DNA of 64,000 nucleotides from an uncultured Ignavibacteriota bacterium. Lineage in GTDB: Bacteria > Bacteroidota > Ignavibacteria > UBA10030 > UBA8401. Numbering within the stretch: position 1 is the first letter of the stretch; the number at the start of each line of letters is the position of its first letter. Positions 1-64,000 of this stretch are shown here, piece after piece. Below the pieces are notes generated by a model. That model searched no databases. It had not been told where the DNA came from and saw only the letters and a list, made by a program, of their open reading frames with translations. The position numbers and the translations under genes were made by a program. The stretch spans positions 124,001 to 188,000 of the forward strand of contig CAIOTF010000017.1 of assembly GCA_903861125.1 (NCBI GenBank), in the 5' to 3' direction.

Positions 1-1
1 G

Positions 2-1750
2 ACCGAAGTTCCTCTTCTGGTAAATGAATATACCAAACGCACGCTCTCTTTCTTTATGGGAAAAGGGCGTACGCATATGGAGAACTGGATCTACCGGTCG
101 GGAAAATATTTTCCCATCATGTCGCGCATCTTTGCCGAAGAAGGGCTGCCGCCGGAATTGATGATCCTGTCACTGCCGGAAAGCGGATTGAATCCTACGG
201 CCAGGTCGTGGGCAAAAGCAGTTGGATTGTGGCAGTTTATGAAAGCGACCGGCTCGTTGTACGGCCTGCGCTCGAATTATTGGTACGACGAACGCCGTGA
301 TTTTGAAAAAGCAACAAGGGCAGCGGCGCGCCACATGAAAGATCTGTATAGAGAGTTCAACGATTGGCATCTTGTATTTGTTGCCTACAATGCTGGCGGA
401 GGCTGGGTGAGGAAAGGTATACGCAGATCCGGATCGACCGATTACTGGGAAATGCGCCGCCGTTTACCAAGGGAAACACGAAACTATGTGCCGCAATACA
501 TTGCTGTTGCTCTTATCGTCATGCGTCCCGAAGCATTTGGTTTCGGCGATGTTCAGAAAGCCGATTCACTGACGTTTGACTATACAACGGTTAATGATTG
601 TATCGATCTGGGCATCCTGGCCGAGTGCGCCGAAACAGACCTTGAGACAATAAAAGAATTGAATCCGGAATTGACGCAATGGTGCACGCCGCCGAATTAT
701 CCGGGATATAAACTCCGTGTTCCGATAGGAAAAGCCGCTATCTTTGCCGAAAATTACGCGAAGATCCCCGAAGATAAAAAGTTCGATTTTGCAACGCACA
801 CCATCCGGCGCGGTGAAACGGTGGGACAGATTGCAAGCAGGTACAAAATTACATCGGCAGTGCTGTTGGAAGTGAACAAACTTTCCCGTTCAAAACGGCT
901 GAAAGTGGGAGCCACGCTCGTTATACCGGTGAAATCGAATTCCGCATCGGCGATCGTGGAAGCACAAAAGAAAAAAGAGAAGGATGATATAGAGAGGTCG
1001 AATAGATTGAAAGAAGAGGGGAGAAAGTTTACGGCCTCAACCGCTTCTGCATCAACAGTTCAGCCGAAGATGAAACGTAAGCCGACTCCGCGACAGGCAG
1101 CATACGAACCGAAAGGAAGAGAAAAAGTCACCTACGTAGTTAAGAGCGGAGAAACGCTCGGGCATATTGCTGAGTGGTTCAATGTACGCGCAAGCCACAT
1201 CAGAAACTGGAATGATATTTCGTACGGAAGACATATCTATAAAGGACAACGCCTGGCGATCTGGGTTCCTGAAGAAAAATATGAACAGTATAAATTGATC
1301 GCGAGTGGATCCTCGACCGAGAAACAGAAAGTGCTCTCTCAATCGTCAAAGAAAAAAATAAGTAGCGATCATTCCGATAAAATCACCCCGGGTTGGATAC
1401 AGCATGTGGTGAAAAAAGGGGAAACGCTTGAAAAAATCGCCTCGGTCTACGACGTTGCAATCGTCGACTTGAAGAGCTGGAACAAACTAAGGACAAGCCG
1501 GATCAACGCCGGAGATGTTTTGGAAGTGTATGCGCCGGATCAGACAGAAGAACCGGCTGTTGAACAGGTGAAAAAGAAAAAAACGATTTCAGCAGTTCCA
1601 TCAAAACCAATATCGTATGTGGTTCGTCGCGGCGACACGCTCGAAAAAATTGCTGAACGATACAGCATTAGTATTCCCGATTTGAAAAAGTGGAATGATC
1701 TGAAAAACACACGGCTCACCGTGGGACAAAAGTTGAAGATACAAAGCTAA
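2..1750 (+). CDS. mltD: MltD-like membrane-bound lytic murein transglycosylase with four LysM repeats (5' partial)
   Basis: Predicted envelope enzyme that cleaves the MurNAc-GlcNAc bond of peptidoglycan to give 1,6-anhydro products. The frame is open from base 2, so the true start and any signal peptide lie outside the window. Counting from the first Met (base 56), the SLT domain fills about residues 1-150: the catalytic Glu is residue 42 in LPESGLNP, followed by GLWQFM (57-62) and the YNAGGG motif. Four LysM peptidoglycan-binding repeats follow at about 248-293, 358-404, 448-495 and 519-563, each with a (K/R)xG(E/D)T start, separated by Lys/Ser-rich linkers. SLT plus C-terminal LysM is the MltD arrangement, although E. 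coli MltD has fewer LysM copies. The gene ends 300 bases before the next operon and no clear terminator follows it. Confidence 0.93.
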   Translation, partial: TEVPLLVNEYTKRTLSFFMGKGRTHMENWIYRSGKYFPIMSRIFAEEGLPPELMILSLPESGLNPTARSWAKAVGLWQFMKATGSLYGLRSNYWYDERRDFEKATRAAARHMKDLYREFNDWHLVFVAYNAGGGWVRKGIRRSGSTDYWEMRRRLPRETRNYVPQYIAVALIVMRPEAFGFGDVQKADSLTFDYTTVNDCIDLGILAECAETDLETIKELNPELTQWCTPPNYPGYKLRVPIGKAAIFAENYAKIPEDKKFDFATHTIRRGETVGQIASRYKITSAVLLEVNKLSRSKRLKVGATLVIPVKSNSASAIVEAQKKKEKDDIERSNRLKEEGRKFTASTASASTVQPKMKRKPTPRQAAYEPKGREKVTYVVKSGETLGHIAEWFNVRASHIRNWNDISYGRHIYKGQRLAIWVPEEKYEQYKLIASGSSTEKQKVLSQSSKKKISSDHSDKITPGWIQHVVKKGETLEKIASVYDVAIVDLKSWNKLRTSRINAGDVLEVYAPDQTEEPAVEQVKKKKTISAVPSKPISYVVRRGDTLEKIAERYSISIPDLKKWNDLKNTRLTVGQKLKIQS

Positions 1751-1804
1751 TCTATCGTTCTTCAAAGTACTGCTCCAGGTTCTCATCGTAATAACTGCGT
1801 ACTC

Positions 1805-1823
1805 TTGTGATGGAATATCACAA
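1805..1823. promoter_or_regulatory. Perfect palindromic site, possible operator
   Basis: TTGTGAT and ATCACAA are separated by GGAAT. No T-run follows on either strand, so it does not look like a terminator. It resembles a Crp/Fnr half-site pair (TGTGA...TCACA), but the spacer between those half-sites is 7 bases instead of the usual 6, so assignment to that family is doubtful. Confidence 0.3.
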
Positions 1824-1980
1824 ATAAAAGTAATGTAATGGACTCTTGAGAGCAAAGATGCGGTGTATGAATTACCCGTAATATTTCTTTGCTTGAGGCC
1901 GGATATTTGTTTGATCCCTAAGATCAGCGCGAAATTGGAGGGGTAAGTCCGCTTCTCATGGTTGCTTCTCAAAACGAACC

Positions 1981-2009
1981 TTGTTTTTCGCTGTAATAGG
2001 ACGTATATT
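1981..2009 (+). promoter_or_regulatory. Candidate promoter of the first envelope operon
   Basis: TTGTTT at 1981-1986 and TATATT at 2004-2009 are separated by 17 bases and lie about 42 bases upstream of the TTG start at 2051. The spacing fits a sigma70 promoter. Bacteroidota-type promoters can differ from this consensus, so this is only a candidate. Confidence 0.35.
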
Positions 2010-2050
2010 TTTTCAGTCAATCGATTAAAATCACGGAACGAAATACTCCC

Positions 2051-4264
2051 TTGCTACGACGCTTTATACCCCTTTATTTACTACTTACAGTCATCCTCGG
2101 CATAATTCCGCTGTTTGGTCAATCACTCCGAAAAGTAACCGACGATGATGACACAAAATACACCTCAATTGGCAACCTCAATGTCACCATTACTAATTTT
2201 GGCCAAATAGGTAATCGTTTCAAAAAATGGCCGACGCAGCCTTCCCTGGAATATCCGAAAGGCTCCGGTATTGAACATCTTTCTGTCGGCGGAATTTGGG
2301 TTGGCGGCATACTCCGCAATGAAACTGTTGCCCGTGTTTCTACGGCAGGAATGGATAGAGCTACGACATCCAATCCTCTGGAAGGTTTGGAAATTACAAA
2401 TAATATCGGTTCGGTTATCTCTCAGCGTTCCACACTTCTGGAGTCACCATACTTCGACCTCAATGCGGTCAGCCATCAGGATCTTGTGATGGATTTTACA
2501 GACAAAAATGATACGCTGCCGGGTTCAACATTGGCAATTCCGCTGCACAAACCTTTGGGCGTGAATATTCATCTGGAAAGTTACGCATGGAATTATCCGT
2601 TTGCGGATTTTTTTGTGATCCTTAATTATACAATCAAAAATGTCAGTACAACGATCATCGACAGTCTGCATTTTGGTTTATGGAACAACGGCGCGGTGAG
2701 GAATACAAAATTAACCGGCAACCCTTCTGCTGCGAGTCAGTTCTTCAGTCATTCTGCCCGCGGATACGTTGATAGTCTGCGAATGAGTTACGTTTTTGAT
2801 TTCGACGGCGCACCGTACGGACCTCCTGCAAACAGTTATCTGGGAATCAAAGTATTGGGTACGACTCCGTTTCCGTTAAAAAAAGATTCTCTCGGTAATG
2901 CAAAAACGACCGAACTTGATTCGATCGGCGATCTGGCGATTGATACATACTATAATGGATGGAGATTCGGATCGAGCGGTTCCGGAAATTCATTGTACGC
3001 ATTTCCGGATATCGAAGATAATCCCGGCGATCCGTATCGCGGAAGGTATCAGCGGTTGTCGCGGAAGATGCCCAAACCGAACATTGAAGCACTCGGTCGG
3101 TATAACAATATTCTTACATCGGATGGTGTGACATTCGGAGAATTGCCGGCAAGTTTAAGTGATCTGCTTTCGGTCGGACCATTCAAATCCCTTGCGCCGG
3201 GAGAAAGCGTCCAGGTTGTGTTCGCACTGATTGGAGCAAAAAAATCAGGAAGCAGCGCGGCCAGCCTTGATTACAACACGCCTCAGCTTCGATCGCGTCT
3301 ATATGCTAATGCCGCATGGGCACAGCAAACGTACAACGGCGAAGATCTCAACGGTAACAATCGGCTGGATGCCGGCGAAGATATTAATGACAACGGAAAA
3401 TTGGACCGGTTCACGTTGCCGCAGCCGCCGCGTCAGCCAAGGGTATTTTCCGTTGTGCAGAATCAGCGCGTTACGTTGTATTGGGACAGTGTCCGGTCTG
3501 AACAAAGTTTCGATCCCATCAGCCGTAAATACGATTTTGAAGGATACAGAGTATACCGCTCGTCGCCCGGTGCTGATATCGTCAGTCCGGAAAATTTTTT
3601 GTTATCAATGCAGATGATCGGCGAGTTCGACCGCAACGACAATGCGATCGGATATAATACCGGATTTGCAAGCATACGCCTCGACACACCGAAAATATTC
3701 ATCAGCGGTACAGACACTGTTCTCTGCCGGTATCAATTTCCGCCAAAGAATGATCCAATAACGAATTTGAACGGATGGCAATATCTGTATGGTGTTTCTG
3801 CGTTTGATGGCGGCGATTCGATCAACGGCCTGCCGAGTTTGGAAAGTGCTAAGATTGTGAAGCGTGTCGTTCCGGGCGTAACGCCGACGTCGGATAAAAA
3901 TACGGATGTGATCGTGTATCCGAATCCATACTATGCGAAATCTGCGTGGGATGGTAGCGGCGAACGGTCACGGAAAATCTATTTCCGCAATCTGCCGGCA
4001 CGGGCGGAGATCAAGATTTTTACCCTGACAGGTGATCTGGTAGCACAATTGGATCATACTGCATCAACGTACGAAGGCTCCGGAATTAAATGGTTCGATG
4101 ACTTCAAGACCATCGGTGTTCCGGCGGAATTTGCCGGCGGCGAACATGCTTGGGACCTGATCACAAAATACGATCAGGCCATTGCAACAGGATTGTATCT
4201 GTTTACCGTAAAAAATTTAGATAATAATGATATCAAGCGCGGAAAGTTTGCGATCATAAAATAA
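2051..4264 (+). CDS. Secreted protein with FlgD/T9SS-like C-terminal beta domain
   Basis: A 737-residue exported protein of unknown specific role. Residues 1-24 form a signal peptide (basic start, hydrophobic core, then FGQ). At about 430-452 there is an acidic Asp/Asn repeat of the form DLNGNNRLDAGEDINDNGKL, which looks like a calcium-binding dockerin/EF-like loop pair. A fibronectin-III-like segment follows at about 465-615. The C-terminus (about 625-737) begins VIVYPNPYYA, contains an IFTLTGDLV strand and an ATGLYLFTVKN turn, and ends in KFAIIK, which resembles FlgD-like or T9SS sorting domains in a divergent form. The TTG start is the first permissible one in the frame and directly precedes the signal peptide. 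It heads the envelope operon and is separated by 108 bases from the next gene. Confidence 0.75.
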   Translation: MLRRFIPLYLLLTVILGIIPLFGQSLRKVTDDDDTKYTSIGNLNVTITNFGQIGNRFKKWPTQPSLEYPKGSGIEHLSVGGIWVGGILRNETVARVSTAGMDRATTSNPLEGLEITNNIGSVISQRSTLLESPYFDLNAVSHQDLVMDFTDKNDTLPGSTLAIPLHKPLGVNIHLESYAWNYPFADFFVILNYTIKNVSTTIIDSLHFGLWNNGAVRNTKLTGNPSAASQFFSHSARGYVDSLRMSYVFDFDGAPYGPPANSYLGIKVLGTTPFPLKKDSLGNAKTTELDSIGDLAIDTYYNGWRFGSSGSGNSLYAFPDIEDNPGDPYRGRYQRLSRKMPKPNIEALGRYNNILTSDGVTFGELPASLSDLLSVGPFKSLAPGESVQVVFALIGAKKSGSSAASLDYNTPQLRSRLYANAAWAQQTYNGEDLNGNNRLDAGEDINDNGKLDRFTLPQPPRQPRVFSVVQNQRVTLYWDSVRSEQSFDPISRKYDFEGYRVYRSSPGADIVSPENFLLSMQMIGEFDRNDNAIGYNTGFASIRLDTPKIFISGTDTVLCRYQFPPKNDPITNLNGWQYLYGVSAFDGGDSINGLPSLESAKIVKRVVPGVTPTSDKNTDVIVYPNPYYAKSAWDGSGERSRKIYFRNLPARAEIKIFTLTGDLVAQLDHTASTYEGSGIKWFDDFKTIGVPAEFAGGEHAWDLITKYDQAIATGLYLFTVKNLDNNDIKRGKFAIIK

Positions 4265-4372
4265 TTATGTCAGTGATTACGATTACCGTATGACTGAGCA
4301 GTACCATGGAAGACTGAATTTTAGTATTACTAGTACATTAACAATTAACGCATACATGATAGAGGAGGAGAA

Positions 4373-6646
4373 ATGAAAAAACTTTTGTTGTTGTTGATCA
4401 TTGCAGGAATGACCAATCTTTTTGCTCAACCAGTATATCCGGTTAAGACTATTCGTCAGATCCAAACCGTGAGTTTGGATTCACTGAAACTTGCCGATTC
4501 ACTCGGCATAGGTTCTACCCGATGGCTGACGCAGACATCACCGATATTTAAGACCAATACGGCTTTGCGTGAGACTGTAACTATTATTGCTCTCGTCACC
4601 ATACAGCCACGTGTTATCTCTTATACGGGTGTTGGAAAGACATTGTGTTTGCGTGATACGGGAACAGCTGCATCAAGTCCTTTTGCCGGAATTTTTGTAC
4701 GCTGGTCCGGTGATTCAGCTTCGGCTGATGCAAGCGGATTATATAATATTGAGCGCGGTGATATTATTAAGATCACCGGTTATATCGATGAATTCCCGGC
4801 AAGCAGCATGAATAGCTTAACTCAATTCACGCCAATATTAACGTATAAAGATGGATCAGGAACGACTGTGCCGTTTCCAATTGACATTTTATCGTCCGGA
4901 AACAAGATTCCTGCTCCGTTGAAAAAGAGTATCACCGATTTCAACGTTGGAGCTAATCCCGGCGGTGTTACTAAATTCTCCACCGGAGAACCATATGAAG
5001 CAATGGAAGTGGAGTTTACCAATCTTACCGTTACGGCAATCGTGAACTCGTCGCGCGGTACATGGGCTGTTACAGACGCGAACGGAAACACTCTATCTGA
5101 TTACGATTGGTCATATTATTTTACGATCGGTAACGGTTCCATCATCGTACCCGGCGATCCGAATTTTAAGGTGCCCCCAGTTGGCACACAGATCGATACG
5201 ATGCGCGGGTATATCACCACGTCATCGGGAGCCGAGTCAAACAGAGGGTACAGAATTTGTCCGATTTTCCCCGGCGATGTTGTGTATGGAAAAATATCTC
5301 CCGGCGTAACAACACACCGACGCAATCCTGTAATTGTTGCAAAGGAGAGCCTGGCTGTTATATCTGCAAAGATATACAAGCAGACCTCGGCAGTTGTTAG
5401 CGGAGCAAATTTATCTACTCTCTTGCTGATGTACAGCGTCAATAACGGTGCATGGCAACAGATAACAATGTCGACACCTTCAATAGTGGATTCTACGTCG
5501 TTAGCATCGATTCCTGCGCAGGTTCCAGGCAGTACGGTTCGTTATTTTGTCAAGGTAACCGATGCTGCAAATCAGGTAACAATGCTCGCAAACAGCGGTT
5601 CGTTAACGCAGTATGATACATCGAAGGGATTTTTCTTTTATACTGTCATCGACCGTTTTGCTAAACCGGTGCTTGCTCCAAGTGATATTCAAAAAACAAT
5701 CTATGCTAACGGCCGCAGTCCGTACATCGGTGCAATTGATTCCGTTGGTGGAATTATTACGGCGGACAGCTCTGCATTACGGATGACACCGCTCTCTACC
5801 GGCGGAACCAATGTTTACTATATGCAAAGCGGCAATGCTCCGTTCGCCGGCTTATGGATTGTCGGACCTGATTCGATCATGACAAAAATGAAGATGGGGG
5901 ACAGTGTTGTTGTAACAGGTTCCATCCAGGAAAATTTTGATGTTACGCGTCTGGCAAATATTACAAAAGGAAGAATCGTTGCGTCAGGGAAAACACCACC
6001 AGCTCCCGTAAAATTAAAGACAGAGATATTTGGTGACGGTGCAAGTAATGGAAATCTTGTTGCTGAGCCGTATGAAGGAATGCTTGTTTCGTTCGATTCG
6101 GTTAAGGTTACAAGCATCGATCCTGTCTTTTCTGAACCGACGGAATTTTGGATTAGCAATAGTTCGCAGGCAGTTCTTGTCCGCCGTGACGGAAAGAACA
6201 AATATTCCAACGCACCCGCCGATACGGTTGTCGGACTTACCATCGTAAAAGTGGCAAATTCATTCGCGAACGTTACCGGGATTCTTTATTACAGCGGCGG
6301 CCGCTACAAGGTCACTCCGCGAACCAATACGGACTTTACCGGATTCAATCCGTCAACAGTCCGACGTGAAAATCTTGTTGCAAAGGAATTTGCGCTTGAA
6401 CAGAATTTCCCGAATCCTTTCAATCCGGCAACAACGCTGCGCTATTCGCTGCCGCGTGAAGGAATGGTTACTCTGAATGTTTATAATATTCTTGGTCAGC
6501 ATGTTGCAACGCTTGTCAATGAATATCAATCAACCGGTCTGTATTCCGTGAAATTTGATGCATCGAAATTGTCCAGCGGTATGTATCTCTACCGGATTAC
6601 TTCGGGAGATTTCTCTCAGGTAAAAAAGATGATGTTGATTAAATAG
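4373..6646 (+). CDS. T9SS-sorted secreted protein with two OB-fold-like modules
   Basis: A 757-residue surface or secreted protein. Residues 1-18 are a signal peptide ending FAQP. Two similar regions, about 85-305 and 475-650, each contain a PFAGIFV/PFAGLWIV strand, a GDIIKITG/GDSVVVTG strand and an EPYEAMEV/EPYEGMLV strand. This is the pattern of extracellular OB-fold modules found in secreted nucleases and related proteins. The last 80 residues are a textbook T9SS sorting domain: NFPNPFNPATT, VYNILGQHVATLVNE, SSGMYLYRI and a basic KKMMLIK end. A very strong Shine-Dalgarno sequence (GAGGAGG) lies just before the ATG. No catalytic domain is evident, so its substrate is unknown. Export by T9SS is inferred from the C-terminal domain. 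Confidence 0.85.
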   Translation: MKKLLLLLIIAGMTNLFAQPVYPVKTIRQIQTVSLDSLKLADSLGIGSTRWLTQTSPIFKTNTALRETVTIIALVTIQPRVISYTGVGKTLCLRDTGTAASSPFAGIFVRWSGDSASADASGLYNIERGDIIKITGYIDEFPASSMNSLTQFTPILTYKDGSGTTVPFPIDILSSGNKIPAPLKKSITDFNVGANPGGVTKFSTGEPYEAMEVEFTNLTVTAIVNSSRGTWAVTDANGNTLSDYDWSYYFTIGNGSIIVPGDPNFKVPPVGTQIDTMRGYITTSSGAESNRGYRICPIFPGDVVYGKISPGVTTHRRNPVIVAKESLAVISAKIYKQTSAVVSGANLSTLLLMYSVNNGAWQQITMSTPSIVDSTSLASIPAQVPGSTVRYFVKVTDAANQVTMLANSGSLTQYDTSKGFFFYTVIDRFAKPVLAPSDIQKTIYANGRSPYIGAIDSVGGIITADSSALRMTPLSTGGTNVYYMQSGNAPFAGLWIVGPDSIMTKMKMGDSVVVTGSIQENFDVTRLANITKGRIVASGKTPPAPVKLKTEIFGDGASNGNLVAEPYEGMLVSFDSVKVTSIDPVFSEPTEFWISNSSQAVLVRRDGKNKYSNAPADTVVGLTIVKVANSFANVTGILYYSGGRYKVTPRTNTDFTGFNPSTVRRENLVAKEFALEQNFPNPFNPATTLRYSLPREGMVTLNVYNILGQHVATLVNEYQSTGLYSVKFDASKLSSGMYLYRITSGDFSQVKKMMLIK

Positions 6647-6653
6647 TTCTCTT

Positions 6654-6684
6654 ACCTTATCAAGGTTTGAAGCCTTGATAAGGT
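6654..6684 (+). promoter_or_regulatory. Perfect 12-bp intergenic hairpin covering a ribosome binding site
   Basis: ACCTTATCAAGG and CCTTGATAAGGT are exact reverse complements around a 7-base loop. The stem ends 8 bases before the ATG at 6693, and the only Shine-Dalgarno-like AAGG for that gene lies in the 3' arm. There is no T-run after the stem, so it is more likely an mRNA-processing or translation-control hairpin than a terminator. Confidence 0.6.
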
Positions 6685-6692
6685 TCTAAATA

Positions 6693-8438
6693 ATGAAAAA
6701 AATATTTCAAAATATTATTCTTGTTGTTGCCGGACTCGTCATCGGATCCTGTCAAAAAGATCTGCCGAACGAACCCAAAACAAATCAGTCACCGTCGACC
6801 CGCTTATGGCTATCGTCTTCGGTAACGCTGAACGAGACTTCGTCGCGTCAGCATGCCTATTGGTATGGAGAGGATCCTGACGGCTTCGTAAGGGGATATC
6901 TGATTGCAACACCGGAATCATTGGCTGCATCGAGTGTTGCATTCCCGGATACTTTCGCGTATGCATGGACGACAAAAACTGACAGCATCATTTCGCTGCC
7001 GCTGGTGAAAGCACGAAGTATCTTTACTATTGTTGTACGTGCCGTCGACAATACATTCAAAGAAAATACTTCTCTTCCCGAAGGTGCTAACATCCGTTTG
7101 CTGCCGCAGCCGTATTGGGATAAAAATAGCAACGGAATGTATGATAGCGGAGACGTGTTACTCTCAACACTAAATTCGTCAATTGACAGAAAAAGTGCTG
7201 CACAACTGCTTCCGATCCGTAATACGCCGCCGAAAGTATTCTATTCGGTCAATCCAGTCGATTCCGCCACGATACAGCAGCCGGACACGACATTTACTGT
7301 TGCCACTTTCTCGTGGTATGGAACCGATCTTGATGGTGACAATACCATTTCTGCTTACCGTATTGCGTTGAATGATTCAGGTCCGAATAAACGATGGCTC
7401 TCTATCAGTGCATCAGTAAAATTAATCACTCTGATTGCTCCGCGTTCGGTGACGAACGGTGCAACGGGCGAAGTAGATGCCGATGTCTATACCGGAACAT
7501 TCCCGTCAATGCAGTTTCGCGGAAAGATTTCCGGTCTGAAACTGGACGCAACTAATATACTGTATTTGCAGGCACGCGATGTTGCCGGAGACAGCAGTGC
7601 AACAATTACCATGCCTTCCAATCCCGCAACAAAAAAATGGTACGTAAAAAAACCAAAGAGTAAGATGCTTATTGTTACTGATTACAACCAGACCGACCGT
7701 GCCGCCGCATTAAATACGTACAGGACCGCCATAGAAAGTGCAATGCCGGGAAAAGATTATAGTGCATTCGACATCTTTGATGTTGGGTATGGGCTTTCTT
7801 CCATTGACAAACAGAATCAGTTGGTCAACCAAAAATACGGATCTCTCGTGCCGGTGAATATGAATCCGGCATTGATCCACACGTTGAAACTTTTTGATGT
7901 CGTACTGTGGATGAGCGATCTGTATCCCAGTTACCTGCCTGCGCAAATCGGACTGTTCAATTATACGCTGACAGGCGGGAAAGTGATCTTTACAACAACA
8001 TTCGCTGCGAATGTTGTCTTTGCAGAAATAAGAGCTTTAAATGATTTTGCGCCCATTGATAGTGTCTCTACCGATGCCAATTCAACCACCGCTATTCATA
8101 CGAATGCGGACGGCAGAATGCCGATACGCACAAAAGTATTGTCTCTCAATACTAACTTCCCCGAAATGGAATTTGATACGATCACATCCGGTTCATTTCA
8201 CACGTTCAACTGGCGCCGCATCTATAAACGTACCGATGCACAATACCTCTATCAGTTAGATTCATCGAAGTTATATACAACGCCGTTTCGGTACACAGGC
8301 AGGCCTGAAATCGGTGTGATGAATAACGATAAGAATTTCGTTCTGATCGCCTTGCCGCTGCATAAGCTGAATGGCGGCAGTAAAAATCTTTCCATATTCC
8401 TTAAACGTGTATTGGTTAACGAGTTTGGTTTGAATTAA
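6693..8438 (+). CDS. Envelope lipoprotein of unknown function
   Basis: A 581-residue predicted lipoprotein. The N-terminus is a lipoprotein signal with lipobox IGSC, Cys at residue 20, followed by acidic and Asn-rich residues. Two Ig/fibronectin-like stretches (about 35-120 and 170-295) contain WYGEDPDGFVRGY and WYGTDLDGDNTISAY, the second with a DLDGDN calcium-loop-like motif. The C-terminal half (about 320-580) begins with a hydrophobic strand KMLIVTDYN and has the feel of an alpha/beta Rossmann-like fold (VVLWMSDLYP, GGKVIFTTTF), similar in style to glutamine-amidotransferase-like folds. I do not recognise a named family. Its stop overlaps the ATG of the TonB receptor by one base, which implies translational coupling. 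Confidence 0.75.
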   Translation: MKKIFQNIILVVAGLVIGSCQKDLPNEPKTNQSPSTRLWLSSSVTLNETSSRQHAYWYGEDPDGFVRGYLIATPESLAASSVAFPDTFAYAWTTKTDSIISLPLVKARSIFTIVVRAVDNTFKENTSLPEGANIRLLPQPYWDKNSNGMYDSGDVLLSTLNSSIDRKSAAQLLPIRNTPPKVFYSVNPVDSATIQQPDTTFTVATFSWYGTDLDGDNTISAYRIALNDSGPNKRWLSISASVKLITLIAPRSVTNGATGEVDADVYTGTFPSMQFRGKISGLKLDATNILYLQARDVAGDSSATITMPSNPATKKWYVKKPKSKMLIVTDYNQTDRAAALNTYRTAIESAMPGKDYSAFDIFDVGYGLSSIDKQNQLVNQKYGSLVPVNMNPALIHTLKLFDVVLWMSDLYPSYLPAQIGLFNYTLTGGKVIFTTTFAANVVFAEIRALNDFAPIDSVSTDANSTTAIHTNADGRMPIRTKVLSLNTNFPEMEFDTITSGSFHTFNWRRIYKRTDAQYLYQLDSSKLYTTPFRYTGRPEIGVMNNDKNFVLIALPLHKLNGGSKNLSIFLKRVLVNEFGLN

Positions 8439-11344
8439 TGCGTTCGATTATACACATATCGTCTCTTTTAGTTTTGTTGCTCTGCGCAAAGCTGTCGGCA
8501 CAAGTGCTGGACCAGATGCGCGATAAGCAGCAGGATGGCACATCCGGCAGAATCGTCGGCCGCACCACCGATGAGAATAACGGCGATGGTTTGCCGAGCG
8601 TGAATGTGCTCATCAAGGGAACATACTACGGGGCATCATCGGATTTTGACGGCAACTTCAAGATTGAAAAATTGAATCCGGGCACGTATAACATTGATGT
8701 CACTCTTCTTGGATATAAGACGGTGCAATACTCTGCAATAAAAGTAGAGGGAGGAAAAACCGTTACGCTCAATGTAAAAATGGCCGAATCAGTTCTCTCG
8801 CTTGGACAGGAAGTGGTGATCATCGGAGAAAAAAGATTATTTGATGTAGAAGAAACATCAAGCAAACGGACGATCAAATCCGAGGATATCACTGTATCAG
8901 CCGTTACCAATGTGAAAGACGTTGTTGGTTTGCAAACCGGTGTTGTACAATCTGATAATGAGATACATATCCGGGGAAGCCGCGGTTATGAGAACGCTTA
9001 TCTCGTTGACGGTGTTTCGGTGCAGGACGTTCTTGGAGGCTCGGGATTCGGTTTGCAGATCAGTCCGGACGCGATCCAGGAAATGGAAGTCATCACCGGC
9101 GGATATAATGCTGAGTACGGACAGGCAACTTCCGGAGTGGTAAACATCACAACAAAAGAGGGGAGCGATAAATATAACGGCGGCATATCCTATAAAACAG
9201 ACCGCGTGGCAGGTACACAATCGCGTCACTTTTTTAACTCCGATCAGATCGAAGGAAATATCAGCGGACCGTTACCGTTGGCAACGCAGCTGCTGCCGGG
9301 GACGGTGAGTTTCTTTGCTAATGTGTCTGCTAATGTCACCGACGGTTACACACGGTGGAGCGAGCGTACCATCAAAGGTGTTCCGACTGGGCAGTATAAT
9401 AAATACGTGCCTCATCAACTTGTCTCTTCAATCTTTAACGGTTCTGATTTTGCACTGCGGCTGGCAAACAGTTATTCTGTCTCTACGAAAGTAACGTGGA
9501 AGCCATCGCCGACGTACAAGATATCGTATGCGTTTAATCAATCGGTATCCATAGATCAGAACTCGGCGACAATTAAGACGTCGCTCGAACGAGAAGAACC
9601 GCAGCCGGGCTATCAGTATGAATATCAGAATATTCTCGACAGTGCCAATACATTTACACAGATCAATATTCAACACACGCTCTCATTGACCCATACCATT
9701 TCTCCGCAGGCATTTTTTGATTTTCGTGTCAGCAGATATACCGCTCATGTGCGCGGTGATGCGAATGGAAAAGGATATAAATCGGTTTATAATCCGTTGA
9801 CACACAATTACGATGCAGTCTTTTCGTACAATGAGCCCAAAGATATTGTCACGCTCCCCATCGAATATTATTATCCTGATACGAATAGAATAGGCGTAAT
9901 TCCGGGTGATGGTTTCTATGACCTCGGAAGTCCGTTCAGTTGGCGCGACCACTACATTGATGATTACACTGTGAAATTCGATTTCACCAATCACTTCACC
10001 GAAAAGAACAAGTTCAAGACAGGTATTGAGATGAAGTTTCAGCAGTTGCAGATGATCGATATCTCGCAGCCGTGGATCAAACCGCTCGGCCTGAATAATG
10101 ATATCTATAAAGTAAGTCCGGCATCAGGTGCATTGTATGCGCAGGACAATATCTCTATCAGCGGCATGGTATTGAATTTTGGAATGCGTTTTGATTATTG
10201 GTTCCCCGGAAAATTTGTTGATGATGCGATCGAAAATCCCAACGTGGCACTGGCATCGGAGGATATACGGGATCAATACCGTTCGCAAACCTCCACACTG
10301 TTTGGCCGCCGCTGGAAAGGACGATTGAGTCCTCGTCTCGGTATTTCGCATCCTGTTTCCGATAACCAGACACTGTTCTTTTCATACGGACATTTCTCAA
10401 AACTGCCGCGGCCGACGTATGTGTATTCCAAACTGACTGAAAGCAGCGCCCGTTCGTCCGTTCAAACTGTCGGCAATCCGAATCTGAATCCTGAAACAAC
10501 AGTTGCGTATGAACTTGGTCTGCGGAATCAGATCACCGAAAACGACGTGCTGACACTGACGGCGTATTACAAAGATATTTTCGATTATATAACGGCGCGA
10601 AGCGTGCGTGCGACAAGCGCCCGTTTCTCAAGAGGAACGTACACCACGTACGTTAATTCCGATTATGCAAGAACCCGCGGATTTGAATTTGATTATACAC
10701 ATCGCTTCACAACACAGTTCAGGACCACGTTTGCCGGATCATATTCAATTGCAACAGGAAAAAGTTCATCTGCGACGGAGGCGTTGTTCAATCTTACCAC
10801 CGGCAGCGGCGATGCAACGATTAAAGAAAATTTTGTTTCATGGGATCGTCCGTGGCAGGCAAATGTGACATCCATTCTGAGTGTAAAAAAGAATGAACCA
10901 TTATATGAATTTGCTCCCGGCATTCTTGATGATTATACAGTCTATGCCAGAGCATTTTTCCAATCAGGCAAACGGTACACTGAGCAGATATACACCGGTG
11001 TGGATGCCGACGGCAGACCGCAGTATAGAAGTAAGATTGAAGATCCACTGCAGGAACTGGCAGAATATTGGTTCTATATCAATATGAACATTGAAAAATA
11101 TTTTGATCTCGGTTTTGCAAGACTCACAATAAGTTTGGAGATCCAAAATCTGCTGGATAATAAAAATTCGCAGATCATCAACTCCGTTACTGGAAAAGCA
11201 TACGAGTATGGTGATAATACACCGGCGTCGTTCAACGATCCGCGATTTCCGGATCTTCAGGGAACAATTTCTCCATATCCGTACAATCCTGCACGGTATC
11301 TTGCACCGCGTACAGCTCGGCTGGGTGTAGCACTGCGTTTTTAA
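8438..11344 (+). CDS. TonB-dependent outer-membrane receptor with carboxypeptidase-regulatory-like N-terminal domain
   Basis: A 968-residue outer-membrane transporter that would import an unknown ligand with energy from TonB. A signal peptide (1-21) is followed by a CarboxypepD_reg-like beta-sandwich at about 33-115 (GRIVGRTTDENNGDGLPSVN, DGNFKIEKLNPGTY). The plug domain at about 140-245 has IHIRGSRGYENAYLVDGV and YNAEYGQATSGVVNITTK. The rest is a beta-barrel ending in an aromatic terminal strand, ARLGVALRF, which is the usual outer-membrane insertion signal. No SusD partner is adjacent, so glycan uptake is not indicated. It lies between two lipoproteins and a PorV-like protein. TonB-type receptors in such settings may serve as surface assembly factors as well as importers, but that is inference. 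Confidence 0.9.
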   Translation: MRSIIHISSLLVLLLCAKLSAQVLDQMRDKQQDGTSGRIVGRTTDENNGDGLPSVNVLIKGTYYGASSDFDGNFKIEKLNPGTYNIDVTLLGYKTVQYSAIKVEGGKTVTLNVKMAESVLSLGQEVVIIGEKRLFDVEETSSKRTIKSEDITVSAVTNVKDVVGLQTGVVQSDNEIHIRGSRGYENAYLVDGVSVQDVLGGSGFGLQISPDAIQEMEVITGGYNAEYGQATSGVVNITTKEGSDKYNGGISYKTDRVAGTQSRHFFNSDQIEGNISGPLPLATQLLPGTVSFFANVSANVTDGYTRWSERTIKGVPTGQYNKYVPHQLVSSIFNGSDFALRLANSYSVSTKVTWKPSPTYKISYAFNQSVSIDQNSATIKTSLEREEPQPGYQYEYQNILDSANTFTQINIQHTLSLTHTISPQAFFDFRVSRYTAHVRGDANGKGYKSVYNPLTHNYDAVFSYNEPKDIVTLPIEYYYPDTNRIGVIPGDGFYDLGSPFSWRDHYIDDYTVKFDFTNHFTEKNKFKTGIEMKFQQLQMIDISQPWIKPLGLNNDIYKVSPASGALYAQDNISISGMVLNFGMRFDYWFPGKFVDDAIENPNVALASEDIRDQYRSQTSTLFGRRWKGRLSPRLGISHPVSDNQTLFFSYGHFSKLPRPTYVYSKLTESSARSSVQTVGNPNLNPETTVAYELGLRNQITENDVLTLTAYYKDIFDYITARSVRATSARFSRGTYTTYVNSDYARTRGFEFDYTHRFTTQFRTTFAGSYSIATGKSSSATEALFNLTTGSGDATIKENFVSWDRPWQANVTSILSVKKNEPLYEFAPGILDDYTVYARAFFQSGKRYTEQIYTGVDADGRPQYRSKIEDPLQELAEYWFYINMNIEKYFDLGFARLTISLEIQNLLDNKNSQIINSVTGKAYEYGDNTPASFNDPRFPDLQGTISPYPYNPARYLAPRTARLGVALRF

Positions 11345-11359
11345 TGTGAATAAAATTTT

Positions 11360-12400
11360 GTGAACATACGAAAGACCATATTGACCCTGATCAGACATGC
11401 AGCTTTGCTGTTGTTTGCCGCAGTGTGTGTGCTGCAGAATTCGACTGCGCAATTGGTGCCGAATCTCGGCAGTCAGCGTTCGGGCATATCGTCGTTCCAA
11501 TTCTTAAAGATCGGAGCCGATGCACGCGGTGCGGCAATGGGTGAAGCGGTTGTAGCTGTATCGAACGATGTTTCGGCATTATATTGGAATCCGGCAGGAC
11601 TCACAAATTCAGCATCCAATCAGGCGGTGTTTTCACATTCCGAATGGCTCATCGATCTTCAGCATGAGTTCTTTGGTATCAGTTATTCACTCGGAGGAAA
11701 TGATTTTGTCGGATTTTCATTCATGTCGCTTCATACCGATCCGATGCCAATCACAACGGAATATCAGCCGACAGGAAACGGAAACTATTTCAATTTCAGC
11801 GACATTGCAGTCGGCGGAACGTATGCTCGGAAAATGACGGACCAGTTCAGTTTCGGTATCACTGCCCGCTATGTGCGTGAGAATATCGCGGAACTCCACA
11901 CAGATGCGGTGTTGATTGATATTGGAACATATTATTTCATGGGCTTGGGCAGTTCAAGATTTTCTGTTGTTGTTTCGAATTTCGGAGATAATGTAAAGCC
12001 GTCGGGTTCAACGCTGAATGGTGCCGGCGATAAAGTTACTTCGTTCCAGGATTTTTCGCCGCCGACTCTGTTCAAACTCGGCTATGCATTTGAACCGTGG
12101 AAGGATGAAACCAACCGTTTAACGGCATCGATTCAGCTTAATCATCCGAACGATAATGCCGAGAACATCCGTCTTGGCGCGGAATATGAATATGATGCAA
12201 TGTTCTTTCTGCGGGCAGGTGTAAAACGCACCATCGGCGAATCGCTTTTGGGAAAATCAGTTTCTTCCGCTGAAGATTATTCATTCGGTGGCGGAGTAAG
12301 AATTCCTCTCGGTATTACCGTTGCTAATGTAGATTACGCGTTTTCAAATTTCAATGAACTGGGTTCTGTTCACAGAATTACGGTGATGTTAACGTATTGA
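11360..12400 (+). CDS. PorV/PorQ-family outer-membrane protein
   Basis: A 346-residue beta-barrel of the PorV/PorQ (UPF0164-like) family. In T9SS organisms, PorV shuttles cargo from the translocon to the attachment complex. The signal peptide covers about residues 1-30. The family hallmark follows: FLKIGADARGAAMGEAV, then a short helix and ALYWNPAGL at about 65-80. The C-terminus ends in a beta-strand, HRITVMLTY. The GTG start at 11360 lies 15 bases after the receptor stop. It sits in an operon with a T9SS cargo protein, which supports a secretion or surface-display role. Whether it is the true PorV or a paralogue cannot be told, since a second PorV-like gene lies at 53353. Confidence 0.82.
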   Translation: MNIRKTILTLIRHAALLLFAAVCVLQNSTAQLVPNLGSQRSGISSFQFLKIGADARGAAMGEAVVAVSNDVSALYWNPAGLTNSASNQAVFSHSEWLIDLQHEFFGISYSLGGNDFVGFSFMSLHTDPMPITTEYQPTGNGNYFNFSDIAVGGTYARKMTDQFSFGITARYVRENIAELHTDAVLIDIGTYYFMGLGSSRFSVVVSNFGDNVKPSGSTLNGAGDKVTSFQDFSPPTLFKLGYAFEPWKDETNRLTASIQLNHPNDNAENIRLGAEYEYDAMFFLRAGVKRTIGESLLGKSVSSAEDYSFGGGVRIPLGITVANVDYAFSNFNELGSVHRITVMLTY

Positions 12401-12402
12401 CC

Positions 12403-13497
12403 ATGAACAAAATAGTTTTCCATAGCATTGTAATAAGCATTATGTCGGCGTGGCTGTTTCTTGCGGGTTGTGAGAAACCGATACAGACACCTACCGGTAC
12501 TGTGATACCGCAAATCGGCGACACAGCCTACGTAGAAAAAAATACATGGTCCGGGATCTTCAACAAACCCCGTACGATCATGTATGGTTTGGACCAACTG
12601 GTTTACGTAACTGACACCGAAAATAATCGTGTGGTGATGTTGAATCTGGCCGGACAAATTTTGAGCGTCAGCAAGCCGATCCGAAAACCGATCTCGATTG
12701 CGCAGGATCTGAAACTCGATCTGCTGGTCGGTGCTGAAACGATCGAACCGACCACCGGCGATACCATCGGAGTACTTTTACGAATTAAACTTGTAGCCGC
12801 AAGTCATAATTTGAACAATGCACAGATCGATACAGTCTGGAAAGAACCGGCAAGACCAAAACGCCGGTTTGTAGGAATCGGTATTATTTTGAACAACGAA
12901 TACCTGGTTGTGCGTGACGGTCCGGACAACAGCAGTATTGTCGATCCGGATGCACGTGTTCTCCGGTTCAGATACCGTCCAAACGCGGTGACAAAAAAGG
13001 ATTCTTTCATCACGCCGCTGGGTGAATTACAATCCGGTGCCGGCAGTTCAATCACGAATATCAATCATCCGACCGGGATCGCAACATTTCCCAATAGCGG
13101 TGATTTTATTATCTCCCAGCGATCCGACGGAGTACAATATTCCGCAATCTGGATGGCGTTTACAAAAAATCTGGACTTTGAGGGATGGCTGCCCAAATTC
13201 GATCCGACCAATGTCGATCAGCGGTCGATAGAATTCATCAGTCCGAACAGGTTCAAGAACGCTGCCGGAGTCGGAATCGACCGCATACGGCGAGACATCT
13301 TTATTGTTGATACTGAATTGGACAGTGTAGCCAAATTCAATAACCGAGGAAAATTCAAGATCGAATCATTCGGAAATAAAACCCGTGGGATAACGCTCGC
13401 AAATCCCGGCGGAGCAGCTGTTGCAGAGAACACACTTCTTGTTTGTGATACAGATAATAATCGCATTGTTCTCTATCGTCTCACTACCGATAATTAA
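12403..13497 (+). CDS. Beta-propeller-like lipoprotein (NHL/6-bladed type)
   Basis: A 364-residue predicted lipoprotein with lipobox LAGC near residue 23. A TTG two codons upstream is also in frame, but the ATG at 12403 gives the standard lipoprotein signal. Repeated blades of the form PRTIMYGLDQLVYVTDTENNR, GVGIDRIRRDIFIVDTELDS and GGAAVAENTLLVCDTDNNR point to an NHL or six-bladed beta-propeller fold, used mainly for protein or ligand binding. The start lies 2 bases after the PorV-like gene, and a strong terminator follows the stop, so this is the last gene of the operon. The binding partner is unknown; a role beside the PorV-like barrel is inference. Confidence 0.8.
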   Translation: MNKIVFHSIVISIMSAWLFLAGCEKPIQTPTGTVIPQIGDTAYVEKNTWSGIFNKPRTIMYGLDQLVYVTDTENNRVVMLNLAGQILSVSKPIRKPISIAQDLKLDLLVGAETIEPTTGDTIGVLLRIKLVAASHNLNNAQIDTVWKEPARPKRRFVGIGIILNNEYLVVRDGPDNSSIVDPDARVLRFRYRPNAVTKKDSFITPLGELQSGAGSSITNINHPTGIATFPNSGDFIISQRSDGVQYSAIWMAFTKNLDFEGWLPKFDPTNVDQRSIEFISPNRFKNAAGVGIDRIRRDIFIVDTELDSVAKFNNRGKFKIESFGNKTRGITLANPGGAAVAENTLLVCDTDNNRIVLYRLTTDN

Positions 13498-13522
13498 CAT
13501 CATACGTCATTGATTCAGCATA

Positions 13523-13554
13523 GGACGGACACCGATGTCTGTCCTTTCTCTTTT
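13523..13554 (+). terminator. Rho-independent terminator of the first envelope operon
   Basis: GGACGGACA pairs with TGTCTGTCC (one G-U pair) around a CCGA loop, followed by TTTCTCTTTT. It ends directly before the sirtuin ATG at 13555, so the sirtuin either has its own promoter or relies on read-through. Confidence 0.8.
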
Positions 13555-14268
13555 ATGAACATTGTCATCTTCAGCGGTGCCGGACTTTCAACTGAAAGCG
13601 GGATCCCTACATTCCGCGACAGCGGTGGATTGTGGGAACAGCATCGCATCGAGGATGTTGCCTCGCCGGAAGGATGGGGGAGAGATAAAAAGCTCGTTCT
13701 TGATTTTTACGCCATGCGTTTCGTGAAACAGGCGGAATGTCTTCCTAATCCGGCACATCAGGCGATAGCTGAACTTTCCAAGCGTTTCTCCGTCACCAAC
13801 ATCACGCAGAACATCGATACACTGCTCGAACGGGCGGGGTGCGAAGATGTGTGGCATCTTCACGGAAGGATCGATCTGCAGAAATGTGAGTTCCATCATT
13901 CCCTGTCATTTCCGTTTGACACTCAGTTTGAATGTGATTATAAATCGCGGATCTTTCATCCCATTAAGTTCGGTGATCAATGTCCGAAATGCGGCGGGCA
14001 GTTACGTCCCGACATTGTATGGTTCGGTGAGCCTGTTGATATGCGCGATGAGCATCTGATGCAGTTGGTGAAGGCTGCGGATATTTTCATCGGTGTGGGA
14101 ACGTCGGCGCAAGTATATCCTGCCGCAGGATTATTGCCGATGTTTCGGAAGACGAAAGAAAAATATTTTATTGATCCTCATCCCAACGAAGAACTGTTGA
14201 ACGGATTCACTATTCTTCAGGGAAGCGCGAGCGAACAACTTCCACTTTTAGTGAAAAAATTATTGTAA
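13555..14268 (+). CDS. cobB: Sir2-family NAD-dependent protein deacylase, class III (CobB-like)
   Basis: A 237-residue cytosolic NAD-dependent lysine deacylase. The NAD-binding start is FSGAGLSTESGIPTFRDS (6-23), with TQNIDTL at 84-90 and the catalytic His at 103 in HLHG. Tyr52 and Arg55 in FYAMRF form the YxxR pair that marks class III sirtuins, which prefer succinyl or malonyl groups. The zinc site is unusual: the second pair is normal (C143/C146 in CPKCGG), but the first is Cys111-x2-His114 in place of CxxC. An upstream in-frame start at 13510 would run through the terminator hairpin, so the ATG at 13555 was chosen. The gene is convergent with ppc and shares a hairpin with it. Confidence 0.9.
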   Translation: MNIVIFSGAGLSTESGIPTFRDSGGLWEQHRIEDVASPEGWGRDKKLVLDFYAMRFVKQAECLPNPAHQAIAELSKRFSVTNITQNIDTLLERAGCEDVWHLHGRIDLQKCEFHHSLSFPFDTQFECDYKSRIFHPIKFGDQCPKCGGQLRPDIVWFGEPVDMRDEHLMQLVKAADIFIGVGTSAQVYPAAGLLPMFRKTKEKYFIDPHPNEELLNGFTILQGSASEQLPLLVKKLL

Positions 14269-14271
14269 TAT

Positions 14272-14306
14272 CTAAAAGTGCGACTCACTTTTTAAGTGAG
14301 TCGCAC
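14272..14306 (-). terminator. Terminator between convergent cobB and ppc
   Basis: A perfect 13-bp stem, GTGCGACTCACTT with AAGTGAGTCGCAC, around a TTT loop (arms 14278-14290 and 14294-14306). Read on the minus strand it is followed by TTTTAGATATTA, which fits termination of ppc. On the plus strand the tail is weak, but the stem may also stop cobB transcripts. Confidence 0.85.
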
Positions 14307-14323
14307 CGTTCAAATTGTAGCAT

Positions 14324-17098
14324 CTATCCTGTGTTCCGTAATCCCGCAGCAATACCATTGATACAAAGAAAAATCACTTCTTCCAATTCATTTCGTTGTG
14401 CATCGGAAAGCATTTCAGAACGAAGCCGCTTCAATAATTCAACCTGCATCAGGCTCATCGGATCAACGTACGGATTGCGCAGCATGATGGAACGCTGCAG
14501 CACTGCGTTGTTGTCCAGAATATTTTTCTGACCTGAGATCCTGATGAGAAGTTCTTTTGTCTGGTCAAAATGGTTACGTAGACTTGAAAATGTTTCATCT
14601 CTCAGAGTTTTCGGATGGACGAGATCAGCATAATGTTCCGCAATTTCAAAATCCGCCTTTGCAACGATCATCTGAATATTATCGATCATCACCCTGAAGA
14701 AGTTCCAGTGTGTATACATTCTCTGAAGTGCAGCAATACGTGTTGATGCTTTGCGTCCTGTTATTCCGTCAACGCCGAGCCAGCCGGGAAGATTATGCCT
14801 GCTCTGCATCCATGCAAAGACCCATGGAATAGCGCGGAGATCTTCGATTCGTTCCGTATTCATCCGTTTTGCAGGACGTGAGCCGATCTTCATTTTTGTA
14901 ATCTCTTTTAATGGCGTTGCCTGGAAATAGTATTGTACAAGGTCGGGATCGTCATAGACAACGCTCCGGTATTGTTCATAACATTCCTGAGAGATCACGG
15001 ACATCGTTTCCAGCCATTGCGGATGATTTGCCACCTTGATTCTATGGAGGTTTGTTTTATCGAAATATTTTAACAGCATAGCGGATGTTGTTAATTCCAG
15101 GGTCCGCTGTGCAATTTCACGGTGGGAATATTTCAGCGATATCACTTCGCCCTGTTCCGTGATCTTGATCTTGCCGTTGATGGAATGTCCGTTCAATGCC
15201 ATCACAGCCTGAAATTCCGGTCCGCCGCCCCGTCCCACAGTGCCTCCGCGGCCATGGAAGAACATCCAATCGATCGAATATTTTTTCGAACATTTCGCTA
15301 ATGCGCGTTGGGCTTTGTATAATTCCCAATTCGACGTAACAATACCGCCATCTTTGCTGCTGTCCGAATATCCAAGCATGATCTCCTGATGGTTGTTCCG
15401 CATTGTAAGATGCTGACGGTAAGCCGGATTCTCATACAACCGTTCCATAATCGATACGGAAGTGCGGAGATCTCCGATGGTCTCAAAAAGAGGAACAATA
15501 TTTATCGCGCTGCGGTTTTCCGATAATGAATATAATCCTGTCAGTTTCATTAGGAGCAATACTTCCAGAACATCGGCTGCGGATTCGGTCATACTGATAA
15601 TGTATGAACGAATCGCGCGGTGATCGATCTCCGTTAACGCGCGGCCAATCATTCTGAATGTGGCCAGCACTTCTTTTGTTTGGGTCGAAAGCGGATCTTC
15701 AGAGAAAGAAATGTCTGCATCACCGTTGATCATTTTTGTCAGCCAGTTCAGCCGTTCTTCATCCGTGAAGGAAGAATAGTGAACCAGCGACTGCGCACAA
15801 ATCTCACTGACGGCAGCCGTATGTACTTTCTTGTGCTGTCGGACATCGAGAGCGGCGAGCTGAAATCCGAAAGTCTCTACGTTACGGATCAGATCTTTCA
15901 GCGTACCGGTGGCAAGAGATTTTCCTTTATTATGTTCAAGGCTTGTCCGTATCAACGAAAGATCAGTCAGAAGTTCGGCGGATGTCGAATAGGTTGATTC
16001 ATTTCCGGAGAGTGTTCCGTCCAGTTTTTTCTTGAAACGAAGAAGTTTCCGGTAGATCAATGCAATCTTGATCCGGTAGATCTCGTTCTTATTCCTGATT
16101 CCAGGGGGGAATTGTTCGTTACGAATTGTGATATCATCGTCGATTGAATGTTCTAATTCCGGATCAACGGAAATACTTATTTTCGATTCACTTCGTACCA
16201 CATACAGGTCATCAAGCATCTTCAGATACATATCGATGACGGTATGGGATTGACGTTTTAATGCGGACCAGGTTACATCCGCCGTTACAAACGGATTCCC
16301 GTCCCTGTCTCCTCCGATCCAGGATCCAAACTGCAGGAATGAAGGGATATTGCCGATCAATGCCGGATACGTTTCTGCCAGTGCATGTTCAAGCTCGTGG
16401 TAGAATGCTGGGATCGTGTATTGAAGCACTTGCGTAAAATAAAAAAGGCCGTTCGTAACCTCATCCAGCGGAGTGATATCGTAACTTCTGGTTTCTTCCG
16501 TTTGCCACAGACTGGTAATATTCCTTTTTACCGACAATAACATTTCTTCGCGCTCGCTCGGCAGCAGGTTCTTTTGATCGAATTTTTCCAGTATCTGCCA
16601 GATGCGCGAATGCTTTTCGAGCATGGTCCGCCGCAATGCCTCGGTCGGATGTGCAGTGAAAACGGGGGAGATGGACAATTGCGAAAGGAACCGGCGGATC
16701 TCTGCCTCAGTAACTTTTTTCTTCTTTGCAAACAGCAGCGTATGCCGCAGCGAGCCTTGCGGGTAGTGGGATGTTCCGTGCATCTTCTGATCCCTCATCC
16801 GCTGTATGCGGTGATGCTGTTCCGCAATGTTGATCAGTTGAAAATATGTCGAAAACGCACGGATGAGTCTGCGCATTGAGGAGACATTGAGCGAGGCGAT
16901 CTTCTTTGACAATCGTTTCTGTATCTCGACATTGCGAGTTGAACGGTACTCTTTTGTCGATTGACGGATGAATTCCTCAAGCTCAAAAAAAGTGGTTCCT
17001 TCCTGTTCTTTAATCACTTCTCCAAGGATGTTTCCCAGAAGACGGATATTAGAACGGAGTTGTGCATCGGATGATGAAGGTGCCGGTATCTCTTTCAC
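14324..17098 (-). CDS. ppc: Phosphoenolpyruvate carboxylase
   Basis: A 924-residue cytosolic enzyme converting PEP and bicarbonate to oxaloacetate and phosphate, an anaplerotic step. Family motifs are intact: the catalytic His in FTAHPTEALRRT (about 150-165), GGDRDGNPFVT, LGYSDSSKDGG and FFHGRGGTVGRGGGP. The C-terminus ends in INGIAAGLRNTG, as usual for PEPC. Length is typical (about 880-970). The GTG start overlaps the stop of the upstream esterase (GTGA), so both are probably co-transcribed. The gene ends 18 bases from a strong bidirectional hairpin. Confidence 0.97.
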   Translation of the reverse strand: MKEIPAPSSSDAQLRSNIRLLGNILGEVIKEQEGTTFFELEEFIRQSTKEYRSTRNVEIQKRLSKKIASLNVSSMRRLIRAFSTYFQLINIAEQHHRIQRMRDQKMHGTSHYPQGSLRHTLLFAKKKKVTEAEIRRFLSQLSISPVFTAHPTEALRRTMLEKHSRIWQILEKFDQKNLLPSEREEMLLSVKRNITSLWQTEETRSYDITPLDEVTNGLFYFTQVLQYTIPAFYHELEHALAETYPALIGNIPSFLQFGSWIGGDRDGNPFVTADVTWSALKRQSHTVIDMYLKMLDDLYVVRSESKISISVDPELEHSIDDDITIRNEQFPPGIRNKNEIYRIKIALIYRKLLRFKKKLDGTLSGNESTYSTSAELLTDLSLIRTSLEHNKGKSLATGTLKDLIRNVETFGFQLAALDVRQHKKVHTAAVSEICAQSLVHYSSFTDEERLNWLTKMINGDADISFSEDPLSTQTKEVLATFRMIGRALTEIDHRAIRSYIISMTESAADVLEVLLLMKLTGLYSLSENRSAINIVPLFETIGDLRTSVSIMERLYENPAYRQHLTMRNNHQEIMLGYSDSSKDGGIVTSNWELYKAQRALAKCSKKYSIDWMFFHGRGGTVGRGGGPEFQAVMALNGHSINGKIKITEQGEVISLKYSHREIAQRTLELTTSAMLLKYFDKTNLHRIKVANHPQWLETMSVISQECYEQYRSVVYDDPDLVQYYFQATPLKEITKMKIGSRPAKRMNTERIEDLRAIPWVFAWMQSRHNLPGWLGVDGITGRKASTRIAALQRMYTHWNFFRVMIDNIQMIVAKADFEIAEHYADLVHPKTLRDETFSSLRNHFDQTKELLIRISGQKNILDNNAVLQRSIMLRNPYVDPMSLMQVELLKRLRSEMLSDAQRNELEEVIFLCINGIAAGLRNTG

Positions 17099-17955
17099 GG
17101 TTTATTTTTCTTCCCCTGCAATTCAGCGATCCGCTGCAGGATGAGTTTGATTTCCTTATCCCAGAATTTCCAGTCGTGTCCGCCGGCAGTTTCATGCATC
17201 TCAAATTCTATCCCTTTTTTCCGGAGAGCTGCAGCGAGATCGTGCGTCAGCCCGACGATCTCCATGATGCCATCCTGTGAACCGACAGAGAGATAGAAAT
17301 ACGGGAATGATTTTCCCGTCGTTTTTTCGGCAAGAAAGAATATGTCATTATCATTCCATGAATCGGTCCGCGTTTGTCCGAATAATTCCCGCAGATTGGT
17401 CGTGGATGTCTTCGACCAGCGGGCAACGATGGCCGAATCTTCCAGTCCGCCCGGAAATTGGATGGATGGACTGATCCCTCCGATAAAGAAGAACTTTCCG
17501 GGATATTTCAGACCGAATTTAACCGCACCGTATCCTCCCATAGACAGGCCGGCAATGGCTCTGTTGTATTTTGTCTGGATGATTCTGTATTTTTTTTCGA
17601 CACCGGGGATCACATCATTCAATATCAGATTCTCGTAGTTTGCATTTTGGACGAACGGAGAATTGGTATACCACCCATTTCTGGCGTCCGGAGTGACAAT
17701 AATCAGGCGATATTCGCGGGCGTAATGAACCAGATCCGTCAATTTCACCCAATTGGTATAATCCCCACCCAATCCATGCAGAAGATATAAGACCGGATAC
17801 CGTTCGTGACCTTTTGAATACCCTTCAGGTAATATCACATTGAACTTTGAATATGCATTAAGGGAAGGCGAAAACAGACTGTCTTCAACGACCGTTCCTT
17901 GTGAGGACGCTAACTGAAGAAGAAGTATGAAAATAATGAAACAATATTTTTTCAT
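17095..17955 (-). CDS. Secreted esterase, alpha/beta-hydrolase of the esterase D / mycolyltransferase-like family
   Basis: A 286-residue predicted periplasmic or secreted carboxylesterase. Residues 1-19 form a signal peptide (MKKYC..., hydrophobic core, then SSQG). The fold is the putative-esterase type (PF00756): YPVLYLLHGLGGDYTNW for the oxyanion region, the nucleophile Ser in IAGLSMGGYGAVKFGLK, an Asp in SVGSQDGIME and a His in ETAGGHDWKFWDKE. Such enzymes include feruloyl esterases and S-formylglutathione hydrolases; the signal peptide argues against the latter. An AGGAT ribosome site precedes the ATG. It is divergent from the ATP-grasp cluster and translationally coupled to ppc, a pairing with no evident metabolic link. 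Confidence 0.88.
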   Translation of the reverse strand: MKKYCFIIFILLLQLASSQGTVVEDSLFSPSLNAYSKFNVILPEGYSKGHERYPVLYLLHGLGGDYTNWVKLTDLVHYAREYRLIIVTPDARNGWYTNSPFVQNANYENLILNDVIPGVEKKYRIIQTKYNRAIAGLSMGGYGAVKFGLKYPGKFFFIGGISPSIQFPGGLEDSAIVARWSKTSTTNLRELFGQTRTDSWNDNDIFFLAEKTTGKSFPYFYLSVGSQDGIMEIVGLTHDLAAALRKKGIEFEMHETAGGHDWKFWDKEIKLILQRIAELQGKKNKP

Positions 17956-18103
17956 AGTATATCCTATGTAATGTGTTATAGAGTGTACGTGTTTACTTTT
18001 GCCGATCGCATTTCTTTGTTCTTTGTAAACACTAAAATCAACCAGTTTCAGACGTAATGGCTACATAATCATAATGAAAGATTTCTCTTCAAACAACGCA
18101 AAT

Positions 18104-18131
18104 TTGACGAGTTAGAATTAATTGGTATATT
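18104..18131 (+). promoter_or_regulatory. Candidate promoter of the ATP-grasp/GCS2 cluster
   Basis: TTGACG at 18104-18109 and TATATT at 18126-18131 are separated by 16 bases and end about 36 bases before the ATG at 18168. The site lies in the 212-base gap between divergent genes, where a promoter is expected. Confidence 0.45.
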
Positions 18132-18167
18132 CAATCAGAGAAAAAATTTATTCAACTGCGGGGTGTT

Positions 18168-19124
18168 ATGAAAAAAATTGGAATACTCTACGGACAGGAA
18201 AATACCTTTCCTCCGGCATTTATTGAACGGGTCAATGCAAAAAATGAACGGGACATTATCGCTGAATCTGTCACCATCGATAAAGTGATGCAAGGAGAAC
18301 CGACGGAATATGCCGTGATCATAGACCGCATCTCGCAGGACATACCGTTCTACCGCGCCTATCTGAAAAATGCCGCATTGAACGGTACAGCCGTTATCAA
18401 CAATCCGTTCTGGTGGAGTGCCGACGAAAAATTCTTTAACAACTGTCTGGCAACGAAGATCGGCGTTGCCGTTCCCAAAACAGTCATCCTTCCTTCAAAT
18501 CAGCATCCGCCAGATACAACTGAACGTTCGATGCGGAATCTTGCTTATCCTCTTAATTGGGAAGCAATCTTCCGTTACATCGGCTTTCCGGCATACTTCA
18601 AACCGTTCGCCGGCGGTGGCTGGAAAAATGTTTACAAAATTCACAACGCCGAACAATTCTTTAGGACCTACAACGAAACTGGCCAACTGGTGATGATGCT
18701 GCAGGAAGAGATAACATTCACGGAATATTTTCGCTGTTACAGTATTGATTGCAGAGATGTGCATATTATGCAGTACGAACCGCGCAATCCTCACAATATG
18801 CGCTACGTGAAGAATGGCCCTCCCGTTGCGCAGAAAATTATTGATACAGTAAAAAGCGGAGTCCTTTCGCTGAATGAATATCTTGGATATGATTTTAATA
18901 CAGTGGAATTTGCAATTCGTGACGGCATTCCGTACGCAATCGATTTCTGCAATCCAGCGCCGGATGCCGATATCAATTCCGTTGGTGAAGAAAATTTTGA
19001 ATGGATCGTGGAGGCAGCCTCCGCAATGGCGATTCGGAGGGCGAAAGTACACCGGGAGGGGAAAAATAATTTACGTTGGGGGACATTCGTCACGTCGTTT
19101 GCTTCGGGTAAAGGAATAGAATGA
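18168..19124 (+). CDS. ATP-grasp-type ligase (RimK-like), substrate unknown
   Basis: A 318-residue cytosolic protein with ATP-grasp features. The N-terminal part (1-100) resembles a pre-ATP-grasp domain. At 140-158 a strand with a Lys and a Gly-rich loop, FPAYFKPFAGGGWKNVYKI, matches the nucleotide-binding element. The metal-binding end is NTVEFAIRDGIPYAIDFCNPAPD (244-266), with Glu247, Asp259 and Asn262 as likely Mg ligands. ATP-grasp enzymes couple a carboxylate to an amine or thiol through an acyl-phosphate. The stop overlaps the ATG of the GCS2-like ligase (ATGA), and two more genes follow on the same strand. This points to a small-molecule or peptide ligase pathway, but no product can be named from sequence. 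Confidence 0.75.
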   Translation: MKKIGILYGQENTFPPAFIERVNAKNERDIIAESVTIDKVMQGEPTEYAVIIDRISQDIPFYRAYLKNAALNGTAVINNPFWWSADEKFFNNCLATKIGVAVPKTVILPSNQHPPDTTERSMRNLAYPLNWEAIFRYIGFPAYFKPFAGGGWKNVYKIHNAEQFFRTYNETGQLVMMLQEEITFTEYFRCYSIDCRDVHIMQYEPRNPHNMRYVKNGPPVAQKIIDTVKSGVLSLNEYLGYDFNTVEFAIRDGIPYAIDFCNPAPDADINSVGEENFEWIVEAASAMAIRRAKVHREGKNNLRWGTFVTSFASGKGIE

Positions 19125-20224
19125 AATCAAAATTGTTCACATTAGGAATTGAAGAAGAATTCCAGATTGTCGATCCCGTTTCGCGCGATCTGCGTTCGCA
19201 CATCGAGGAGATACTCGAAGAAGGAAAGATCATCCTCCGCGAGAATATCAAACCGGAGATGCATCAGTCCGTTGTGGAAGTAGGAACAGAGATTTGCGAG
19301 AATGTTCAGGATGCACGCCGTGAAGTAAAAAAATTGCGAAGCACGCTCGCTCAACTGGCACAGAAAAAAGATTTGAGGATTGCAGCTGCCGGAACACATC
19401 CTTTTGCTCGATGGGATGCGCAAAAGATCACCGACCATGCGCGGTACCACGAGATCGTAGAGGATATGCAGCAGGTGGCTCGCGCGAATCTGATCTTCGG
19501 TCTTCACGTGCATGTTGGCATGCCGGACCGTGAAACGGCCATTCATGTTATGAATACTGCACGGTATTTTCTTCCGCACATCTTCGCTTTATCGACCAAC
19601 TCGCCGTTCTGGATGGGGAATAACACCGGTTTCAAATCGTACCGGATCAAAATATTTGAACGCTTTCCGCGTACCGGCATTCCTGATATTTTCGAATCAT
19701 TATCGGACTACGAAGATTACATCAAACTGCTGATGAAGACGAAATGCATCGATAATCCGAAACGGATCTGGTGGGATATCCGGCTGCATCCGTTTTTCGA
19801 TACGATAGAATGGAGGGTGTGCGACATTCCGATGCGTGTGGACGAAACGATCGCGCTTGCGGCACTGATGCAGGCGGTCACTGCGAAACTGTATAAATTG
19901 TTCAAGAAGAATCTCGGTTTCCGTATCTATAAAACCCGATTATTGAACGAAAACCGCTGGCGCGCTGCACGGTATGGTGTTCAGGGAAAATTGATCGACT
20001 TTGGGAAACAGGAAGAGGTTCCGTTCACCAGTTTGGTTGATGAACTGCTTGAATTTGTCGATGATGAGATCGACGAACTGGGAAGCCGAAAAGAAGTGGA
20101 ATATGTTAAAGAGATCCTCGCCATGGGTACAGGGGCTGACCGTCAGTTGAAGGTATGGAACGAAACGAATGACATGAACGCCGTGGTCGATTTGATCATT
20201 AAAGAAACAACAATGGGATTATAG
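19121..20224 (+). CDS. Carboxylate-amine ligase, GCS2 / YbdK family
   Basis: A 367-residue cytosolic ATP-dependent amide ligase of the glutamate-cysteine ligase 2 superfamily. The N-terminal GIEEEFQIVDP (9-19) is the metal-binding strand of this fold. GLHVHVGMPDRETAI at about 127-141 and the WWDIRLHPFFDTIEWRVCD segment at about 216-235 are characteristic of the family. Length is typical (about 370). The E. coli relative YbdK has only weak gamma-glutamylcysteine ligase activity, and the natural substrates of most members are not known. It overlaps the ATP-grasp gene by 4 bases, so the two are probably made together. With the adjacent ligases, a di- or tripeptide-like product is plausible, but this is inference. 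Confidence 0.92.
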   Translation: MKSKLFTLGIEEEFQIVDPVSRDLRSHIEEILEEGKIILRENIKPEMHQSVVEVGTEICENVQDARREVKKLRSTLAQLAQKKDLRIAAAGTHPFARWDAQKITDHARYHEIVEDMQQVARANLIFGLHVHVGMPDRETAIHVMNTARYFLPHIFALSTNSPFWMGNNTGFKSYRIKIFERFPRTGIPDIFESLSDYEDYIKLLMKTKCIDNPKRIWWDIRLHPFFDTIEWRVCDIPMRVDETIALAALMQAVTAKLYKLFKKNLGFRIYKTRLLNENRWRAARYGVQGKLIDFGKQEEVPFTSLVDELLEFVDDEIDELGSRKEVEYVKEILAMGTGADRQLKVWNETNDMNAVVDLIIKETTMGL

Positions 20225-20294
20225 CAGGCTCATTTGTCGTTGCCGCGTTAACCATTTATTTTGTAATTCTAATATTGAGAAAGAGCATAATTGT

Positions 20295-21323
20295 TTGACT
20301 ACAGAAATTCGTTCCATTGAATTTGACACATCATTGAGTATGGGAGCGCGCAATGCTGTGCGCGATTGCCTTCGTTTACAGTCATCGGAACGGATTACCA
20401 TCATCACCGATAATGTATGTGCTGAAATTGCTGCATCTCTTGTTCACGAGGTGGAAAAGATAGGCTCGGAATACAGCGTATTTGTCATGGAGGAACATGC
20501 AGAACGTCCGTTGAAAGAAATGCCGCAGATCATCCTTGATGATCTTGGCCGCTCTCAGGTGAGCATTTTTGCCGCCATTACTCAGACCGGAGAACTCGGT
20601 TCCCGCATTCAGATGACAAGTATTGTCAACAAGAACAAGATCCGTCATGGGCACATGGTGAATATCAATAAGCAGATCATGATGGAAGGAATGTGCGCGG
20701 ACTTTCTTGAAGTGGACCGGATCAGCCAGCGACTAATAGAGAAAGCCATACGAACAAAAATCATAAAAGCGAAAACACCCGCAGGGACAGATATTACAGC
20801 CGAGTTTTCGCCGCATTTAAAATGGCTGAAGACGAGCGGCATCATCTCACCTGATAAATGGGGAAACCTTCCGGGGGGCGAGATATTCACTTCGCCGAAT
20901 AATTCAAATGGGATTTTTGTCGTTGACGGTGTTGTCGGAGATTATCTGTGCCAGAAGTGGGGCGATATCCAAAAGCATCCTCTGTTCATCGAGATCGTTG
21001 AGAACAGGATCAGATCGGTGGAATGTTCAAATAAAGAATTGTTAAAGGAATTTCTCGATTACACACACACCGATGAAAACAGCGACCGCGTCGGCGAATT
21101 CGCCATCGGAACGAACATCGCTTTGAAGAGCATTATCGGACATATTCTGCAGGACGAAAAATTTCCAGGTATTCATATCGCGTTTGGCCATCCGTACGCC
21201 GATCATACCGGACAAAATTGGATCTCCACAACACACATTGATTGTGTCGGCCGGAATTTCGATATCTGGATGGACGATGTGCAGGTGATGGAAAAAGGGA
21301 AGTTTATTTTTGAGAATTTCTAA
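20295..21323 (+). CDS. M29-family (aminopeptidase T-like) metallopeptidase
   Basis: A 342-residue predicted cytosolic two-metal peptidase of the thermophilic aminopeptidase (M29) family. All six expected metal or catalytic positions appear intact: Glu196 in NLPGGEIFTSP, Glu268 in VGEFAIGTN, His294 and Tyr301 in HIAFGHPYADH, and His314 with Asp316 in THIDCV. It is shorter than typical M29 enzymes (about 370-415), mainly at the N-terminus. The TTG start follows a GAGAAAGAG ribosome site. It sits 70 bases after the carboxylate-amine ligase, between two ATP-grasp-like genes. A role in trimming or recycling the product of those ligases is plausible, as gamma-glutamyl or dipeptide pathways often carry a hydrolase, but is not shown. 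Confidence 0.85.
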   Translation: MTTEIRSIEFDTSLSMGARNAVRDCLRLQSSERITIITDNVCAEIAASLVHEVEKIGSEYSVFVMEEHAERPLKEMPQIILDDLGRSQVSIFAAITQTGELGSRIQMTSIVNKNKIRHGHMVNINKQIMMEGMCADFLEVDRISQRLIEKAIRTKIIKAKTPAGTDITAEFSPHLKWLKTSGIISPDKWGNLPGGEIFTSPNNSNGIFVVDGVVGDYLCQKWGDIQKHPLFIEIVENRIRSVECSNKELLKEFLDYTHTDENSDRVGEFAIGTNIALKSIIGHILQDEKFPGIHIAFGHPYADHTGQNWISTTHIDCVGRNFDIWMDDVQVMEKGKFIFENF

Positions 21324-21374
21324 TCCCGCGTTTGAATCCGCGAAGCGACAATGTGTTGACGATGTTCATATATT

Positions 21375-22586
21375 ATGATTCCCGATATAAGAAAAAAAAT
21401 AAATTCAGAGTTTACGGATGCAAAATACAGTTCATTTATAAGTGAACTGAATACCACGTACAAATACGCCGTCGAATTCCGGCCGGCGGAAACCCCGGTG
21501 TTCCTGACCAAAGATGTTAAGCGTCAATTGGTGGAAGCGTGCAGCGATATCGTCGGACAACTGCAGACCGAACTGTTTAAAAACCATTCCTCTACCGCGA
21601 TACCGGAAGGTCTTTCGGTGCCGAACGAAACGCCTCATCCGGTATTCCTTCAGATTGATTTCGGTATCTGTACGGATGCACATGGAAACTTCATTCCGCA
21701 ATTGATAGAGCTTCAGGGATTTCCATCGCTGTATGGATATCAGGCGTTCCTAAATGATACGATCAGAAAACATTTCTCCATACCGCCGACGTACGGCGCA
21801 TCGTTCAACGGTTTTGTCAGGGAATCGTATGAAAAATTACTGCGCGAAGTGATCGTCGGAGATTCCGATCCGGCAAATGTCGTATTATTGGAGATCGAAC
21901 CGGAGAAACAAAAGACCCGAATCGATTTTGTTATCATGGAACGAATGCTCGGCATCCGGACGGTATGTCTGACAAAGGTATTAAAGCGCGGGAAACAATT
22001 GTTTTATTATGACGATGGAAAAGAGATCCGCATAGAACGGATCTATAACCGTGTTATTTTCGATGAATTGATACGGAAAAAAATCCGTTCTGAATTCACA
22101 TTAACAGATGATGTGGATGTTCATTGGGTCGGACATCCCAATTGGTATTTCCGCGTCAGTAAGCAGACTCTTCCATTGCTTCGGGGCAGGTATGTTCCGG
22201 AATGTCACTTCGTCCATGAATTGCATGAATATCCTTCAGACCTTCATAATTATGTTTTAAAGCCGCTCTATTCATTTGCCGGAATTGGTGTTGATGTTGA
22301 TGTGACAAAAGAAAAGCTGAACAGTTTGACGGATAAGTCGCAATATCTGCTCCAGCGCAAGGTGGAATATGCCGATCTAATTGCAACACCAAACGGGTAT
22401 GCAAAAGCAGAGGTCCGGATGATGTTCGTCTGGCCGGAAGGACCAAACTCCGTAGCAGCAGTGAACAAAGGGCCGATCCTTGTCAAGAATCTCGTCCGTT
22501 TAAGCAAAGGGAAAATGATGGGGGTCGATTTTAACAAGGACAAAACATGGGTTGGTTCAACCATTGCATACCACGAACCATTGTAA
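21375..22586 (+). CDS. Probable second ATP-grasp-like protein, substrate unknown
   Basis: A 403-residue cytosolic protein that I do not recognise by name. Two elements look like an ATP-grasp fold in permuted order. An acidic strand with LIELQGFPSLYGYQ at about 109-125 could supply Mg ligands. Later, VLKPLYSFAGIGVDVDVT (about 295-312) resembles the Lys plus Gly-rich nucleotide-binding loop, followed by LLQRKVEYADLI (about 325-336). Nucleotide-binding elements following the metal-binding strand suggest a circularly permuted ATP-grasp, as in glutathionylspermidine-synthase-like proteins. It starts 51 bases after the M29 gene and is the last of the four-gene cluster. The assignment rests on motif reading only. 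Confidence 0.55.
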   Translation: MIPDIRKKINSEFTDAKYSSFISELNTTYKYAVEFRPAETPVFLTKDVKRQLVEACSDIVGQLQTELFKNHSSTAIPEGLSVPNETPHPVFLQIDFGICTDAHGNFIPQLIELQGFPSLYGYQAFLNDTIRKHFSIPPTYGASFNGFVRESYEKLLREVIVGDSDPANVVLLEIEPEKQKTRIDFVIMERMLGIRTVCLTKVLKRGKQLFYYDDGKEIRIERIYNRVIFDELIRKKIRSEFTLTDDVDVHWVGHPNWYFRVSKQTLPLLRGRYVPECHFVHELHEYPSDLHNYVLKPLYSFAGIGVDVDVTKEKLNSLTDKSQYLLQRKVEYADLIATPNGYAKAEVRMMFVWPEGPNSVAAVNKGPILVKNLVRLSKGKMMGVDFNKDKTWVGSTIAYHEPL

Positions 22587-22593
22587 AAAAATC

Positions 22594-23187
22594 ATGCCAA
22601 AATCCAAAACTAAAAAAATATATGTTAAGCACATGGTGTGCGAACGTTGTATCCGTGTTGTACGCGAAGAACTTCAAAAATTCGGTCTTGATGTGCGTAC
22701 TGTTGAACTTGGCGAAGTTGAGGTTGTTCAAACTCCGCGGTCAAACGATATCAATTCGATCAAAAAGATACTTGAACAGAACGGGTTTGAACTGATCGAG
22801 GATAAAAATGCAAAGACCATTGAAGCGGTAAAGACAGCGATTATTCGTCTTGTGCATCATAACCACGATACGGAACCGATGAAACTGAAGTATTCTGAAT
22901 ATATTGCACAAAAAATCGGGAAGGACTATCACTCGATCAGCGCACTGTTTTCATCGGTTGAGAACGTGACAATAGAGCAATATATCATTAAGCAAAAGAT
23001 TGAACGGGTGAAAGAACTGCTAAAATACGATGATCGCTCGCTGAGTCAGATTGCAGAGATAATGGGGTACAGCAGTGTTCAGCATCTTTCCAATCAGTTC
23101 AAATCCGTTACAGGTTTTACTCCCGGTTCATTCAAAAGATTGAACCCGAAACATCAGCATCGTATTCCGCTCGATAAAGTACGGTAA
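22594..23187 (+). CDS. AraC-type transcriptional regulator with HMA-like CxxC N-terminus
   Basis: A 197-residue predicted copper or heavy-metal responsive regulator. The N-terminal 75 residues have the length and pattern of an HMA (ferredoxin-like) metal-binding domain, with the metal motif HMVCERC at about 13-19. The C-terminal half (about 90-190) is an AraC HTH_18 domain: the second helix-turn-helix reads RSLSQIAEIMGYSSVQHLSN, followed by the FKSVTGFTPGSFKR signature. The ATG at 22594 is preferred over an upstream ATG at 22552, which lies within the end of the previous gene. It directly precedes copZ-copA, so it most likely controls them. The regulator type is familiar to me beside copper exporters of Bacteroidota; direct metal sensing through CxxC is inference. 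Confidence 0.82.
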   Translation: MPKSKTKKIYVKHMVCERCIRVVREELQKFGLDVRTVELGEVEVVQTPRSNDINSIKKILEQNGFELIEDKNAKTIEAVKTAIIRLVHHNHDTEPMKLKYSEYIAQKIGKDYHSISALFSSVENVTIEQYIIKQKIERVKELLKYDDRSLSQIAEIMGYSSVQHLSNQFKSVTGFTPGSFKRLNPKHQHRIPLDKVR

Positions 23188-23204
23188 AAGAGTCCTTCCG
23201 AATT

Positions 23205-23232
23205 TTGCACAAAAATTTCCATAAAATATAAA
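23205..23232 (+). promoter_or_regulatory. Candidate promoter of copZ-copA
   Basis: TTGCAC at 23205-23210 and TATAAA at 23227-23232 are 16 bases apart and end 52 bases before the copZ-like ATG. It is the likely target region of the adjacent AraC-type regulator. No clear operator palindrome is visible. Confidence 0.45.
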
Positions 23233-23284
23233 GAATCAGTAGGGTTAACTGTGTACATTCTTGTCACCAATAAAAGGAGAAACA

Positions 23285-23494
23285 ATGAATACAAAAAAAT
23301 TAACAATTAACGGAATGAGCTGCGGTCATTGCGTTATGTCTCTTAAAAAAGAATTATCCAAAATGCAGGGCGTTACCATCAATATGGTGAGTATTGGTTC
23401 AGCCGAAGTGGTCGTCGATGAATCAACGGTAACGGATCTGGCGCTTCAGCATGCGGTTGAAGAAGCCGGATATTCTGTTACTTCTATTCAGTAA
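23285..23494 (+). CDS. copZ: CopZ-like heavy-metal-associated copper chaperone
   Basis: A 69-residue soluble HMA-domain protein that binds Cu(I) and delivers it to the exporter. The metal motif is GMSCGHC at residues 9-15, followed by a beta-alpha-beta-beta-alpha-beta pattern ending in EEAGYSVTSIQ, which is the complete length of one HMA domain. The ATG at 23285 follows AGGAG with 6 bases between; an upstream start at 23261 would lie across this ribosome site. It lies 49 bases before copA, with which it forms an operon. Confidence 0.92.
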   Translation: MNTKKLTINGMSCGHCVMSLKKELSKMQGVTINMVSIGSAEVVVDESTVTDLALQHAVEEAGYSVTSIQ

Positions 23495-23543
23495 AAAACT
23501 AAAATGACCGTTACCAAATTTCGGTCGTACATATAAGGAACAT

Positions 23544-25760
23544 ATGGAGACAAAGATCCAAACACTTTCGCTTCCTGTTGAAGGGATGACCTGCGCCAGT
23601 TGTGTGGCACGAGTGGAAAAAGTTCTAGCACGGATCGATGGTGTAGAAAAAGCCACGGTGAATCTTGCAACGGAAAAAGCGACGATACAATTCAAACCAT
23701 CTGTTGCCACGGCGGAGCAACTTGCGAAAGCGGTGGAAGAGGCGGGGTATAAGCTTGTGATTGACACTGTAAAGCCATCCGGTGATGCTTCGTCGTTGGA
23801 CAGCTATATAAAACTTAAGAAAGAATTCATCCTTAGCCTGATTTTTGCAGTGCCGGTAATCGTTCTGAGCATGATCAGTATGACCGGCTGGTTCGTGAAA
23901 ATATCTCCGTTGGGAATGCAGGAAGTGAATACACTTCTCTTTCTCGGTGCAACGGTCGTTATGGTCGTCTCCGGTAAGAGATTTTTCCTTATTGCATGGA
24001 AATTGGCGAAACATTTCGAAGCGGATATGAATACACTTGTTGCCGTCGGAACCGGTGTAGCATATCTTTTCAGCACCATCGTCGTATTGTTCCCGGACTG
24101 GCTTCCGGAAACGGTCGATGTGATGGATGTCTATTTTGATACGGCAGTTTCCATTATCACGCTGATCCTTCTTGGAAAAGTATTGGAAGCGCGTGCAAAG
24201 AAACGTGCATCGGATGCAATGCGAAATCTAATTTCCGTTCAGCCCAGAACCGCACGTGTGTTTCGGAACAATGAATATTCCGATATGGAGATCAACCATG
24301 TGGTAAAGAATGACATGATTCTTGTCCGTCCGGGAGAAAAAATTCCTGTTGACGGAATCATCGAAAAAGGTGAATCGTCGATCGATGAATCGATGATGAC
24401 GGGGGAAAGTATTCCGGTGCCGAAAAAGAAGGGGGATAGTGTTATCGGCGGCACAATCAACGCCATGGGGAGCATAGAATTTCGGGCAACGGCGGTCGGA
24501 AGCGATACCATGCTTGCACAGATCGTTCGTTTGGTTGAAGAAGCGCAAGGTTCAAAGGCGCCGATTCAATCGCTTGCAGATACGATCGCATCGGTTTTTG
24601 TTCCGGTTGTCATCGGAATTTCTCTTCTCACGTTCACGCTGGGTATGGTTGTGTGGAATTTGGAATTTTCATCCGCCATGATCCATGCGATCGCCGTTTT
24701 GATCATCGCCTGCCCGTGTGCTCTTGGACTTGCCACACCGACGGCGATTATGGTCGGAACAGGCCGCGGTGCATCTTCAGGAATATTGATTAAGAATGCA
24801 GAAAGTCTTGAACGGGCCGGTTCGATTACCACCGTAGTTTTTGATAAGACCGGCACGATCACGGAGGGGAAACCATCTGTCACGGATCTTTTTCTGTTCA
24901 ATGATTGCAGCAGAGAAGAGTTGATGATGCTTGCTGCATCGGTTGAACATAAATCAGAACACCCGCTTTCGAAAGCGATTGTTGAATATGCAGAAGCGAA
25001 TAATATCTCTCTGCAGCCTGTTGATTCATTTCTGGCGAATCCGGGATATGGCATTACCGGAAAGGTGGATGGGAAAAATATCGTGATCGGAAAAGAGGAG
25101 ATCATGCGCGAGTCGTTGGTGAATATTACTGCCGCCGAACAGACGGTTGCACGTCTGCAGCAGGATGGGAAGACGGTGGTGTTTGTGGGAGTAAACCGAA
25201 AACTGGCCGGAGTAATTGCCGTTGCTGATACGCTCCGTGAATCATCAAAAGAAGCAGTTCGAACTCTTCAGCAGATGCATATCAACATTGTGCTGCTGAC
25301 AGGCGATAATAAAACTACGGCGGAATCAATTGCAAAAAAAGTGGGGATCACTACGGTGGTTGCCAATGTGTCGCCTAAAGACAAAGCAGAATATATTAAA
25401 CAGCTGCAGGAAAAGAATGAGATCGTCGCAATGGTCGGAGACGGTATCAATGATGCACCGGCGCTTGCACAGGCGAATGTCAGTCTGGCAATGGCTTCCG
25501 GTACCGATGTAGCGCTGGAAACCGCTGATGTTGCATTGATGCGCCATGATTTGACAGCTGTGGTGAGAGCCATAACATTATCACGCAGAACCATCCGCAC
25601 GATCAAAGAAAATCTTTTTTGGGCATTTATCTATAACGTAGTCGGCATACCGCTTGCAGCGTTCGGAATGCTGAATCCGACATTTGCCGCCGGGGCGATG
25701 GCATTCAGTTCGGTGAGTGTGATAAGTAATTCTCTGAGGTTGAAAACAAAAAAAATATGA
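23544..25760 (+). CDS. copA: Copper-translocating P1B-type ATPase CopA
   Basis: A 738-residue inner-membrane ATPase exporting Cu(I) from the cytosol. One N-terminal HMA domain carries GMTCASC (14-20). Membrane segments begin at about 90. The motifs of the family are all present: TGES actuator loop ([10 protein letters not shown]), the CPC ion site in [13 protein letters not shown] (about 390), DKTGTITEG with the phosphorylated Asp (about 434), the HP pair in SEHPLSKAI, and [12 protein letters not shown] (about 632). The CPC motif and length mark the Cu+ subgroup (P1B-1). The neighbouring chaperone and AraC-type regulator complete a copper-tolerance unit. No terminator is visible in the 62 bases before the convergent DUF1801 gene. 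Confidence 0.97.
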
Positions 25761-25822
25761 ATATAAAAAATTTATGTTAATGTCTGCGGGATTCAATCTC
25801 CTGCAGCACATTGCTGATAGCG

Positions 25823-26209
25823 TTACAGAAATGGCAAGGTATCTCTCTTCAATTCATTCAACAGCACCGCTTCAATAAGATATTCTTTCAGAAGACGTTT
25901 TTTTATATCGGACGCTCGTCTGATCTCTATGTGTCTGATGTTTTTCAAATCCTTTCCGGAAAATATTCCGCTTTCATCGGACATTAAATATCCTTTAGCA
26001 AAACCTATATACATTCCGTCTTTTTTCTTCAATGGACTAAGGTAGCAGAGAAGCCCCTTTCTTGAGTAAAAAGGGACAGTATATTTGATCGTTTCCTCAG
26101 CATCTGGGATTACCTTCCGTATAATGTCGCGTACTTCCGACATGAGAATGGAAATGTGAGGTGGACTTTGCAGAAGGTATGCGTCAACATCTACGGCTCG
26201 TATTGCCAT
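25823..26209 (-). CDS. DUF1801 (YdhG-like) small protein
   Basis: A 128-residue cytosolic protein of the DUF1801 / YdhG family (PF08818). The family pattern is visible: VDAYLLQSPPHISILMSEVRDIIRKVIPDAEETIKYTVPFY..., then a strand pair ending YIGFAKG, and a basic IEIRRASDI segment near the end. Members have been proposed as iron chaperones by similarity to frataxin-like folds, but the function is not firmly known. It starts 19 bases after ruvA ends and is probably the last gene of the minus-strand block. Confidence 0.85.
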   Translation of the reverse strand: MAIRAVDVDAYLLQSPPHISILMSEVRDIIRKVIPDAEETIKYTVPFYSRKGLLCYLSPLKKKDGMYIGFAKGYLMSDESGIFSGKDLKNIRHIEIRRASDIKKRLLKEYLIEAVLLNELKRDTLPFL

Positions 26210-26228
26210 GGGATCGATGGGTGGAAAA

Positions 26229-26831
26229 TTATTTTGAGGAGTATTGCAGAGCGCGTTTAATCAGTTCTTCAATGGAGATCGTTTTTCCATTTGTATCGTT
26301 CAGTACGCCGCGAAGTGATTGTTCTGCCTTTTCCCGCGAGAAGCCGAGCGATATCAGTGCAGTCAATGCTTCGGACCGTATCGAAGCGCCGGTATTCGGC
26401 AAATCGATTATTTTTTCGGATCCTTCCATCTTTGCAACTTTATCCTTCAGTTCAAGAACCATTCTCTCGGCAGTTTTTTTCCCGACGCCGGGTATTGCGG
26501 TTAATGTAGAGATCGCACCGACCGCTATTGTTCTGACGAGTTCATCCGTGCGGATTCCCGAGAGAATAGTTTGCGCCATTTTTGGTCCGATTCCGGAGAC
26601 TCCAATCAGAAGACGGAACATCTCCCGTTCAGTTTCCGTTGCAAATCCGTACAACAGCTGAGCATCTTCGCGGATATGATGATGCGTAAGAATTTGCACT
26701 TCAGTATTGATCTCCGGCAGTTGTTCGTACGTGGAAAGGGAGATGTTAACGGAATATCCCAATCCCGCAATATCAATAATGATCTCGGTGGGAGATTTTT
26801 TTGTCAGGATTCCTTTAAGGTATGAGATCAT
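26229..26831 (-). CDS. ruvA: Holliday junction branch-migration protein RuvA
   Basis: A 200-residue cytosolic DNA-binding subunit of the RuvABC complex. The N-terminal OB-fold begins MISYLKGILTKKSPTEIIIDIAGLGY. The tandem helix-hairpin-helix motifs are GVSGIGPKMAQTILS and AIPGVGKKTAERMVLELKDKV (about 70-130). A C-terminal UBA-like domain that contacts RuvB (LGFSREKAEQSL) follows a short linker. An open frame extends 38 codons upstream into the ruvC end, but the ATG at 26831 gives the standard RuvA N-terminus. It follows ruvC by 56 bases; no ruvB is in the window. Confidence 0.97.
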   Translation of the reverse strand: MISYLKGILTKKSPTEIIIDIAGLGYSVNISLSTYEQLPEINTEVQILTHHHIREDAQLLYGFATETEREMFRLLIGVSGIGPKMAQTILSGIRTDELVRTIAVGAISTLTAIPGVGKKTAERMVLELKDKVAKMEGSEKIIDLPNTGASIRSEALTALISLGFSREKAEQSLRGVLNDTNGKTISIEELIKRALQYSSK

Positions 26832-26887
26832 GAGATTATTATTGGCAATGCAATGGCACGATGTTCCGTTTTGATGTAATGCCGCTT

Positions 26888-27436
26888 TTATTTTTTTGAA
26901 TATGAAATGACCTTTTCCGGATGAGCGGCGACAAATGTCTTCCAATTCTTGAATCCGGAACGCGGCGCCGAGATCTTGTACGCATGGCAGACGGCAACGG
27001 CAAGAGCATCGGTTGAGTCGAAATGTTTCGGTGTTGCCTTTAAGTTCAGCATCGCCATCATCATATACTGAACCTGTTCCTTCGATGCCGCCCCTTTGCC
27101 CGTGACCGCTTTTTTGATTTCACGGGGAGAATATTCCGTCACCGGAATTTCGTGGTTCACACCTGCCAATATTGAAACACCCCGGGCCTGCCCGATCTTC
27201 AATGCTGATTGTGCATTTTTGGAATAGAACGCCGTTTCAATTGCGAATTCATCCGGATGAAATCTATCAATAACCGAGCACAAAGTCGAATAGATTTTTT
27301 TTAGTCGCAGCGGCATCGAAACATCGGCGGCGTTCTTGATCACCCCGACATCGAGCAGGGAGATGATCTTCCCATTCCGTTCGATTACGCCGTATCCTGC
27401 AATCAAAGTTCCCGGATCTATGCCGATGATGATCAT
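26888..27436 (-). CDS. ruvC: Crossover junction endodeoxyribonuclease RuvC
   Basis: A 182-residue resolvase that cuts Holliday junctions symmetrically. The RNase H-like acidic tetrad is intact: Asp7 in IGIDPGT, Glu67 in AIETAFY, and Asp140 with Asp143 in HFDSTDALAVAVCH. The basic VTGKGAASKEQVQ loop is also typical. Length is normal (about 160-190). The start codon overlaps the stop of recJ (ATGA), so the two are translationally coupled. With ruvA directly downstream, this is a recombination-repair operon. Confidence 0.97.
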   Translation of the reverse strand: MIIIGIDPGTLIAGYGVIERNGKIISLLDVGVIKNAADVSMPLRLKKIYSTLCSVIDRFHPDEFAIETAFYSKNAQSALKIGQARGVSILAGVNHEIPVTEYSPREIKKAVTGKGAASKEQVQYMMMAMLNLKATPKHFDSTDALAVAVCHAYKISAPRSGFKNWKTFVAAHPEKVISYSKK

Positions 27437-29139
27437 TTAAGGTCTTTAATCTTTAATTGTGTTAAACTGACGCCCGTAAAATCGTTCTCATCGATCGAAA
27501 AAACAAGATCGAGATTGTTTGATTTTTCTTTTACTAATCCGATCATTGACCCGAGACCAAATCCGATAGTGTCAAATGTTACATTATTTTTTTTGATCTT
27601 GAACCGCAAATGGTCCTTCCCGACGATACGTGGCAATCCCACCACTTGAACCCCTTTGGCAAGAAACGTCGGACGCATATTTTGCGGGCCGAACGGTGCG
27701 CACTGTTTCAAAATGCGGAGATATTTGGGCGTTAGTTCGGCAAGATCGATCTCCGAATCAATGTGGATTACCGGAGTCAGCAGTTCTTCCGTCAGCATTC
27801 CTTTAATTACCGCATTGAATGCAATCCGGAATTCATCAACTCTGTCCAGATCAATGCTCAATCCTGCAGCGTATTTGTGTCCTCCGAACTGCAGCAGTTT
27901 ATCCTCAACCATTTTGAGTGCTTGGTGAATGTTAACTCCCGAGATGCTGCGTGCTGATCCTTTGGCAACACCTTCCAGTGTTGTCAGCATAACAGCCGGA
28001 CGATAATATTTTTCCACCATTCGCGATGCAACAATGCCGACCACACCCGGATGCCATTGTTCTCGATGCATCACAATCGCTCCGTCACCGTTATCCTTAA
28101 AATATTGTTCTACCAGACTTTGTGCTTCGGTAAAGACCCCTTCATCGATCTTCCGCCGGGTGAGATTTTCCTGTTCTAATACTTTTGCAAACGAGATTGA
28201 ATCTTCATAATCGTCGCTCACAAGAAGTTCCACGGCACGTTTCGCGTCGCCGAGACGCCCGACCGCGTTGATACGGGGAGCCATGGAAAAAACAATCTGA
28301 CCGGTAGTAATTGCACCGATTTTCAGGTCGGCACTTTCCAACAATGCCCGGATGCCCGGACGGGTATTTGAATTGATCCGTTCAAGTCCGAGACGCACAA
28401 AGATCCTGTTCTCATCAATCAGCGGAACAATGTCCGCGGTTGTCGCCAGGGCAACAAAGTCGACATATTTCTCGATCTTCTCTTCATGACCAAGCGTACG
28501 GGCGACAGCCTGGATATATTTGTATCCCACACCGGTTCCGCAAAGACTTTTAAAGGGATAACGGCAATTTGGTTTCAATGCGTCCAGAATTGCAACGGCA
28601 TTCGGAAGTTCGTCAGCCGGTTCGTGATGGTCGCAGATAATAACGTCTATGCCGAGTTGACTTGCATATTCCACCTGGGCAAGTGCAGTGATCCCGCAGT
28701 CGATCGCAATGAGGAGTGTTACTCCTTCTTTTTTTGCAAACTCAACTCCGGGTTGGGAAATTCCATATCCTTCGGTCAAACGGTCGGGAATGTAATAGGT
28801 GACATCGCAGCCGATCTCTTTGAAATACAGAAAGAGCATACCGGCGCCGTTCGTGCCGTCAACATCATAATCGCCGTAAACAAGGATTTTTTCAGCGTTG
28901 TTCTTTGCGCGAAGCAAACGGTCAACAGCAATATACATACCGTCCATAAGGAACGGATCGTGGAGCTGGTCGATCGAAGGTCGGAAATATTTTTTTGCCT
29001 TTTCGAACGTATCAATCCCGCGGTTAATAAGGACTGACACAAGCGATGAGGAAATGGTAAGTTCGTCAGACAGTTGTTTGACGAGTTCAGATGGCGGAGC
29101 GGGAGCGACCGTCCACCGGTATTCTTTTTTTGACGTCAA
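27433..29139 (-). CDS. recJ: Single-stranded-DNA-specific exonuclease RecJ
   Basis: A 568-residue cytosolic 5'-3' exonuclease of the DHH superfamily, used in recombination and mismatch or base-excision repair. The DHH domain shows VYGDYDVDGTNGAGML at about 80-95, LIAIDCGITA and the DHH motif in VIICDHHEPADELPNA (about 155-170). The DHHA1 half has APRINAVGRLGDAKRAVELL and the GGHKYAAGLS motif, followed by a C-terminal OB-fold (HLRFKIKKNNVTFDTIGFG). Length is typical (about 560-580). It lies 67 bases downstream of rnpB and overlaps ruvC by 4 bases. Confidence 0.97.
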   Translation of the reverse strand: MTSKKEYRWTVAPAPPSELVKQLSDELTISSSLVSVLINRGIDTFEKAKKYFRPSIDQLHDPFLMDGMYIAVDRLLRAKNNAEKILVYGDYDVDGTNGAGMLFLYFKEIGCDVTYYIPDRLTEGYGISQPGVEFAKKEGVTLLIAIDCGITALAQVEYASQLGIDVIICDHHEPADELPNAVAILDALKPNCRYPFKSLCGTGVGYKYIQAVARTLGHEEKIEKYVDFVALATTADIVPLIDENRIFVRLGLERINSNTRPGIRALLESADLKIGAITTGQIVFSMAPRINAVGRLGDAKRAVELLVSDDYEDSISFAKVLEQENLTRRKIDEGVFTEAQSLVEQYFKDNGDGAIVMHREQWHPGVVGIVASRMVEKYYRPAVMLTTLEGVAKGSARSISGVNIHQALKMVEDKLLQFGGHKYAAGLSIDLDRVDEFRIAFNAVIKGMLTEELLTPVIHIDSEIDLAELTPKYLRILKQCAPFGPQNMRPTFLAKGVQVVGLPRIVGKDHLRFKIKKNNVTFDTIGFGLGSMIGLVKEKSNNLDLVFSIDENDFTGVSLTQLKIKDLK

Positions 29140-29206
29140 TGCAATTCTCCAATGTGATGACGTTAATTGTCATCGTGTGAGAGAATGCATCTTTCATTCT
29201 TACATG

Positions 29207-29732
29207 TTGTACAAAGCCAACAAAGTGCTGGGCTTGCCGATAAGCCGAATTTTGTCTGTTCGTTGATGTTATCGCAGAAGAGGCAATCATTTCTCTTGAT
29301 CATACATTGCTGCATGATTCTAGCGACCTACCCGTTTCGTCTCGGTAAAGAATTGAGCGGACATCTCTTTTTCCACGAATGGAAAACGAAACTTACGCGG
29401 TCTTGCTCTCAGTGGGGTTTGTCGTGTCCCGCAAGCGGGATCCTTTTCGGACCGGCAGCATTACTGCTGCCGCGGTGCGCTCTTACATTAAGTACGCTTG
29501 ATCGCATACCGCACCTTTTCACCCTTATCCCGATGCAGAGCACCGGGACGGTATTTTTTCTGTGACACTTTCCGTATCCCGACGGATCGGGACCCCGGAT
29601 GTTATCCGGCACTGTGTCCATCCCGAAGCGCCTGACGGCGTTTCGGGAAAGAGTTCGGACTTTCCTCCATAATTCGTGAATGAATTACAGCGATTGCCTG
29701 GCGTACCACGGCAGCTTGTTGGCTTTGCACAA
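29207..29732 (-). ncRNA. rnpB: RNase P RNA (catalytic subunit)
   Basis: The catalytic RNA that removes 5' leaders from tRNA precursors. On the minus strand, GAGGAAAGTCCGAACTC (complement of about 29651-29667) is the universal 5' P4 region. The conserved 3' part has GGGTAGGTCGCT (about 29320-29331) and ACAAAATTCGGCTTATCGGC (about 29236-29255). The ends are set by a 17-bp P1 helix with a single G-U pair between 29716-29732 and 29207-29223. This gives about 526 nt, longer than the usual 350-420 nt, so there are probable extensions in peripheral helices. Exact mature ends are inferred from P1 only. Confidence 0.93.
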
Positions 29733-29851
29733 CATTTCGCTGATGAGAATGAATAGATGATGAATTAAAAACTTGTACTGGCCGATCGATCGAGCGAAGG
29801 GCCATAATCATCAGAATGAACGTGATGATAAAAATTATTTGCATAGTCTAT

Positions 29852-30265
29852 TTACGGTTTTGTGTCTATCGCTTCATTGGCCAACGCATCCGCTTCTGCA
29901 TTCTGCGAGCGGGGGATATGGCTTATTAAAAATTTGAATAATGAAGATCCCAACGCCGCCTTCACTTTTTGGTGCATTACTTTCAAACCGGGATCTTTCA
30001 CTTTATACTGCCCGTTCATTTGACGGGCCATCAGTTCGCTGTCCGTCTGTACAACAAGAACAGAGCAGCGAAAAGTTTCAGAATCTCTGACAAGTTCGAC
30101 GCACTCGAGCAGCGCAGTATATTCGGCAACATTGTTGGTTGTTGTTCCAAGAAACCGTTTATGACTTTGAATCGTTGTGCCATTCTCGTCCTTGATCACT
30201 ATTCCAATGGCCGCATCGCCGGGATTACCGCGCGATGCTCCGTCAGTGAATGCCGTCAGTTTCAT
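29852..30265 (-). CDS. rnhA: Ribonuclease HI-family protein
   Basis: A 137-residue cytosolic nuclease that cuts the RNA strand of RNA-DNA hybrids. The acidic active site is complete: Asp8 in FTDGASRGNPG, Glu48 in NNVAEYTALL, Asp75 in VQTDSELMARQMNG and Asp126 in NAEADALAN. It lacks the basic protrusion of E. coli RNase HI and matches the short single-domain form found in many bacteria and archaea. The start overlaps the zinc-ribbon gene stop by one base. rnpB follows 119 bases downstream. This zinc ribbon, RNase H and rnpB order recurs in distant bacteria. Confidence 0.93.
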   Translation of the reverse strand: MKLTAFTDGASRGNPGDAAIGIVIKDENGTTIQSHKRFLGTTTNNVAEYTALLECVELVRDSETFRCSVLVVQTDSELMARQMNGQYKVKDPGLKVMHQKVKAALGSSLFKFLISHIPRSQNAEADALANEAIDTKP

Positions 30266-30990
30266 TAAACGGCGTTCGCAGTTTGTGCCAATTCATCCGA
30301 AACAATAATGCGTCCGCAATGCTGGCAAAGATAAATCTTGTCGTTACGCCGGATCTCCATGATGTGTTGGGGGGGAACCCTGTTGCCGCATCCGCTGCAC
30401 GATTGTTTACGTATCGTTGATACTGCTTTTCCGCGTCCGGACCTGATCTTATCATACCGTCCGATAATATCCTTGTTTAGTCGTGCGACGATCTTTTCGC
30501 GTTCATGGTTGTATTTCAGTTCTTCGTCTTCCGTTTCTTTGGAAACCACTGCGAGTTCATCTGCGTGTTCCTTCAGCGTTTCATTCAGTTCGTTCAACGT
30601 GTTTTGGTATTCTTCCTGTTCACTCTTCGCAATCGACATCTGATTTTCAAAATCCTCGAACTGTTTGGTGAGGGTCTTCACGGTCTCTTCGGCAAAGTCA
30701 ATCTCCTTAGTGATCGCATCGTATTCCTTATTATTACGGACCTGATACTGCTGCTCTTTATACTTCTTTAATTTTTCCTCGAAATCTTTGATGTCGTTGT
30801 CTGCCGTATTGCGCGAGGCAACAAATTCATCAATAAATTTCTGTTTTGCATCCGCCTTTTCCGTCAGTTCTGCGATTTTCTTCTTCAGATCCCTCACGGT
30901 TTCCGGCAGATCGCCTTTTAATTCTTCCACGTCGTCCAGATTGCTGTCAACTTTTTGCAGTAGATATAATAACCGAAGCGTTTCTTCCAA
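30265..30990 (-). CDS. Coiled-coil C4 zinc-ribbon protein (zf-RING_7 family)
   Basis: A 241-residue cytosolic protein. Residues about 10-175 are a long, highly charged coiled coil with heptad-like Leu/Ile spacing. The C-terminal 45 residues form a C4 zinc ribbon: CSGC...(about 24 residues)...CQHC (PF02591 type). Members are widespread and probably bind nucleic acid or act with RNase H or tRNA/RNA metabolism, but the function is not established. It starts 14 bases after the nif3-like gene, and its stop overlaps the RNase H start by one base, so all three are one transcript. Confidence 0.9.
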   Translation of the reverse strand: MEETLRLLYLLQKVDSNLDDVEELKGDLPETVRDLKKKIAELTEKADAKQKFIDEFVASRNTADNDIKDFEEKLKKYKEQQYQVRNNKEYDAITKEIDFAEETVKTLTKQFEDFENQMSIAKSEQEEYQNTLNELNETLKEHADELAVVSKETEDEELKYNHEREKIVARLNKDIIGRYDKIRSGRGKAVSTIRKQSCSGCGNRVPPQHIMEIRRNDKIYLCQHCGRIIVSDELAQTANAV

Positions 30991-31004
30991 TTGATACTCC
31001 TTGC

Positions 31005-32108
31005 TTAGAATATATGTACGGGATTTGTGCTGTGTTTTGTTATATAAACTTTTCCGGAATGGTTGTTCCGTTTAAACATCTCCTGGATCTTTTTTTCAAG
31101 AGCAGGCAAGACGACGTTTTCTGTTTCGTAATGTCCTGCATCAACAAGAAGGATGTTCTCTTCAAAATCCTGGAATGTATGATACTTCAGGTCCGCCGTT
31201 ACCATCGCATCGGCGTTCCGAGAGACCGCATCCGGGATGCAATCACTGCCGGAACCTCCGCAAACGGCTACCCGGCGAATAATTTTTGAATTTCCTGAAT
31301 ACCGCAATGCGTTCACACCTAGTCTCTTCTTCACAAGAGTTAAAAATTCTTTCTGCGTAATTCCTTTCGCAAGAGTACCGATCGCACCGAGTCCGTATTC
31401 GGTATTCCGGTTGAGAAGAGGGAAGATGTCATATGCAACCTCTTCGTACGGGTGCGCTTTTATCATTGCCGATATGACGGTACCGGTTTTCCAAGTTTCC
31501 GCCAGCATTTCCAACCGCACTTCACGCACTCGCTCAAGTTTTCCGACTTTGCCGAGGAACGGCTTTGCGTCGCTCATACCGCGAAATGTTCCGGTCCCTT
31601 CGCCTCGAAAGCTGCATTGGTCGTATTTTGTGAACATTCCTGCTCCGGCTTCGTGCATCGCGCTAGCCACCGCTTCAACATGATCCTCCGGTACAAATAC
31701 GACAACAGCAGTTAAACTTTCTTTGATGGGGGAGAGAATCTGCACATCGGTCAATCCTAATTTCCCCGCCAGCGCAAAGTTCACTCCCCATTTCACACTG
31801 TCCAGATTTGTATGGGCAGCGAAAAGATTTATTTTGTTTTCCGTAAGAAAGAGCACCAACTCGCCGATACGAGATGAAGCCGTAATATTCTGCAGCGGAT
31901 TGAACAGCAATGGATGATGAGTAACAATGAAATTTGAATCTTTCTTCCTTGCTTCTTCTGCTACATCCATAGTCAGATCGAGCGCAACAATGATATTCCG
32001 TATTGTATCGTTCTCACGTCCGATAAGGAGTCCGATGTTGTCTCGTTTCCAAGCGATAGCCGACGGCGCTATTTGTTCAAACTGTTTTTGGAATTCTCTA
32101 ATTTTCAC
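31005..32108 (-). CDS. Nif3-like dinuclear metal-centre protein
   Basis: A 367-residue cytosolic protein of the Nif3/YbgI/YqfO family, annotated as GTP cyclohydrolase 1 type 2-like. Metal ligands are His64 and His65 in VTHHPLLF, an AHTNLDSV motif at about 98-105, and the C-terminal VDAGHYETEN. Between the two Nif3 halves (about 130-235) is the CutA/PII-like insert typical of the long YqfO form (VVVFVPEDHVEAVASAMHEAG). The physiological role is unresolved. As the first gene of the minus-strand block it precedes the zinc-ribbon gene, an arrangement common in many phyla. Confidence 0.93.
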   Translation of the reverse strand: MKIREFQKQFEQIAPSAIAWKRDNIGLLIGRENDTIRNIIVALDLTMDVAEEARKKDSNFIVTHHPLLFNPLQNITASSRIGELVLFLTENKINLFAAHTNLDSVKWGVNFALAGKLGLTDVQILSPIKESLTAVVVFVPEDHVEAVASAMHEAGAGMFTKYDQCSFRGEGTGTFRGMSDAKPFLGKVGKLERVREVRLEMLAETWKTGTVISAMIKAHPYEEVAYDIFPLLNRNTEYGLGAIGTLAKGITQKEFLTLVKKRLGVNALRYSGNSKIIRRVAVCGGSGSDCIPDAVSRNADAMVTADLKYHTFQDFEENILLVDAGHYETENVVLPALEKKIQEMFKRNNHSGKVYITKHSTNPVHIF

Positions 32109-32129
32109 TCGTTACTGTAAGGTGACGGC

Positions 32130-32170
32130 AAAAAAAAAGTCCCGTTGGATATTCGGGACGATTCTTTTTA
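32130..32170. terminator. Orphan bidirectional terminator-like hairpin between divergent genes
   Basis: GTCCCG (32139-32144) pairs with CGGGAC (32154-32159) around a 9-base loop. A run of nine A precedes it and TTCTTTTT follows, so both strands show a stem followed by a T-run. It lies between the starts of two divergent genes, where no terminator is expected. Confidence 0.45.
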
Positions 32171-32316
32171 TTGAAAAAGTTTGATGAATAATTTTTTCTT
32201 TTGCACTATTAATTTCGTAGGTGTTGGAGTCATAGTCCGGTTTATTTTCTACTCTAAAGTAGCAAAACTATCGAAAATATGCAAGATTGACTTTGCCTCA
32301 TTTTTTCGGTAAGTTT

Positions 32317-33033
32317 ATGTCGAAAAAGTTATCGTTTGCCGGTTTCTCTCAACCAAATCTTAATCCTTCGGAGTGTAACGTATTGATTACTGAGTATGGC
32401 TATGACGTTTTTTTCTCTGTTACCGCTTTTTGTCTTATCCTTGGTCTGGGAGCATATTACTTCATCGATCAAGCCATAGTTAAATTGGTATTGATCTCGC
32501 TTTCAATTCTGCTGTTCATTTTCACACTTAATTTTTTCAGGGACCCCGACCGCGCATCTCCGCAAGGCGATACTCTTGTCCTTTCTCCTGCCGACGGCAC
32601 CGTGATTAAAATCGAACATGTTGTTGAAGATACGTATATCAAAGGGGAAGCCACCCTGGTGTGCATCTTTATGTCTCCGGTAAATGTTCATGTGAACCGG
32701 AATCCCGTCACCGGAACAGTCGGATATTATGAATATGTGAAAGGGGAGTTTTTTGCGGCGTTTGAAGATAAAGCATCATTGAAAAATGAGCAGACCCACA
32801 TTGGAATTGAAAATTCACATGGAAAAGTTTATTTCAAACAGATCGCCGGATTTATTGCCCGAAGGATCGTAGCAAATGTGAAGGTAGGGGATCAAGTAGA
32901 GCGGGGAAAACGCTTCGGGATGATAAAATTTGGCTCGCGAGTAGACATTTATGTCCCGAAAAATTCGGAGGTCAAAGTGGTGTTGAACCAAAAGACCGTT
33001 GCCGGTGAAACAATTGTAGCGGAGATGAAGTGA
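32317..33033 (+). CDS. psd: Phosphatidylserine decarboxylase (short, archaeal-like type)
   Basis: A 238-residue inner-membrane-associated, pyruvoyl-dependent enzyme making phosphatidylethanolamine from phosphatidylserine. Two membrane segments lie at about 30-50 and 54-73. The Psd fold follows: FRDPDRASP, LSPADGTV, FMSPVNVHVNRNPVTG and the self-cleavage site at Gly206-Ser207 in IKFGSRVDIYVP, which creates the pyruvoyl group. Length matches the short type II family (about 210-240). An in-frame TTG at 32287 would add 10 residues; the ATG at 32317 is preferred. Its TGA overlaps the GTG of pssA, so the two successive phospholipid steps are coupled. Confidence 0.95.
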   Translation: MSKKLSFAGFSQPNLNPSECNVLITEYGYDVFFSVTAFCLILGLGAYYFIDQAIVKLVLISLSILLFIFTLNFFRDPDRASPQGDTLVLSPADGTVIKIEHVVEDTYIKGEATLVCIFMSPVNVHVNRNPVTGTVGYYEYVKGEFFAAFEDKASLKNEQTHIGIENSHGKVYFKQIAGFIARRIVANVKVGDQVERGKRFGMIKFGSRVDIYVPKNSEVKVVLNQKTVAGETIVAEMK

Positions 33034-33791
33034 GAATAACGCGCGCAGTCGTACCGACGCTCTTCACCGTACTGAATATGTTCTGCGGTCTGCTTTCCAT
33101 TGTGCAGGCGAGCGAAGGAAAATTTGTTGAAGCATCGTATTTCATTATTCTTGCCGGAGTCTTTGATGCTCTGGACGGTGTGATGGCACGGCTTACAAAA
33201 TCGAGCAGCCAATTCGGTGTTGAGATCGATTCTCTTTCGGATATCGTTTCATTTGGCGCTGCGCCCGCGTTCCTTGTCTACAAAATTCATTTGTTCCATT
33301 TCAATGAGTGGGGTTTGATCATTAGTTCTCTACTGATGATCATGGGGGGAATTCGTCTTGCACGGTTTAACGTTCAGTTGGTAGGATTTGACAAGGATTA
33401 TTTCACCGGTCTTCCTATACCGTCAAGTGCATTTGCGGTCGTTTCATTCATCCTTACATTCAACGTTGACGGAAATCGCCTGGAAGGAATTCCTGCGATG
33501 ATGCTAGCACCGTTGAGCATTGCCATGTCGCTGATTATGGTAAGCAAAATAAAATATGATACACTGCCGAAATTTTCCGCAAAAGAACTCAAGAAGCATC
33601 CGGTAAAATCAATTTCATTTTTCTTCTCCATGCTGTTGATCATCTTTACTAAAGGAATGGCCCTTTTCTATCTGTTTGCGGCATTCGTGACATTCGGACT
33701 TTTGCGATATGTCTATCTGCTGTTCGCCGCACCAGATCATAAAGAGGCCAAAGACATGGATCCCGAAGAAGCCCCGAGTTACGATATCTGA
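33030..33791 (+). CDS. pssA: CDP-diacylglycerol-serine O-phosphatidyltransferase
   Basis: A 253-residue integral membrane enzyme joining CDP-diacylglycerol and serine to give phosphatidylserine, the substrate of the adjacent decarboxylase. The CDP-alcohol phosphatidyltransferase motif DG(x2)AR(x8)G(x3)D(x3)D is exact: Asp49, Gly50, Ala53, Arg54, Gly63, Asp67 and Asp71. About six membrane segments can be seen, with an acidic C-terminal tail (DMDPEEAP). The GTG start overlaps the psd stop by 4 bases. Confidence 0.96.
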   Translation: MRITRAVVPTLFTVLNMFCGLLSIVQASEGKFVEASYFIILAGVFDALDGVMARLTKSSSQFGVEIDSLSDIVSFGAAPAFLVYKIHLFHFNEWGLIISSLLMIMGGIRLARFNVQLVGFDKDYFTGLPIPSSAFAVVSFILTFNVDGNRLEGIPAMMLAPLSIAMSLIMVSKIKYDTLPKFSAKELKKHPVKSISFFFSMLLIIFTKGMALFYLFAAFVTFGLLRYVYLLFAAPDHKEAKDMDPEEAPSYDI

Positions 33792-33806
33792 TTGGATAAA
33801 ATAATT

Positions 33807-34055
33807 ATGTATCAATCGACCATTACAATAACACTTCGGCCATCGATCCTCGATGTTCAGGGCAAAGCGGTGGAACTTGGGATCCATACGTTGGGAATGA
33901 AGGAAGTCGAAAATGTCCGCATCGGAAAATCTATCCAAATGACGGTGAATGCAGCGTCCGACGATGATGCAAAACGTATCACCGAGGAAGCGTGCAAAAA
34001 ACTGCTTGCCAATTCCGTTATGGAAGACTATTCCTTTACGATTAAAAAATTATGA
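33807..34055 (+). CDS. purS: Phosphoribosylformylglycinamidine synthase subunit PurS
   Basis: An 82-residue cytosolic bridging subunit that holds PurL and PurQ together in the fourth step of purine synthesis. The family pattern is clear: [23 protein letters not shown], then [14 protein letters not shown] and a C-terminal VMEDYSFTI strand. The ATG at 33807 is used; a TTG five codons upstream lies just after the pssA stop. Its stop overlaps the purQ ATG by 4 bases. The catalytic subunit purL is not in the window. Confidence 0.96.
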
Positions 34056-34768
34056 GTGCGTCGAAGTTAAAATTTGGAATTGTTGTGTTCCCCGGTTCTA
34101 ACTGCGATCACGATGCATATCACGCGGCTAAACATGTGATGAACCAGGATGCCGAATTCCTCTGGCACAAAGAACCTGATTTGAAACACTCTGATGTGAT
34201 AATCCTTCCGGGCGGGTTTTCGTACGGAGATTATCTCCGCACCGGTGCGATCGCACGTTTCTCTCCGATAATGAATGAAGTGATCACATTTGCCAACAAC
34301 GGCGGAATAGTTGTAGGCATTTGCAACGGTTTCCAGATCCTCTGCGAGTCGGGTCTGCTTCCCGGCGTTCTTCTGCGGAACCGGTCACTGCTGTTCTCCA
34401 GCAAACATGTGAATATTAGAGTTGAGCATTCGGAATCACGATTTACAAACGATCTGACCGCAGGTGATATCCTGAGCACTCCAATCGCACACGGTGAAGG
34501 GAATTATTTTGCCGAACAGGAAACCATCAATGCAATTGAAGAGAATGGTCAGGTTCTGTTTCGCTACTGCGATGAATTCGGCGAGGTCACGGACGGCTCA
34601 AATCCGAACGGCTCGATCAATAATATTGCAGGCATTATGAACAAGAACGGAAATGTAATGGGAATGATGCCGCATCCTGAACGCGCATGCGAAACTCAGC
34701 TTGGTTCGGCTGATGGGAAAAGGATTTTTGAATCACTGATAAAAAGTTTTATACTACAAACAAATTAA
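34052..34768 (+). CDS. purQ: Phosphoribosylformylglycinamidine synthase glutaminase subunit PurQ
   Basis: A 238-residue class I glutamine amidotransferase that supplies ammonia to PurL. The oxyanion strand [12 protein letters not shown], the nucleophile Cys91 in GICNGFQ and the His-Glu of MPHPERA near the C-terminus form the catalytic set. [15 protein letters not shown] is the family N-terminus. Length is typical (about 225-240). It is translationally coupled to purS; the four genes from psd to purQ appear to be one transcript. Confidence 0.97.
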
Positions 34769-34819
34769 TAGTGCAAAAAAATATTTGTCAATAACGTATT
34801 ATTAAGGAAGGAAGATGGT

Positions 34820-35068
34820 ATGATGGGACTCGGAACGCAGGAAATAATTCTAATACTTCTGGTTGTTTTGATTTTCTTTGGTGCAAAAAAAATCCCTGAA
34901 CTTGCAAAAGGACTTGGCAAAGGTGTCAGCGAATTCAAAAAAGGGATGAATGATATCCAATCCGAATTGCAGAAGGAAGAAAGCAAAGAGGATGATTTGA
35001 AACGCAGAGAATCCGAACTTGCACGCCGTGAAGCGGAATTGAATAAACGGTTGGAAGAAAAAAAATAA
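34820..35068 (+). CDS. tatA: Twin-arginine translocase TatA/TatE family subunit
   Basis: An 82-residue inner-membrane protein forming the translocation pore of the Tat system for folded proteins. A short N-terminal membrane helix (7-22) is followed by the hinge [24 protein letters not shown], the defining TatA amphipathic helix. The last 40 residues are highly charged and predicted as coiled coil (repeats of [14 protein letters not shown] type). An ATG at 34815 is closed by an immediate stop, so the ATG at 34820 after AAGGAAGGAAG is used. No tatC is nearby. Confidence 0.93.
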
Positions 35069-35150
35069 CGGATCGTTGCCCGTAGTGTTTTTTGTTACAC
35101 CGGCGGCCGGCTTGTTGAACTCCCAAACGGGGAATTATTAGCGGACTATT

Positions 35151-36575
35151 TTGAACATTCAGGAATCATACATCTCTTACCGCAACAGAGTGCTATCGGG
35201 CGAGGAAACCGTTGAAGGACGCGTTGAGTCGCATCTATCCGTTATTTCCGCACGAAAAAACCTTAACGCTTTTCTTTCGGTATTTAACGACGAAGCGCTG
35301 ATGTCTGCCCGGGACGTTGACCGAAAGATAAAGAACGGCTCAGCGGGTCCGTTAGCCGGCATGGTAATAGCGGTGAAAGATGTGCTGTGCATGACAGGCA
35401 AGATCACCACGTGCGGTTCGAAGATGCTTCAGAATTTCGAATCGATATACGATGCAACAGTGATCAGGAAATTGAAGGAAGCAGATGCAGTGTTTATCGG
35501 CAAGACGAACATGGATGAATTTGCGATGGGTTCGTCCGGTGAAAATTCGGCATACGGTGCAACAAAACATCCGATCGACGAGACGAGAGTGCCGGGCGGT
35601 TCAAGCAGCGGATCGTGTGTGGCCGTAGCTGCAGGAATGTCGACTGCTTCGCTCGGGACAGATACCGGAGGTTCCATCAGACAGCCGGCAGGACTGTGCG
35701 GAATTGTGGGATTGAAACCGACGTACGGAAGAGTATCGCGCTATGGGCTAGTAGCATTCGCTTCGTCGTTCGATCAGATCGGTCCGTTTACGAATTCTGT
35801 CCGTGATGCCGCAGCAATACTACAAGTGATCGCAGGTAAGGATGAGAATGACTCAACGTCGGCGGATATTCCGGTTCCGGACTATGCGTCCAAGATGAAT
35901 CGTTCTGTGAACGGACTGAAGATCGGCTTGCCGAAAGAATATTTTTCAGATGCACTCAATCCGGAAATCCGCTCGGTACTGCAAGCGAAGATTGATGCAT
36001 TAAAGAAAGCAGGGGCGAAGATTGTAGAAGTATCACTGCCGAATTCGGAATACACGGTCTCAACATATTATATTCTCGCAACGGCAGAAGCATCATCGAA
36101 TCTTGCCCGCTATGACGGCGCACGATACGGCTACCGATCGCCGCATTCGACGGATCTGCAAAGTATGTATGTCCGATCGCGGAGTGAAGGTTTCGGTGAT
36201 GAAGTGAAACGAAGGATCATGCTTGGCACGTATGTGCTTTCGTCCGGTTATTACGATGCATACTATCGCAAGGCGCAGCAGGTGCGCCGATTGATCCAGA
36301 ATGATTTTGTTAATGCGTTCAAAGAAGTGGATTGTCTGTTAACGCCGATCTCGCCAACATCAGCATTTAAACTTGGGGAGAAGATGGATGATCCGCTTCA
36401 GATGTATCTGAATGATATTTATACTGTGTCGGCAAATCTTGCCGGTATACCCGGAATAAGCATTCCCGCCGGTACCGATAAGAACGGATTGCCGGTCGGT
36501 GTTCAGCTTCTCGGGAAGCAATTCGACGAAGCGACGATTTTGAAAGTAGGAGATTTTCTCGAAACCGTTAATTAA
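35151..36575 (+). CDS. gatA: Aspartyl/glutamyl-tRNA amidotransferase subunit A
   Basis: A 474-residue cytosolic amidase subunit of GatCAB, which converts misacylated Glu-tRNA(Gln) or Asp-tRNA(Asn) to the amide form. The Ser-cisSer-Lys triad is complete: Lys76 in VIAVKDVL, the cis-Ser in VPGGSSSGSCVAVAAG (about 151-152) and Ser175 in TDTGGSIRQPA. The C-terminal NLAGIPGISIPAG is also typical. Length is normal (about 475-490). The TTG start gives the expected N-terminus; no clear Shine-Dalgarno sequence is present. gatB and gatC are not adjacent. Confidence 0.96.
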   Translation: MNIQESYISYRNRVLSGEETVEGRVESHLSVISARKNLNAFLSVFNDEALMSARDVDRKIKNGSAGPLAGMVIAVKDVLCMTGKITTCGSKMLQNFESIYDATVIRKLKEADAVFIGKTNMDEFAMGSSGENSAYGATKHPIDETRVPGGSSSGSCVAVAAGMSTASLGTDTGGSIRQPAGLCGIVGLKPTYGRVSRYGLVAFASSFDQIGPFTNSVRDAAAILQVIAGKDENDSTSADIPVPDYASKMNRSVNGLKIGLPKEYFSDALNPEIRSVLQAKIDALKKAGAKIVEVSLPNSEYTVSTYYILATAEASSNLARYDGARYGYRSPHSTDLQSMYVRSRSEGFGDEVKRRIMLGTYVLSSGYYDAYYRKAQQVRRLIQNDFVNAFKEVDCLLTPISPTSAFKLGEKMDDPLQMYLNDIYTVSANLAGIPGISIPAGTDKNGLPVGVQLLGKQFDEATILKVGDFLETVN

Positions 36576-36605
36576 TAATTTTCCACACTATTAAAAATAA
36601 AATCT

Positions 36606-37598
36606 ATGAGTATTCTTGTAAATAAAAAGACCAGACTTGTTGTGCAGGGTATTACCGGCGGTGAAGGAACTTTCCACACATCGCAAATGCTTGCGTACGG
36701 AACAAATGTTGTCGCAGGTGTAACACCGGGTAAAGGCGGTTCACGGTACAAAGGAAATGAAAAGGATAAGTTTAATCGCGAAGTGCCTGTGTTCAACACT
36801 GTTGCCGATGCCGTGAAAGAAGAAGGAGCAAACACATCAATTATTTACGTCCCCGCAGGATTTGCCGGCGATGCAATTATGGAAGCGGCTGACAGCGGTG
36901 TGCAGCTTATTGTCTGTATCACGGAAGGAATCCCGATTAAAGATATGGTGCAGGCATTTGAATATGTAACAAAAAAAGGAGTTCGCCTTATCGGTCCGAA
37001 CTGTCCCGGTATCATCACGCCGGGAGAAGCGAAAGTTGGTATCATGCCGGCATTCATTCATAAACCGGGCCGGGTTGGAGTCGTATCGCGCAGCGGAACA
37101 CTAACTTACGAATCCGTTTGGCAATTAACAGAACGCGGTATCGGACAGTCAACATGCATCGGCATAGGCGGCGATCCGATCATCGGAACACAATTTATCG
37201 ATGCGGTGCGGTTGTTCAACGAGGACGACAAGACCGATGGAATCATTATGATCGGTGAGATAGGCGGCAGCGCGGAAGAAGAAGCCGCCGCGTATATCAA
37301 AAAATATGTCTCAAAGCCGGTCGTTGGTTTCATTGCCGGAAGAACAGCTCCTGCCGGAAGAAGAATGGGTCATGCAGGAGCGATCATCTCCGGAGGGAAA
37401 GGAACGGCAGCGGAAAAAATGAAAGCGATGAAGAGTGCGGGAATTTTTGTTGTTGATTCTCCGGCATCCATGGGAGAAACAATGAAACAGGCGCTGGCGA
37501 AAAAATACAAGGCCACCTATACGATTCATGCAAAGAAAAAGACGGTAAAGAAAAAAAGTGCCGTAAAGAAAAAATCAATAGCAAAGAAGAAAAAATAA
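36606..37598 (+). CDS. sucD: Succinate-CoA ligase alpha subunit with Lys-rich C-terminal tail
   Basis: A 330-residue TCA-cycle subunit that carries the phospho-His and binds CoA, converting succinyl-CoA to succinate with ATP or GTP formation. The CoA-binding Rossmann start ([17 protein letters not shown]), the [12 protein letters not shown] motif and the phosphorylated His at about 255 in [15 protein letters not shown] are intact. The enzyme is complete by about residue 300. After it comes an unusual tail: 13 of the last 22 residues are Lys, in KKK blocks separated by Ala/Val/Ser/Thr. The beta subunit sucC is not adjacent. A 109-base gap with a T-run separates it from ndk. Confidence 0.95.
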
Positions 37599-37707
37599 AC
37601 GCTGAGCGGTCAATATTCGGGGATCAGTTTTTTTATAGTCGCCCGAATGCTGGACAATTATCAGCGTGCAGAACTATCCATCACTATAAAACAAATAAGG
37701 AAAAACA

Positions 37708-38127
37708 ATGGCTGTCGAAAGAACACTTTGTATCATGAAACCGGACTGCGTTCGCAAAGGATTGCAGGGAACGGTACTATCACACATTCAAAAAGCCGGA
37801 TTCAAGGTTCTGGGTTTCAAGCAGATCCGTTTGACAAAAGAACAAGCCGGTGCGTTCTATGCAGTGCATAAGGAACGTCCGTTTTATCCTTCGCTTGTCG
37901 AATTCATGACCTCCGGACCGGTTGTTCCGGTCGCATTGGAAAAAGAAAATGCCATCGCCGACTATCGTACTCTTATCGGCGCTACCGATCCGAAAGATGC
38001 AGCGGCTGGAACAATCCGCAAACTGTATGCGGACAATAAAGGGGAAAATATCGTTCACGGTTCAGATTCCGTTGAAAATGGAAAGATCGAAGTAGGATTT
38101 TTCTTCGCTGAAAGCGAATTGGTCTGA
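37708..38127 (+). CDS. ndk: Nucleoside diphosphate kinase
   Basis: A 139-residue cytosolic kinase that balances NTP and dNTP pools by a ping-pong transfer through phospho-His. [18 protein letters not shown] is the N-terminal signature, and the active His117 lies in [21 protein letters not shown] and the [14 protein letters not shown] segment are also typical. The ATG follows an AAGGAAA ribosome site. A strong terminator ends the unit at 38161-38192. Confidence 0.97.
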
Positions 38128-38160
38128 CGGAAACAATGCATCAATAATAATAAAAAATAC

Positions 38161-38192
38161 AACGGTCGGTGAATAACCGGCCGTTTTTTTTA
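38161..38192 (+). terminator. Rho-independent terminator after ndk
   Basis: AACGGTCGGT pairs with ACCGGCCGTT (10 bp with one G-U) around GAATA and runs straight into a stretch of T. Confidence 0.9.
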
Positions 38193-38206
38193 ATTGTGAG
38201 ATCAAC

Positions 38207-38737
38207 ATGCTGAAACGCTGGAAACAACTCTCGTCGAAAGTAGTCTTTAAGAATTCATGGTGGACGTATAAGCAGGACTCATTCCAAATTCCTAACGGGG
38301 TGGCCGGTGAGTATCATTACGTTCACACTAACGGCGCAAGCATGATCGTTCCGGTCACTGCCGATGGAAAGATCATCCTTGTCAATCAATATCGCTTTCT
38401 CTGCGATAAGGAAAGCATTGAACTACCGTGCGGCGGCGTGAAAGTAGGAAAGTCATACGAGGAAATGGCACACATCGAATTGGAAGAAGAGACAGGTTTC
38501 CGTTCGGATGATTTGAAATATGCGGCGGAGTTTAATCCGTTCAACGGCGTGACGAATGAAATATGCAAAGTGTTTTTAGCGAAAAATCTTATTCAGTCAA
38601 AAGCGGTACCCGATTCTACGGAAGAATTCGAAATCCTATTCAAAACAGCCGACGAGGTGGATGAATTGATACGCAGTAATATTGTATGGGATGGGATGAC
38701 AATTGCTGCTTGGATGTTGGTACGGTCAAAATTATAA
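38207..38737 (+). CDS. Nudix-family protein with altered Nudix box
   Basis: A 176-residue cytosolic protein of the Nudix fold, resembling ADP-ribose pyrophosphatases (YHYVHTNGASMIVPVT, ILVNQYRF, then LPCGGVKVG). The Nudix box at about 77-98 is altered: the first Glu of the usual GE is Lys (VGKSYE), and the Arg before the ExxEExG core is Ile (HIELEEETGF). The metal-binding Glu cluster remains, so weak or different activity is possible. It begins 14 bases after the ndk terminator and precedes a NamZ-like gene by 10 bases, so these two may share a transcript. Confidence 0.85.
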   Translation: MLKRWKQLSSKVVFKNSWWTYKQDSFQIPNGVAGEYHYVHTNGASMIVPVTADGKIILVNQYRFLCDKESIELPCGGVKVGKSYEEMAHIELEEETGFRSDDLKYAAEFNPFNGVTNEICKVFLAKNLIQSKAVPDSTEEFEILFKTADEVDELIRSNIVWDGMTIAAWMLVRSKL

Positions 38738-38747
38738 AGGCATCAAT

Positions 38748-39983
38748 ATGAAAAAAATATTTTTCTTTTTGCTCTGCGCTTCGCTCATTGTTGCAAAACC
38801 TGCGAAAAAATTAAAAACGGGAGCGGATGTTCTGTTTGAAAGCAGGACCGAATTGATCAAAGGAAAAAAAATAGGACTGATCACGAATCATACGGCGAAA
38901 CTATCCAACGGGAAACATCTTGCCGATGCACTGCATGAATTTGCCGGCGCAACCCTGGTTGTTTTATTTGGTCCGGAACACGGCGTGCGGGGCGATGCAC
39001 CCGACGGCCGTACAGTCCGGGATACGACCGATGAAAAGACAGGAGTTCCGGTCTATTCGCTGTATGGTAAGGTGAATAAACCGACTCCTGAAATGCTGAA
39101 GAATGTTGATGTACTGATCTTCGATATTCAGGATGTCGGTGCGCGATTCTATACTTTCATCAGTACGATGTTTTTGGGAATGGAAGCAGCAGCTGAAAAT
39201 AATATTCCGTTCATTGTGCTTGACCGTCCGAATCCTATCACCGGCGTGAGAGTAGAAGGACCGGTTCGTATCGATTCGCTGAAATCATTCGTCGGATGGG
39301 TTCCCATCCCAATCGCTCACGGAATGACGGTGGGAGAACTTGCCGTTATGGCGAATCTGCAGGGATGGCTGAAGAACCGCAAACCGGCAAAATTGACTGT
39401 GGTGGAAATGGAAAACTGGAAACGTTCACAATGGTTCGATGAAACATTGCTTACATGGATCAAACCGTCGCCGAATATGATAACGACCCGCACAGCCGCG
39501 GTGTATCCCGGATCGTGTATGATCGAAGGGACAAATGTGTCGGAAGGACGCGGCACTGATAAACCGTTCGAATATATTGGTGCACCATGGATCAACGGGA
39601 AGGAACTTGCAAAACTGCTGAACGAACAGCATTTACCGGGAGTGAAATTTGAACCGGTTGAATTCACACCGGTGGAAATACCGAACGTAGCCTCACATCC
39701 AAAATATTCGGATCACGTGTGCGGCGGGGTGTATGTAAATGTGACCAATCGGATAAAATTTGAATCGGTCAAAACAGGAATTGCAGTTATTTGGGGAATC
39801 CATTCCCTCTTTAATGATTCTCTGACATTTCGTGAACGGGGATTTGACCGTTTAGCGGGAACGCCGGTGATCCGCGAGATGATCCTTCAAGGTAAGACGG
39901 TGAACGAGATAGAAGAGACGTGGAAAGAAGAATTGCAGGCGTTCATGAAATTGCGTAAAGAGTCATTATTGTATCTAAAATAA
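38748..39983 (+). CDS. DUF1343-family exo-beta-N-acetylmuramidase (NamZ-like)
   Basis: A 411-residue predicted exported enzyme. A signal peptide covers about residues 1-17 (MKKIFFFLLCASLIVAK). The body is a DUF1343 domain: GKKIGLITNHTAK, LFGPEHGVRGDAPDGRTV, DVLIFDIQDVGARFYTFISTM and VLDRPNPITG are all family blocks. The characterised member NamZ of Bacillus removes MurNAc from the non-reducing end of peptidoglycan fragments, so cell-wall recycling is the likely role. The ATG at 38748 follows AAAGG and starts the signal peptide; longer in-frame starts lie within the Nudix gene. Confidence 0.9.
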   Translation: MKKIFFFLLCASLIVAKPAKKLKTGADVLFESRTELIKGKKIGLITNHTAKLSNGKHLADALHEFAGATLVVLFGPEHGVRGDAPDGRTVRDTTDEKTGVPVYSLYGKVNKPTPEMLKNVDVLIFDIQDVGARFYTFISTMFLGMEAAAENNIPFIVLDRPNPITGVRVEGPVRIDSLKSFVGWVPIPIAHGMTVGELAVMANLQGWLKNRKPAKLTVVEMENWKRSQWFDETLLTWIKPSPNMITTRTAAVYPGSCMIEGTNVSEGRGTDKPFEYIGAPWINGKELAKLLNEQHLPGVKFEPVEFTPVEIPNVASHPKYSDHVCGGVYVNVTNRIKFESVKTGIAVIWGIHSLFNDSLTFRERGFDRLAGTPVIREMILQGKTVNEIEETWKEELQAFMKLRKESLLYLK

Positions 39984-40007
39984 TTGCGTACATCATACAG
40001 GAAGCAA

Positions 40008-40400
40008 ATGAAAACCATAGCGTTAATAGCACATGACGGCAAGAAAGCCGACATTCTTCAATTTGCCAACGATAATAAAAAGGTGCTCGCGAAATGCAAA
40101 TTGATCGCCACGCGAACCACGGGAAAGCTGATGAAAGAAAAAGTCGGGCTGAAAGTGAAATGTTATATGTCCGGTCCGATGGGAGGCGATGCTGAAATTG
40201 CGGCGCTGGTTGCCAACAAAAAAGTCCATGCGGTGATTTTCATTACTGATCCGCTTGATGCGCATCCGCATGATCCGGATATCCATGGATTATTGCGTGT
40301 ATGTAATGTCCACAATATTCCGCTCGCAACAAATATTGCGACAGCGCAGATGATCATTTCGCGGAAAGGACTATTCTCCGACGAAGGAATGATGGAATAA
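40008..40400 (+). CDS. mgsA: Methylglyoxal synthase
   Basis: A 130-residue cytosolic enzyme converting dihydroxyacetone phosphate to methylglyoxal and phosphate, a bypass that relieves sugar-phosphate stress. Family blocks are intact: IALIAHDGKKADILQFA, LIATRTTGKLM, MSGPMGGDAEIAALV, the FITDPLDAHPHDPDI segment and IPLATNIATAQMII. The ATG at 40008 is used after CAGGAAG; an ATG-less upstream extension reaches back to the previous stop. The gene is convergent with the transsulfuration genes, only 16 bases apart, with no clear hairpin between. Confidence 0.96.
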   Translation: MKTIALIAHDGKKADILQFANDNKKVLAKCKLIATRTTGKLMKEKVGLKVKCYMSGPMGGDAEIAALVANKKVHAVIFITDPLDAHPHDPDIHGLLRVCNVHNIPLATNIATAQMIISRKGLFSDEGMME

Positions 40401-40416
40401 CGTTCGCAAGGGTTGC

Positions 40417-41559
40417 TTATGAAATCTTTGCTAATGCCTGTTTCAAATCATCAATAATATCTTCCACATCTTCGATTCCTACGGAAATTCGTACCAACCC
40501 GTCCGTCACGCCGTTCTTTATCCTATCCGCTTTTGGTACCGACGCATGTGTCATTGTTGCAGGATGGGAGATAAGCGTTTCTACTCCGCCAAGCGATTCG
40601 GCCAGCGCACAGATCCTTACTGCTTTCAGGAATTTTTTTGCATTTGCCAGACTTCCCAGTTCGAACGAGATCATCCCTCCGAAACCACTCATCTGTTTCC
40701 TGGCAAGTTCGTGCTGAGGATGGTGTTTCAGTCCCGGGTAATTCACTTTCCGTATTTTATTTTGTGCATCAAGCCATTCTGCAATCTGCATTGCACTTTC
40801 ACAATGCTGACGCATACGTACTGCCAGCGTTTTTGTACCGCGCAGACAGAGCCATGCATCGAACGGACTCATGATCCCGCCGGTTGCTTTCTGCAGGAAA
40901 CGAAGCCGCTCGATCACTTTTTTATTGCTTGTGCCGACAAATCCGCCGAGCATGTCGCTGTGTCCGTTTAAGTATTTCGTGACACTGTGAATCACAACGT
41001 CGATACCAATATCCAGCGGCCGCTGAAGATATGGCGTGGCAAAAGTATTATCGACAACGGAAAGAATCTTCCGTTCTTTTGCGAATTTCGCGATCGCTTT
41101 CAGGTCGGTGATCTTCATCGTCGGATTCGTCGGTGTCTCCACAAAAATCATTTTCGTGTTAGGCCGGAATGCTTTTACAATATTATCGATGACCGTGGTA
41201 TCCACAAAGTCAAACTGAAGGCCGTAATTTTCCAGAACAAGTTTCCCGATGCGGTATGTTCCACCATATACGTCGTTCGTTACAATTACGTGGTCGCCGG
41301 GATTCAAGAGACGGAAAATGGCATCTTCGGCAGCCATTCCCGATGCAAAGGCCATTCCTTCATCGGCATTTTCCAGCGCGGCGATGTTCTTCTCGAGTGC
41401 TGTTCTGGTTGGATTCGAAACGCGGGAATATTCGTATCCTTTGTTCTTGCCGAGTCCTTCCTGTACATACGTCGATGTCAAAAAAACAGGCGTCATCACT
41501 GCGCCTGTTGATGGATCAGGAGATTGTCCTGCATGAATTGCTTTTGTGGAAAACTTCAT
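40417..41559 (-). CDS. Cystathionine gamma-lyase / gamma-synthase (PLP-dependent)
   Basis: A 380-residue cytosolic Cys/Met-metabolism PLP enzyme. The PLP Lys is residue 195 in HSVTKYLNGHSD; YEYSRVSNPTR (42-52) and FASGMAA are also conserved. The family includes gamma-synthase (forward) and gamma-lyase (reverse) enzymes that sequence alone separates poorly. The neighbouring cystathionine beta-synthase favours gamma-lyase, which would complete homocysteine to cysteine conversion. It is preceded by a small PCP_red-like gene 8 bases upstream, so all three form one minus-strand operon. Confidence 0.93.
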   Translation of the reverse strand: MKFSTKAIHAGQSPDPSTGAVMTPVFLTSTYVQEGLGKNKGYEYSRVSNPTRTALEKNIAALENADEGMAFASGMAAEDAIFRLLNPGDHVIVTNDVYGGTYRIGKLVLENYGLQFDFVDTTVIDNIVKAFRPNTKMIFVETPTNPTMKITDLKAIAKFAKERKILSVVDNTFATPYLQRPLDIGIDVVIHSVTKYLNGHSDMLGGFVGTSNKKVIERLRFLQKATGGIMSPFDAWLCLRGTKTLAVRMRQHCESAMQIAEWLDAQNKIRKVNYPGLKHHPQHELARKQMSGFGGMISFELGSLANAKKFLKAVRICALAESLGGVETLISHPATMTHASVPKADRIKNGVTDGLVRISVGIEDVEDIIDDLKQALAKIS

Positions 41560-41567
41560 TGTGTCTT

Positions 41568-41831
41568 TCAGGTTGAAGGATAGTTGAGAAAATCTTTTTC
41601 AGTGAGTTGATGTTCTTCCAGAATCAAGAGACCTTCGCCGGTCAATTTATGCGAACGTGCCCGCAGGAATCCAAGCACCGCCTCTTTTGACGTTACATGA
41701 GGGGTTTTGCGCACGGCAGCATATTTTTCTGCGTGCGATTGTGCATTGCTTTTTATCACCGTACGAAACGGATCGCGTACGACGGAGACGAGTTTTTCTA
41801 AAGTGTCGGATGCATTTTTATCCCACTGCAT
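41568..41831 (-). CDS. Small PCP_red-like protein
   Basis: An 87-residue protein. The first 55 residues resemble the PCP_red domain (PF08369) found at the end of protochlorophyllide reductase subunit B and in small stand-alone proteins: a W...A...L start (QWDKNASDTLEKL), a PF...V segment, a helix with HAEKYA and then VTSKEAVLGFL. The C-terminal 30 residues have no recognisable match. Function is unknown. It lies 13 bases after cystathionine beta-synthase and 8 bases before the gamma-lyase/synthase gene, so it is co-transcribed with sulfur amino-acid genes. The assignment rests on pattern reading. Confidence 0.5.
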   Translation of the reverse strand: MQWDKNASDTLEKLVSVVRDPFRTVIKSNAQSHAEKYAAVRKTPHVTSKEAVLGFLRARSHKLTGEGLLILEEHQLTEKDFLNYPST

Positions 41832-41844
41832 ATAGTGTGTCCGG

Positions 41845-43233
41845 TTAGTGAGACATATATTCTAATACATCAAATCGCGTGATGATGCCGATCGGTTTCT
41901 CATGATCCATAATAATTACGGCGGGTGCTTTCTGCATGAAATACTTCAGGGCCATGCTGACCTCTTCGTTCATATGAATTTCCGGAAGAGGATGTTCCAT
42001 CGCAGTGGATACACTTTTTTCGAAGTTTGCGGCATCATCAACGACGCTGGAGAGTAAATTCGATTCTGTAACAAGACCGATCGATTTTCCGCGTTCAATT
42101 ACCGGCAGTTGTGAGATGCCGTGTTTCTTGATCAATTCAATTGCCTGGCGAATGGTTGACGATTTATCAACACTGATCAGACTTTCCAGTAAGGAATCCT
42201 TGCTGTCGAGAATATATTTGAGCGTTATACGTTCCGGTTTCAGGAATCCGTTTTCACGCATCCATACGTCGTTGTACATCTTGCTCACATAACGGCTGCC
42301 GCTGTCGGGAAGGAGAATGACGACGATGGAGTCTTCCGGAATATTTTTGCAAAACTCAAGTCCCGCGTGGATTGCCGTACCGCTCGATCCGCCGCCGAAG
42401 ATTCCTTCTTCACGCGTCAGTCTGCGTGCGGCAATGAATGATTCACGATCATCCGCAATGATCACTTCATCAATATAATTGAAGTCCAGCGTTTTCGGAA
42501 TGTAATCCTGGCCGATCCCTTCTACCTTGTATGTTTTGAATACCGGGTCATATTTCTTTTTGTAAAAATATTCCTGCAGGATAGAACCTTTGATATCAAC
42601 GCCGATGACTTTGATGTTCGGATTTTTTTCTTTCAAATATTTAGCCGCCCCGGTAATCGTGCCGCCGGTGCCGAGACCGCAAATAAAATAATCAATCTGT
42701 CCGCCGGTCTGTTTCCAGATCTCCGGCCCGGTGGTTTTATAATGAGCTTCCGGATTTTTCGGATTCTCGTACTGGTCGGCAAGAATGGAATTCGGTGTTT
42801 CACGAACACGCTGTTTTGCCACTTCCGTGTAGCTTTCGGGAGACTCATGCGGAACAGCAGTCGGGGTGACAATCACTTCAGCACCAAAAGCACGCAGATT
42901 ACTTATCTTCTCTGCACTCATTTTATCCGGCATGGTAAAGACGGTCTTGTATCCTTTCACAGCCGCGGCGATCGCCAAACCCATACCCGTATTTCCCGAG
43001 GTCGACTCAACAATAGTCCCACCCGGTTTTATTCTCCCGGTTCGCTCTGCATCCTCAATAATTTCTACGCCGATTCTGTCTTTAACGGATCCGCCGGGAT
43101 TGAACGCTTCAACCTTTACAAAAATGTGCGGTTTCAGTCCTTTAGTGATCTTGTTCAGGCGGATCAGGGGTGTATTGCCGATCGTTTCGAGAATGTTGTT
43201 ATAGTAGGTGACTTTGGTGAGGTCTTTTGACAT
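41845..43233 (-). CDS. cbs: Cystathionine beta-synthase with C-terminal CBS-domain pair
   Basis: A 462-residue cytosolic PLP enzyme condensing serine and homocysteine to cystathionine. The catalytic core (about 10-320) has TIGNTPLIRLN, the PLP Lys51 in FNPGGSVKDRIG, STSGNTGMGLAI and CGLGTGGTITGAAKYLK. A Bateman module of two CBS domains follows at about 340-460 (ISQLPVIERGKSIGLVTES, MDHEKPIGIITRFD), which in homologues binds adenosyl ligands. It lacks the N-terminal heme domain of the animal enzyme. The ATG at 43233 is preferred to a start 16 codons upstream. It is the first gene of a three-gene reverse-transsulfuration operon. Confidence 0.95.
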   Translation of the reverse strand: MSKDLTKVTYYNNILETIGNTPLIRLNKITKGLKPHIFVKVEAFNPGGSVKDRIGVEIIEDAERTGRIKPGGTIVESTSGNTGMGLAIAAAVKGYKTVFTMPDKMSAEKISNLRAFGAEVIVTPTAVPHESPESYTEVAKQRVRETPNSILADQYENPKNPEAHYKTTGPEIWKQTGGQIDYFICGLGTGGTITGAAKYLKEKNPNIKVIGVDIKGSILQEYFYKKKYDPVFKTYKVEGIGQDYIPKTLDFNYIDEVIIADDRESFIAARRLTREEGIFGGGSSGTAIHAGLEFCKNIPEDSIVVILLPDSGSRYVSKMYNDVWMRENGFLKPERITLKYILDSKDSLLESLISVDKSSTIRQAIELIKKHGISQLPVIERGKSIGLVTESNLLSSVVDDAANFEKSVSTAMEHPLPEIHMNEEVSMALKYFMQKAPAVIIMDHEKPIGIITRFDVLEYMSH

Positions 43234-43335
43234 GCTGTCCTTTATTTTATGCAATATAGTTTTTTTGATAAGGAGAATCAAGAAACGATTCCGCTAAATT
43301 CCTCTAAATTCAATATGTTACGGCAATTTCGTTCG

Positions 43336-43364
43336 TTGACTTACCATACCATTTTTTGTAAATT
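43336..43364 (+). promoter_or_regulatory. Candidate promoter of plsY
   Basis: TTGACT (43336-43341) and TAAATT (43359-43364) are separated by exactly 17 bases and end 23 bases before the GTG start at 43388. It lies in the gap between divergent cbs and plsY. Confidence 0.5.
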
Positions 43365-43387
43365 TAGAAATAGAAAGTGAGAGCACC

Positions 43388-44005
43388 GTGCAAAATTATC
43401 TTTTTTCTTTGATCATAAGCTATCTCATCGGTTCGATTCCTACAGCATACCTTGTTGTGAAGGGAACATCGAATGTCGATATCCGAAAGGCCGGCAGCGG
43501 TAATGTTGGGGGAAGGAATGCCCTTGAAGTGACAGGGAAAAAATGGATCGGGGCCGTAGTAACGGTTTTCGATCTTTTTAAAGGAGCGCTGAGCGTTATT
43601 GCTGCAAGTATGTTCTTTAAGGATCAATCAGCGGCAGTTTCAGCGGCGATGTTTGGATCTGTTCTTGGTCATTGTTATCCGGTATGGCTGAAATTCCACG
43701 GCGGAAGAGGACTTGCAACAGGCGCAGGATCGCTACTGGTAACAAGTTGGATTTGGGTGGCTGTATGGCTTGCCGTCTATTTTGGTTCCGAAAAAATCAC
43801 AAAAAATGTCCATGCATCCAGCGTGATCGCGCTTGCCGGACTTCCGCTGTTCATTTGGTGTGTTCCTGACCAATGGCTGGTGAAAATTATTCCCGGTTAT
43901 TTTACTCCGTCCGATTTTTTTACTGCCGCAAGCATGATCGCAGCAGTCTGTCTCTCGCGTCATATTGAACCCTTAAAAGAATACTTCAATGAATCGAATC
44001 CGTAA
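43388..44005 (+). CDS. plsY: Glycerol-3-phosphate acyltransferase PlsY, variant motifs
   Basis: A 205-residue inner-membrane enzyme that transfers acyl from acyl-phosphate to glycerol-3-phosphate, the first step of phospholipid synthesis. The PlsY fold is clear: LIGSIPTAYLV, RKAGSGNVGGRNALEVTG and VLGHCYPVWLKFHGGRGLATG, with about five membrane segments. Two motif blocks vary from the standard: GNVGGRN replaces the usual GN(I/P)GATN, and KFHGGRG replaces FKGGKG. Start is GTG at 43388 behind a good promoter candidate. The 3' end overlaps the HtrA gene by 17 bases. Confidence 0.9.
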   Translation: MQNYLFSLIISYLIGSIPTAYLVVKGTSNVDIRKAGSGNVGGRNALEVTGKKWIGAVVTVFDLFKGALSVIAASMFFKDQSAAVSAAMFGSVLGHCYPVWLKFHGGRGLATGAGSLLVTSWIWVAVWLAVYFGSEKITKNVHASSVIALAGLPLFIWCVPDQWLVKIIPGYFTPSDFFTAASMIAAVCLSRHIEPLKEYFNESNP

Positions 44006-45098
44006 TATTTTTTTCGTACTTGCTGCAGCCGGCATTGTTACGTCTGCGCAGACCGCGAACGACGAAATATCTTCGTCACGTCAGAATGCAATTACCCGTA
44101 CCGTTGATGCCGTCAGCTCATCGGTTGTGGGAATCAATGTCATAGAAGTGCGGGAATACCGCGATCCCTTCTCTAATTTTTTCGGTAGCGATCCGTTTTT
44201 CAATCAGTTCTTCGGCAACAGAAATTATAAGCAGGAAGTGAAGGGCCTCGGGTCCGGATTCATCGTATCGTCGGACGGATATGTGGTTACCAACGATCAC
44301 GTTGCCGGGAATGCGAAGGAGATCACTGTGACGATGACGAACGGAAAAAAATATCAGGCTGCGATCATCGGAACAGATCTTGTCACCGATATTTGTCTTT
44401 TGAAACTCACTCCCGAAAAGGGAGAAACATTTCCTTTTGTAAAACTCGGGAATTCCGACAACGTGCTGATCGGCGAATGGGTGATCGCATTTGGTAATCC
44501 GTTCGGCTTATTCGATAACATCGATAAACCAATTGTTACGGTCGGAGTGATCAGTTCAAAAGGAATGAACTTGAGCGTTGATAATAACAGATCGTACCGG
44601 GGGTTGCTGCAGACCGACGCAGTGATCAACTCCGGCAACAGCGGTGGTCCGCTGGTCAATAGTGTCGGCGAGGTTATCGGGATCAATACACTGATCTACA
44701 CCGCCGGTGTGAGTCAAGCGTATATTGGTTATGGCTTTGCACTGCCGATTAATCGCGTGAAGACGATCGTGGACGAACTGCAGCATAAAGGGAAAGTGGA
44801 ACGTAATTTCTGGACCGGTATGGACGTCCGTGCTGTTGACGTGCAGATTGCGCGGTACTTCGGTCTGAAGCAGGCGCAGGGAATGATTGTGAGTGACATT
44901 CAAAAGAACAGTCCGGCCGAACGTGCCGGCATTCTTATTGCGGACATAATCGTTGAAATCAATGGCGAACGGATCATCAATAACGACAATCTTATCAGTC
45001 TCATGCAGGAAAGCCGCGCCGGCGACACATGGAAGGTGAAAGTGTATCGCGATAAAAAAATCATTAATGTGGAACTACCATTGGAGAAACAAAAATAA
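43989..45098 (+). CDS. HtrA/DegP-type periplasmic serine protease with one PDZ domain
   Basis: A 369-residue periplasmic quality-control protease. A signal peptide (1-20, ending TSAQ) is followed by the trypsin-like domain. The triad is complete: His104 in VTNDHVAG, Asp134 in VTDICLLKL and Ser218 in NSGNSGGPLV. A single C-terminal PDZ domain (about 270-365) contains QGMIVSDIQKNSPAERAGI. One PDZ makes it DegS-like in layout, but there is a cleavable-looking signal and no membrane anchor is evident. The start overlaps plsY by 17 bases, and purB begins immediately after the stop with no gap. Confidence 0.94.
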   Translation: MNRIRNIFFVLAAAGIVTSAQTANDEISSSRQNAITRTVDAVSSSVVGINVIEVREYRDPFSNFFGSDPFFNQFFGNRNYKQEVKGLGSGFIVSSDGYVVTNDHVAGNAKEITVTMTNGKKYQAAIIGTDLVTDICLLKLTPEKGETFPFVKLGNSDNVLIGEWVIAFGNPFGLFDNIDKPIVTVGVISSKGMNLSVDNNRSYRGLLQTDAVINSGNSGGPLVNSVGEVIGINTLIYTAGVSQAYIGYGFALPINRVKTIVDELQHKGKVERNFWTGMDVRAVDVQIARYFGLKQAQGMIVSDIQKNSPAERAGILIADIIVEINGERIINNDNLISLMQESRAGDTWKVKVYRDKKIINVELPLEKQK

Positions 45099-46394
45099 AT
45101 GATCACCCGATACACACGTCCCGAAATGGGAAATATCTTTACGGATGAACATCGTTATTCTATTTGGTTGGAAATAGAACTGCTTGCATGCGAAGCGCAA
45201 GCGGAATTGGGATCGATCCCCGAAGATGCCGTGAGGACGATACGCGAGAAGGCAAAATTCAATATTGATCGGATCAACGAGATTGAAGCGGAAGTGAAGC
45301 ACGATGTGATTGCATTCCTGACCAGTGTGGGCGAATCTGTCGGGCCGGATGCACGGTTCATTCATCTTGGTATGACATCGTCGGATGTTGTCGATACGGC
45401 ACTCTCCGTTCAAATGAAACAGGCTGCAACGTTGTTGATGAAAGACCTGACCGGTTTGCGGGATGTTCTTGCGCGGAGGGCGAAAGAATTTAAAATGACC
45501 GTTATGATCGGCCGTTCGCACGGGATCCATGCAGAGCCAACAACATTCGGTTTGAAACTTGCCTTGTGGTATGACGAAACACGCAGGAATATTAAAAGGC
45601 TGCAAGCGGCATTGGATACGATCTCCGTTGGGCAGATTTCAGGTGCCGTTGGAACATATGCTCATTTAAGTCCTGAGATTGAAGAGTTTGTCTGCACGAA
45701 ACTCGGTTTGAAACCGGCACCTGTTTCAACGCAGGTGATTCAGCGGGACCGTCACGCAGAATTCCTGACGACGTTAGCCGTCATCGGAAGTTCGCTTGAT
45801 AAATTTGCAACGGAGATCCGTCACCTTCAGCGTACCGAAGTGCTTGAAGCGGAGGAATATTTTTCGGAAAAACAAAAAGGCTCATCGGCCATGCCGCATA
45901 AGCGCAATCCGATCACCTGCGAACAGATATCAGGTCTTGCAAGAATATTGCGCGGCAATGCGCAGGCGGCACTGGAGAATGTTGCACTATGGCATGAGCG
46001 CGATATTTCGCATTCATCGGTGGAGCGGGTGATTGTTCCGGATTCCTGCATTCTTCTTGACCACATGCTGGTAAAGTTCACCGATATCATTGATAAGCTG
46101 CTGGTGTATCCGGAGAATATGAAAAAGAATTTGGATATTACGCACGGACTTCTCTATTCACAGCCGGTTCTGCTTGCACTCACCAAAAAAGGGATGAAGC
46201 GGGAGGATGCGTATCGTATTGTCCAGCGAAATGCAATGGATGTCTGGAAATCCAAAAAGAATTTTATGGAAATGCTGAAAGCGGATCCGGAGGTTTCGGC
46301 CGTTCTTAATGATTCGGAATTCAGCGAAGCGTTCGATCCGAAAAAAAGTCTTAATAATGTTGATTATATTTTTAAAAGGGTCGGACTGGATTAA
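45099..46394 (+). CDS. purB: Adenylosuccinate lyase
   Basis: A 431-residue cytosolic lyase acting twice in purine synthesis: on SAICAR and on adenylosuccinate, releasing fumarate. The fumarase/aspartase superfamily signature is GSSAMPHKRNPITCEQ at about 261-276; HLGMTSSDVVDTA and GRSHGIHAEPTTFG are the other catalytic blocks. Length is typical (about 430). The ATG follows the HtrA stop with zero spacing, so translation is probably coupled. Confidence 0.97.
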   Translation: MITRYTRPEMGNIFTDEHRYSIWLEIELLACEAQAELGSIPEDAVRTIREKAKFNIDRINEIEAEVKHDVIAFLTSVGESVGPDARFIHLGMTSSDVVDTALSVQMKQAATLLMKDLTGLRDVLARRAKEFKMTVMIGRSHGIHAEPTTFGLKLALWYDETRRNIKRLQAALDTISVGQISGAVGTYAHLSPEIEEFVCTKLGLKPAPVSTQVIQRDRHAEFLTTLAVIGSSLDKFATEIRHLQRTEVLEAEEYFSEKQKGSSAMPHKRNPITCEQISGLARILRGNAQAALENVALWHERDISHSSVERVIVPDSCILLDHMLVKFTDIIDKLLVYPENMKKNLDITHGLLYSQPVLLALTKKGMKREDAYRIVQRNAMDVWKSKKNFMEMLKADPEVSAVLNDSEFSEAFDPKKSLNNVDYIFKRVGLD

Positions 46395-46396
46395 GC

Positions 46397-46426
46397 ATGA
46401 CAAAAGAAGAAATATTTCAGAAATGA
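46397..46426 (+). other. Nine-codon leader ORF overlapping the next start
   Basis: An ATG 3 bases after the purB stop opens a 9-codon frame (MTKEEIFQK), whose TGA overlaps the ATG of the next gene in the form ATGA. It could be a short leader that couples translation, or the true N-terminus of the next gene if a frameshift is present. Nothing in sequence alone decides. Confidence 0.25.
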
Positions 46427-46776
46427 TAACAATTAAGGGAACGAAAAAAAAGATCGAACAGGATAAACAGCATTGGCTTCTGCATCTCATGGATTTTGTC
46501 GATGATTTTAGATACTACAAAGATAGTTATGCCGTTGAACAGCCTTTTGAATGTTCCGATGAAAAGATCGATGCGATGCTTGCTTCGACAAATGATTATC
46601 TCTGTTCTGAATTGAAACTGGAGTATCCGAAGTGGAGCATGACCATCCCCGCTGTTAAAGATCCGTGGTTCGTTTCCGGTATCGAAAATTTGAAAGCTAT
46701 TTCGTTGGTTGAAAGTCCATTGCATTTCAGGAAACGGAAAATATTTGTATTAGAAAATTTCATGCAACGTGTTTAG
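46423..46776 (+). CDS. Hypothetical 117-residue protein
   Basis: A small soluble protein without a family I recognise. It begins with a Lys-rich helix, followed by HWLLHLMDFVDDFRYYKDS, and carries several aromatic pairs and a basic C-terminus (HFRKRKIFVLENFMQRV). No signal peptide, membrane segment or metal motif is visible. A longer open frame reaches back to 46309 inside purB; the ATG at 46423 is preferred because the upstream part overlaps purB. It lies 30 bases before the aldehyde dehydrogenase gene. Its frame is coupled to a short leader ORF. Confidence 0.65.
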   Translation: MITIKGTKKKIEQDKQHWLLHLMDFVDDFRYYKDSYAVEQPFECSDEKIDAMLASTNDYLCSELKLEYPKWSMTIPAVKDPWFVSGIENLKAISLVESPLHFRKRKIFVLENFMQRV

Positions 46777-46806
46777 TTCATCATTTACTTTAACAGGAGA
46801 ATCATT

Positions 46807-48294
46807 GTGGCACAAAAATTTCAAAATCTTATCAATGGAAAATGGGTCGATGCACATTCCGGCCGAACATTTGAGAACCGTAATCCCGCAAATTGGGAAG
46901 AAGTTGTAGGAATATTCCCGAAATCGGGGAAAGAGGATGTTAACGATGCCGTAAAAGCGGCCCGCACTGCGTTTGAAAAATGGAGATTGGTACCGGCGCC
47001 GAAACGGGGCGATATCATGCGTGCTATTGGCGACCTGATGGTAAAACGGAAAGAGGAAATCTCAATTGAAATGACCCGCGAGATGGGAAAAGTGCTTGCA
47101 GAAACCCGCGGCGATGTTCAGGAAGGTATCGACACGGCATATTATGCTGCTACCGAAGGTCGACGATTGTTCGGCTACACGGTTCCGTCCGAACTTCCCA
47201 ATAAATTTGCAATGTCCATCCGCGTTCCAATCGGCGTAGCAGGCATCATCACGCCATGGAATTTTCCGATGGCGATTCCTACCTGGAAAATATTCCCTGC
47301 CATTCTCTCCGGTAATACGTGCGTGTTCAAACCGGCAACCGATACGCCAAGAACGGCAGCTTTGCTTGTTGAGATCATGATGGATGCAGGTGTTCCCGAA
47401 GGTGTGATCAATATTGTTCACGGCGGCGGCGGCGAGGTCGGCAATGCGATCGTTTCACATCCGGATGTTGATCTGATCTCATTCACCGGTTCTACCGGAG
47501 TGGGAAAACAGATAACGCGGGATGCTGCTGATACATTAAAGCGCGTTTCGCTGGAACTCGGCGGAAAAAATGCGCAGATCGTTCTTGCCGATGCAGACCT
47601 CGATCTTGCACTCGAAGCAGTTCTTTGGGGTGCCTTTGGTACAACAGGTCAGCGCTGCACCGCAACAAGCAGACTGATACTTGAAGAGAAAATTTATGAC
47701 AAGTTCATGTCCATGCTTATCGACCGCACCAATAAACTGAAATTGGGAGACGGACTTCTTGCCGAATCGCAGGTTGGTCCATGCGTAAACGAAAGCCAGC
47801 GAAAGACCGTTCAGGAGTATGTTGAAATCGGCAAGAATGAAGGAGCAAAACTTGTTGCCGGAGGAAACATTGTTACCGAAGGAGCACTTTCGAAAGGCTG
47901 GTTCCATCAGCCGACAATTTTCGGCGATGTAACACCGGAAATGCGGATTGCAAAAGAGGAAATTTTCGGACCGGTGCTTTCTGTTATCCGCACGAAAAAT
48001 TTTGATGAATCGATTCGTATTCTCAACAATACAGAATATGGATTGTCATCCTCTGTTTTCACTACGGACGTGAACAAAGCATTTACAGCTATGCGTGACA
48101 TTCAGTCCGGAATTACGTATATTAATGCAGCAACGATCGGTGCCGAGGCACATTTGCCGTTCGGCGGAGTGAAAAAGACCGGAAACGGTCACCGCGAGGG
48201 TGGTTGGGCTGTGTATGACTTCTATACGGAGTGGAAAGCAGTGTATGTTGATTATTCCGGAAAACTTCAGCGGGCACAGATCGATAACTACTAA
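46807..48294 (+). CDS. Aldehyde dehydrogenase, probably alpha-aminoadipate-semialdehyde dehydrogenase
   Basis: A 495-residue NAD(P)-dependent aldehyde dehydrogenase. The catalytic Cys is at about 284 in GTTGQRCTATSR, the general base Glu at about 249 in LELGGKNAQ, and the cofactor segments are ITPWNFPMAIPTWK and FTGSTGVGKQI. The sequence style matches the lysine-catabolism type that oxidises aminoadipate semialdehyde. The next gene is L-lysine 6-transaminase, whose product is exactly this semialdehyde, so the pair would convert lysine to 2-aminoadipate. The GTG start follows a clear AGGAGA ribosome site. A hairpin follows the stop, so the two genes may be separately transcribed. Confidence 0.88.
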   Translation: MAQKFQNLINGKWVDAHSGRTFENRNPANWEEVVGIFPKSGKEDVNDAVKAARTAFEKWRLVPAPKRGDIMRAIGDLMVKRKEEISIEMTREMGKVLAETRGDVQEGIDTAYYAATEGRRLFGYTVPSELPNKFAMSIRVPIGVAGIITPWNFPMAIPTWKIFPAILSGNTCVFKPATDTPRTAALLVEIMMDAGVPEGVINIVHGGGGEVGNAIVSHPDVDLISFTGSTGVGKQITRDAADTLKRVSLELGGKNAQIVLADADLDLALEAVLWGAFGTTGQRCTATSRLILEEKIYDKFMSMLIDRTNKLKLGDGLLAESQVGPCVNESQRKTVQEYVEIGKNEGAKLVAGGNIVTEGALSKGWFHQPTIFGDVTPEMRIAKEEIFGPVLSVIRTKNFDESIRILNNTEYGLSSSVFTTDVNKAFTAMRDIQSGITYINAATIGAEAHLPFGGVKKTGNGHREGGWAVYDFYTEWKAVYVDYSGKLQRAQIDNY

Positions 48295-48309
48295 TAAGAG
48301 ATCAGTCAT

Positions 48310-48341
48310 CTTCCGGGTGTGAAAACCCGGAAGTTGTTCTT
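48310..48341 (+). terminator. Probable terminator after the aldehyde dehydrogenase gene
   Basis: CTTCCGGGT pairs exactly with ACCCGGAAG around GTGAAA (arms 48310-48318 and 48325-48333), followed by TTGTTCTT. The T-tract is interrupted, so strength is moderate. Confidence 0.65.
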
Positions 48342-48401
48342 CCATACCAATGCACATTCGCAGGCAAAAAAATACGTTCTTGAAAGGAATAGATGGCCGT
48401 C

Positions 48402-48422
48402 CGTACATCGTGTCAATGTACG
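48402..48422. promoter_or_regulatory. Inverted repeat upstream of the lysine transaminase gene
   Basis: CGTACAT and ATGTACG are perfect complements around a 7-base spacer, about 80 bases before the ATG at 48502. No T-run follows directly. It may be an operator or an untranslated-region hairpin. Confidence 0.3.
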
Positions 48423-48501
48423 AGCATCAAGAATTTTACTGAGTTCCCGTATACTTTTTTTATTTAATTTTTTTTATCTAAAAGTATGAAAGGGGACTTC
48501 A

Positions 48502-49902
48502 ATGTCTGCAACACTGACCCAAGCTAAAGAAACGACCGTTTCATCCAACGGAAAGAAAACTCCATTTTCCCCCGTCCACATCGCTCCAACCGATGTCCAT
48601 AAATCGCTCTCCCGGCATTTGCTTGCGGACGGTTTCGACATGGTCATAGACCTGAAAAAAAGCCAGGGTGCCTATATCTACGATTCCCGGTACGGGAAAA
48701 AATTCCTCGACTTCTTTTCATTTTTCGGTTCATCTGCACTCGGAATGAATCATCCGAAATTGACAACGCCGGAGTTCATGGAAAAACTTGCGTATGTTGC
48801 CGTGAACAAACCGTCCAATTCCGATGTCTATTCTGTGGAGATGGCGGAGTTCGTAGAAACATTCGGACAGCTTGTCCAGCCGGAATATATGCCGTATGCA
48901 TTTTTTATCGACGGAGGCGCTCTTGCCAACGAGAATGCGATGAAGACCGCATTCGACTGGAAAGTGAGAAAGAATTTTGCGAAAGGTTACACAACCGAAA
49001 AAGGTCATCAGGTGATCCATTTCCGTCATTCGTTTCACGGCAGAAGCGGTTATACAATGTCGCTGACAAATACCGATCCGACCAAAACGAATTATTTCCC
49101 CAAATTCAAATGGCCGCGGGTTCACAACCCTTCAATTAAATTTCCTCTCAACGAAGAAAATCTTAAGCTGGTCATAGAAGAAGAAAAACTCGCCATCAAA
49201 CAGATTAAGGAAGCGATCATCAACAATACCGATGATATTGCGGCGATCATCATCGAACCGATCCAGGCAGAGGGGGGAGACAATCATTTCCGGAAAGAAT
49301 TCCTTCAGGAACTTCGCACGATCTGCGATGAGAGCGAGATCCTGCTGATATTTGACGAAGTGCAGACCGGTATCGGTCTTACAGGAAAGATGTGGGCGCA
49401 CGAACATTTTGTGAAGCCAGACTTGTTGTCGTTCGGTAAAAAAACGCATATCTGTGGTTTTATGGCAAGTACGCGTATCGACGACATACTCGACAACGTT
49501 TTCAAAAAAGCAAGCCGCATCAATTCTACGTTCGGCGGAAATCTTGTCGACATGGTTCGTGCAAAAAGGATCTTCGAGATCATTCACGAAGATAATCTTG
49601 TGGAAAATGCGCGTGTGCAGGGTGAATATCTTCTGGGTCAAGTGAACGGGCTGGTGCAGGAATTTCCAAAACTTGCATCGAATGCACGCGGACGCGGACT
49701 CATGTGCGCATTCGATCTTGATTCAGCACAGAACCGGAATCAATTGATCGACAAAGCATACGAAGAAGGATTGATCCTGATCGGATGCGGCGACCGGTCG
49801 ATCCGTTTTAGAACACCGCTGACGATCAAACAGGAAGAGTTGAATGAAGGTCTTGCGATCATTAAAAATGCGCTGAAGAAATTGAGCATTGGAGAATTGT
49901 AA
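48502..49902 (+). CDS. lat: L-lysine 6-transaminase
   Basis: A 466-residue PLP enzyme of the class III aminotransferase family that moves the epsilon-amino group of lysine to 2-oxoglutarate, giving 2-aminoadipate 6-semialdehyde. Family features: FFSFFGSSALGMNHP, FIDGGALANENAMKTAFDWK, HFRHSFHGRSGYTMSLTNT, the PLP-binding LLIFDEVQTGIGLTG and the Schiff-base Lys at about 313 in LLSFGKKTHICGF. The last motif, with THICG, is distinctive for lysine 6-transaminases compared with ornithine or GABA enzymes. An AAAGGGG ribosome site precedes the ATG. It follows the semialdehyde dehydrogenase gene and is closed by a terminator. Confidence 0.93.
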   Translation: MSATLTQAKETTVSSNGKKTPFSPVHIAPTDVHKSLSRHLLADGFDMVIDLKKSQGAYIYDSRYGKKFLDFFSFFGSSALGMNHPKLTTPEFMEKLAYVAVNKPSNSDVYSVEMAEFVETFGQLVQPEYMPYAFFIDGGALANENAMKTAFDWKVRKNFAKGYTTEKGHQVIHFRHSFHGRSGYTMSLTNTDPTKTNYFPKFKWPRVHNPSIKFPLNEENLKLVIEEEKLAIKQIKEAIINNTDDIAAIIIEPIQAEGGDNHFRKEFLQELRTICDESEILLIFDEVQTGIGLTGKMWAHEHFVKPDLLSFGKKTHICGFMASTRIDDILDNVFKKASRINSTFGGNLVDMVRAKRIFEIIHEDNLVENARVQGEYLLGQVNGLVQEFPKLASNARGRGLMCAFDLDSAQNRNQLIDKAYEEGLILIGCGDRSIRFRTPLTIKQEELNEGLAIIKNALKKLSIGEL

Positions 49903-49940
49903 AGAAAGCAACGCTACATTTTAATAAACAACATCATACT

Positions 49941-49974
49941 GTCATGCCGAGCGAAGACGAGGCATGACTTTTTT
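49941..49974 (+). terminator. Rho-independent terminator after lat, REP-like stem
   Basis: GTCATGCC pairs with GGCATGAC around a 12-base loop (GAGCGAAGACGA), followed by six T. The loop and stem resemble the GTCAT(C)CCGAGCGAAG-type repeats that are scattered in many genomes, so it may be a single copy of such an element acting as terminator. Confidence 0.75.
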
Positions 49975-49991
49975 AACGATGTGATAACACA

Positions 49992-50837
49992 ATGGAAACT
50001 ACCGAACAACATAACGACAATCCGTTGGCATTGAACATGCGTACTGTGCGCTTGATGCTTGTTCAGTTTATAAGGGATGAAGTAAAGAATGCAGGATTCT
50101 CCAAAGCTGTGATAGGTCTTTCCGGCGGGATCGATTCTGCAGTCTCCGCCTATCTTGCCGTTGAAGCGCTCGGTGCAAAGAATGTGACCACGGTAATGAT
50201 GCCGTACAAAACCAGCAGTCCGGAAAGCAAAGCCGATGCTGAGGTCGTTGCAAAAGCACTTGGTGTAAGAAACGAACTGATCGAGATTACGGCAATGGTT
50301 GATCCATTGTTTGAATCGCAAAAGATCACGGATAATTTGCGCAAAGGGAACATCATGGCACGTCAGCGAATGATCGTTCTGTATGATGTTTCACAGAAGG
50401 AAAAAGCGCTGGTGATCGGAACGTCCAATAAGACCGAATCGATGCTTGGTTACGGAACGCTTTTCGGTGACATGGCTTGTGCGATCAATCCTTTAGGAGA
50501 TCTGTATAAAACGCATATCTGGGACTTGGCGGAAGAATTGGGCGTTTCGGAGAAGATCATTAAAAAGAAACCGACGGCCGATTTGTGGCAGGGGCAGACC
50601 GATGAGGGAGAACTCGGTTTCAGCTACCGTGATGCTGATAAGCTGTTGTATTTTATGGTTGATGAAAGGCGAACTGACGAGGAACTGGAGATGCGAGGAT
50701 TTGCTAAACCATTTATTGCAACGGTGCGCAGGAAGATTCAGATCAATCAATTCAAACGCCGTCCTCCGCTGATCGCGAAGATTTCTCACCGGACTGTTAA
50801 TATCGACTTTCGGTATGTACGGGATTGGGGGATTTAG
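49992..50837 (+). CDS. nadE: NAD(+) synthetase
   Basis: A 281-residue cytosolic enzyme that amidates nicotinate adenine dinucleotide to NAD. The P-loop of the N-type ATP pyrophosphatase is SGGIDS (44-49), followed by KNVTTVMMPYKTSSPES. GTSNKTESMLGYGTLFGD and KKPTADLWQGQTDEGELGFSY are the other family blocks. No glutaminase domain is fused, so it should use free ammonia. The start ATG at 49992 lies after the lat terminator. Its TAG stop overlaps the GTG start of rsmI by one base. Confidence 0.96.
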   Translation: METTEQHNDNPLALNMRTVRLMLVQFIRDEVKNAGFSKAVIGLSGGIDSAVSAYLAVEALGAKNVTTVMMPYKTSSPESKADAEVVAKALGVRNELIEITAMVDPLFESQKITDNLRKGNIMARQRMIVLYDVSQKEKALVIGTSNKTESMLGYGTLFGDMACAINPLGDLYKTHIWDLAEELGVSEKIIKKKPTADLWQGQTDEGELGFSYRDADKLLYFMVDERRTDEELEMRGFAKPFIATVRRKIQINQFKRRPPLIAKISHRTVNIDFRYVRDWGI

Positions 50838-51538
50838 TGGCAGAGGAAATCCTTCGCGGCACATTATATATCGTTCCAACACCGATCGGGAATCTTGAGG
50901 ATATCACGCTTCGTGCGCTGAATGTGCTGAAAGGTGTTGATGTGATCGCTGCGGAAGATACGCGCACGACAAAAATTCTGCTCGATCATTACGCAATTCA
51001 AAAACCGCTGCTCAGTTTTTATTCTCAGAACGAACAGGTCCGCGTTCCGCAAATTATTCAAAGACTCAAGGGGGGTGATTCGGTTGCGCTGGTTTCCGAC
51101 GCGGGTACGCCGGGAATATCCGATCCGGCTCATTCAATCATCACCGCATCCATTGAGAACAACATCCACATCGTTCCGCTGCCGGGCGCAACAGCGTTCG
51201 TTCCTGCGCTGGTCATCAGCGGATTCGCTACGCACGAATTCGTCTTTGAAGGATTTCTTCCGCACAAGAAGGGAAGAAGGACAAAGTTGCTGCGTTTGAA
51301 AGATGAGGAGAGGACGATCATATTGTATGAATCAGTTCACCGCATTCAAAAGACTCTGCAGGAAGTGCTCGAACATTTCGGCGACAGGAATGTTGTTGTC
51401 GTACGTGAACTGACGAAGGTATTCGAAGAGATCACCCGCGGAAAAGTTTCTTCGGTCCTACAGGAATTTTCTTCAAGGGTCATGAAGGGTGAGTTCGTGC
51501 TGGTGATAGAAGGGAATAATGGCCGCAATGAAATTTAG
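50837..51538 (+). CDS. rsmI: 16S rRNA (cytidine-1402-2'-O)-methyltransferase
   Basis: A 233-residue SAM-dependent methyltransferase modifying C1402 in the decoding centre of 16S rRNA. The tetrapyrrole-methylase fold shows LYIVPTPIGNLEDITLRAL, IAAEDTRTT, ALVSDAGTPGISDPAH and the PLPGATAFVPALVISGF segment. A GTG at 50837 that overlaps the nadE stop is used; a TTG four codons upstream is also in frame. It ends inside the upstream extension of the next frame and probably shares a transcript with nadE. Confidence 0.95.
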   Translation: MAEEILRGTLYIVPTPIGNLEDITLRALNVLKGVDVIAAEDTRTTKILLDHYAIQKPLLSFYSQNEQVRVPQIIQRLKGGDSVALVSDAGTPGISDPAHSIITASIENNIHIVPLPGATAFVPALVISGFATHEFVFEGFLPHKKGRRTKLLRLKDEERTIILYESVHRIQKTLQEVLEHFGDRNVVVVRELTKVFEEITRGKVSSVLQEFSSRVMKGEFVLVIEGNNGRNEI

Positions 51539-51623
51539 GAATTGCTTCTCAATTGTTTTGCATCTATATTTTTTAGATTATTTTAGTTCGCGTTCTCTTA
51601 CAAAATTGTCTATACGACGCTTC

Positions 51624-53348
51624 ATGGTTAAACCATTCTTTTTATTTTTCTTCCTTTGTGTCTCCAGCAGCACATTGTTATTCGGCACGGTTGATTCGCT
51701 GGTCTATTCATTCTCTTTCAGCGATACGACCCGCTACGATAAGACTCTCTCTACTGATATCGATTTAAAAACACAAGCAGGGAAAATATTGTTGGCATCT
51801 GGTGACCAAAAGAATCTTGTGACCAGCGCCCGCGTCTATGCAAACTATGTTGGGACACTTCCTCCATCGAATGATCCTCAGAAACCCGATACCACAAAGA
51901 TGAATCCTCTTTATATCAAGGATAATAATTATTTTTCTGTGGTATCATTTCCTACGCCGAACAATATAGGGTCGGGCATTAAATTCGATCTGAACGGAAT
52001 TCGTAAGGTAACGAAGATCATTGCTGTGAATCTCGGTAATGCACCGTTCTCATTCAATACCAGGCCGATCGCATTCTCCTATTATGCCGGAATAGATTCT
52101 ACGCGTTTAGGACGTATCTATCAGGAATTCAACAATACCGATTCCTCCCGTCACACGGCATACATTTCGGAACCGCAGCCCGTGCAATTTCTGTCATTCG
52201 TAATCGACAAACAGGATCCGCGAAATGCCACAGTAATTTCCGAATTTCAAATATTTGGAGAGGGATACGTCGAAGAAGGAACGTATGTCTCGGCAGTGGA
52301 CTCTGTAGGAATCGGGAATGCAAATTTTGCCAATACGGTTATTGATGCCGACATCGTTGCCGGAACGTACGTGTCCGTTGAATTCCGGACAGGCAGTAAA
52401 AAAAATATCGACAGTCTGCATTGGTCGAACTGGTCTTCGCCGATCTTTTTCCATTCAAGGAATGAAGCCCTTGCCGGTTCAATGGTGAATGTTGCTGAAC
52501 CACGACGGTTTTTTCAATATCGCATAAAATTATATACGACGAATCTCGAAACTCCGAAAGTGAGCGGGATAAAAATAGTTTATCAAAAAAATTTGGTTGT
52601 AGATTCTGCAACGGTGTTCATAACTCCGCAGGATGTACCGGTTCTCAGTCCGGTTATGCTGACGTATACGATTCAATCTTCGGTATCGGCCTCCTCATTA
52701 GGGATTGATACAATAAAAATTGCAACGCCCGGTCCTTCCGTTGTGCGCAGTGTGACATTGAATGGAACAGCGGTTCAATTCTCATATATACCCGCGCCGG
52801 ATAAGATGGTCATCGGTTTCCCGCAAACGTTGAAAAGTTCGGGAACAGTTAATGTTACATTCTCAACAAAAATGATCACCGGCGGGAGTTTTCCTTCTGT
52901 AATCATCAGTAAAAGTTCACCGTGGAATCCGCAGCGCCTTGACCCATCTGTAACGGCGGCCGGCGACGGATGGCTGGTGAACGCTACGGGTGTTCCGATT
53001 ACGCCATTGGTCGATGTACGAATTGATCCGAATCCGTTTACACCCAACGACGACGGGAAAAACGATGCCACGATCATAGATTTTTCCGTGGCAAATATCA
53101 GCAGTCCGAAACCGCTCAGAATTTCGATTATGGATCTTACCGGAAGGAAAGTAAGAACATTAGTTGATATTCGTTCGGGAATCAATCCGTTCTTTGGAGA
53201 TCCGAGAAGCGGAGGGAAAGGATTTTTATGGGATGGACGTGATGATAATGGAAAAAAATTGCTCCCCGGTCTTTATATCGTTCAAATCTCGCTGGATGTT
53301 GATAACGGCGGACAAGTTGTGACAAAATCGGTTGTAATAGCCTACTAA
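51624..53348 (+). CDS. Secreted protein with FlgD-like / gliding-type C-terminal domain
   Basis: A 574-residue exported protein that I cannot name. A signal peptide covers residues 1-21 (MVKPFFLFFFLCVSSS...). The central part is beta-rich, with discoidin-like and Ig-like strands (LYIKDNNYFSVVSFPTPNN, VQFLSFVIDKQDPRNATVISEFQIFG). The C-terminal 110 residues begin VRIDPNPFTPNDDGKNDAT, continue with a MDLTGRKVRTLVD strand and a WDGRDDNGKKLLPGLYIVQIS turn. This is the FlgD Ig-like or gliding-motility C-terminal type, which may act as an anchoring or T9SS-related signal. The ATG at 51624 is preferred to an upstream start overlapping rsmI. It opens the second envelope operon and is 4 bases from the PorV-like gene. 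Confidence 0.78.
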   Translation: MVKPFFLFFFLCVSSSTLLFGTVDSLVYSFSFSDTTRYDKTLSTDIDLKTQAGKILLASGDQKNLVTSARVYANYVGTLPPSNDPQKPDTTKMNPLYIKDNNYFSVVSFPTPNNIGSGIKFDLNGIRKVTKIIAVNLGNAPFSFNTRPIAFSYYAGIDSTRLGRIYQEFNNTDSSRHTAYISEPQPVQFLSFVIDKQDPRNATVISEFQIFGEGYVEEGTYVSAVDSVGIGNANFANTVIDADIVAGTYVSVEFRTGSKKNIDSLHWSNWSSPIFFHSRNEALAGSMVNVAEPRRFFQYRIKLYTTNLETPKVSGIKIVYQKNLVVDSATVFITPQDVPVLSPVMLTYTIQSSVSASSLGIDTIKIATPGPSVVRSVTLNGTAVQFSYIPAPDKMVIGFPQTLKSSGTVNVTFSTKMITGGSFPSVIISKSSPWNPQRLDPSVTAAGDGWLVNATGVPITPLVDVRIDPNPFTPNDDGKNDATIIDFSVANISSPKPLRISIMDLTGRKVRTLVDIRSGINPFFGDPRSGGKGFLWDGRDDNGKKLLPGLYIVQISLDVDNGGQVVTKSVVIAY

Positions 53349-53352
53349 AAAT

Positions 53353-54282
53353 GTGAAATATCTATTGCGCATATGCTTCATCTTACTTCTTTCATCGGCG
53401 GCTTATTCGCAAGCGTTTGTCGATAAGGGATATAATGCAAAAATTACTTCGCTCGGCAAAGCCGCTACAGCTTTGACGAATGATGCCGCATTGATCTATT
53501 ATAATCCCGCAGCCATAGGATTCGAAACTTCTTCCAATATCTTCACCAACTTCTCCAATCTGTATCCCGATGTCATCGACGAAAATATGAATGTTATTTC
53601 AGCGGGTGGTGTCTATGCGTTCGAAGGGATTGGTGTGGTTGGTCTTGGTGTGACCCAGTTCGCGCCGAAGTTGTGGAGTGAACGTACGATTACAGGATCA
53701 TTCGCTACCAGGATGTTCAGCGAAAATCTTTCTCTGGGATTGAATGCGAAATTACTGATGTGGAGTGCAGAAGCACCGAGAGGGGAAAACGCAGTACCCG
53801 AACCGGCATTGTCGTTCAACGGCATTACATTCGATCTTGGCGCCACATATCAATTTAAGGAGATCGCTGAAGAGAACGATTTGAATGTCGGTGTTTCTAT
53901 AATGAATTTTACCCAACCGTCTGTTGCCAGTAACGGATCCTCCGATGCCGCGCTGCCGATGGATTTGAACTTTGGGGCAGCGTTTATTTCACACAAATAT
54001 CATTACACAATTTTAAATACCGTAACAGTTGTTGACGGCGATGTGAAGATCTCGGCCGGCACAGAAATATTGGCAATGGAAACATCCGTCGTTGGCCTGA
54101 AGAGTGAATTCACCGTTCGCCTCGGCGGCGGCCGCGTGATGGCAAAAGACTCGCAGGGTGATTACAACGGAGGTTTCGGATTGAAGCTCGGTGATTTTAC
54201 GCTGGATTATTCCTATTCGTATCAGGCGTTTATTCAGCATGTAGGCGGTATATCGTCAATTTCTATTGGATATCATTTTTGA
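53353..54282 (+). CDS. PorV/PorQ-family outer-membrane protein (second copy)
   Basis: A 309-residue outer-membrane barrel. The signal peptide is residues 1-19 (LLSSAAYSQ). The family block ITSLGKAATALTNDAALIYYNPAAIGF at about 30-57 matches the PorV/PorQ start, which is followed by beta-strands and a terminal strand SISIGYHF. It is clearly distinct from the 346-residue copy at 11360, so the window holds two paralogues in two operons. The GTG start lies 4 bases after the FlgD-like gene, and its stop overlaps the next ATG (TGATG). A role in surface protein export is inferred from the family and the cargo genes downstream. Confidence 0.82.
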   Translation: MKYLLRICFILLLSSAAYSQAFVDKGYNAKITSLGKAATALTNDAALIYYNPAAIGFETSSNIFTNFSNLYPDVIDENMNVISAGGVYAFEGIGVVGLGVTQFAPKLWSERTITGSFATRMFSENLSLGLNAKLLMWSAEAPRGENAVPEPALSFNGITFDLGATYQFKEIAEENDLNVGVSIMNFTQPSVASNGSSDAALPMDLNFGAAFISHKYHYTILNTVTVVDGDVKISAGTEILAMETSVVGLKSEFTVRLGGGRVMAKDSQGDYNGGFGLKLGDFTLDYSYSYQAFIQHVGGISSISIGYHF

Positions 54283-57200
54283 TGACACGTATTTTTATAT
54301 CGCTCACGCTCTTACTTGTCATCATTGCTGTAGCAGCACAAGCGCAATTCATAAACCGGGATCAGGTTAAAGGGAACGAATCGTACTCTAATTATGCTGG
54401 ACGGAATTACGAAAATTACAGCGTTCAATTTAACAAGAGAAAGATCTACGATAACTTCGGCAATTTTTTAGTCGACGGTCTTTCTGTATACGAACTTGGC
54501 GAATCGCAAAGCGAGGTTGTCAACGGATTGGGAGGACTGAGCAACGTTCAGAAATCAAAATATTATAATCTGTGGTTCAACAACCTTCTGATCGGCAACG
54601 ATTCCTACGGAGGATTTAATTCGCGTATCATGCTTGGTGAAGCGATACGCACAAAGTTTACTTCGCTGACGCTTGATAAAGCCCGATTCAACGGCATACG
54701 CTGGGATGCATCCACAAATAAATACCGGGGAACAGTCGTTGCTTCCCGCGTTTCTGATCCGGTGAGGATCCGTTTTGATGCAAGTGCTTTACCCTCTTCC
54801 ATAGCACGTCCGCGTGACTGGCCGGCATATATGTTCGGAGCCCATGCTGAAACGGATGTTGGTGATGTATTGACCGTGGGCGCAACGTACGTTAATCAGC
54901 ATCAACGCCACAATTCGATTGACAGCAAGGCAAGTTCCATCAAAGGGGATGTTGCGAATACGATTCCGAGAGTAATCTTCATCCGGGTGAAGGATGATTC
55001 GCCGAACGACCTCTCGGGGCCGATTGTGTACGGCACTCCGCAAGTGATCATCAACGGGAAACAATATCCTCTTTTGAATATTAATGGACGCGTCCCAAGC
55101 GATATCAATACCAATCTTAATAATCCAATTCAGTATTATGTCTTCAAGAATTATTATATGGTGAACAGTTTGTATCTGGAAGGGGCAAAATCTGTTGTCG
55201 ATCCTTTGACCGGACAGGAAATTCCGGCGAACAAAACGTCGTACAATCTCTACCGGTATAATTATGGTATGTCCGCGCCGCCGGAATATCCGGTAGAGAT
55301 TAAAGGAAAATCAAATCTCACGTATGCGTTTGTAATGCCGTTCGGTGTTCAATCAGCGACATTCAAAATACTTCTTGCAAATGATTATGCTCTAGAATCC
55401 GCGCAGGACTGGGTGCTTCGCATGGATGAATATCCGACGGAAAAATTGAATCTCTATCCGAACCATTATGACAGTACAAGACTTGGAAAACCGACCCAAT
55501 TTTTTACCGTTGAACGGGCTCAGGGCAACGTGCAGGACGTTTCGAACAAACGGTATGTTACATATACGTATGGTCTGAATACGGGCATGTCGATCTACGG
55601 AATGAATTTCAGTTTTGACTGGAATGGATTTTCCATTGAGGGTGAATTTGACAGAAGCACCACCTACAGAAAATATCCGATTCTTGCTTCCCCATATTCT
55701 GAATTACAGGGGAATGCCTTTTTCATCCGGGGGACCAAAAAAATTGGCCGGCTTACTATTGGCGGTGAGCGGTATAGAATCGATCCGACATATTCAACGG
55801 CGTTGAACCTCTATACTCTGGAAAATAGTTATTTCAGTCAGCCCGGAACGGAAGGATTGATCAATTATACACCGCCGGATGTTATGGGTTATTATGCCGA
55901 TGATCCGAACAAATCCCTGCCTGATCTATTGTTGCCGGGCGGCGCGTATTTTTCACTGGTTGATGACAATGACGACAACGACCGATGGGAGGACGGATAT
56001 TATCTGTACAATGCAGTGCCCCCGTCATCGTCGGGTATTCCGTATTTTGCCGATAACCGAGATGTTATTAATGCAGGTGCAGATGATGAAAGTGAAGTCA
56101 ATCCGTTTAAGTTAGGGTACCGCCAGAATATCAACGAACTTTCCGGGCTGACCGATATTATACGGAAACCGGATGCGGGTATCTTTCCCGGCAAAGATAA
56201 GGACCGCGATGGTATTCCCGATGACGATAGAAATTCGAACGGTTTGCCTGACTATGCCGAAGATTTTATGACCTACTACAGCGATCCGCCGCAGTTTGAA
56301 GCTGGCGATGATTGGAATAATAATGGCATCATTGATGTGCAGGAAAATGATATTTTGCCGGACTATCCGTATAGTCCTGATATAGACGGGTACCATTATT
56401 TTGCAACATTGGAACTGATGAAGAATCTGGACGCAGGATTCGGCGTAATCAGAGAGAACGGTATTGCACGCGGCGGACACAATAATGTGAATTATTTCAA
56501 ATCGTCATTTGCTCTTACTGCTGCGCGGTTTGGATCGCTGGATGTGTACTATACAGTAAAAAGAGTGAGAGACGATATCAAAAATGACAGCTATATTTTT
56601 GATGGCGTGGTGAAATCTACACCGAAGTATGAGAAGGATGTGTTATTATACAGAAACAGCCTTTCTCATACGTTGTATGTAGGAACACGGTACAATCAGA
56701 TACCAAATCTGAATATTGAAAACAATGTCCGTTTCGAACTTAACAATCAATATACGGTCGGAACACCGACACTTGATGAGGTCAGGCTCGGTCAATTCGT
56801 TGACGAACAGTTCGAAGGTGTGAGAACGTCGATGGGTTTAGTGAACAAGATTGATTATACATTCTCAATGCTGAATAACCGCGTTAAACTCCGGCCGCAA
56901 TATAAAATCCGGACGCTGAAAGTGATCACAAAAAATACATTTGATGACGGCACAAAAGCTACATTCATTTCCACCCACACACAATCGTTCCTTCCCATTT
57001 TCCGGCTGGATTATAAACTAACGGAAAATACTGAACTGCATTTTGGAGTGCAGGGAACACGATTGTTCGGGCTTTCCAATGCGCTCTTGGTCCGGAACAG
57101 ATATTTACGCGATGGTGTCGGCGATTTTGATGCCAATACAACCGCTTTCTCGGTAACAAACAGGTCGCAGTACAGCGGCTATAATATTGTCATCGATTTA

Positions 57201-57299
57201 GGGTACAAAGTGACGGATAAAAATTATGTCCGGACAATTGAGCAGCGGTACAACACGCAGGCTGCTGTAATTTACTTCACAATTTTTGCGGGATATTGA
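54282..57299 (+). CDS. Large outer-membrane or surface protein with calcium-loop repeats
   Basis: A 1005-residue exported protein of unknown function. The signal peptide covers about 1-20 (AVAAQAQ). Residues about 20-440 alternate beta-strands with PVRIRF and VDVG-type blocks. At about 545-690 lie several Asp/Asn-rich loops: DDNDDNDRWEDG, KDKDRDGIPDDDRNSNGLPD and DDWNNNGIIDVQENDILPD, which resemble thrombospondin-type-3 calcium repeats. The last 300 residues look like a beta-barrel with paired aromatic strands (LDVYYTVKRV, ENNVRFELNNQYTV, DYTFSMLNNRVKLRPQYKI) ending in AVIYFTIFAGY. That layout suggests an outer-membrane barrel with a large exposed domain. The ATG at 54282 overlaps the PorV-like stop; a TTG one codon earlier is also possible. 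Confidence 0.75.
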   Translation: MTRIFISLTLLLVIIAVAAQAQFINRDQVKGNESYSNYAGRNYENYSVQFNKRKIYDNFGNFLVDGLSVYELGESQSEVVNGLGGLSNVQKSKYYNLWFNNLLIGNDSYGGFNSRIMLGEAIRTKFTSLTLDKARFNGIRWDASTNKYRGTVVASRVSDPVRIRFDASALPSSIARPRDWPAYMFGAHAETDVGDVLTVGATYVNQHQRHNSIDSKASSIKGDVANTIPRVIFIRVKDDSPNDLSGPIVYGTPQVIINGKQYPLLNINGRVPSDINTNLNNPIQYYVFKNYYMVNSLYLEGAKSVVDPLTGQEIPANKTSYNLYRYNYGMSAPPEYPVEIKGKSNLTYAFVMPFGVQSATFKILLANDYALESAQDWVLRMDEYPTEKLNLYPNHYDSTRLGKPTQFFTVERAQGNVQDVSNKRYVTYTYGLNTGMSIYGMNFSFDWNGFSIEGEFDRSTTYRKYPILASPYSELQGNAFFIRGTKKIGRLTIGGERYRIDPTYSTALNLYTLENSYFSQPGTEGLINYTPPDVMGYYADDPNKSLPDLLLPGGAYFSLVDDNDDNDRWEDGYYLYNAVPPSSSGIPYFADNRDVINAGADDESEVNPFKLGYRQNINELSGLTDIIRKPDAGIFPGKDKDRDGIPDDDRNSNGLPDYAEDFMTYYSDPPQFEAGDDWNNNGIIDVQENDILPDYPYSPDIDGYHYFATLELMKNLDAGFGVIRENGIARGGHNNVNYFKSSFALTAARFGSLDVYYTVKRVRDDIKNDSYIFDGVVKSTPKYEKDVLLYRNSLSHTLYVGTRYNQIPNLNIENNVRFELNNQYTVGTPTLDEVRLGQFVDEQFEGVRTSMGLVNKIDYTFSMLNNRVKLRPQYKIRTLKVITKNTFDDGTKATFISTHTQSFLPIFRLDYKLTENTELHFGVQGTRLFGLSNALLVRNRYLRDGVGDFDANTTAFSVTNRSQYSGYNIVIDLGYKVTDKNYVRTIEQRYNTQAAVIYFTIFAGY

Positions 57300-58796
57300 T
57301 TGTCGCGGATTCGACTACATACGTTAACCGCAATTGTTGTTTTCCTTGGATGGTTTAGTCAGGGATGCGACAGCGTCTATCACTATGTTGTGTATCCTCC
57401 GCTGCGGCTCGAATACATGCTGGTGCCGGACGAACAATTGACTGCGCGGTCCGGGGATTCGCGTTTTAAGATCAGTGCTGATAAACAAACGGTTTCGTAC
57501 GATGCAAAAGATTATAAGATCGAAATAAAATATATGACGGACTCCCATTTGAATATGGCGGAGTTTCCCGATCAGTCACAATCCGGTCTGTACTCGACCA
57601 ATCCGTTCACCTACGGGAATTGGGTCGATCCGGATCTTGGTTATATTCCGAATCGATTCACGGTGTTTAAGGTTACGATCTTTAATTATGCTGCAAGCAA
57701 GGTCAATTTCGATCCTGAAAATTCATTCGTCAAGACCGACAAAGGAGAAAGTTATTCTGCGTATGGAAGGGAAGAAAAAAACAGCCGGAATCAGAGTTTG
57801 GAAGCATACTTCAAACGAAAGAAGGGGACTTCGGGAATAGATGATGACGTATTTGAGAGCAGAATGGGTATTGTGCGCCGCACGGTTCATTACCTGGGTA
57901 AACCGGTCTTTCGCGGTGATGTGCGTGATGGGTTGATTGTTTTCGAGCCGCTCACAGACGGTGTTGAACAATTAAAATTGACGGTAAAGAATTTTATTCT
58001 CGGCTACGATGAAAATAACCAGCCTTCCGAATTTACAACGCTGGAATTTTTCTTTAAGCGTGTTGAATACACTCCGCCGGTTCAATCATTGAACGGTTCG
58101 GCGAAACATGACAGTTCGAACGTTGTCCTCAAAACATTCGATGCGAATGCCCGGCCATCGGCTGAACTGAACATTGCAGTGAAGACAACAAACGTTATGG
58201 CCATCGATGAATTGATGAAACCGCTGGCAGATTATTTTGGTGAGCATACTGATTGTAAGGTAACATTCACAAGGTCTTCATTATTAGATGATGAACTGAA
58301 AAGATCAAATATTGTCCTCATCTTGGCGGATGAAGGGAAAATCAGTTTTTCTGAATCCAATGAAACAGCCGCGGCAAATTTTATCAATCGCGGAGGATTT
58401 ATTCTTATCGATGAACGTTCCTCATCATCGAACAGCGAAAACTGGCAGGCGATTTCGAATTTTATGGATAATGTTTCAGCGAAATTGGGTGATGGAGTCA
58501 TTAACGCCAGGATACCATCGGACCACAAAATGTATTCTATTTGGAAACGGTTTCCCGAATTGCCGCCGGTCGATGAAAATCTGTTGAGTGTTCAGGGACG
58601 TGAAGTAAGGCCGTATCTGATGGGAATCTCACATAAGGACAGAACGATTGCTATTTTAAGTAACCGCGGTTATTCGATCGCATGGGGAGAGTTCGGACCG
58701 GTAGAATTACGCCAGGGAAAAGATTTTACTCGTCAAAGAGAATTACTTGCAAATATTTTATTATATGCACGTGAGACAGGGAAGAATGGTAAATAA
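57300..58796 (+). CDS. Lipoprotein with DUF4159-like C-terminal domain
   Basis: A 498-residue predicted lipoprotein (lipobox FSQGC, Cys near residue 23). The N-terminal half (to about 275) is beta-rich with no recognised family. The C-terminal part (about 295-495) resembles DUF4159, an alpha/beta domain of the glutamine-amidotransferase-like superfamily. Its key strand FINRGGFILIDERSSSSNS at about 360-378 matches the typical F(V/L)xxGGFLxxDD block, with SKHKMYSIW-like and LMGISHKDRTIAILSNRGYSIAW segments beyond. Known DUF4159 proteins are found in envelope operons, but their activity is not established. The TTG start at 57300 immediately follows the previous stop. Confidence 0.7.
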   Translation: MSRIRLHTLTAIVVFLGWFSQGCDSVYHYVVYPPLRLEYMLVPDEQLTARSGDSRFKISADKQTVSYDAKDYKIEIKYMTDSHLNMAEFPDQSQSGLYSTNPFTYGNWVDPDLGYIPNRFTVFKVTIFNYAASKVNFDPENSFVKTDKGESYSAYGREEKNSRNQSLEAYFKRKKGTSGIDDDVFESRMGIVRRTVHYLGKPVFRGDVRDGLIVFEPLTDGVEQLKLTVKNFILGYDENNQPSEFTTLEFFFKRVEYTPPVQSLNGSAKHDSSNVVLKTFDANARPSAELNIAVKTTNVMAIDELMKPLADYFGEHTDCKVTFTRSSLLDDELKRSNIVLILADEGKISFSESNETAAANFINRGGFILIDERSSSSNSENWQAISNFMDNVSAKLGDGVINARIPSDHKMYSIWKRFPELPPVDENLLSVQGREVRPYLMGISHKDRTIAILSNRGYSIAWGEFGPVELRQGKDFTRQRELLANILLYARETGKNGK

Positions 58797-59406
58797 AAAA
58801 CATATCATACAGTCGCTGCTGTTCATCGCACTGTTCCTGCATTCATCGTTGGCCGGTGACAGGCCCGGTATTGCTTCGCTCTATCTTCCGGTGCAGCAGT
58901 TGGCAGATTCGCAGCAAACGGTATTACCGGTGCAATATGGTCAGAATTCATCGCGGCACTCCACAGCGCTGATCTATTCGTGCGTGATGCCCGGCGCAGG
59001 ACAGACAATGCTCGGACACACGTATAAAGGATTAGGATTCACTCTTTCTGCATTCGGATCATTGCTTACTGCCGTTATCTCTCATAATAATTTTGTTGCC
59101 CGCGGTGAACGGCTTGATGCACTTGAATTTCAATATTTGTACGCCACAAACTGGGTCACTGCCGATGCCATCTATGTTTCCATGCGGGAAGCGCATGGAC
59201 AAATGAAGACCGATAAAAACAGGCGGGATGTGTTTCTGGCGGTTGCCGCCATTATCTGGACAGCAAATATTGTTGACGTATTGTATAATACGGAAGACGA
59301 AGGAGAGACGATGTTCTCTTTAATCGATAAGCCATACGATACAACGCTGCCGATTATTGCCAGCCGGCATAATCCGTTATTAAGTATTTCACTACGATTA
59401 CCATAA
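58786..59406 (+). CDS. DUF5683-like small membrane protein
   Basis: A 206-residue predicted envelope protein with a signal peptide (about 1-24) and two or three membrane segments. The block ALIYSCVMPGAGQTMLGHTYKGLGF (about 65-90) is the DUF5683-type PGxGQ pattern, in which small-residue-rich helices flank a conserved Pro-Gly-Ala-Gly-Gln. Function is unknown; members are common in Bacteroidota beside envelope genes. The ATG at 58786 follows GGGAAGA and overlaps the lipoprotein stop by 11 bases. Confidence 0.72.
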   Translation: MVNKKHIIQSLLFIALFLHSSLAGDRPGIASLYLPVQQLADSQQTVLPVQYGQNSSRHSTALIYSCVMPGAGQTMLGHTYKGLGFTLSAFGSLLTAVISHNNFVARGERLDALEFQYLYATNWVTADAIYVSMREAHGQMKTDKNRRDVFLAVAAIIWTANIVDVLYNTEDEGETMFSLIDKPYDTTLPIIASRHNPLLSISLRLP

Positions 59407-59410
59407 GACT

Positions 59411-59863
59411 ATGAATAACGTATTGGTGTTCTTCTTTTTGTGTGCCATGATACTCTTTGCCTCCTGTGAGGCAGAACGTAATATTGTGCCGGACACACAT
59501 TCCACACGCGTACCGGATATTATCGGTTTAACGTTTAAGGTGGACAGCAGTGCCGCTACAAAAAGAAAGATCGTAAAGATAACGTGGGGTTATGATTCAA
59601 TCCAGTTCGGTACGGAGCGCATTAAGGCAAACATGCGTGATTGGGAAATTTACAGGGCAGTAGATGATACAACGTTGTTGATTTCGCGCGGCAAAACATT
59701 CTTTCCGGTATGGAGCGATTCTTCCAACGATGTACAACTTGGTGCAAAAGACAGTGTTGTACTGTATTATAAATTGTTCCCAAACGGATATCCTGTCGAT
59801 AATATTTCGTTTGTTGGAAAACCGACGAGTATAAAACAGATTATTATTAGAAAAAAGAATTAA
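59411..59863 (+). CDS. Small lipoprotein with Fn3-like fold
   Basis: A 150-residue predicted lipoprotein with lipobox FASC (Cys about residue 19). The rest is beta-rich, with KIVKITWGYDSIQ, DWEIYRAVDDTTLLI and a closing VVLYYKLFPNGYPV segment that together resemble one fibronectin-III-like domain. It starts 4 bases after the DUF5683-like gene and precedes the T9SS cargo gene by 33 bases. Function unknown; the location suggests a partner of the exported cargo. Confidence 0.7.
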   Translation: MNNVLVFFFLCAMILFASCEAERNIVPDTHSTRVPDIIGLTFKVDSSAATKRKIVKITWGYDSIQFGTERIKANMRDWEIYRAVDDTTLLISRGKTFFPVWSDSSNDVQLGAKDSVVLYYKLFPNGYPVDNISFVGKPTSIKQIIIRKKN

Positions 59864-59896
59864 CATTTATTTAATCATTTCATAAGGAGATGTCGC

Positions 59897-62593
59897 ATGA
59901 AACAATTACACTCAACGTTTCTTATTGCGATCACGGTGCTGTGTATTGTTCCGTTTTCTTTCGCTCAGCAAATATTGGATCCTGCCAATTACTATACGGT
60001 CAATAATCCCGGCGGAGAGCCGGCGGGTGGAACCGCAAATACGGCCGAATATAAGGAAATAGGTCCGTGGTGGAGCGGTACATCAGCATCCGCATGGGGT
60101 GGAAATTATCGACAAACATCGCAGCTCGGCGGTGAAGTGATCGCCGGGCGTTCGGCGACATGGATCACAGCAATTCCTCCTGGAAAAGCCGGCACCTATC
60201 TTATCTACAATTATGTTCTTCAGGCGGCAAACAATGCATCGAATGTCTATTATACAGTTCAACGCGAATTTGAATCGTATATTCTCGATTCAGTGCGGCA
60301 TGATCTTCGGCGTTCAGCGTGGAATCTGAACGTCGCGGTAGGTCCAGGTACCTGGGTGCCGATCATGATCGATACGTTAAATGTGGGAAATGTGTTCCTT
60401 ACAGTCGGTGCTGACTCGAACTCGGGTTCCGCGATTATGCGTGCAGATGCAATGCGTTTGCTCCGAAGCTCAGCCACCGGAGCTGATCTGGAATTCGGCC
60501 GACGGTCGCAGAATGGATTTGATGCAACCCGTGTCGGTGAATACTGGCCGGATTCCCCATTAGGTGTTGTAACATACAGGGAAATTCCGTTGTATAACCT
60601 CGGGTCGCAGGATCTTATCGTTACAAAAGTAATTGCTTCCTTTGTTCCCAGCCGATGGGATATACGGCTACAGAATGAACTCACATTTCCGTTGACCATA
60701 AAACCGGGTCAAAAGAAAAATATCGTTGTCGGGTTCCGTCCTTTCCAGGAAGAGACTATTGCCGATACGCTTGTTATATTCAGCAATGACTCTCTGGAAA
60801 TTGAAGCAAAAATTCCGATCGGCGGCACCGGGATTAACTATAATTTCATTTTGAATGCAAGCAAAACAAACGAACCGCATTATAATGCACCATTCGACCG
60901 TTTGGGGGATTCGCGGCGTCCGTTGGTTACATTTGTAGCAGGAACATGGAGCCCGAGCGGTACCGGTATCTCTTCTTTTCCGTATCCTATTGCCGGCGGA
61001 AATCTTCAGGGAACTTTTTCGTCAGACGCAATTGCAAGTGTGGAATACCGCTTTCAGCTTCCTGATAGTGTGAATGGTAAGCCGGGATCTTCCGGAAACT
61101 ATTTTGTGGAACACGGCGCAATTCCGTTCACATCGAATTCTGAGACTAACACTCAGGTTTCCATCATCTCGGCATTCTCTATTGACACCTTCTTTACTTC
61201 ATATAACCAGAGCGGATTGGCAGTTCCTCCGTTCTTTTATCCGTTCGGCAACAAGCCGCTTCAATTGAATCAAGGAGATTTCTGCAAGGTCACGATCAGC
61301 AGGACTGTAGCGACTGCTGCAGTGCTTCGCGCAGATCTTCTACGTATCCGTAAGATTCCCACGGGACCGACATTGGCAGCAACTCCTCAAATCAACTTTG
61401 GAGATGTATCCATGTATGAGGCTGAACGGAATGCAAAAGACAATTATCGGAAAGAGCTAGAGATAAACAGCGGAGGAGAATCGGCGCTTCGTGTGGACAG
61501 CGTTGTGGTTGTCTCACCACGCCGCTATCAGCTGTTTAATCCGCCGACCTTCCCGATATTATTACCGGCTGTTAACGGATCGTTGAAAGTGAGCGTTGCA
61601 TTCTTACCAGATACTATTGCTGTCGGTTTGTATACAAGCATCAGAATCTATACAAATGATTCAACAAAAAATCCCTTCACGGTAATTGTTACCGGAAACG
61701 GCGTGGGGACCGGATTACTGGTTGAGGAAGTTGATCTGCAAGGTTCGTATTCCTATCCGCAGACTCCCGTAACGTTCCCGGATTATGCCAACATGTCGAA
61801 ATGGCAAAAGAACACTACGACAGCGGCAAGCGGCGGTTCGAATCTTCTTGGCTATATCTATTATCTTAATGCCGATCCGGTCACAAAAACTTCCTATGTG
61901 GAATATTTTCCATCGGTACCGACACTGTCAGGACAAGGGCCGGCTCTTGATACATTTAATGTGTATGCAGTAATGCCGATTGGTTCGCCAAACTCATCTC
62001 CGGCTGCCAAATACACTATTTTCCAGGCCGGCGGACAAGCATCGAAAGAAGTTATTGCAAGCCAGAACAACCGTTCCGGTAGACTGTTCCTCGGAAACGC
62101 GGTATTTTTACGTTCGAATTCGCGCGACGGTCACGGCGGCGGAGCCATCAACGGATATATCCGTGTGGAGAATGATACCAATCTGGTCAATTTGGTTTAT
62201 AAAGATTCGCTTGTCAACACGGCGAAAAAAGATAGTTTCGTGCTCCGTGCTGATGCCATCATTCTTTTGGAAACATTGACCGGAGTTGAATACACTGTTC
62301 TGCCCAATGTTCCGAATTCATATTCGTTAAGTCAAAACTATCCCAATCCGTTCAACCCAACTACGAAGATTCAGTTTGGTCTGCCGCTGGCGGAGAATGT
62401 GCAACTGACCATCTACGATATTCTGGGCAGAGAGATCCGTACGCTCGTGAATGAACGGTACGAGGCAGGTTCGTATTCCGTGCAGTGGGACGGCAAGAAT
62501 AACGCCGGAAAATACATTGCATCGGGTATGTACCTCTACCGGATCCATGCGGGAAATTTTGTCTCCACGAAAAAAATGATGATGATGAAATAA
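59897..62593 (+). CDS. T9SS-sorted secreted protein with choice-of-anchor-D-like domains
   Basis: An 898-residue exported protein. The signal peptide covers about residues 1-24 (VPFSFAQQ). The N-terminal region has a jelly-roll-like part (TWITAIPPGKAGTYLIYNYVLQAANNASNVYY) similar to golvesin or xanthan-lyase modules. At about 195-325 and 495-615 are two ASPM-SPD2-Hydin/choice-of-anchor-D-type Ig modules (FGRRSQNGFDATRVGEYW, KPGQKKNIVVGFRPFQEETIADTLVIFSND; INFGDVS, YTSIRIYTND). The C-terminal 80 residues are a clear T9SS sorting domain: NYPNPFNPTTKIQFGL, YDILGREIRTLVNERY, ASGMYLYRI and a KKMMMMK end. AAGGAGATG precedes the start. A strong terminator follows the stop. Confidence 0.87.
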   Translation: MKQLHSTFLIAITVLCIVPFSFAQQILDPANYYTVNNPGGEPAGGTANTAEYKEIGPWWSGTSASAWGGNYRQTSQLGGEVIAGRSATWITAIPPGKAGTYLIYNYVLQAANNASNVYYTVQREFESYILDSVRHDLRRSAWNLNVAVGPGTWVPIMIDTLNVGNVFLTVGADSNSGSAIMRADAMRLLRSSATGADLEFGRRSQNGFDATRVGEYWPDSPLGVVTYREIPLYNLGSQDLIVTKVIASFVPSRWDIRLQNELTFPLTIKPGQKKNIVVGFRPFQEETIADTLVIFSNDSLEIEAKIPIGGTGINYNFILNASKTNEPHYNAPFDRLGDSRRPLVTFVAGTWSPSGTGISSFPYPIAGGNLQGTFSSDAIASVEYRFQLPDSVNGKPGSSGNYFVEHGAIPFTSNSETNTQVSIISAFSIDTFFTSYNQSGLAVPPFFYPFGNKPLQLNQGDFCKVTISRTVATAAVLRADLLRIRKIPTGPTLAATPQINFGDVSMYEAERNAKDNYRKELEINSGGESALRVDSVVVVSPRRYQLFNPPTFPILLPAVNGSLKVSVAFLPDTIAVGLYTSIRIYTNDSTKNPFTVIVTGNGVGTGLLVEEVDLQGSYSYPQTPVTFPDYANMSKWQKNTTTAASGGSNLLGYIYYLNADPVTKTSYVEYFPSVPTLSGQGPALDTFNVYAVMPIGSPNSSPAAKYTIFQAGGQASKEVIASQNNRSGRLFLGNAVFLRSNSRDGHGGGAINGYIRVENDTNLVNLVYKDSLVNTAKKDSFVLRADAIILLETLTGVEYTVLPNVPNSYSLSQNYPNPFNPTTKIQFGLPLAENVQLTIYDILGREIRTLVNERYEAGSYSVQWDGKNNAGKYIASGMYLYRIHAGNFVSTKKMMMMK

Positions 62594-62613
62594 TTCCGGC
62601 TGTCAGTTTTGAT

Positions 62614-62662
62614 GTAGTCAGTAGTCGCAACAGATGCTGGACTGCTGACTACTTTTGTTTTA
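62614..62662 (+). terminator. Strong terminator ending the second envelope operon
   Basis: GTAGTCAGTAGTC pairs with GACTGCTGACTAC (13 bp with one G-U; arms 62614-62626 and 62640-62652) and is followed by TTTTGTTTTA. Confidence 0.9.
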
Positions 62663-62672
62663 GGGATATTGC

Positions 62673-64000
62673 ATGTCATTCCAAATCATAATTACGATCC
62701 TGATCGCTGTGAGCGGGTTTGCGTATTTTATTCCCACGCCGCAGGAATTACGCGACTCGTTCGTGTCCGGTCAGAATTATTTTGCCGCCCGTAATTATCC
62801 GAAAGCGATCGAACAGTACAATAAAGTGCTGACGACCGAAAGCGATCTTCTCACGGCAGACAGTGTGCGCGTGACCTTATTAAATGGTGAATTGACTGTC
62901 GGCGTCCGTTCGGCAGCCATTTATCAAAAAGCAAATTCATACCGCACTCTTGGATTGATCGATTCAGCAATTGCAACATTTCGCATTGCAGTCTCACGCA
63001 CAGATTCTCCCAAACTTCCGGTACTCTCGCGGTATCAGATCTATGATCTTTTCTTCCAAAAGAAGGAATACGACAGCGCCATCACCGGAGCGCGCGATCT
63101 TATCAGACAGCATCCGTTCGACGAGAAGGTGGAACAGGCATACTACGATATCGGCTGGGCATTCCGTTTCCTGAAACAGTACGACAGTTCCTCCGCTGCA
63201 TTTCAGCATCTTTCCGATACATATAAACAAAGCAACTACCGCGTGAAGGCGATGTACCAAACCGGACAAAATGCCCTCGACGCGAAAGAGTGGAAGCGTG
63301 CTGTCCGTGCTTTTTCACTTCTCGTCAGCGAATATAAACCCGAATCATTCTCTCGTGCGGATTTCCAGAACATGGAACTGCGCGCAAACCGCGAGCGCCA
63401 GATCTTCGATGCATCTTCGAACCGCGAAGAGGATAACATGAACCTCGAGTTGGTATCGAAAGGTGAATTTAAGATCGCCGAAGCGTTCGAACAGATGAAT
63501 GAGGTCGATTCCGCTGTCGCTCGTTATCAGTATATCATCCGCACATATACGCTCTTGCCGACGCTGATCGAGATCTCGTACATACGGTGGGCAGAACTAT
63601 TGCTGCGGGAGAGAAATCTTGAACAATGCATTGCTGTTTATCGCAAGGCCATCGATGATAATTTCCAGAACAAAGTATTTCAGGCAAGGATGCAGTACAA
63701 AATTGCACGGACACTGCAGGATCAAAAAGAGTTTGAACATTCTGCCAACGAATATGACTTCTACGTAAAAGCATACAGAGAATTTGCAGAACAGGCTGAA
63801 TTTACTCTGGAAAATGCGCGATTCTTTTCTGTGTTGAATTACAATGCAGCAAAAAATTATCAAAGTGTCGTCGCATCGTCCGATTCTTTTCTGACGAATC
63901 ATGCCGGCAGCGAATTTACCACAAAGGCATTGGTGATCCGCGGGAATGCATTCCTTAGTTTGCGCCAATACGATAATGCGCGTATGTCGTTCCGGACTGT
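62673..64000 (+). CDS. Tetratricopeptide-repeat protein (3' partial)
   Basis: An open frame from ATG at 62673 that is still open at the window end, at least 442 residues. An N-terminal hydrophobic stretch (about 4-20, SFQIIITILIAVSGFAYF) is a signal peptide or membrane anchor. The remainder is helical with TPR-like pairs: GQNYFAARNYPKAIEQYNKV, AIYQKANSYRTLGLIDSAIA, AYYDIGWAFRFLKQYDSSSA and KGEFKIAEAFEQMNEVDSAVA, each with the small-residue and Ala/Tyr spacing of TPRs. TPR proteins act as scaffolds, often in envelope assembly. It follows the terminator of the second envelope operon, so it is probably transcribed separately. Its C-terminal part is not visible. Confidence 0.85.
   Translation, partial: MSFQIIITILIAVSGFAYFIPTPQELRDSFVSGQNYFAARNYPKAIEQYNKVLTTESDLLTADSVRVTLLNGELTVGVRSAAIYQKANSYRTLGLIDSAIATFRIAVSRTDSPKLPVLSRYQIYDLFFQKKEYDSAITGARDLIRQHPFDEKVEQAYYDIGWAFRFLKQYDSSSAAFQHLSDTYKQSNYRVKAMYQTGQNALDAKEWKRAVRAFSLLVSEYKPESFSRADFQNMELRANRERQIFDASSNREEDNMNLELVSKGEFKIAEAFEQMNEVDSAVARYQYIIRTYTLLPTLIEISYIRWAELLLRERNLEQCIAVYRKAIDDNFQNKVFQARMQYKIARTLQDQKEFEHSANEYDFYVKAYREFAEQAEFTLENARFFSVLNYNAAKNYQSVVASSDSFLTNHAGSEFTTKALVIRGNAFLSLRQYDNARMSFRT

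Follow-up and report, generated by a model that had tools for sequence, protein, structure and literature searches.

Three predicted amide-bond-forming ligases and an exchangeable hydrolase: a possible route to a gamma-glutamyl (pseudo)peptide in Ignavibacteria and other bacteria

Introduction

Among described systems, those most similar to the locus discussed here synthesize glutathione, homoglutathione and glutathionylspermidine (GspS; YgiC and YjfC in E. coli). They share with it a glutamate-type ligase and a circularly permuted ligase of one fold, whereas the locus has in addition a third ligase, from a different ATP-grasp class, and a hydrolase that can be exchanged. According to the sections of PMC12568646 considered here, enzymes of the permuted fold act on homoglutathione, polyamine conjugates and precursors of E-64. 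As predicted for gene D of our locus, the E-64 pathway enzyme Cp1B is a stand-alone amide ligase of this fold encoded in an NRPS-independent cluster; its catalytic residues are R139, D141, E163 and N165 (R-x-D ... E-x-N), and loss of the Arg hurts activity (PMC12568646, same sections). However, Cp1B is fungal and is accompanied by an oxygenase and an ANL-family amide synthetase, and these sections describe no GCS2, M29 or GATase partner.

A second family of GCS2-sized carboxylate-amine ligases adjoins either a GATase-like thiol peptidase or a gamma-glutamyl cyclotransferase (PMC2588565, in the part considered). This arrangement also places a GS-fold ligase next to a GATase-like hydrolase, and its predicted role is the synthesis of glutathione or related peptides. 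In contrast to our locus, the ligase belongs to another family and occurs in proteobacteria and firmicutes, and the text does not use the term ATP-grasp. PMC2922099, in the portion covered, concerns other systems, and the terms searched for are absent from PMC4431377.

Here, we analyze a four-gene group in a 64,000-nucleotide stretch of DNA (the window) from an uncultured Ignavibacteriota bacterium. No description of this gene set was found in the literature searched (titles and beginnings of abstracts); an amidoligase survey that Iyer, Aravind and colleagues published in Mol BioSyst in 2009, probably the most relevant prior work, may mention one. On balance, we lean slightly towards reading genes A, B and D as a compact, NRPS-independent and glutathione-like route to a short gamma-glutamyl (pseudo)peptide, served by an exchangeable hydrolase.

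Layout of the locus

A first-pass annotation of the window had described a four-gene group on one strand at 18168-22586, and genes A, B, C and D are indeed open reading frames that all lie on the forward strand. The overlap of four bases that it reported between A (18168-19124, 318 aa) and B (19121-20224, 367 aa) is likewise present as ATGA at 19121-19124. C (20295-21323, 342 aa, TTG start as called) and D (21375-22586, 403 aa) follow. Comparison of the window with locus L121 gave dN/dS values of 0.046 for A, 0.003 for B, 0.018 for C and 0.097 for D, indicating purifying selection on all four genes. The promoter proposed in front of A was not confirmed: the best match in the divergent intergenic region 5' of A (17956-18167, forward strand) lies at 18104-18131 (10/12) and is no better than chance, and 17900-23600 contains 6 promoter-like sites against 11.8 expected from shuffles.

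Three predicted ligases of two folds

B is by sequence a GCS2/YbdK-type carboxylate-amine ligase, scoring above the curated cut-off and retaining the conserved motifs. It matches PF04107 (E 5.6e-67; 226.6 bits, cut-off 21), NF010039 (E 3e-167; 556 bits, cut-off 371) and the YbdK structure 1r8g (E 6.9e-63), and its motif residues E11-E13, H129, H131 and R232 are invariant in 39/39 rows. Moreover, B is the single GCS2 match in the genome of the window.

The folds of A and D are taken from predicted structures because links by sequence alone are too weak. For A, these links comprise a weak match to RimK/LysX models (E 7e-4) and profile matches in the PDB, where 20/20 (E up to 1) bear an ATP-grasp domain and Ddl 3r23 is best (E 9.9e-4). 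A phmmer search of A against the PDB returned chance-level rows alone, and hhalign of the A profile with E. coli RimK gave no significant match. The predicted structure (pLDDT 89.0) has Ddl as its top Foldseek match (E 7.8e-12), and the VIA comparison gives Z 13.4 across model residues 84-294. K145, GGGW 149-152, D259 and N262 are invariant in 45/45 rows. A is thus predicted to be an ATP-grasp ligase of the Ddl/RimK/LysX type, in which the modeled fold is combined with a presumed ATP-binding Lys (K145) and a glycine-rich loop, residue roles being those of the family.

The Foldseek neighbors of A also include RimK, ArgX/LysX and graspetide ligases, and A and B are unusually conserved, with mean column identities of 74% (45 rows) and 75% (39 rows), each across several phyla. 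Both observations would suit a modification of proteins, ribosomal proteins included, in which A acts as a RimK-like or peptide-tag ligase that adds a peptide made by B and D and the hydrolase is the eraser. We consider this rather unlikely, since no small ORF qualifying as a tag or precursor (18-100 aa, up to 2 kb from core genes, outside genes with relatives) is common to more than 2/33 loci, and the D-fold enzymes named in the considered sections of PMC12568646 act on small molecules or peptides. The same count of small ORFs, which shows no candidate precursor gene shared beside the ligase, lends no support to a graspetide (RiPP) cluster. A small-molecule pathway, on the other hand, would be expected to have no widely shared small ORF, as is seen.

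D has no family match among Pfam and NCBIfam models, and it represents a widespread family of predicted ligases to which none of these models gave a match. A phmmer search of D against the PDB returned nothing, and hhalign found no significant similarity between its profile and E. coli Gss. The predicted structure (pLDDT 91.0), however, aligns with YgiC 7uk8 over the model range 1-402 (VIA Z 25.9, rmsd 3.5, 341 aligned), followed by GspS (Z 23.8), homoglutathione synthetase (23.7) and Cp1B (21.3). VIA rows 1-25 all belong to the GS/GspS/YgiC family (Z 19.1-25.9) before the values drop to a putative GCS (3k1t, 11.9) and LysX (8.5), and all 28 Foldseek matches at E up to 1e-3 belong to that family. 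D is hence predicted to adopt, over its full length, the circularly permuted GS/GspS/YgiC fold. The permuted order is apparent in the model: residues 1-217 of LysX 3vpd align to residues 168-402 of D, so that the equivalent of the normal ATP-grasp start sits in the second half, and the presumed Mg segment D95/E112/Q114 (its role in binding Mg being inferred) precedes the Lys loop K296.

D95 and E112 are invariant in 42/42 rows. Despite the shared fold, D has 9-14% identity to the GS/GspS/YgiC enzymes and differs from them at positions that look catalytic. Mapped onto Cp1B by motif rather than by coordinates, position 93 is Q, A, V, S or T in place of the Arg of Cp1B and position 114 is Gln where the Asn of E-x-N is usual. 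In addition, Ala or Ser stands at the position of the YgiC loop Glu in 42/42 rows. These substitutions suggest that the reaction of D may differ or be weakened.

Taken together, the first-pass proposal that three enzymes with two different folds probably form amide bonds is supported, with B as a GCS2 ligase and A and D both placed in the ATP-grasp superfamily by the structure predictions that it had called for. Its idea of a glutathione-like product is strengthened as well, because D has the predicted fold of glutathione synthetase/GspS and B is a GCS2 ligase. The same pairing is the layout of glutathione synthesis, and the locus might hence be read as the main low-molecular-weight thiol pathway, a replacement for glutathione. 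This is very unlikely: the bacillithiol enzyme BshC is found in 75/78 genomes, with and without the cluster alike, which makes a role of the cluster as main thiol pathway improbable, and D is absent from 75/98 genomes of the window's own order.

Conservation of the ligase core

Fifteen regions from relatives contain A-B-C-D complete in nine cases, a contig-cut set with consistent partial order in five and D alone in one. The order is kept in other families and in another phylum; the first-pass annotation had named separation of the four genes beyond close relatives as evidence against the cluster, and by this check its proposal was not refuted. We further sampled 61 named loci that extend 5 kb or more upstream of D, with key counts taken from tblastn hits. 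These loci derive from the best 80 among 586 D relatives that were confirmed, a selection biased towards genes closely related to D of the window. Gene calls are longest ORFs with small overlaps allowed, by which some genes are mislabelled, and organism names come partly from titles of possibly mis-binned MAGs (L140, Calditrichaeota; L189, Anaerolineae). A, B and D occur together at 35/61 loci, in Ignavibacteria, Cytophagales and Verrucomicrobiota.

Among 395 genomes of the phylum, D is found in 114 and A (E<1e-60) in 133. Both are present in 109, compared with 38 expected from their frequencies when relatedness is ignored. B was found in 71/80 genomes and in 0/2 of those without A and D; in three genomes (G259, G094, G120), A and D are present and B was not found at the cut-off used. 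In genomes with A but without D, A lies with a permuted ATP-grasp protein other than D, a PF14403-like one, in 7/14 regions, which cover 14 of 24 such genomes. The core of the system is A, B and D.

A loose coincidence of unrelated genes would fit with the lack of A and B neighbors next to D in several families and with the 8/61 loci at which none of A, B, C or the alternative hydrolase X (see below) lies upstream of D. Yet A and D co-occur across the phylum as described above, including in genomes where they are unlinked. Furthermore, the downstream neighbor E is next to D in 7/7 same-genus regions and in 0/8 others, so gene order is not conserved by default. We regard coincidence as highly improbable. 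E, an AraC-type regulator that bears an HMA-like motif, and F (CopA), both downstream of D, were set aside as members of the system, as they lie beside D within the genus only.

The hydrolase slot

C passes as an M29 peptidase with a profile match above cut-off (PF02073: E 2.4e-14; 53.4 bits, cut-off 27) and a match to AmpS 1zjc (E 1.5e-5). E196, E268, H294, Y301, H314 and D316 are invariant in 18/18 rows. We take these residues (two Glu, two His, Asp and, in addition, Tyr) to be the two-metal site of M29 enzymes, with positions taken from AmpT; the AmpS alignment pairs E196, E268, H294 and Y301 with the same letters and stops before H314 and D316. All presumed metal residues are thus kept, in line with the intact peptidase proposed before. 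C shares the profile, the AmpS match and the presumed metal ligands with the M29 aminopeptidases AmpS and AmpT but diverges in its N-terminal part, and residues 156-321 alone match the Pfam profile.

At other loci, the place of C is taken by X, an unrelated protein resembling class-I glutamine amidotransferases, whose Cys-His-Glu is invariant in 29/29 rows. The class-I GATase-like fold is that of gamma-glutamyl hydrolases such as PuuD. By tblastn, C occurs at 22 of the 61 named loci, X at 26, neither at 13 and both at none, and X was not found in any of the eight genomes with a strong C (searches covered 160 of the 395 genomes for X and 80 for C and B). On a midpoint-rooted tree of D, the slot changed between C and X at least four times, some of the "neither" labels stemming from contigs that end near D. 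Where neither is present at the locus, X may sit elsewhere in the genome (e.g., G092, G271). Several families carry A, B and D at separate places, and the searches found neither X nor a strong C in them, so that the hydrolase is dispensable. Hence, C and X are two interchangeable hydrolases and the M29 peptidase lies outside the core: the proposed four-gene cluster stands as a conserved A, B and D core and not as a fixed set of four, since the M29 slot can be exchanged or empty.

The presumed active-site triad of X would also suit a catabolism of amines or amino acids like that of PuuA/PuuD, in which B and D glutamylate an amine and C or X acts in release after oxidation elsewhere; an M29 peptidase could stand in for X as the hydrolase. 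However, three ligases exceed the needs of such a route. Ten other neighbor families recur near the core (7-15 loci each), among them aminotransferase-like PLP, alcohol dehydrogenase-type and SDR-type proteins and one unmatched family, and Pfam searches with their representatives found no amine oxidase and no aldehyde dehydrogenase, a weak argument as such enzymes may lie elsewhere. We consider this reading unlikely.

A possible gamma-glutamyl peptide pathway

Returning to the glutathione-like route, we infer from the predicted folds, conserved residues, co-occurrence and C/X exchange that A, B and D serve one shared pathway, whose step order, substrates and hydrolase role might be as follows. 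B would activate a glutamate-like carboxylate and join it to an amine, yielding a gamma-glutamyl amide. D would then elongate this intermediate by attaching an amino acid or polyamine to a free carboxylate, and A, as a Ddl/RimK-type ligase, may add a further unit. Finally, the occupant of the C/X slot, whether M29 metallopeptidase or class-I GATase-like thiol hydrolase, would cleave a single amide bond in the intermediate or in the product, for removal of the gamma-glutamyl group or for turnover. The repeated exchange of the two enzyme types is a clue to which bond is cut.

More tentatively, the product might be a new gamma-glutamyl (pseudo)peptide metabolite or cofactor, made by three ligases and deglutamylated or trimmed by either of two unrelated, repeatedly swapped hydrolases. 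Such a metabolite would be widespread in Ignavibacteria, Cytophagales, Chitinophagales and Verrucomicrobiota. A small molecule common to cultured genera such as Hymenobacter, Spirosoma, Larkinella and Arcicella is indicated by the gene set, and with three ligases of clear structural parentage, an optional hydrolase and culturable hosts, the product is directly testable.

Upstream flank

Divergent from A lies an esterase gene (17095-17955, reverse strand; PF00756, E 6.1e-29) with an N-terminus that by eye resembles a signal peptide. Among 36 loci whose flank is long enough, 12, including the window, have a member of its cluster divergently upstream of A. Esterase-type genes are frequent, though not constant, neighbors of A.

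Gene Content and Conservation of the Ligase Locus

Four complete genes on the + strand occupy 18168-22586, as the first-pass annotation had described. Gene A (18168-19124, 318 aa) has no Pfam match and shares ATGA with gene B (19121-20224, 367 aa), a GCS2/YbdK-type carboxylate-amine ligase, which accounts for the predicted 4-base overlap. B is the sole GCS2 protein found in the window's genome. An M29-like gene C (20295-21323, 342 aa) and gene D (21375-22586, 403 aa), with neither a Pfam nor an NCBIfam match, complete the set. The promoter candidate proposed ahead of A is lost, as the promoter-like site is no better than chance level. Comparison of the window with L121, the closest relative that has a name, shows purifying selection on all four genes (dN/dS 0.046 for A, 0.003 for B, 0.018 for C and 0.097 for D).

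In a set of 60 genomes, made up of 59 relatives and that of the window itself, D was found in 17, once as a short fragment; in the window's own order, it was found in 23 of 98 genomes, fragments among them. Complete, ordered A-B-C-D occurs in nine of 15 regions from relatives and D alone in one; the other five end at contig boundaries, with a partial order consistent with A-B-C-D. As a natural control for gene order, an AraC-type regulator adjoins D in 7/7 same-genus regions vs. 0/8 others, and is followed by CopA in six of the seven, the contig stopping there in the seventh. In the window, the regulator (22594-23187) carries an N-terminal CxxC motif like that of copper chaperones, its in-frame ATG at 22594 lies 7 bases past the D stop, and the CopA-type P-ATPase follows at 23544-25760.

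Across 395 genomes of the phylum, D is present in 114 and A in 133 (counted at E<1e-60, leaving out six more genomes with weak matches alone). They occur together in 109, where about 38 would be expected from frequencies alone, relatedness ignored. D occurs without A in five genomes, one of them (G104) holding a 25-residue fragment, and A without D in 24. B was detected in 71 of 80 genomes tested and not found in nine (G008, G009, G104, G259, G209, G329, G094, G120, and G071), of which G008 and G009 also have neither A nor D.

Of 586 confirmed D relatives from named genomes, the best 80 come from Ignavibacteria, Melioribacter/Stygiobacter, Chitinophagaceae, Saprospiraceae, Chlorobi-type MAGs, Cytophagales (Hymenobacter, Spirosoma, Larkinella, Arcicella, Fibrivirga), Verrucomicrobiota (Chthoniobacterales, Spartobacteria, Opitutaceae) and single MAGs titled Calditrichaeota and Anaerolineae. 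In a D tree of 81 rows, five window-genus rows and 21 Verrucomicrobiota rows form a single starred group, suggesting transfer between phyla.

An Exchangeable Hydrolase Between B and D

At many loci, the slot between B and D holds X instead of C, a class-I glutamine-amidotransferase-like enzyme of about 277 aa (PF00117 in 2/2 proteins tested) with Cys106, His209, and Glu211 invariant in 29/29 rows. Layouts at the 61 loci with at least 5 kb upstream of D, from the best 80 of 586 relatives, are ABCD (17), ABXD (12), ABD (5), XABD (1), AXD (5), XD (5), CD (4), BXD (3), BCD (1), and D alone (8); at L164, X stands ahead of A. Of the proposed four-gene set, A, B, and D stay together at 35 of these 61 loci, and C is present at 22. 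X is present at 26 and neither hydrolase at 13, while both occur at none, against about nine expected if they were independent. Nor was X found in any of the eight genomes where C matches strongly (E<1e-150). Strong X matches occur in 84 of the 138 genomes that have A or D and in none of 22 that lack D, 20 of the latter being also within the A search.

The C and X labels require at least four changes on the D tree. As two unrelated hydrolases replace each other in one slot, this suggests that C and X cut the same bond. Several families have A, B, and D without X or strong C, and the hydrolase is therefore optional; in some families, e.g., in G092 and G271, X lies apart from the A-B-D locus. 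Many class members also encode a second M29-like paralog (E about 1e-33) outside the cluster, in the window's genome at C37:62401-63357.

Folds of the Two ATP-Grasp Ligases

Predicted structures bear out the ATP-grasp assignment of both A and D. The A model (45 sequences, pLDDT 89.0) has its structural matches among Ddl, ArgX/LysX, RimK, and graspetide ligases, with a top Z of 13.4 across residues 84-294, and all 45 of 45 rows keep K145 and the GGGW loop.

For the D model (42 sequences, pLDDT 91.0), all 28 Foldseek matches with E up to 1e-3 belong to one ligase family: eukaryotic-type glutathione synthetases (GS), homoglutathione synthetase, glutathionylspermidine synthetases (GspS), YgiC, YjfC, nematode GS-like proteins, and Cp1B. 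In VIA-align, YgiC scores highest (Z 25.9, rmsd 3.5, 341 aligned), GspS, homoglutathione synthetase, and human GS reach Z 23-24, and rows 1-25 comprise this GS/GspS/YgiC family only (Z at least 19.1), the next rows falling to 11.9 and 8.5. D residues 168-402 align with LysX residues 1-217, and D thus has the permuted order of the family. D95, E112, Q114, and K296 are invariant in 42/42 rows. Whereas Cp1B has an Arg two residues ahead of the Asp, according to PMC12568646, D has Q, A, V, S, or T there, and Ala or Ser stands in place of the YgiC loop Glu, both positions being mapped by motif or weak profile alignment.

A Candidate Glutathione-Like Pathway

The A-B-D genes are best read as a glutathione-like, NRPS-independent pathway, close to the short modified peptide or glutathione-like product first suggested. 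The data show the folds, the conserved residues, the gene linkage, and the C/X exchange, and from there we infer step order, substrates, and product as follows: B would form a gamma-glutamyl amide, D would extend it, A would attach another unit, and either C or X would take off one unit or recycle the product. A role as the main thiol pathway is unlikely, because the bacillithiol enzyme BshC occurs in 75 of 78 genomes, with the cluster present or absent. Around the core genes, no small ORF is common to more than two of the 33 loci, which counts against a ribosomal precursor peptide; protein modification remains a rival to the glutathione-like pathway, as does gamma-glutamylation of an amine. 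Representatives of ten other recurrent neighbor families include, by Pfam, no amine oxidase or aldehyde dehydrogenase.

NRPS-independent ligase clusters are an already known kind, and PMC2588565 already describes a GS-fold ligase adjoining a GATase-like peptidase. A literature search, mostly at title level and with the 2009 amidoligase survey outside its coverage, returned no description of the A-B-C/X-D set.

Neighboring Genes and Variant Loci

Of 36 loci with enough flank, 18 have a same-strand alpha/beta hydrolase upstream of A, 12 a divergent PF00756-type esterase (including 17095-17955 in the window), five both, and 11 neither. Where A occurs without D, a PF14403-like permuted ATP-grasp protein adjoins A in seven of 14 regions (L212, L213, and L215-L219; of two proteins tested, one scored above the PF14403 cut-off and one slightly under it). 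Five of these seven regions also carry X, and esterase-type genes are frequent in them.

In one family of the phylum, A adjoins or lies near genes of one cluster (L202 7650-9182, L204 4404-5906, L205 8101-9639), whose sole member tested, that of L202, is an aromatic amino acid lyase (PF00221). In one same-genus genome, C and D are separated by a 364-aa protein for which Pfam gives no convincing match (L020 5841-6935). At L032 (5962-9101), a solitary D is directly followed by a gene that, by eye, is oligopeptidase-like, and L028, L029, and L031 have relatives of this gene close to the cluster.
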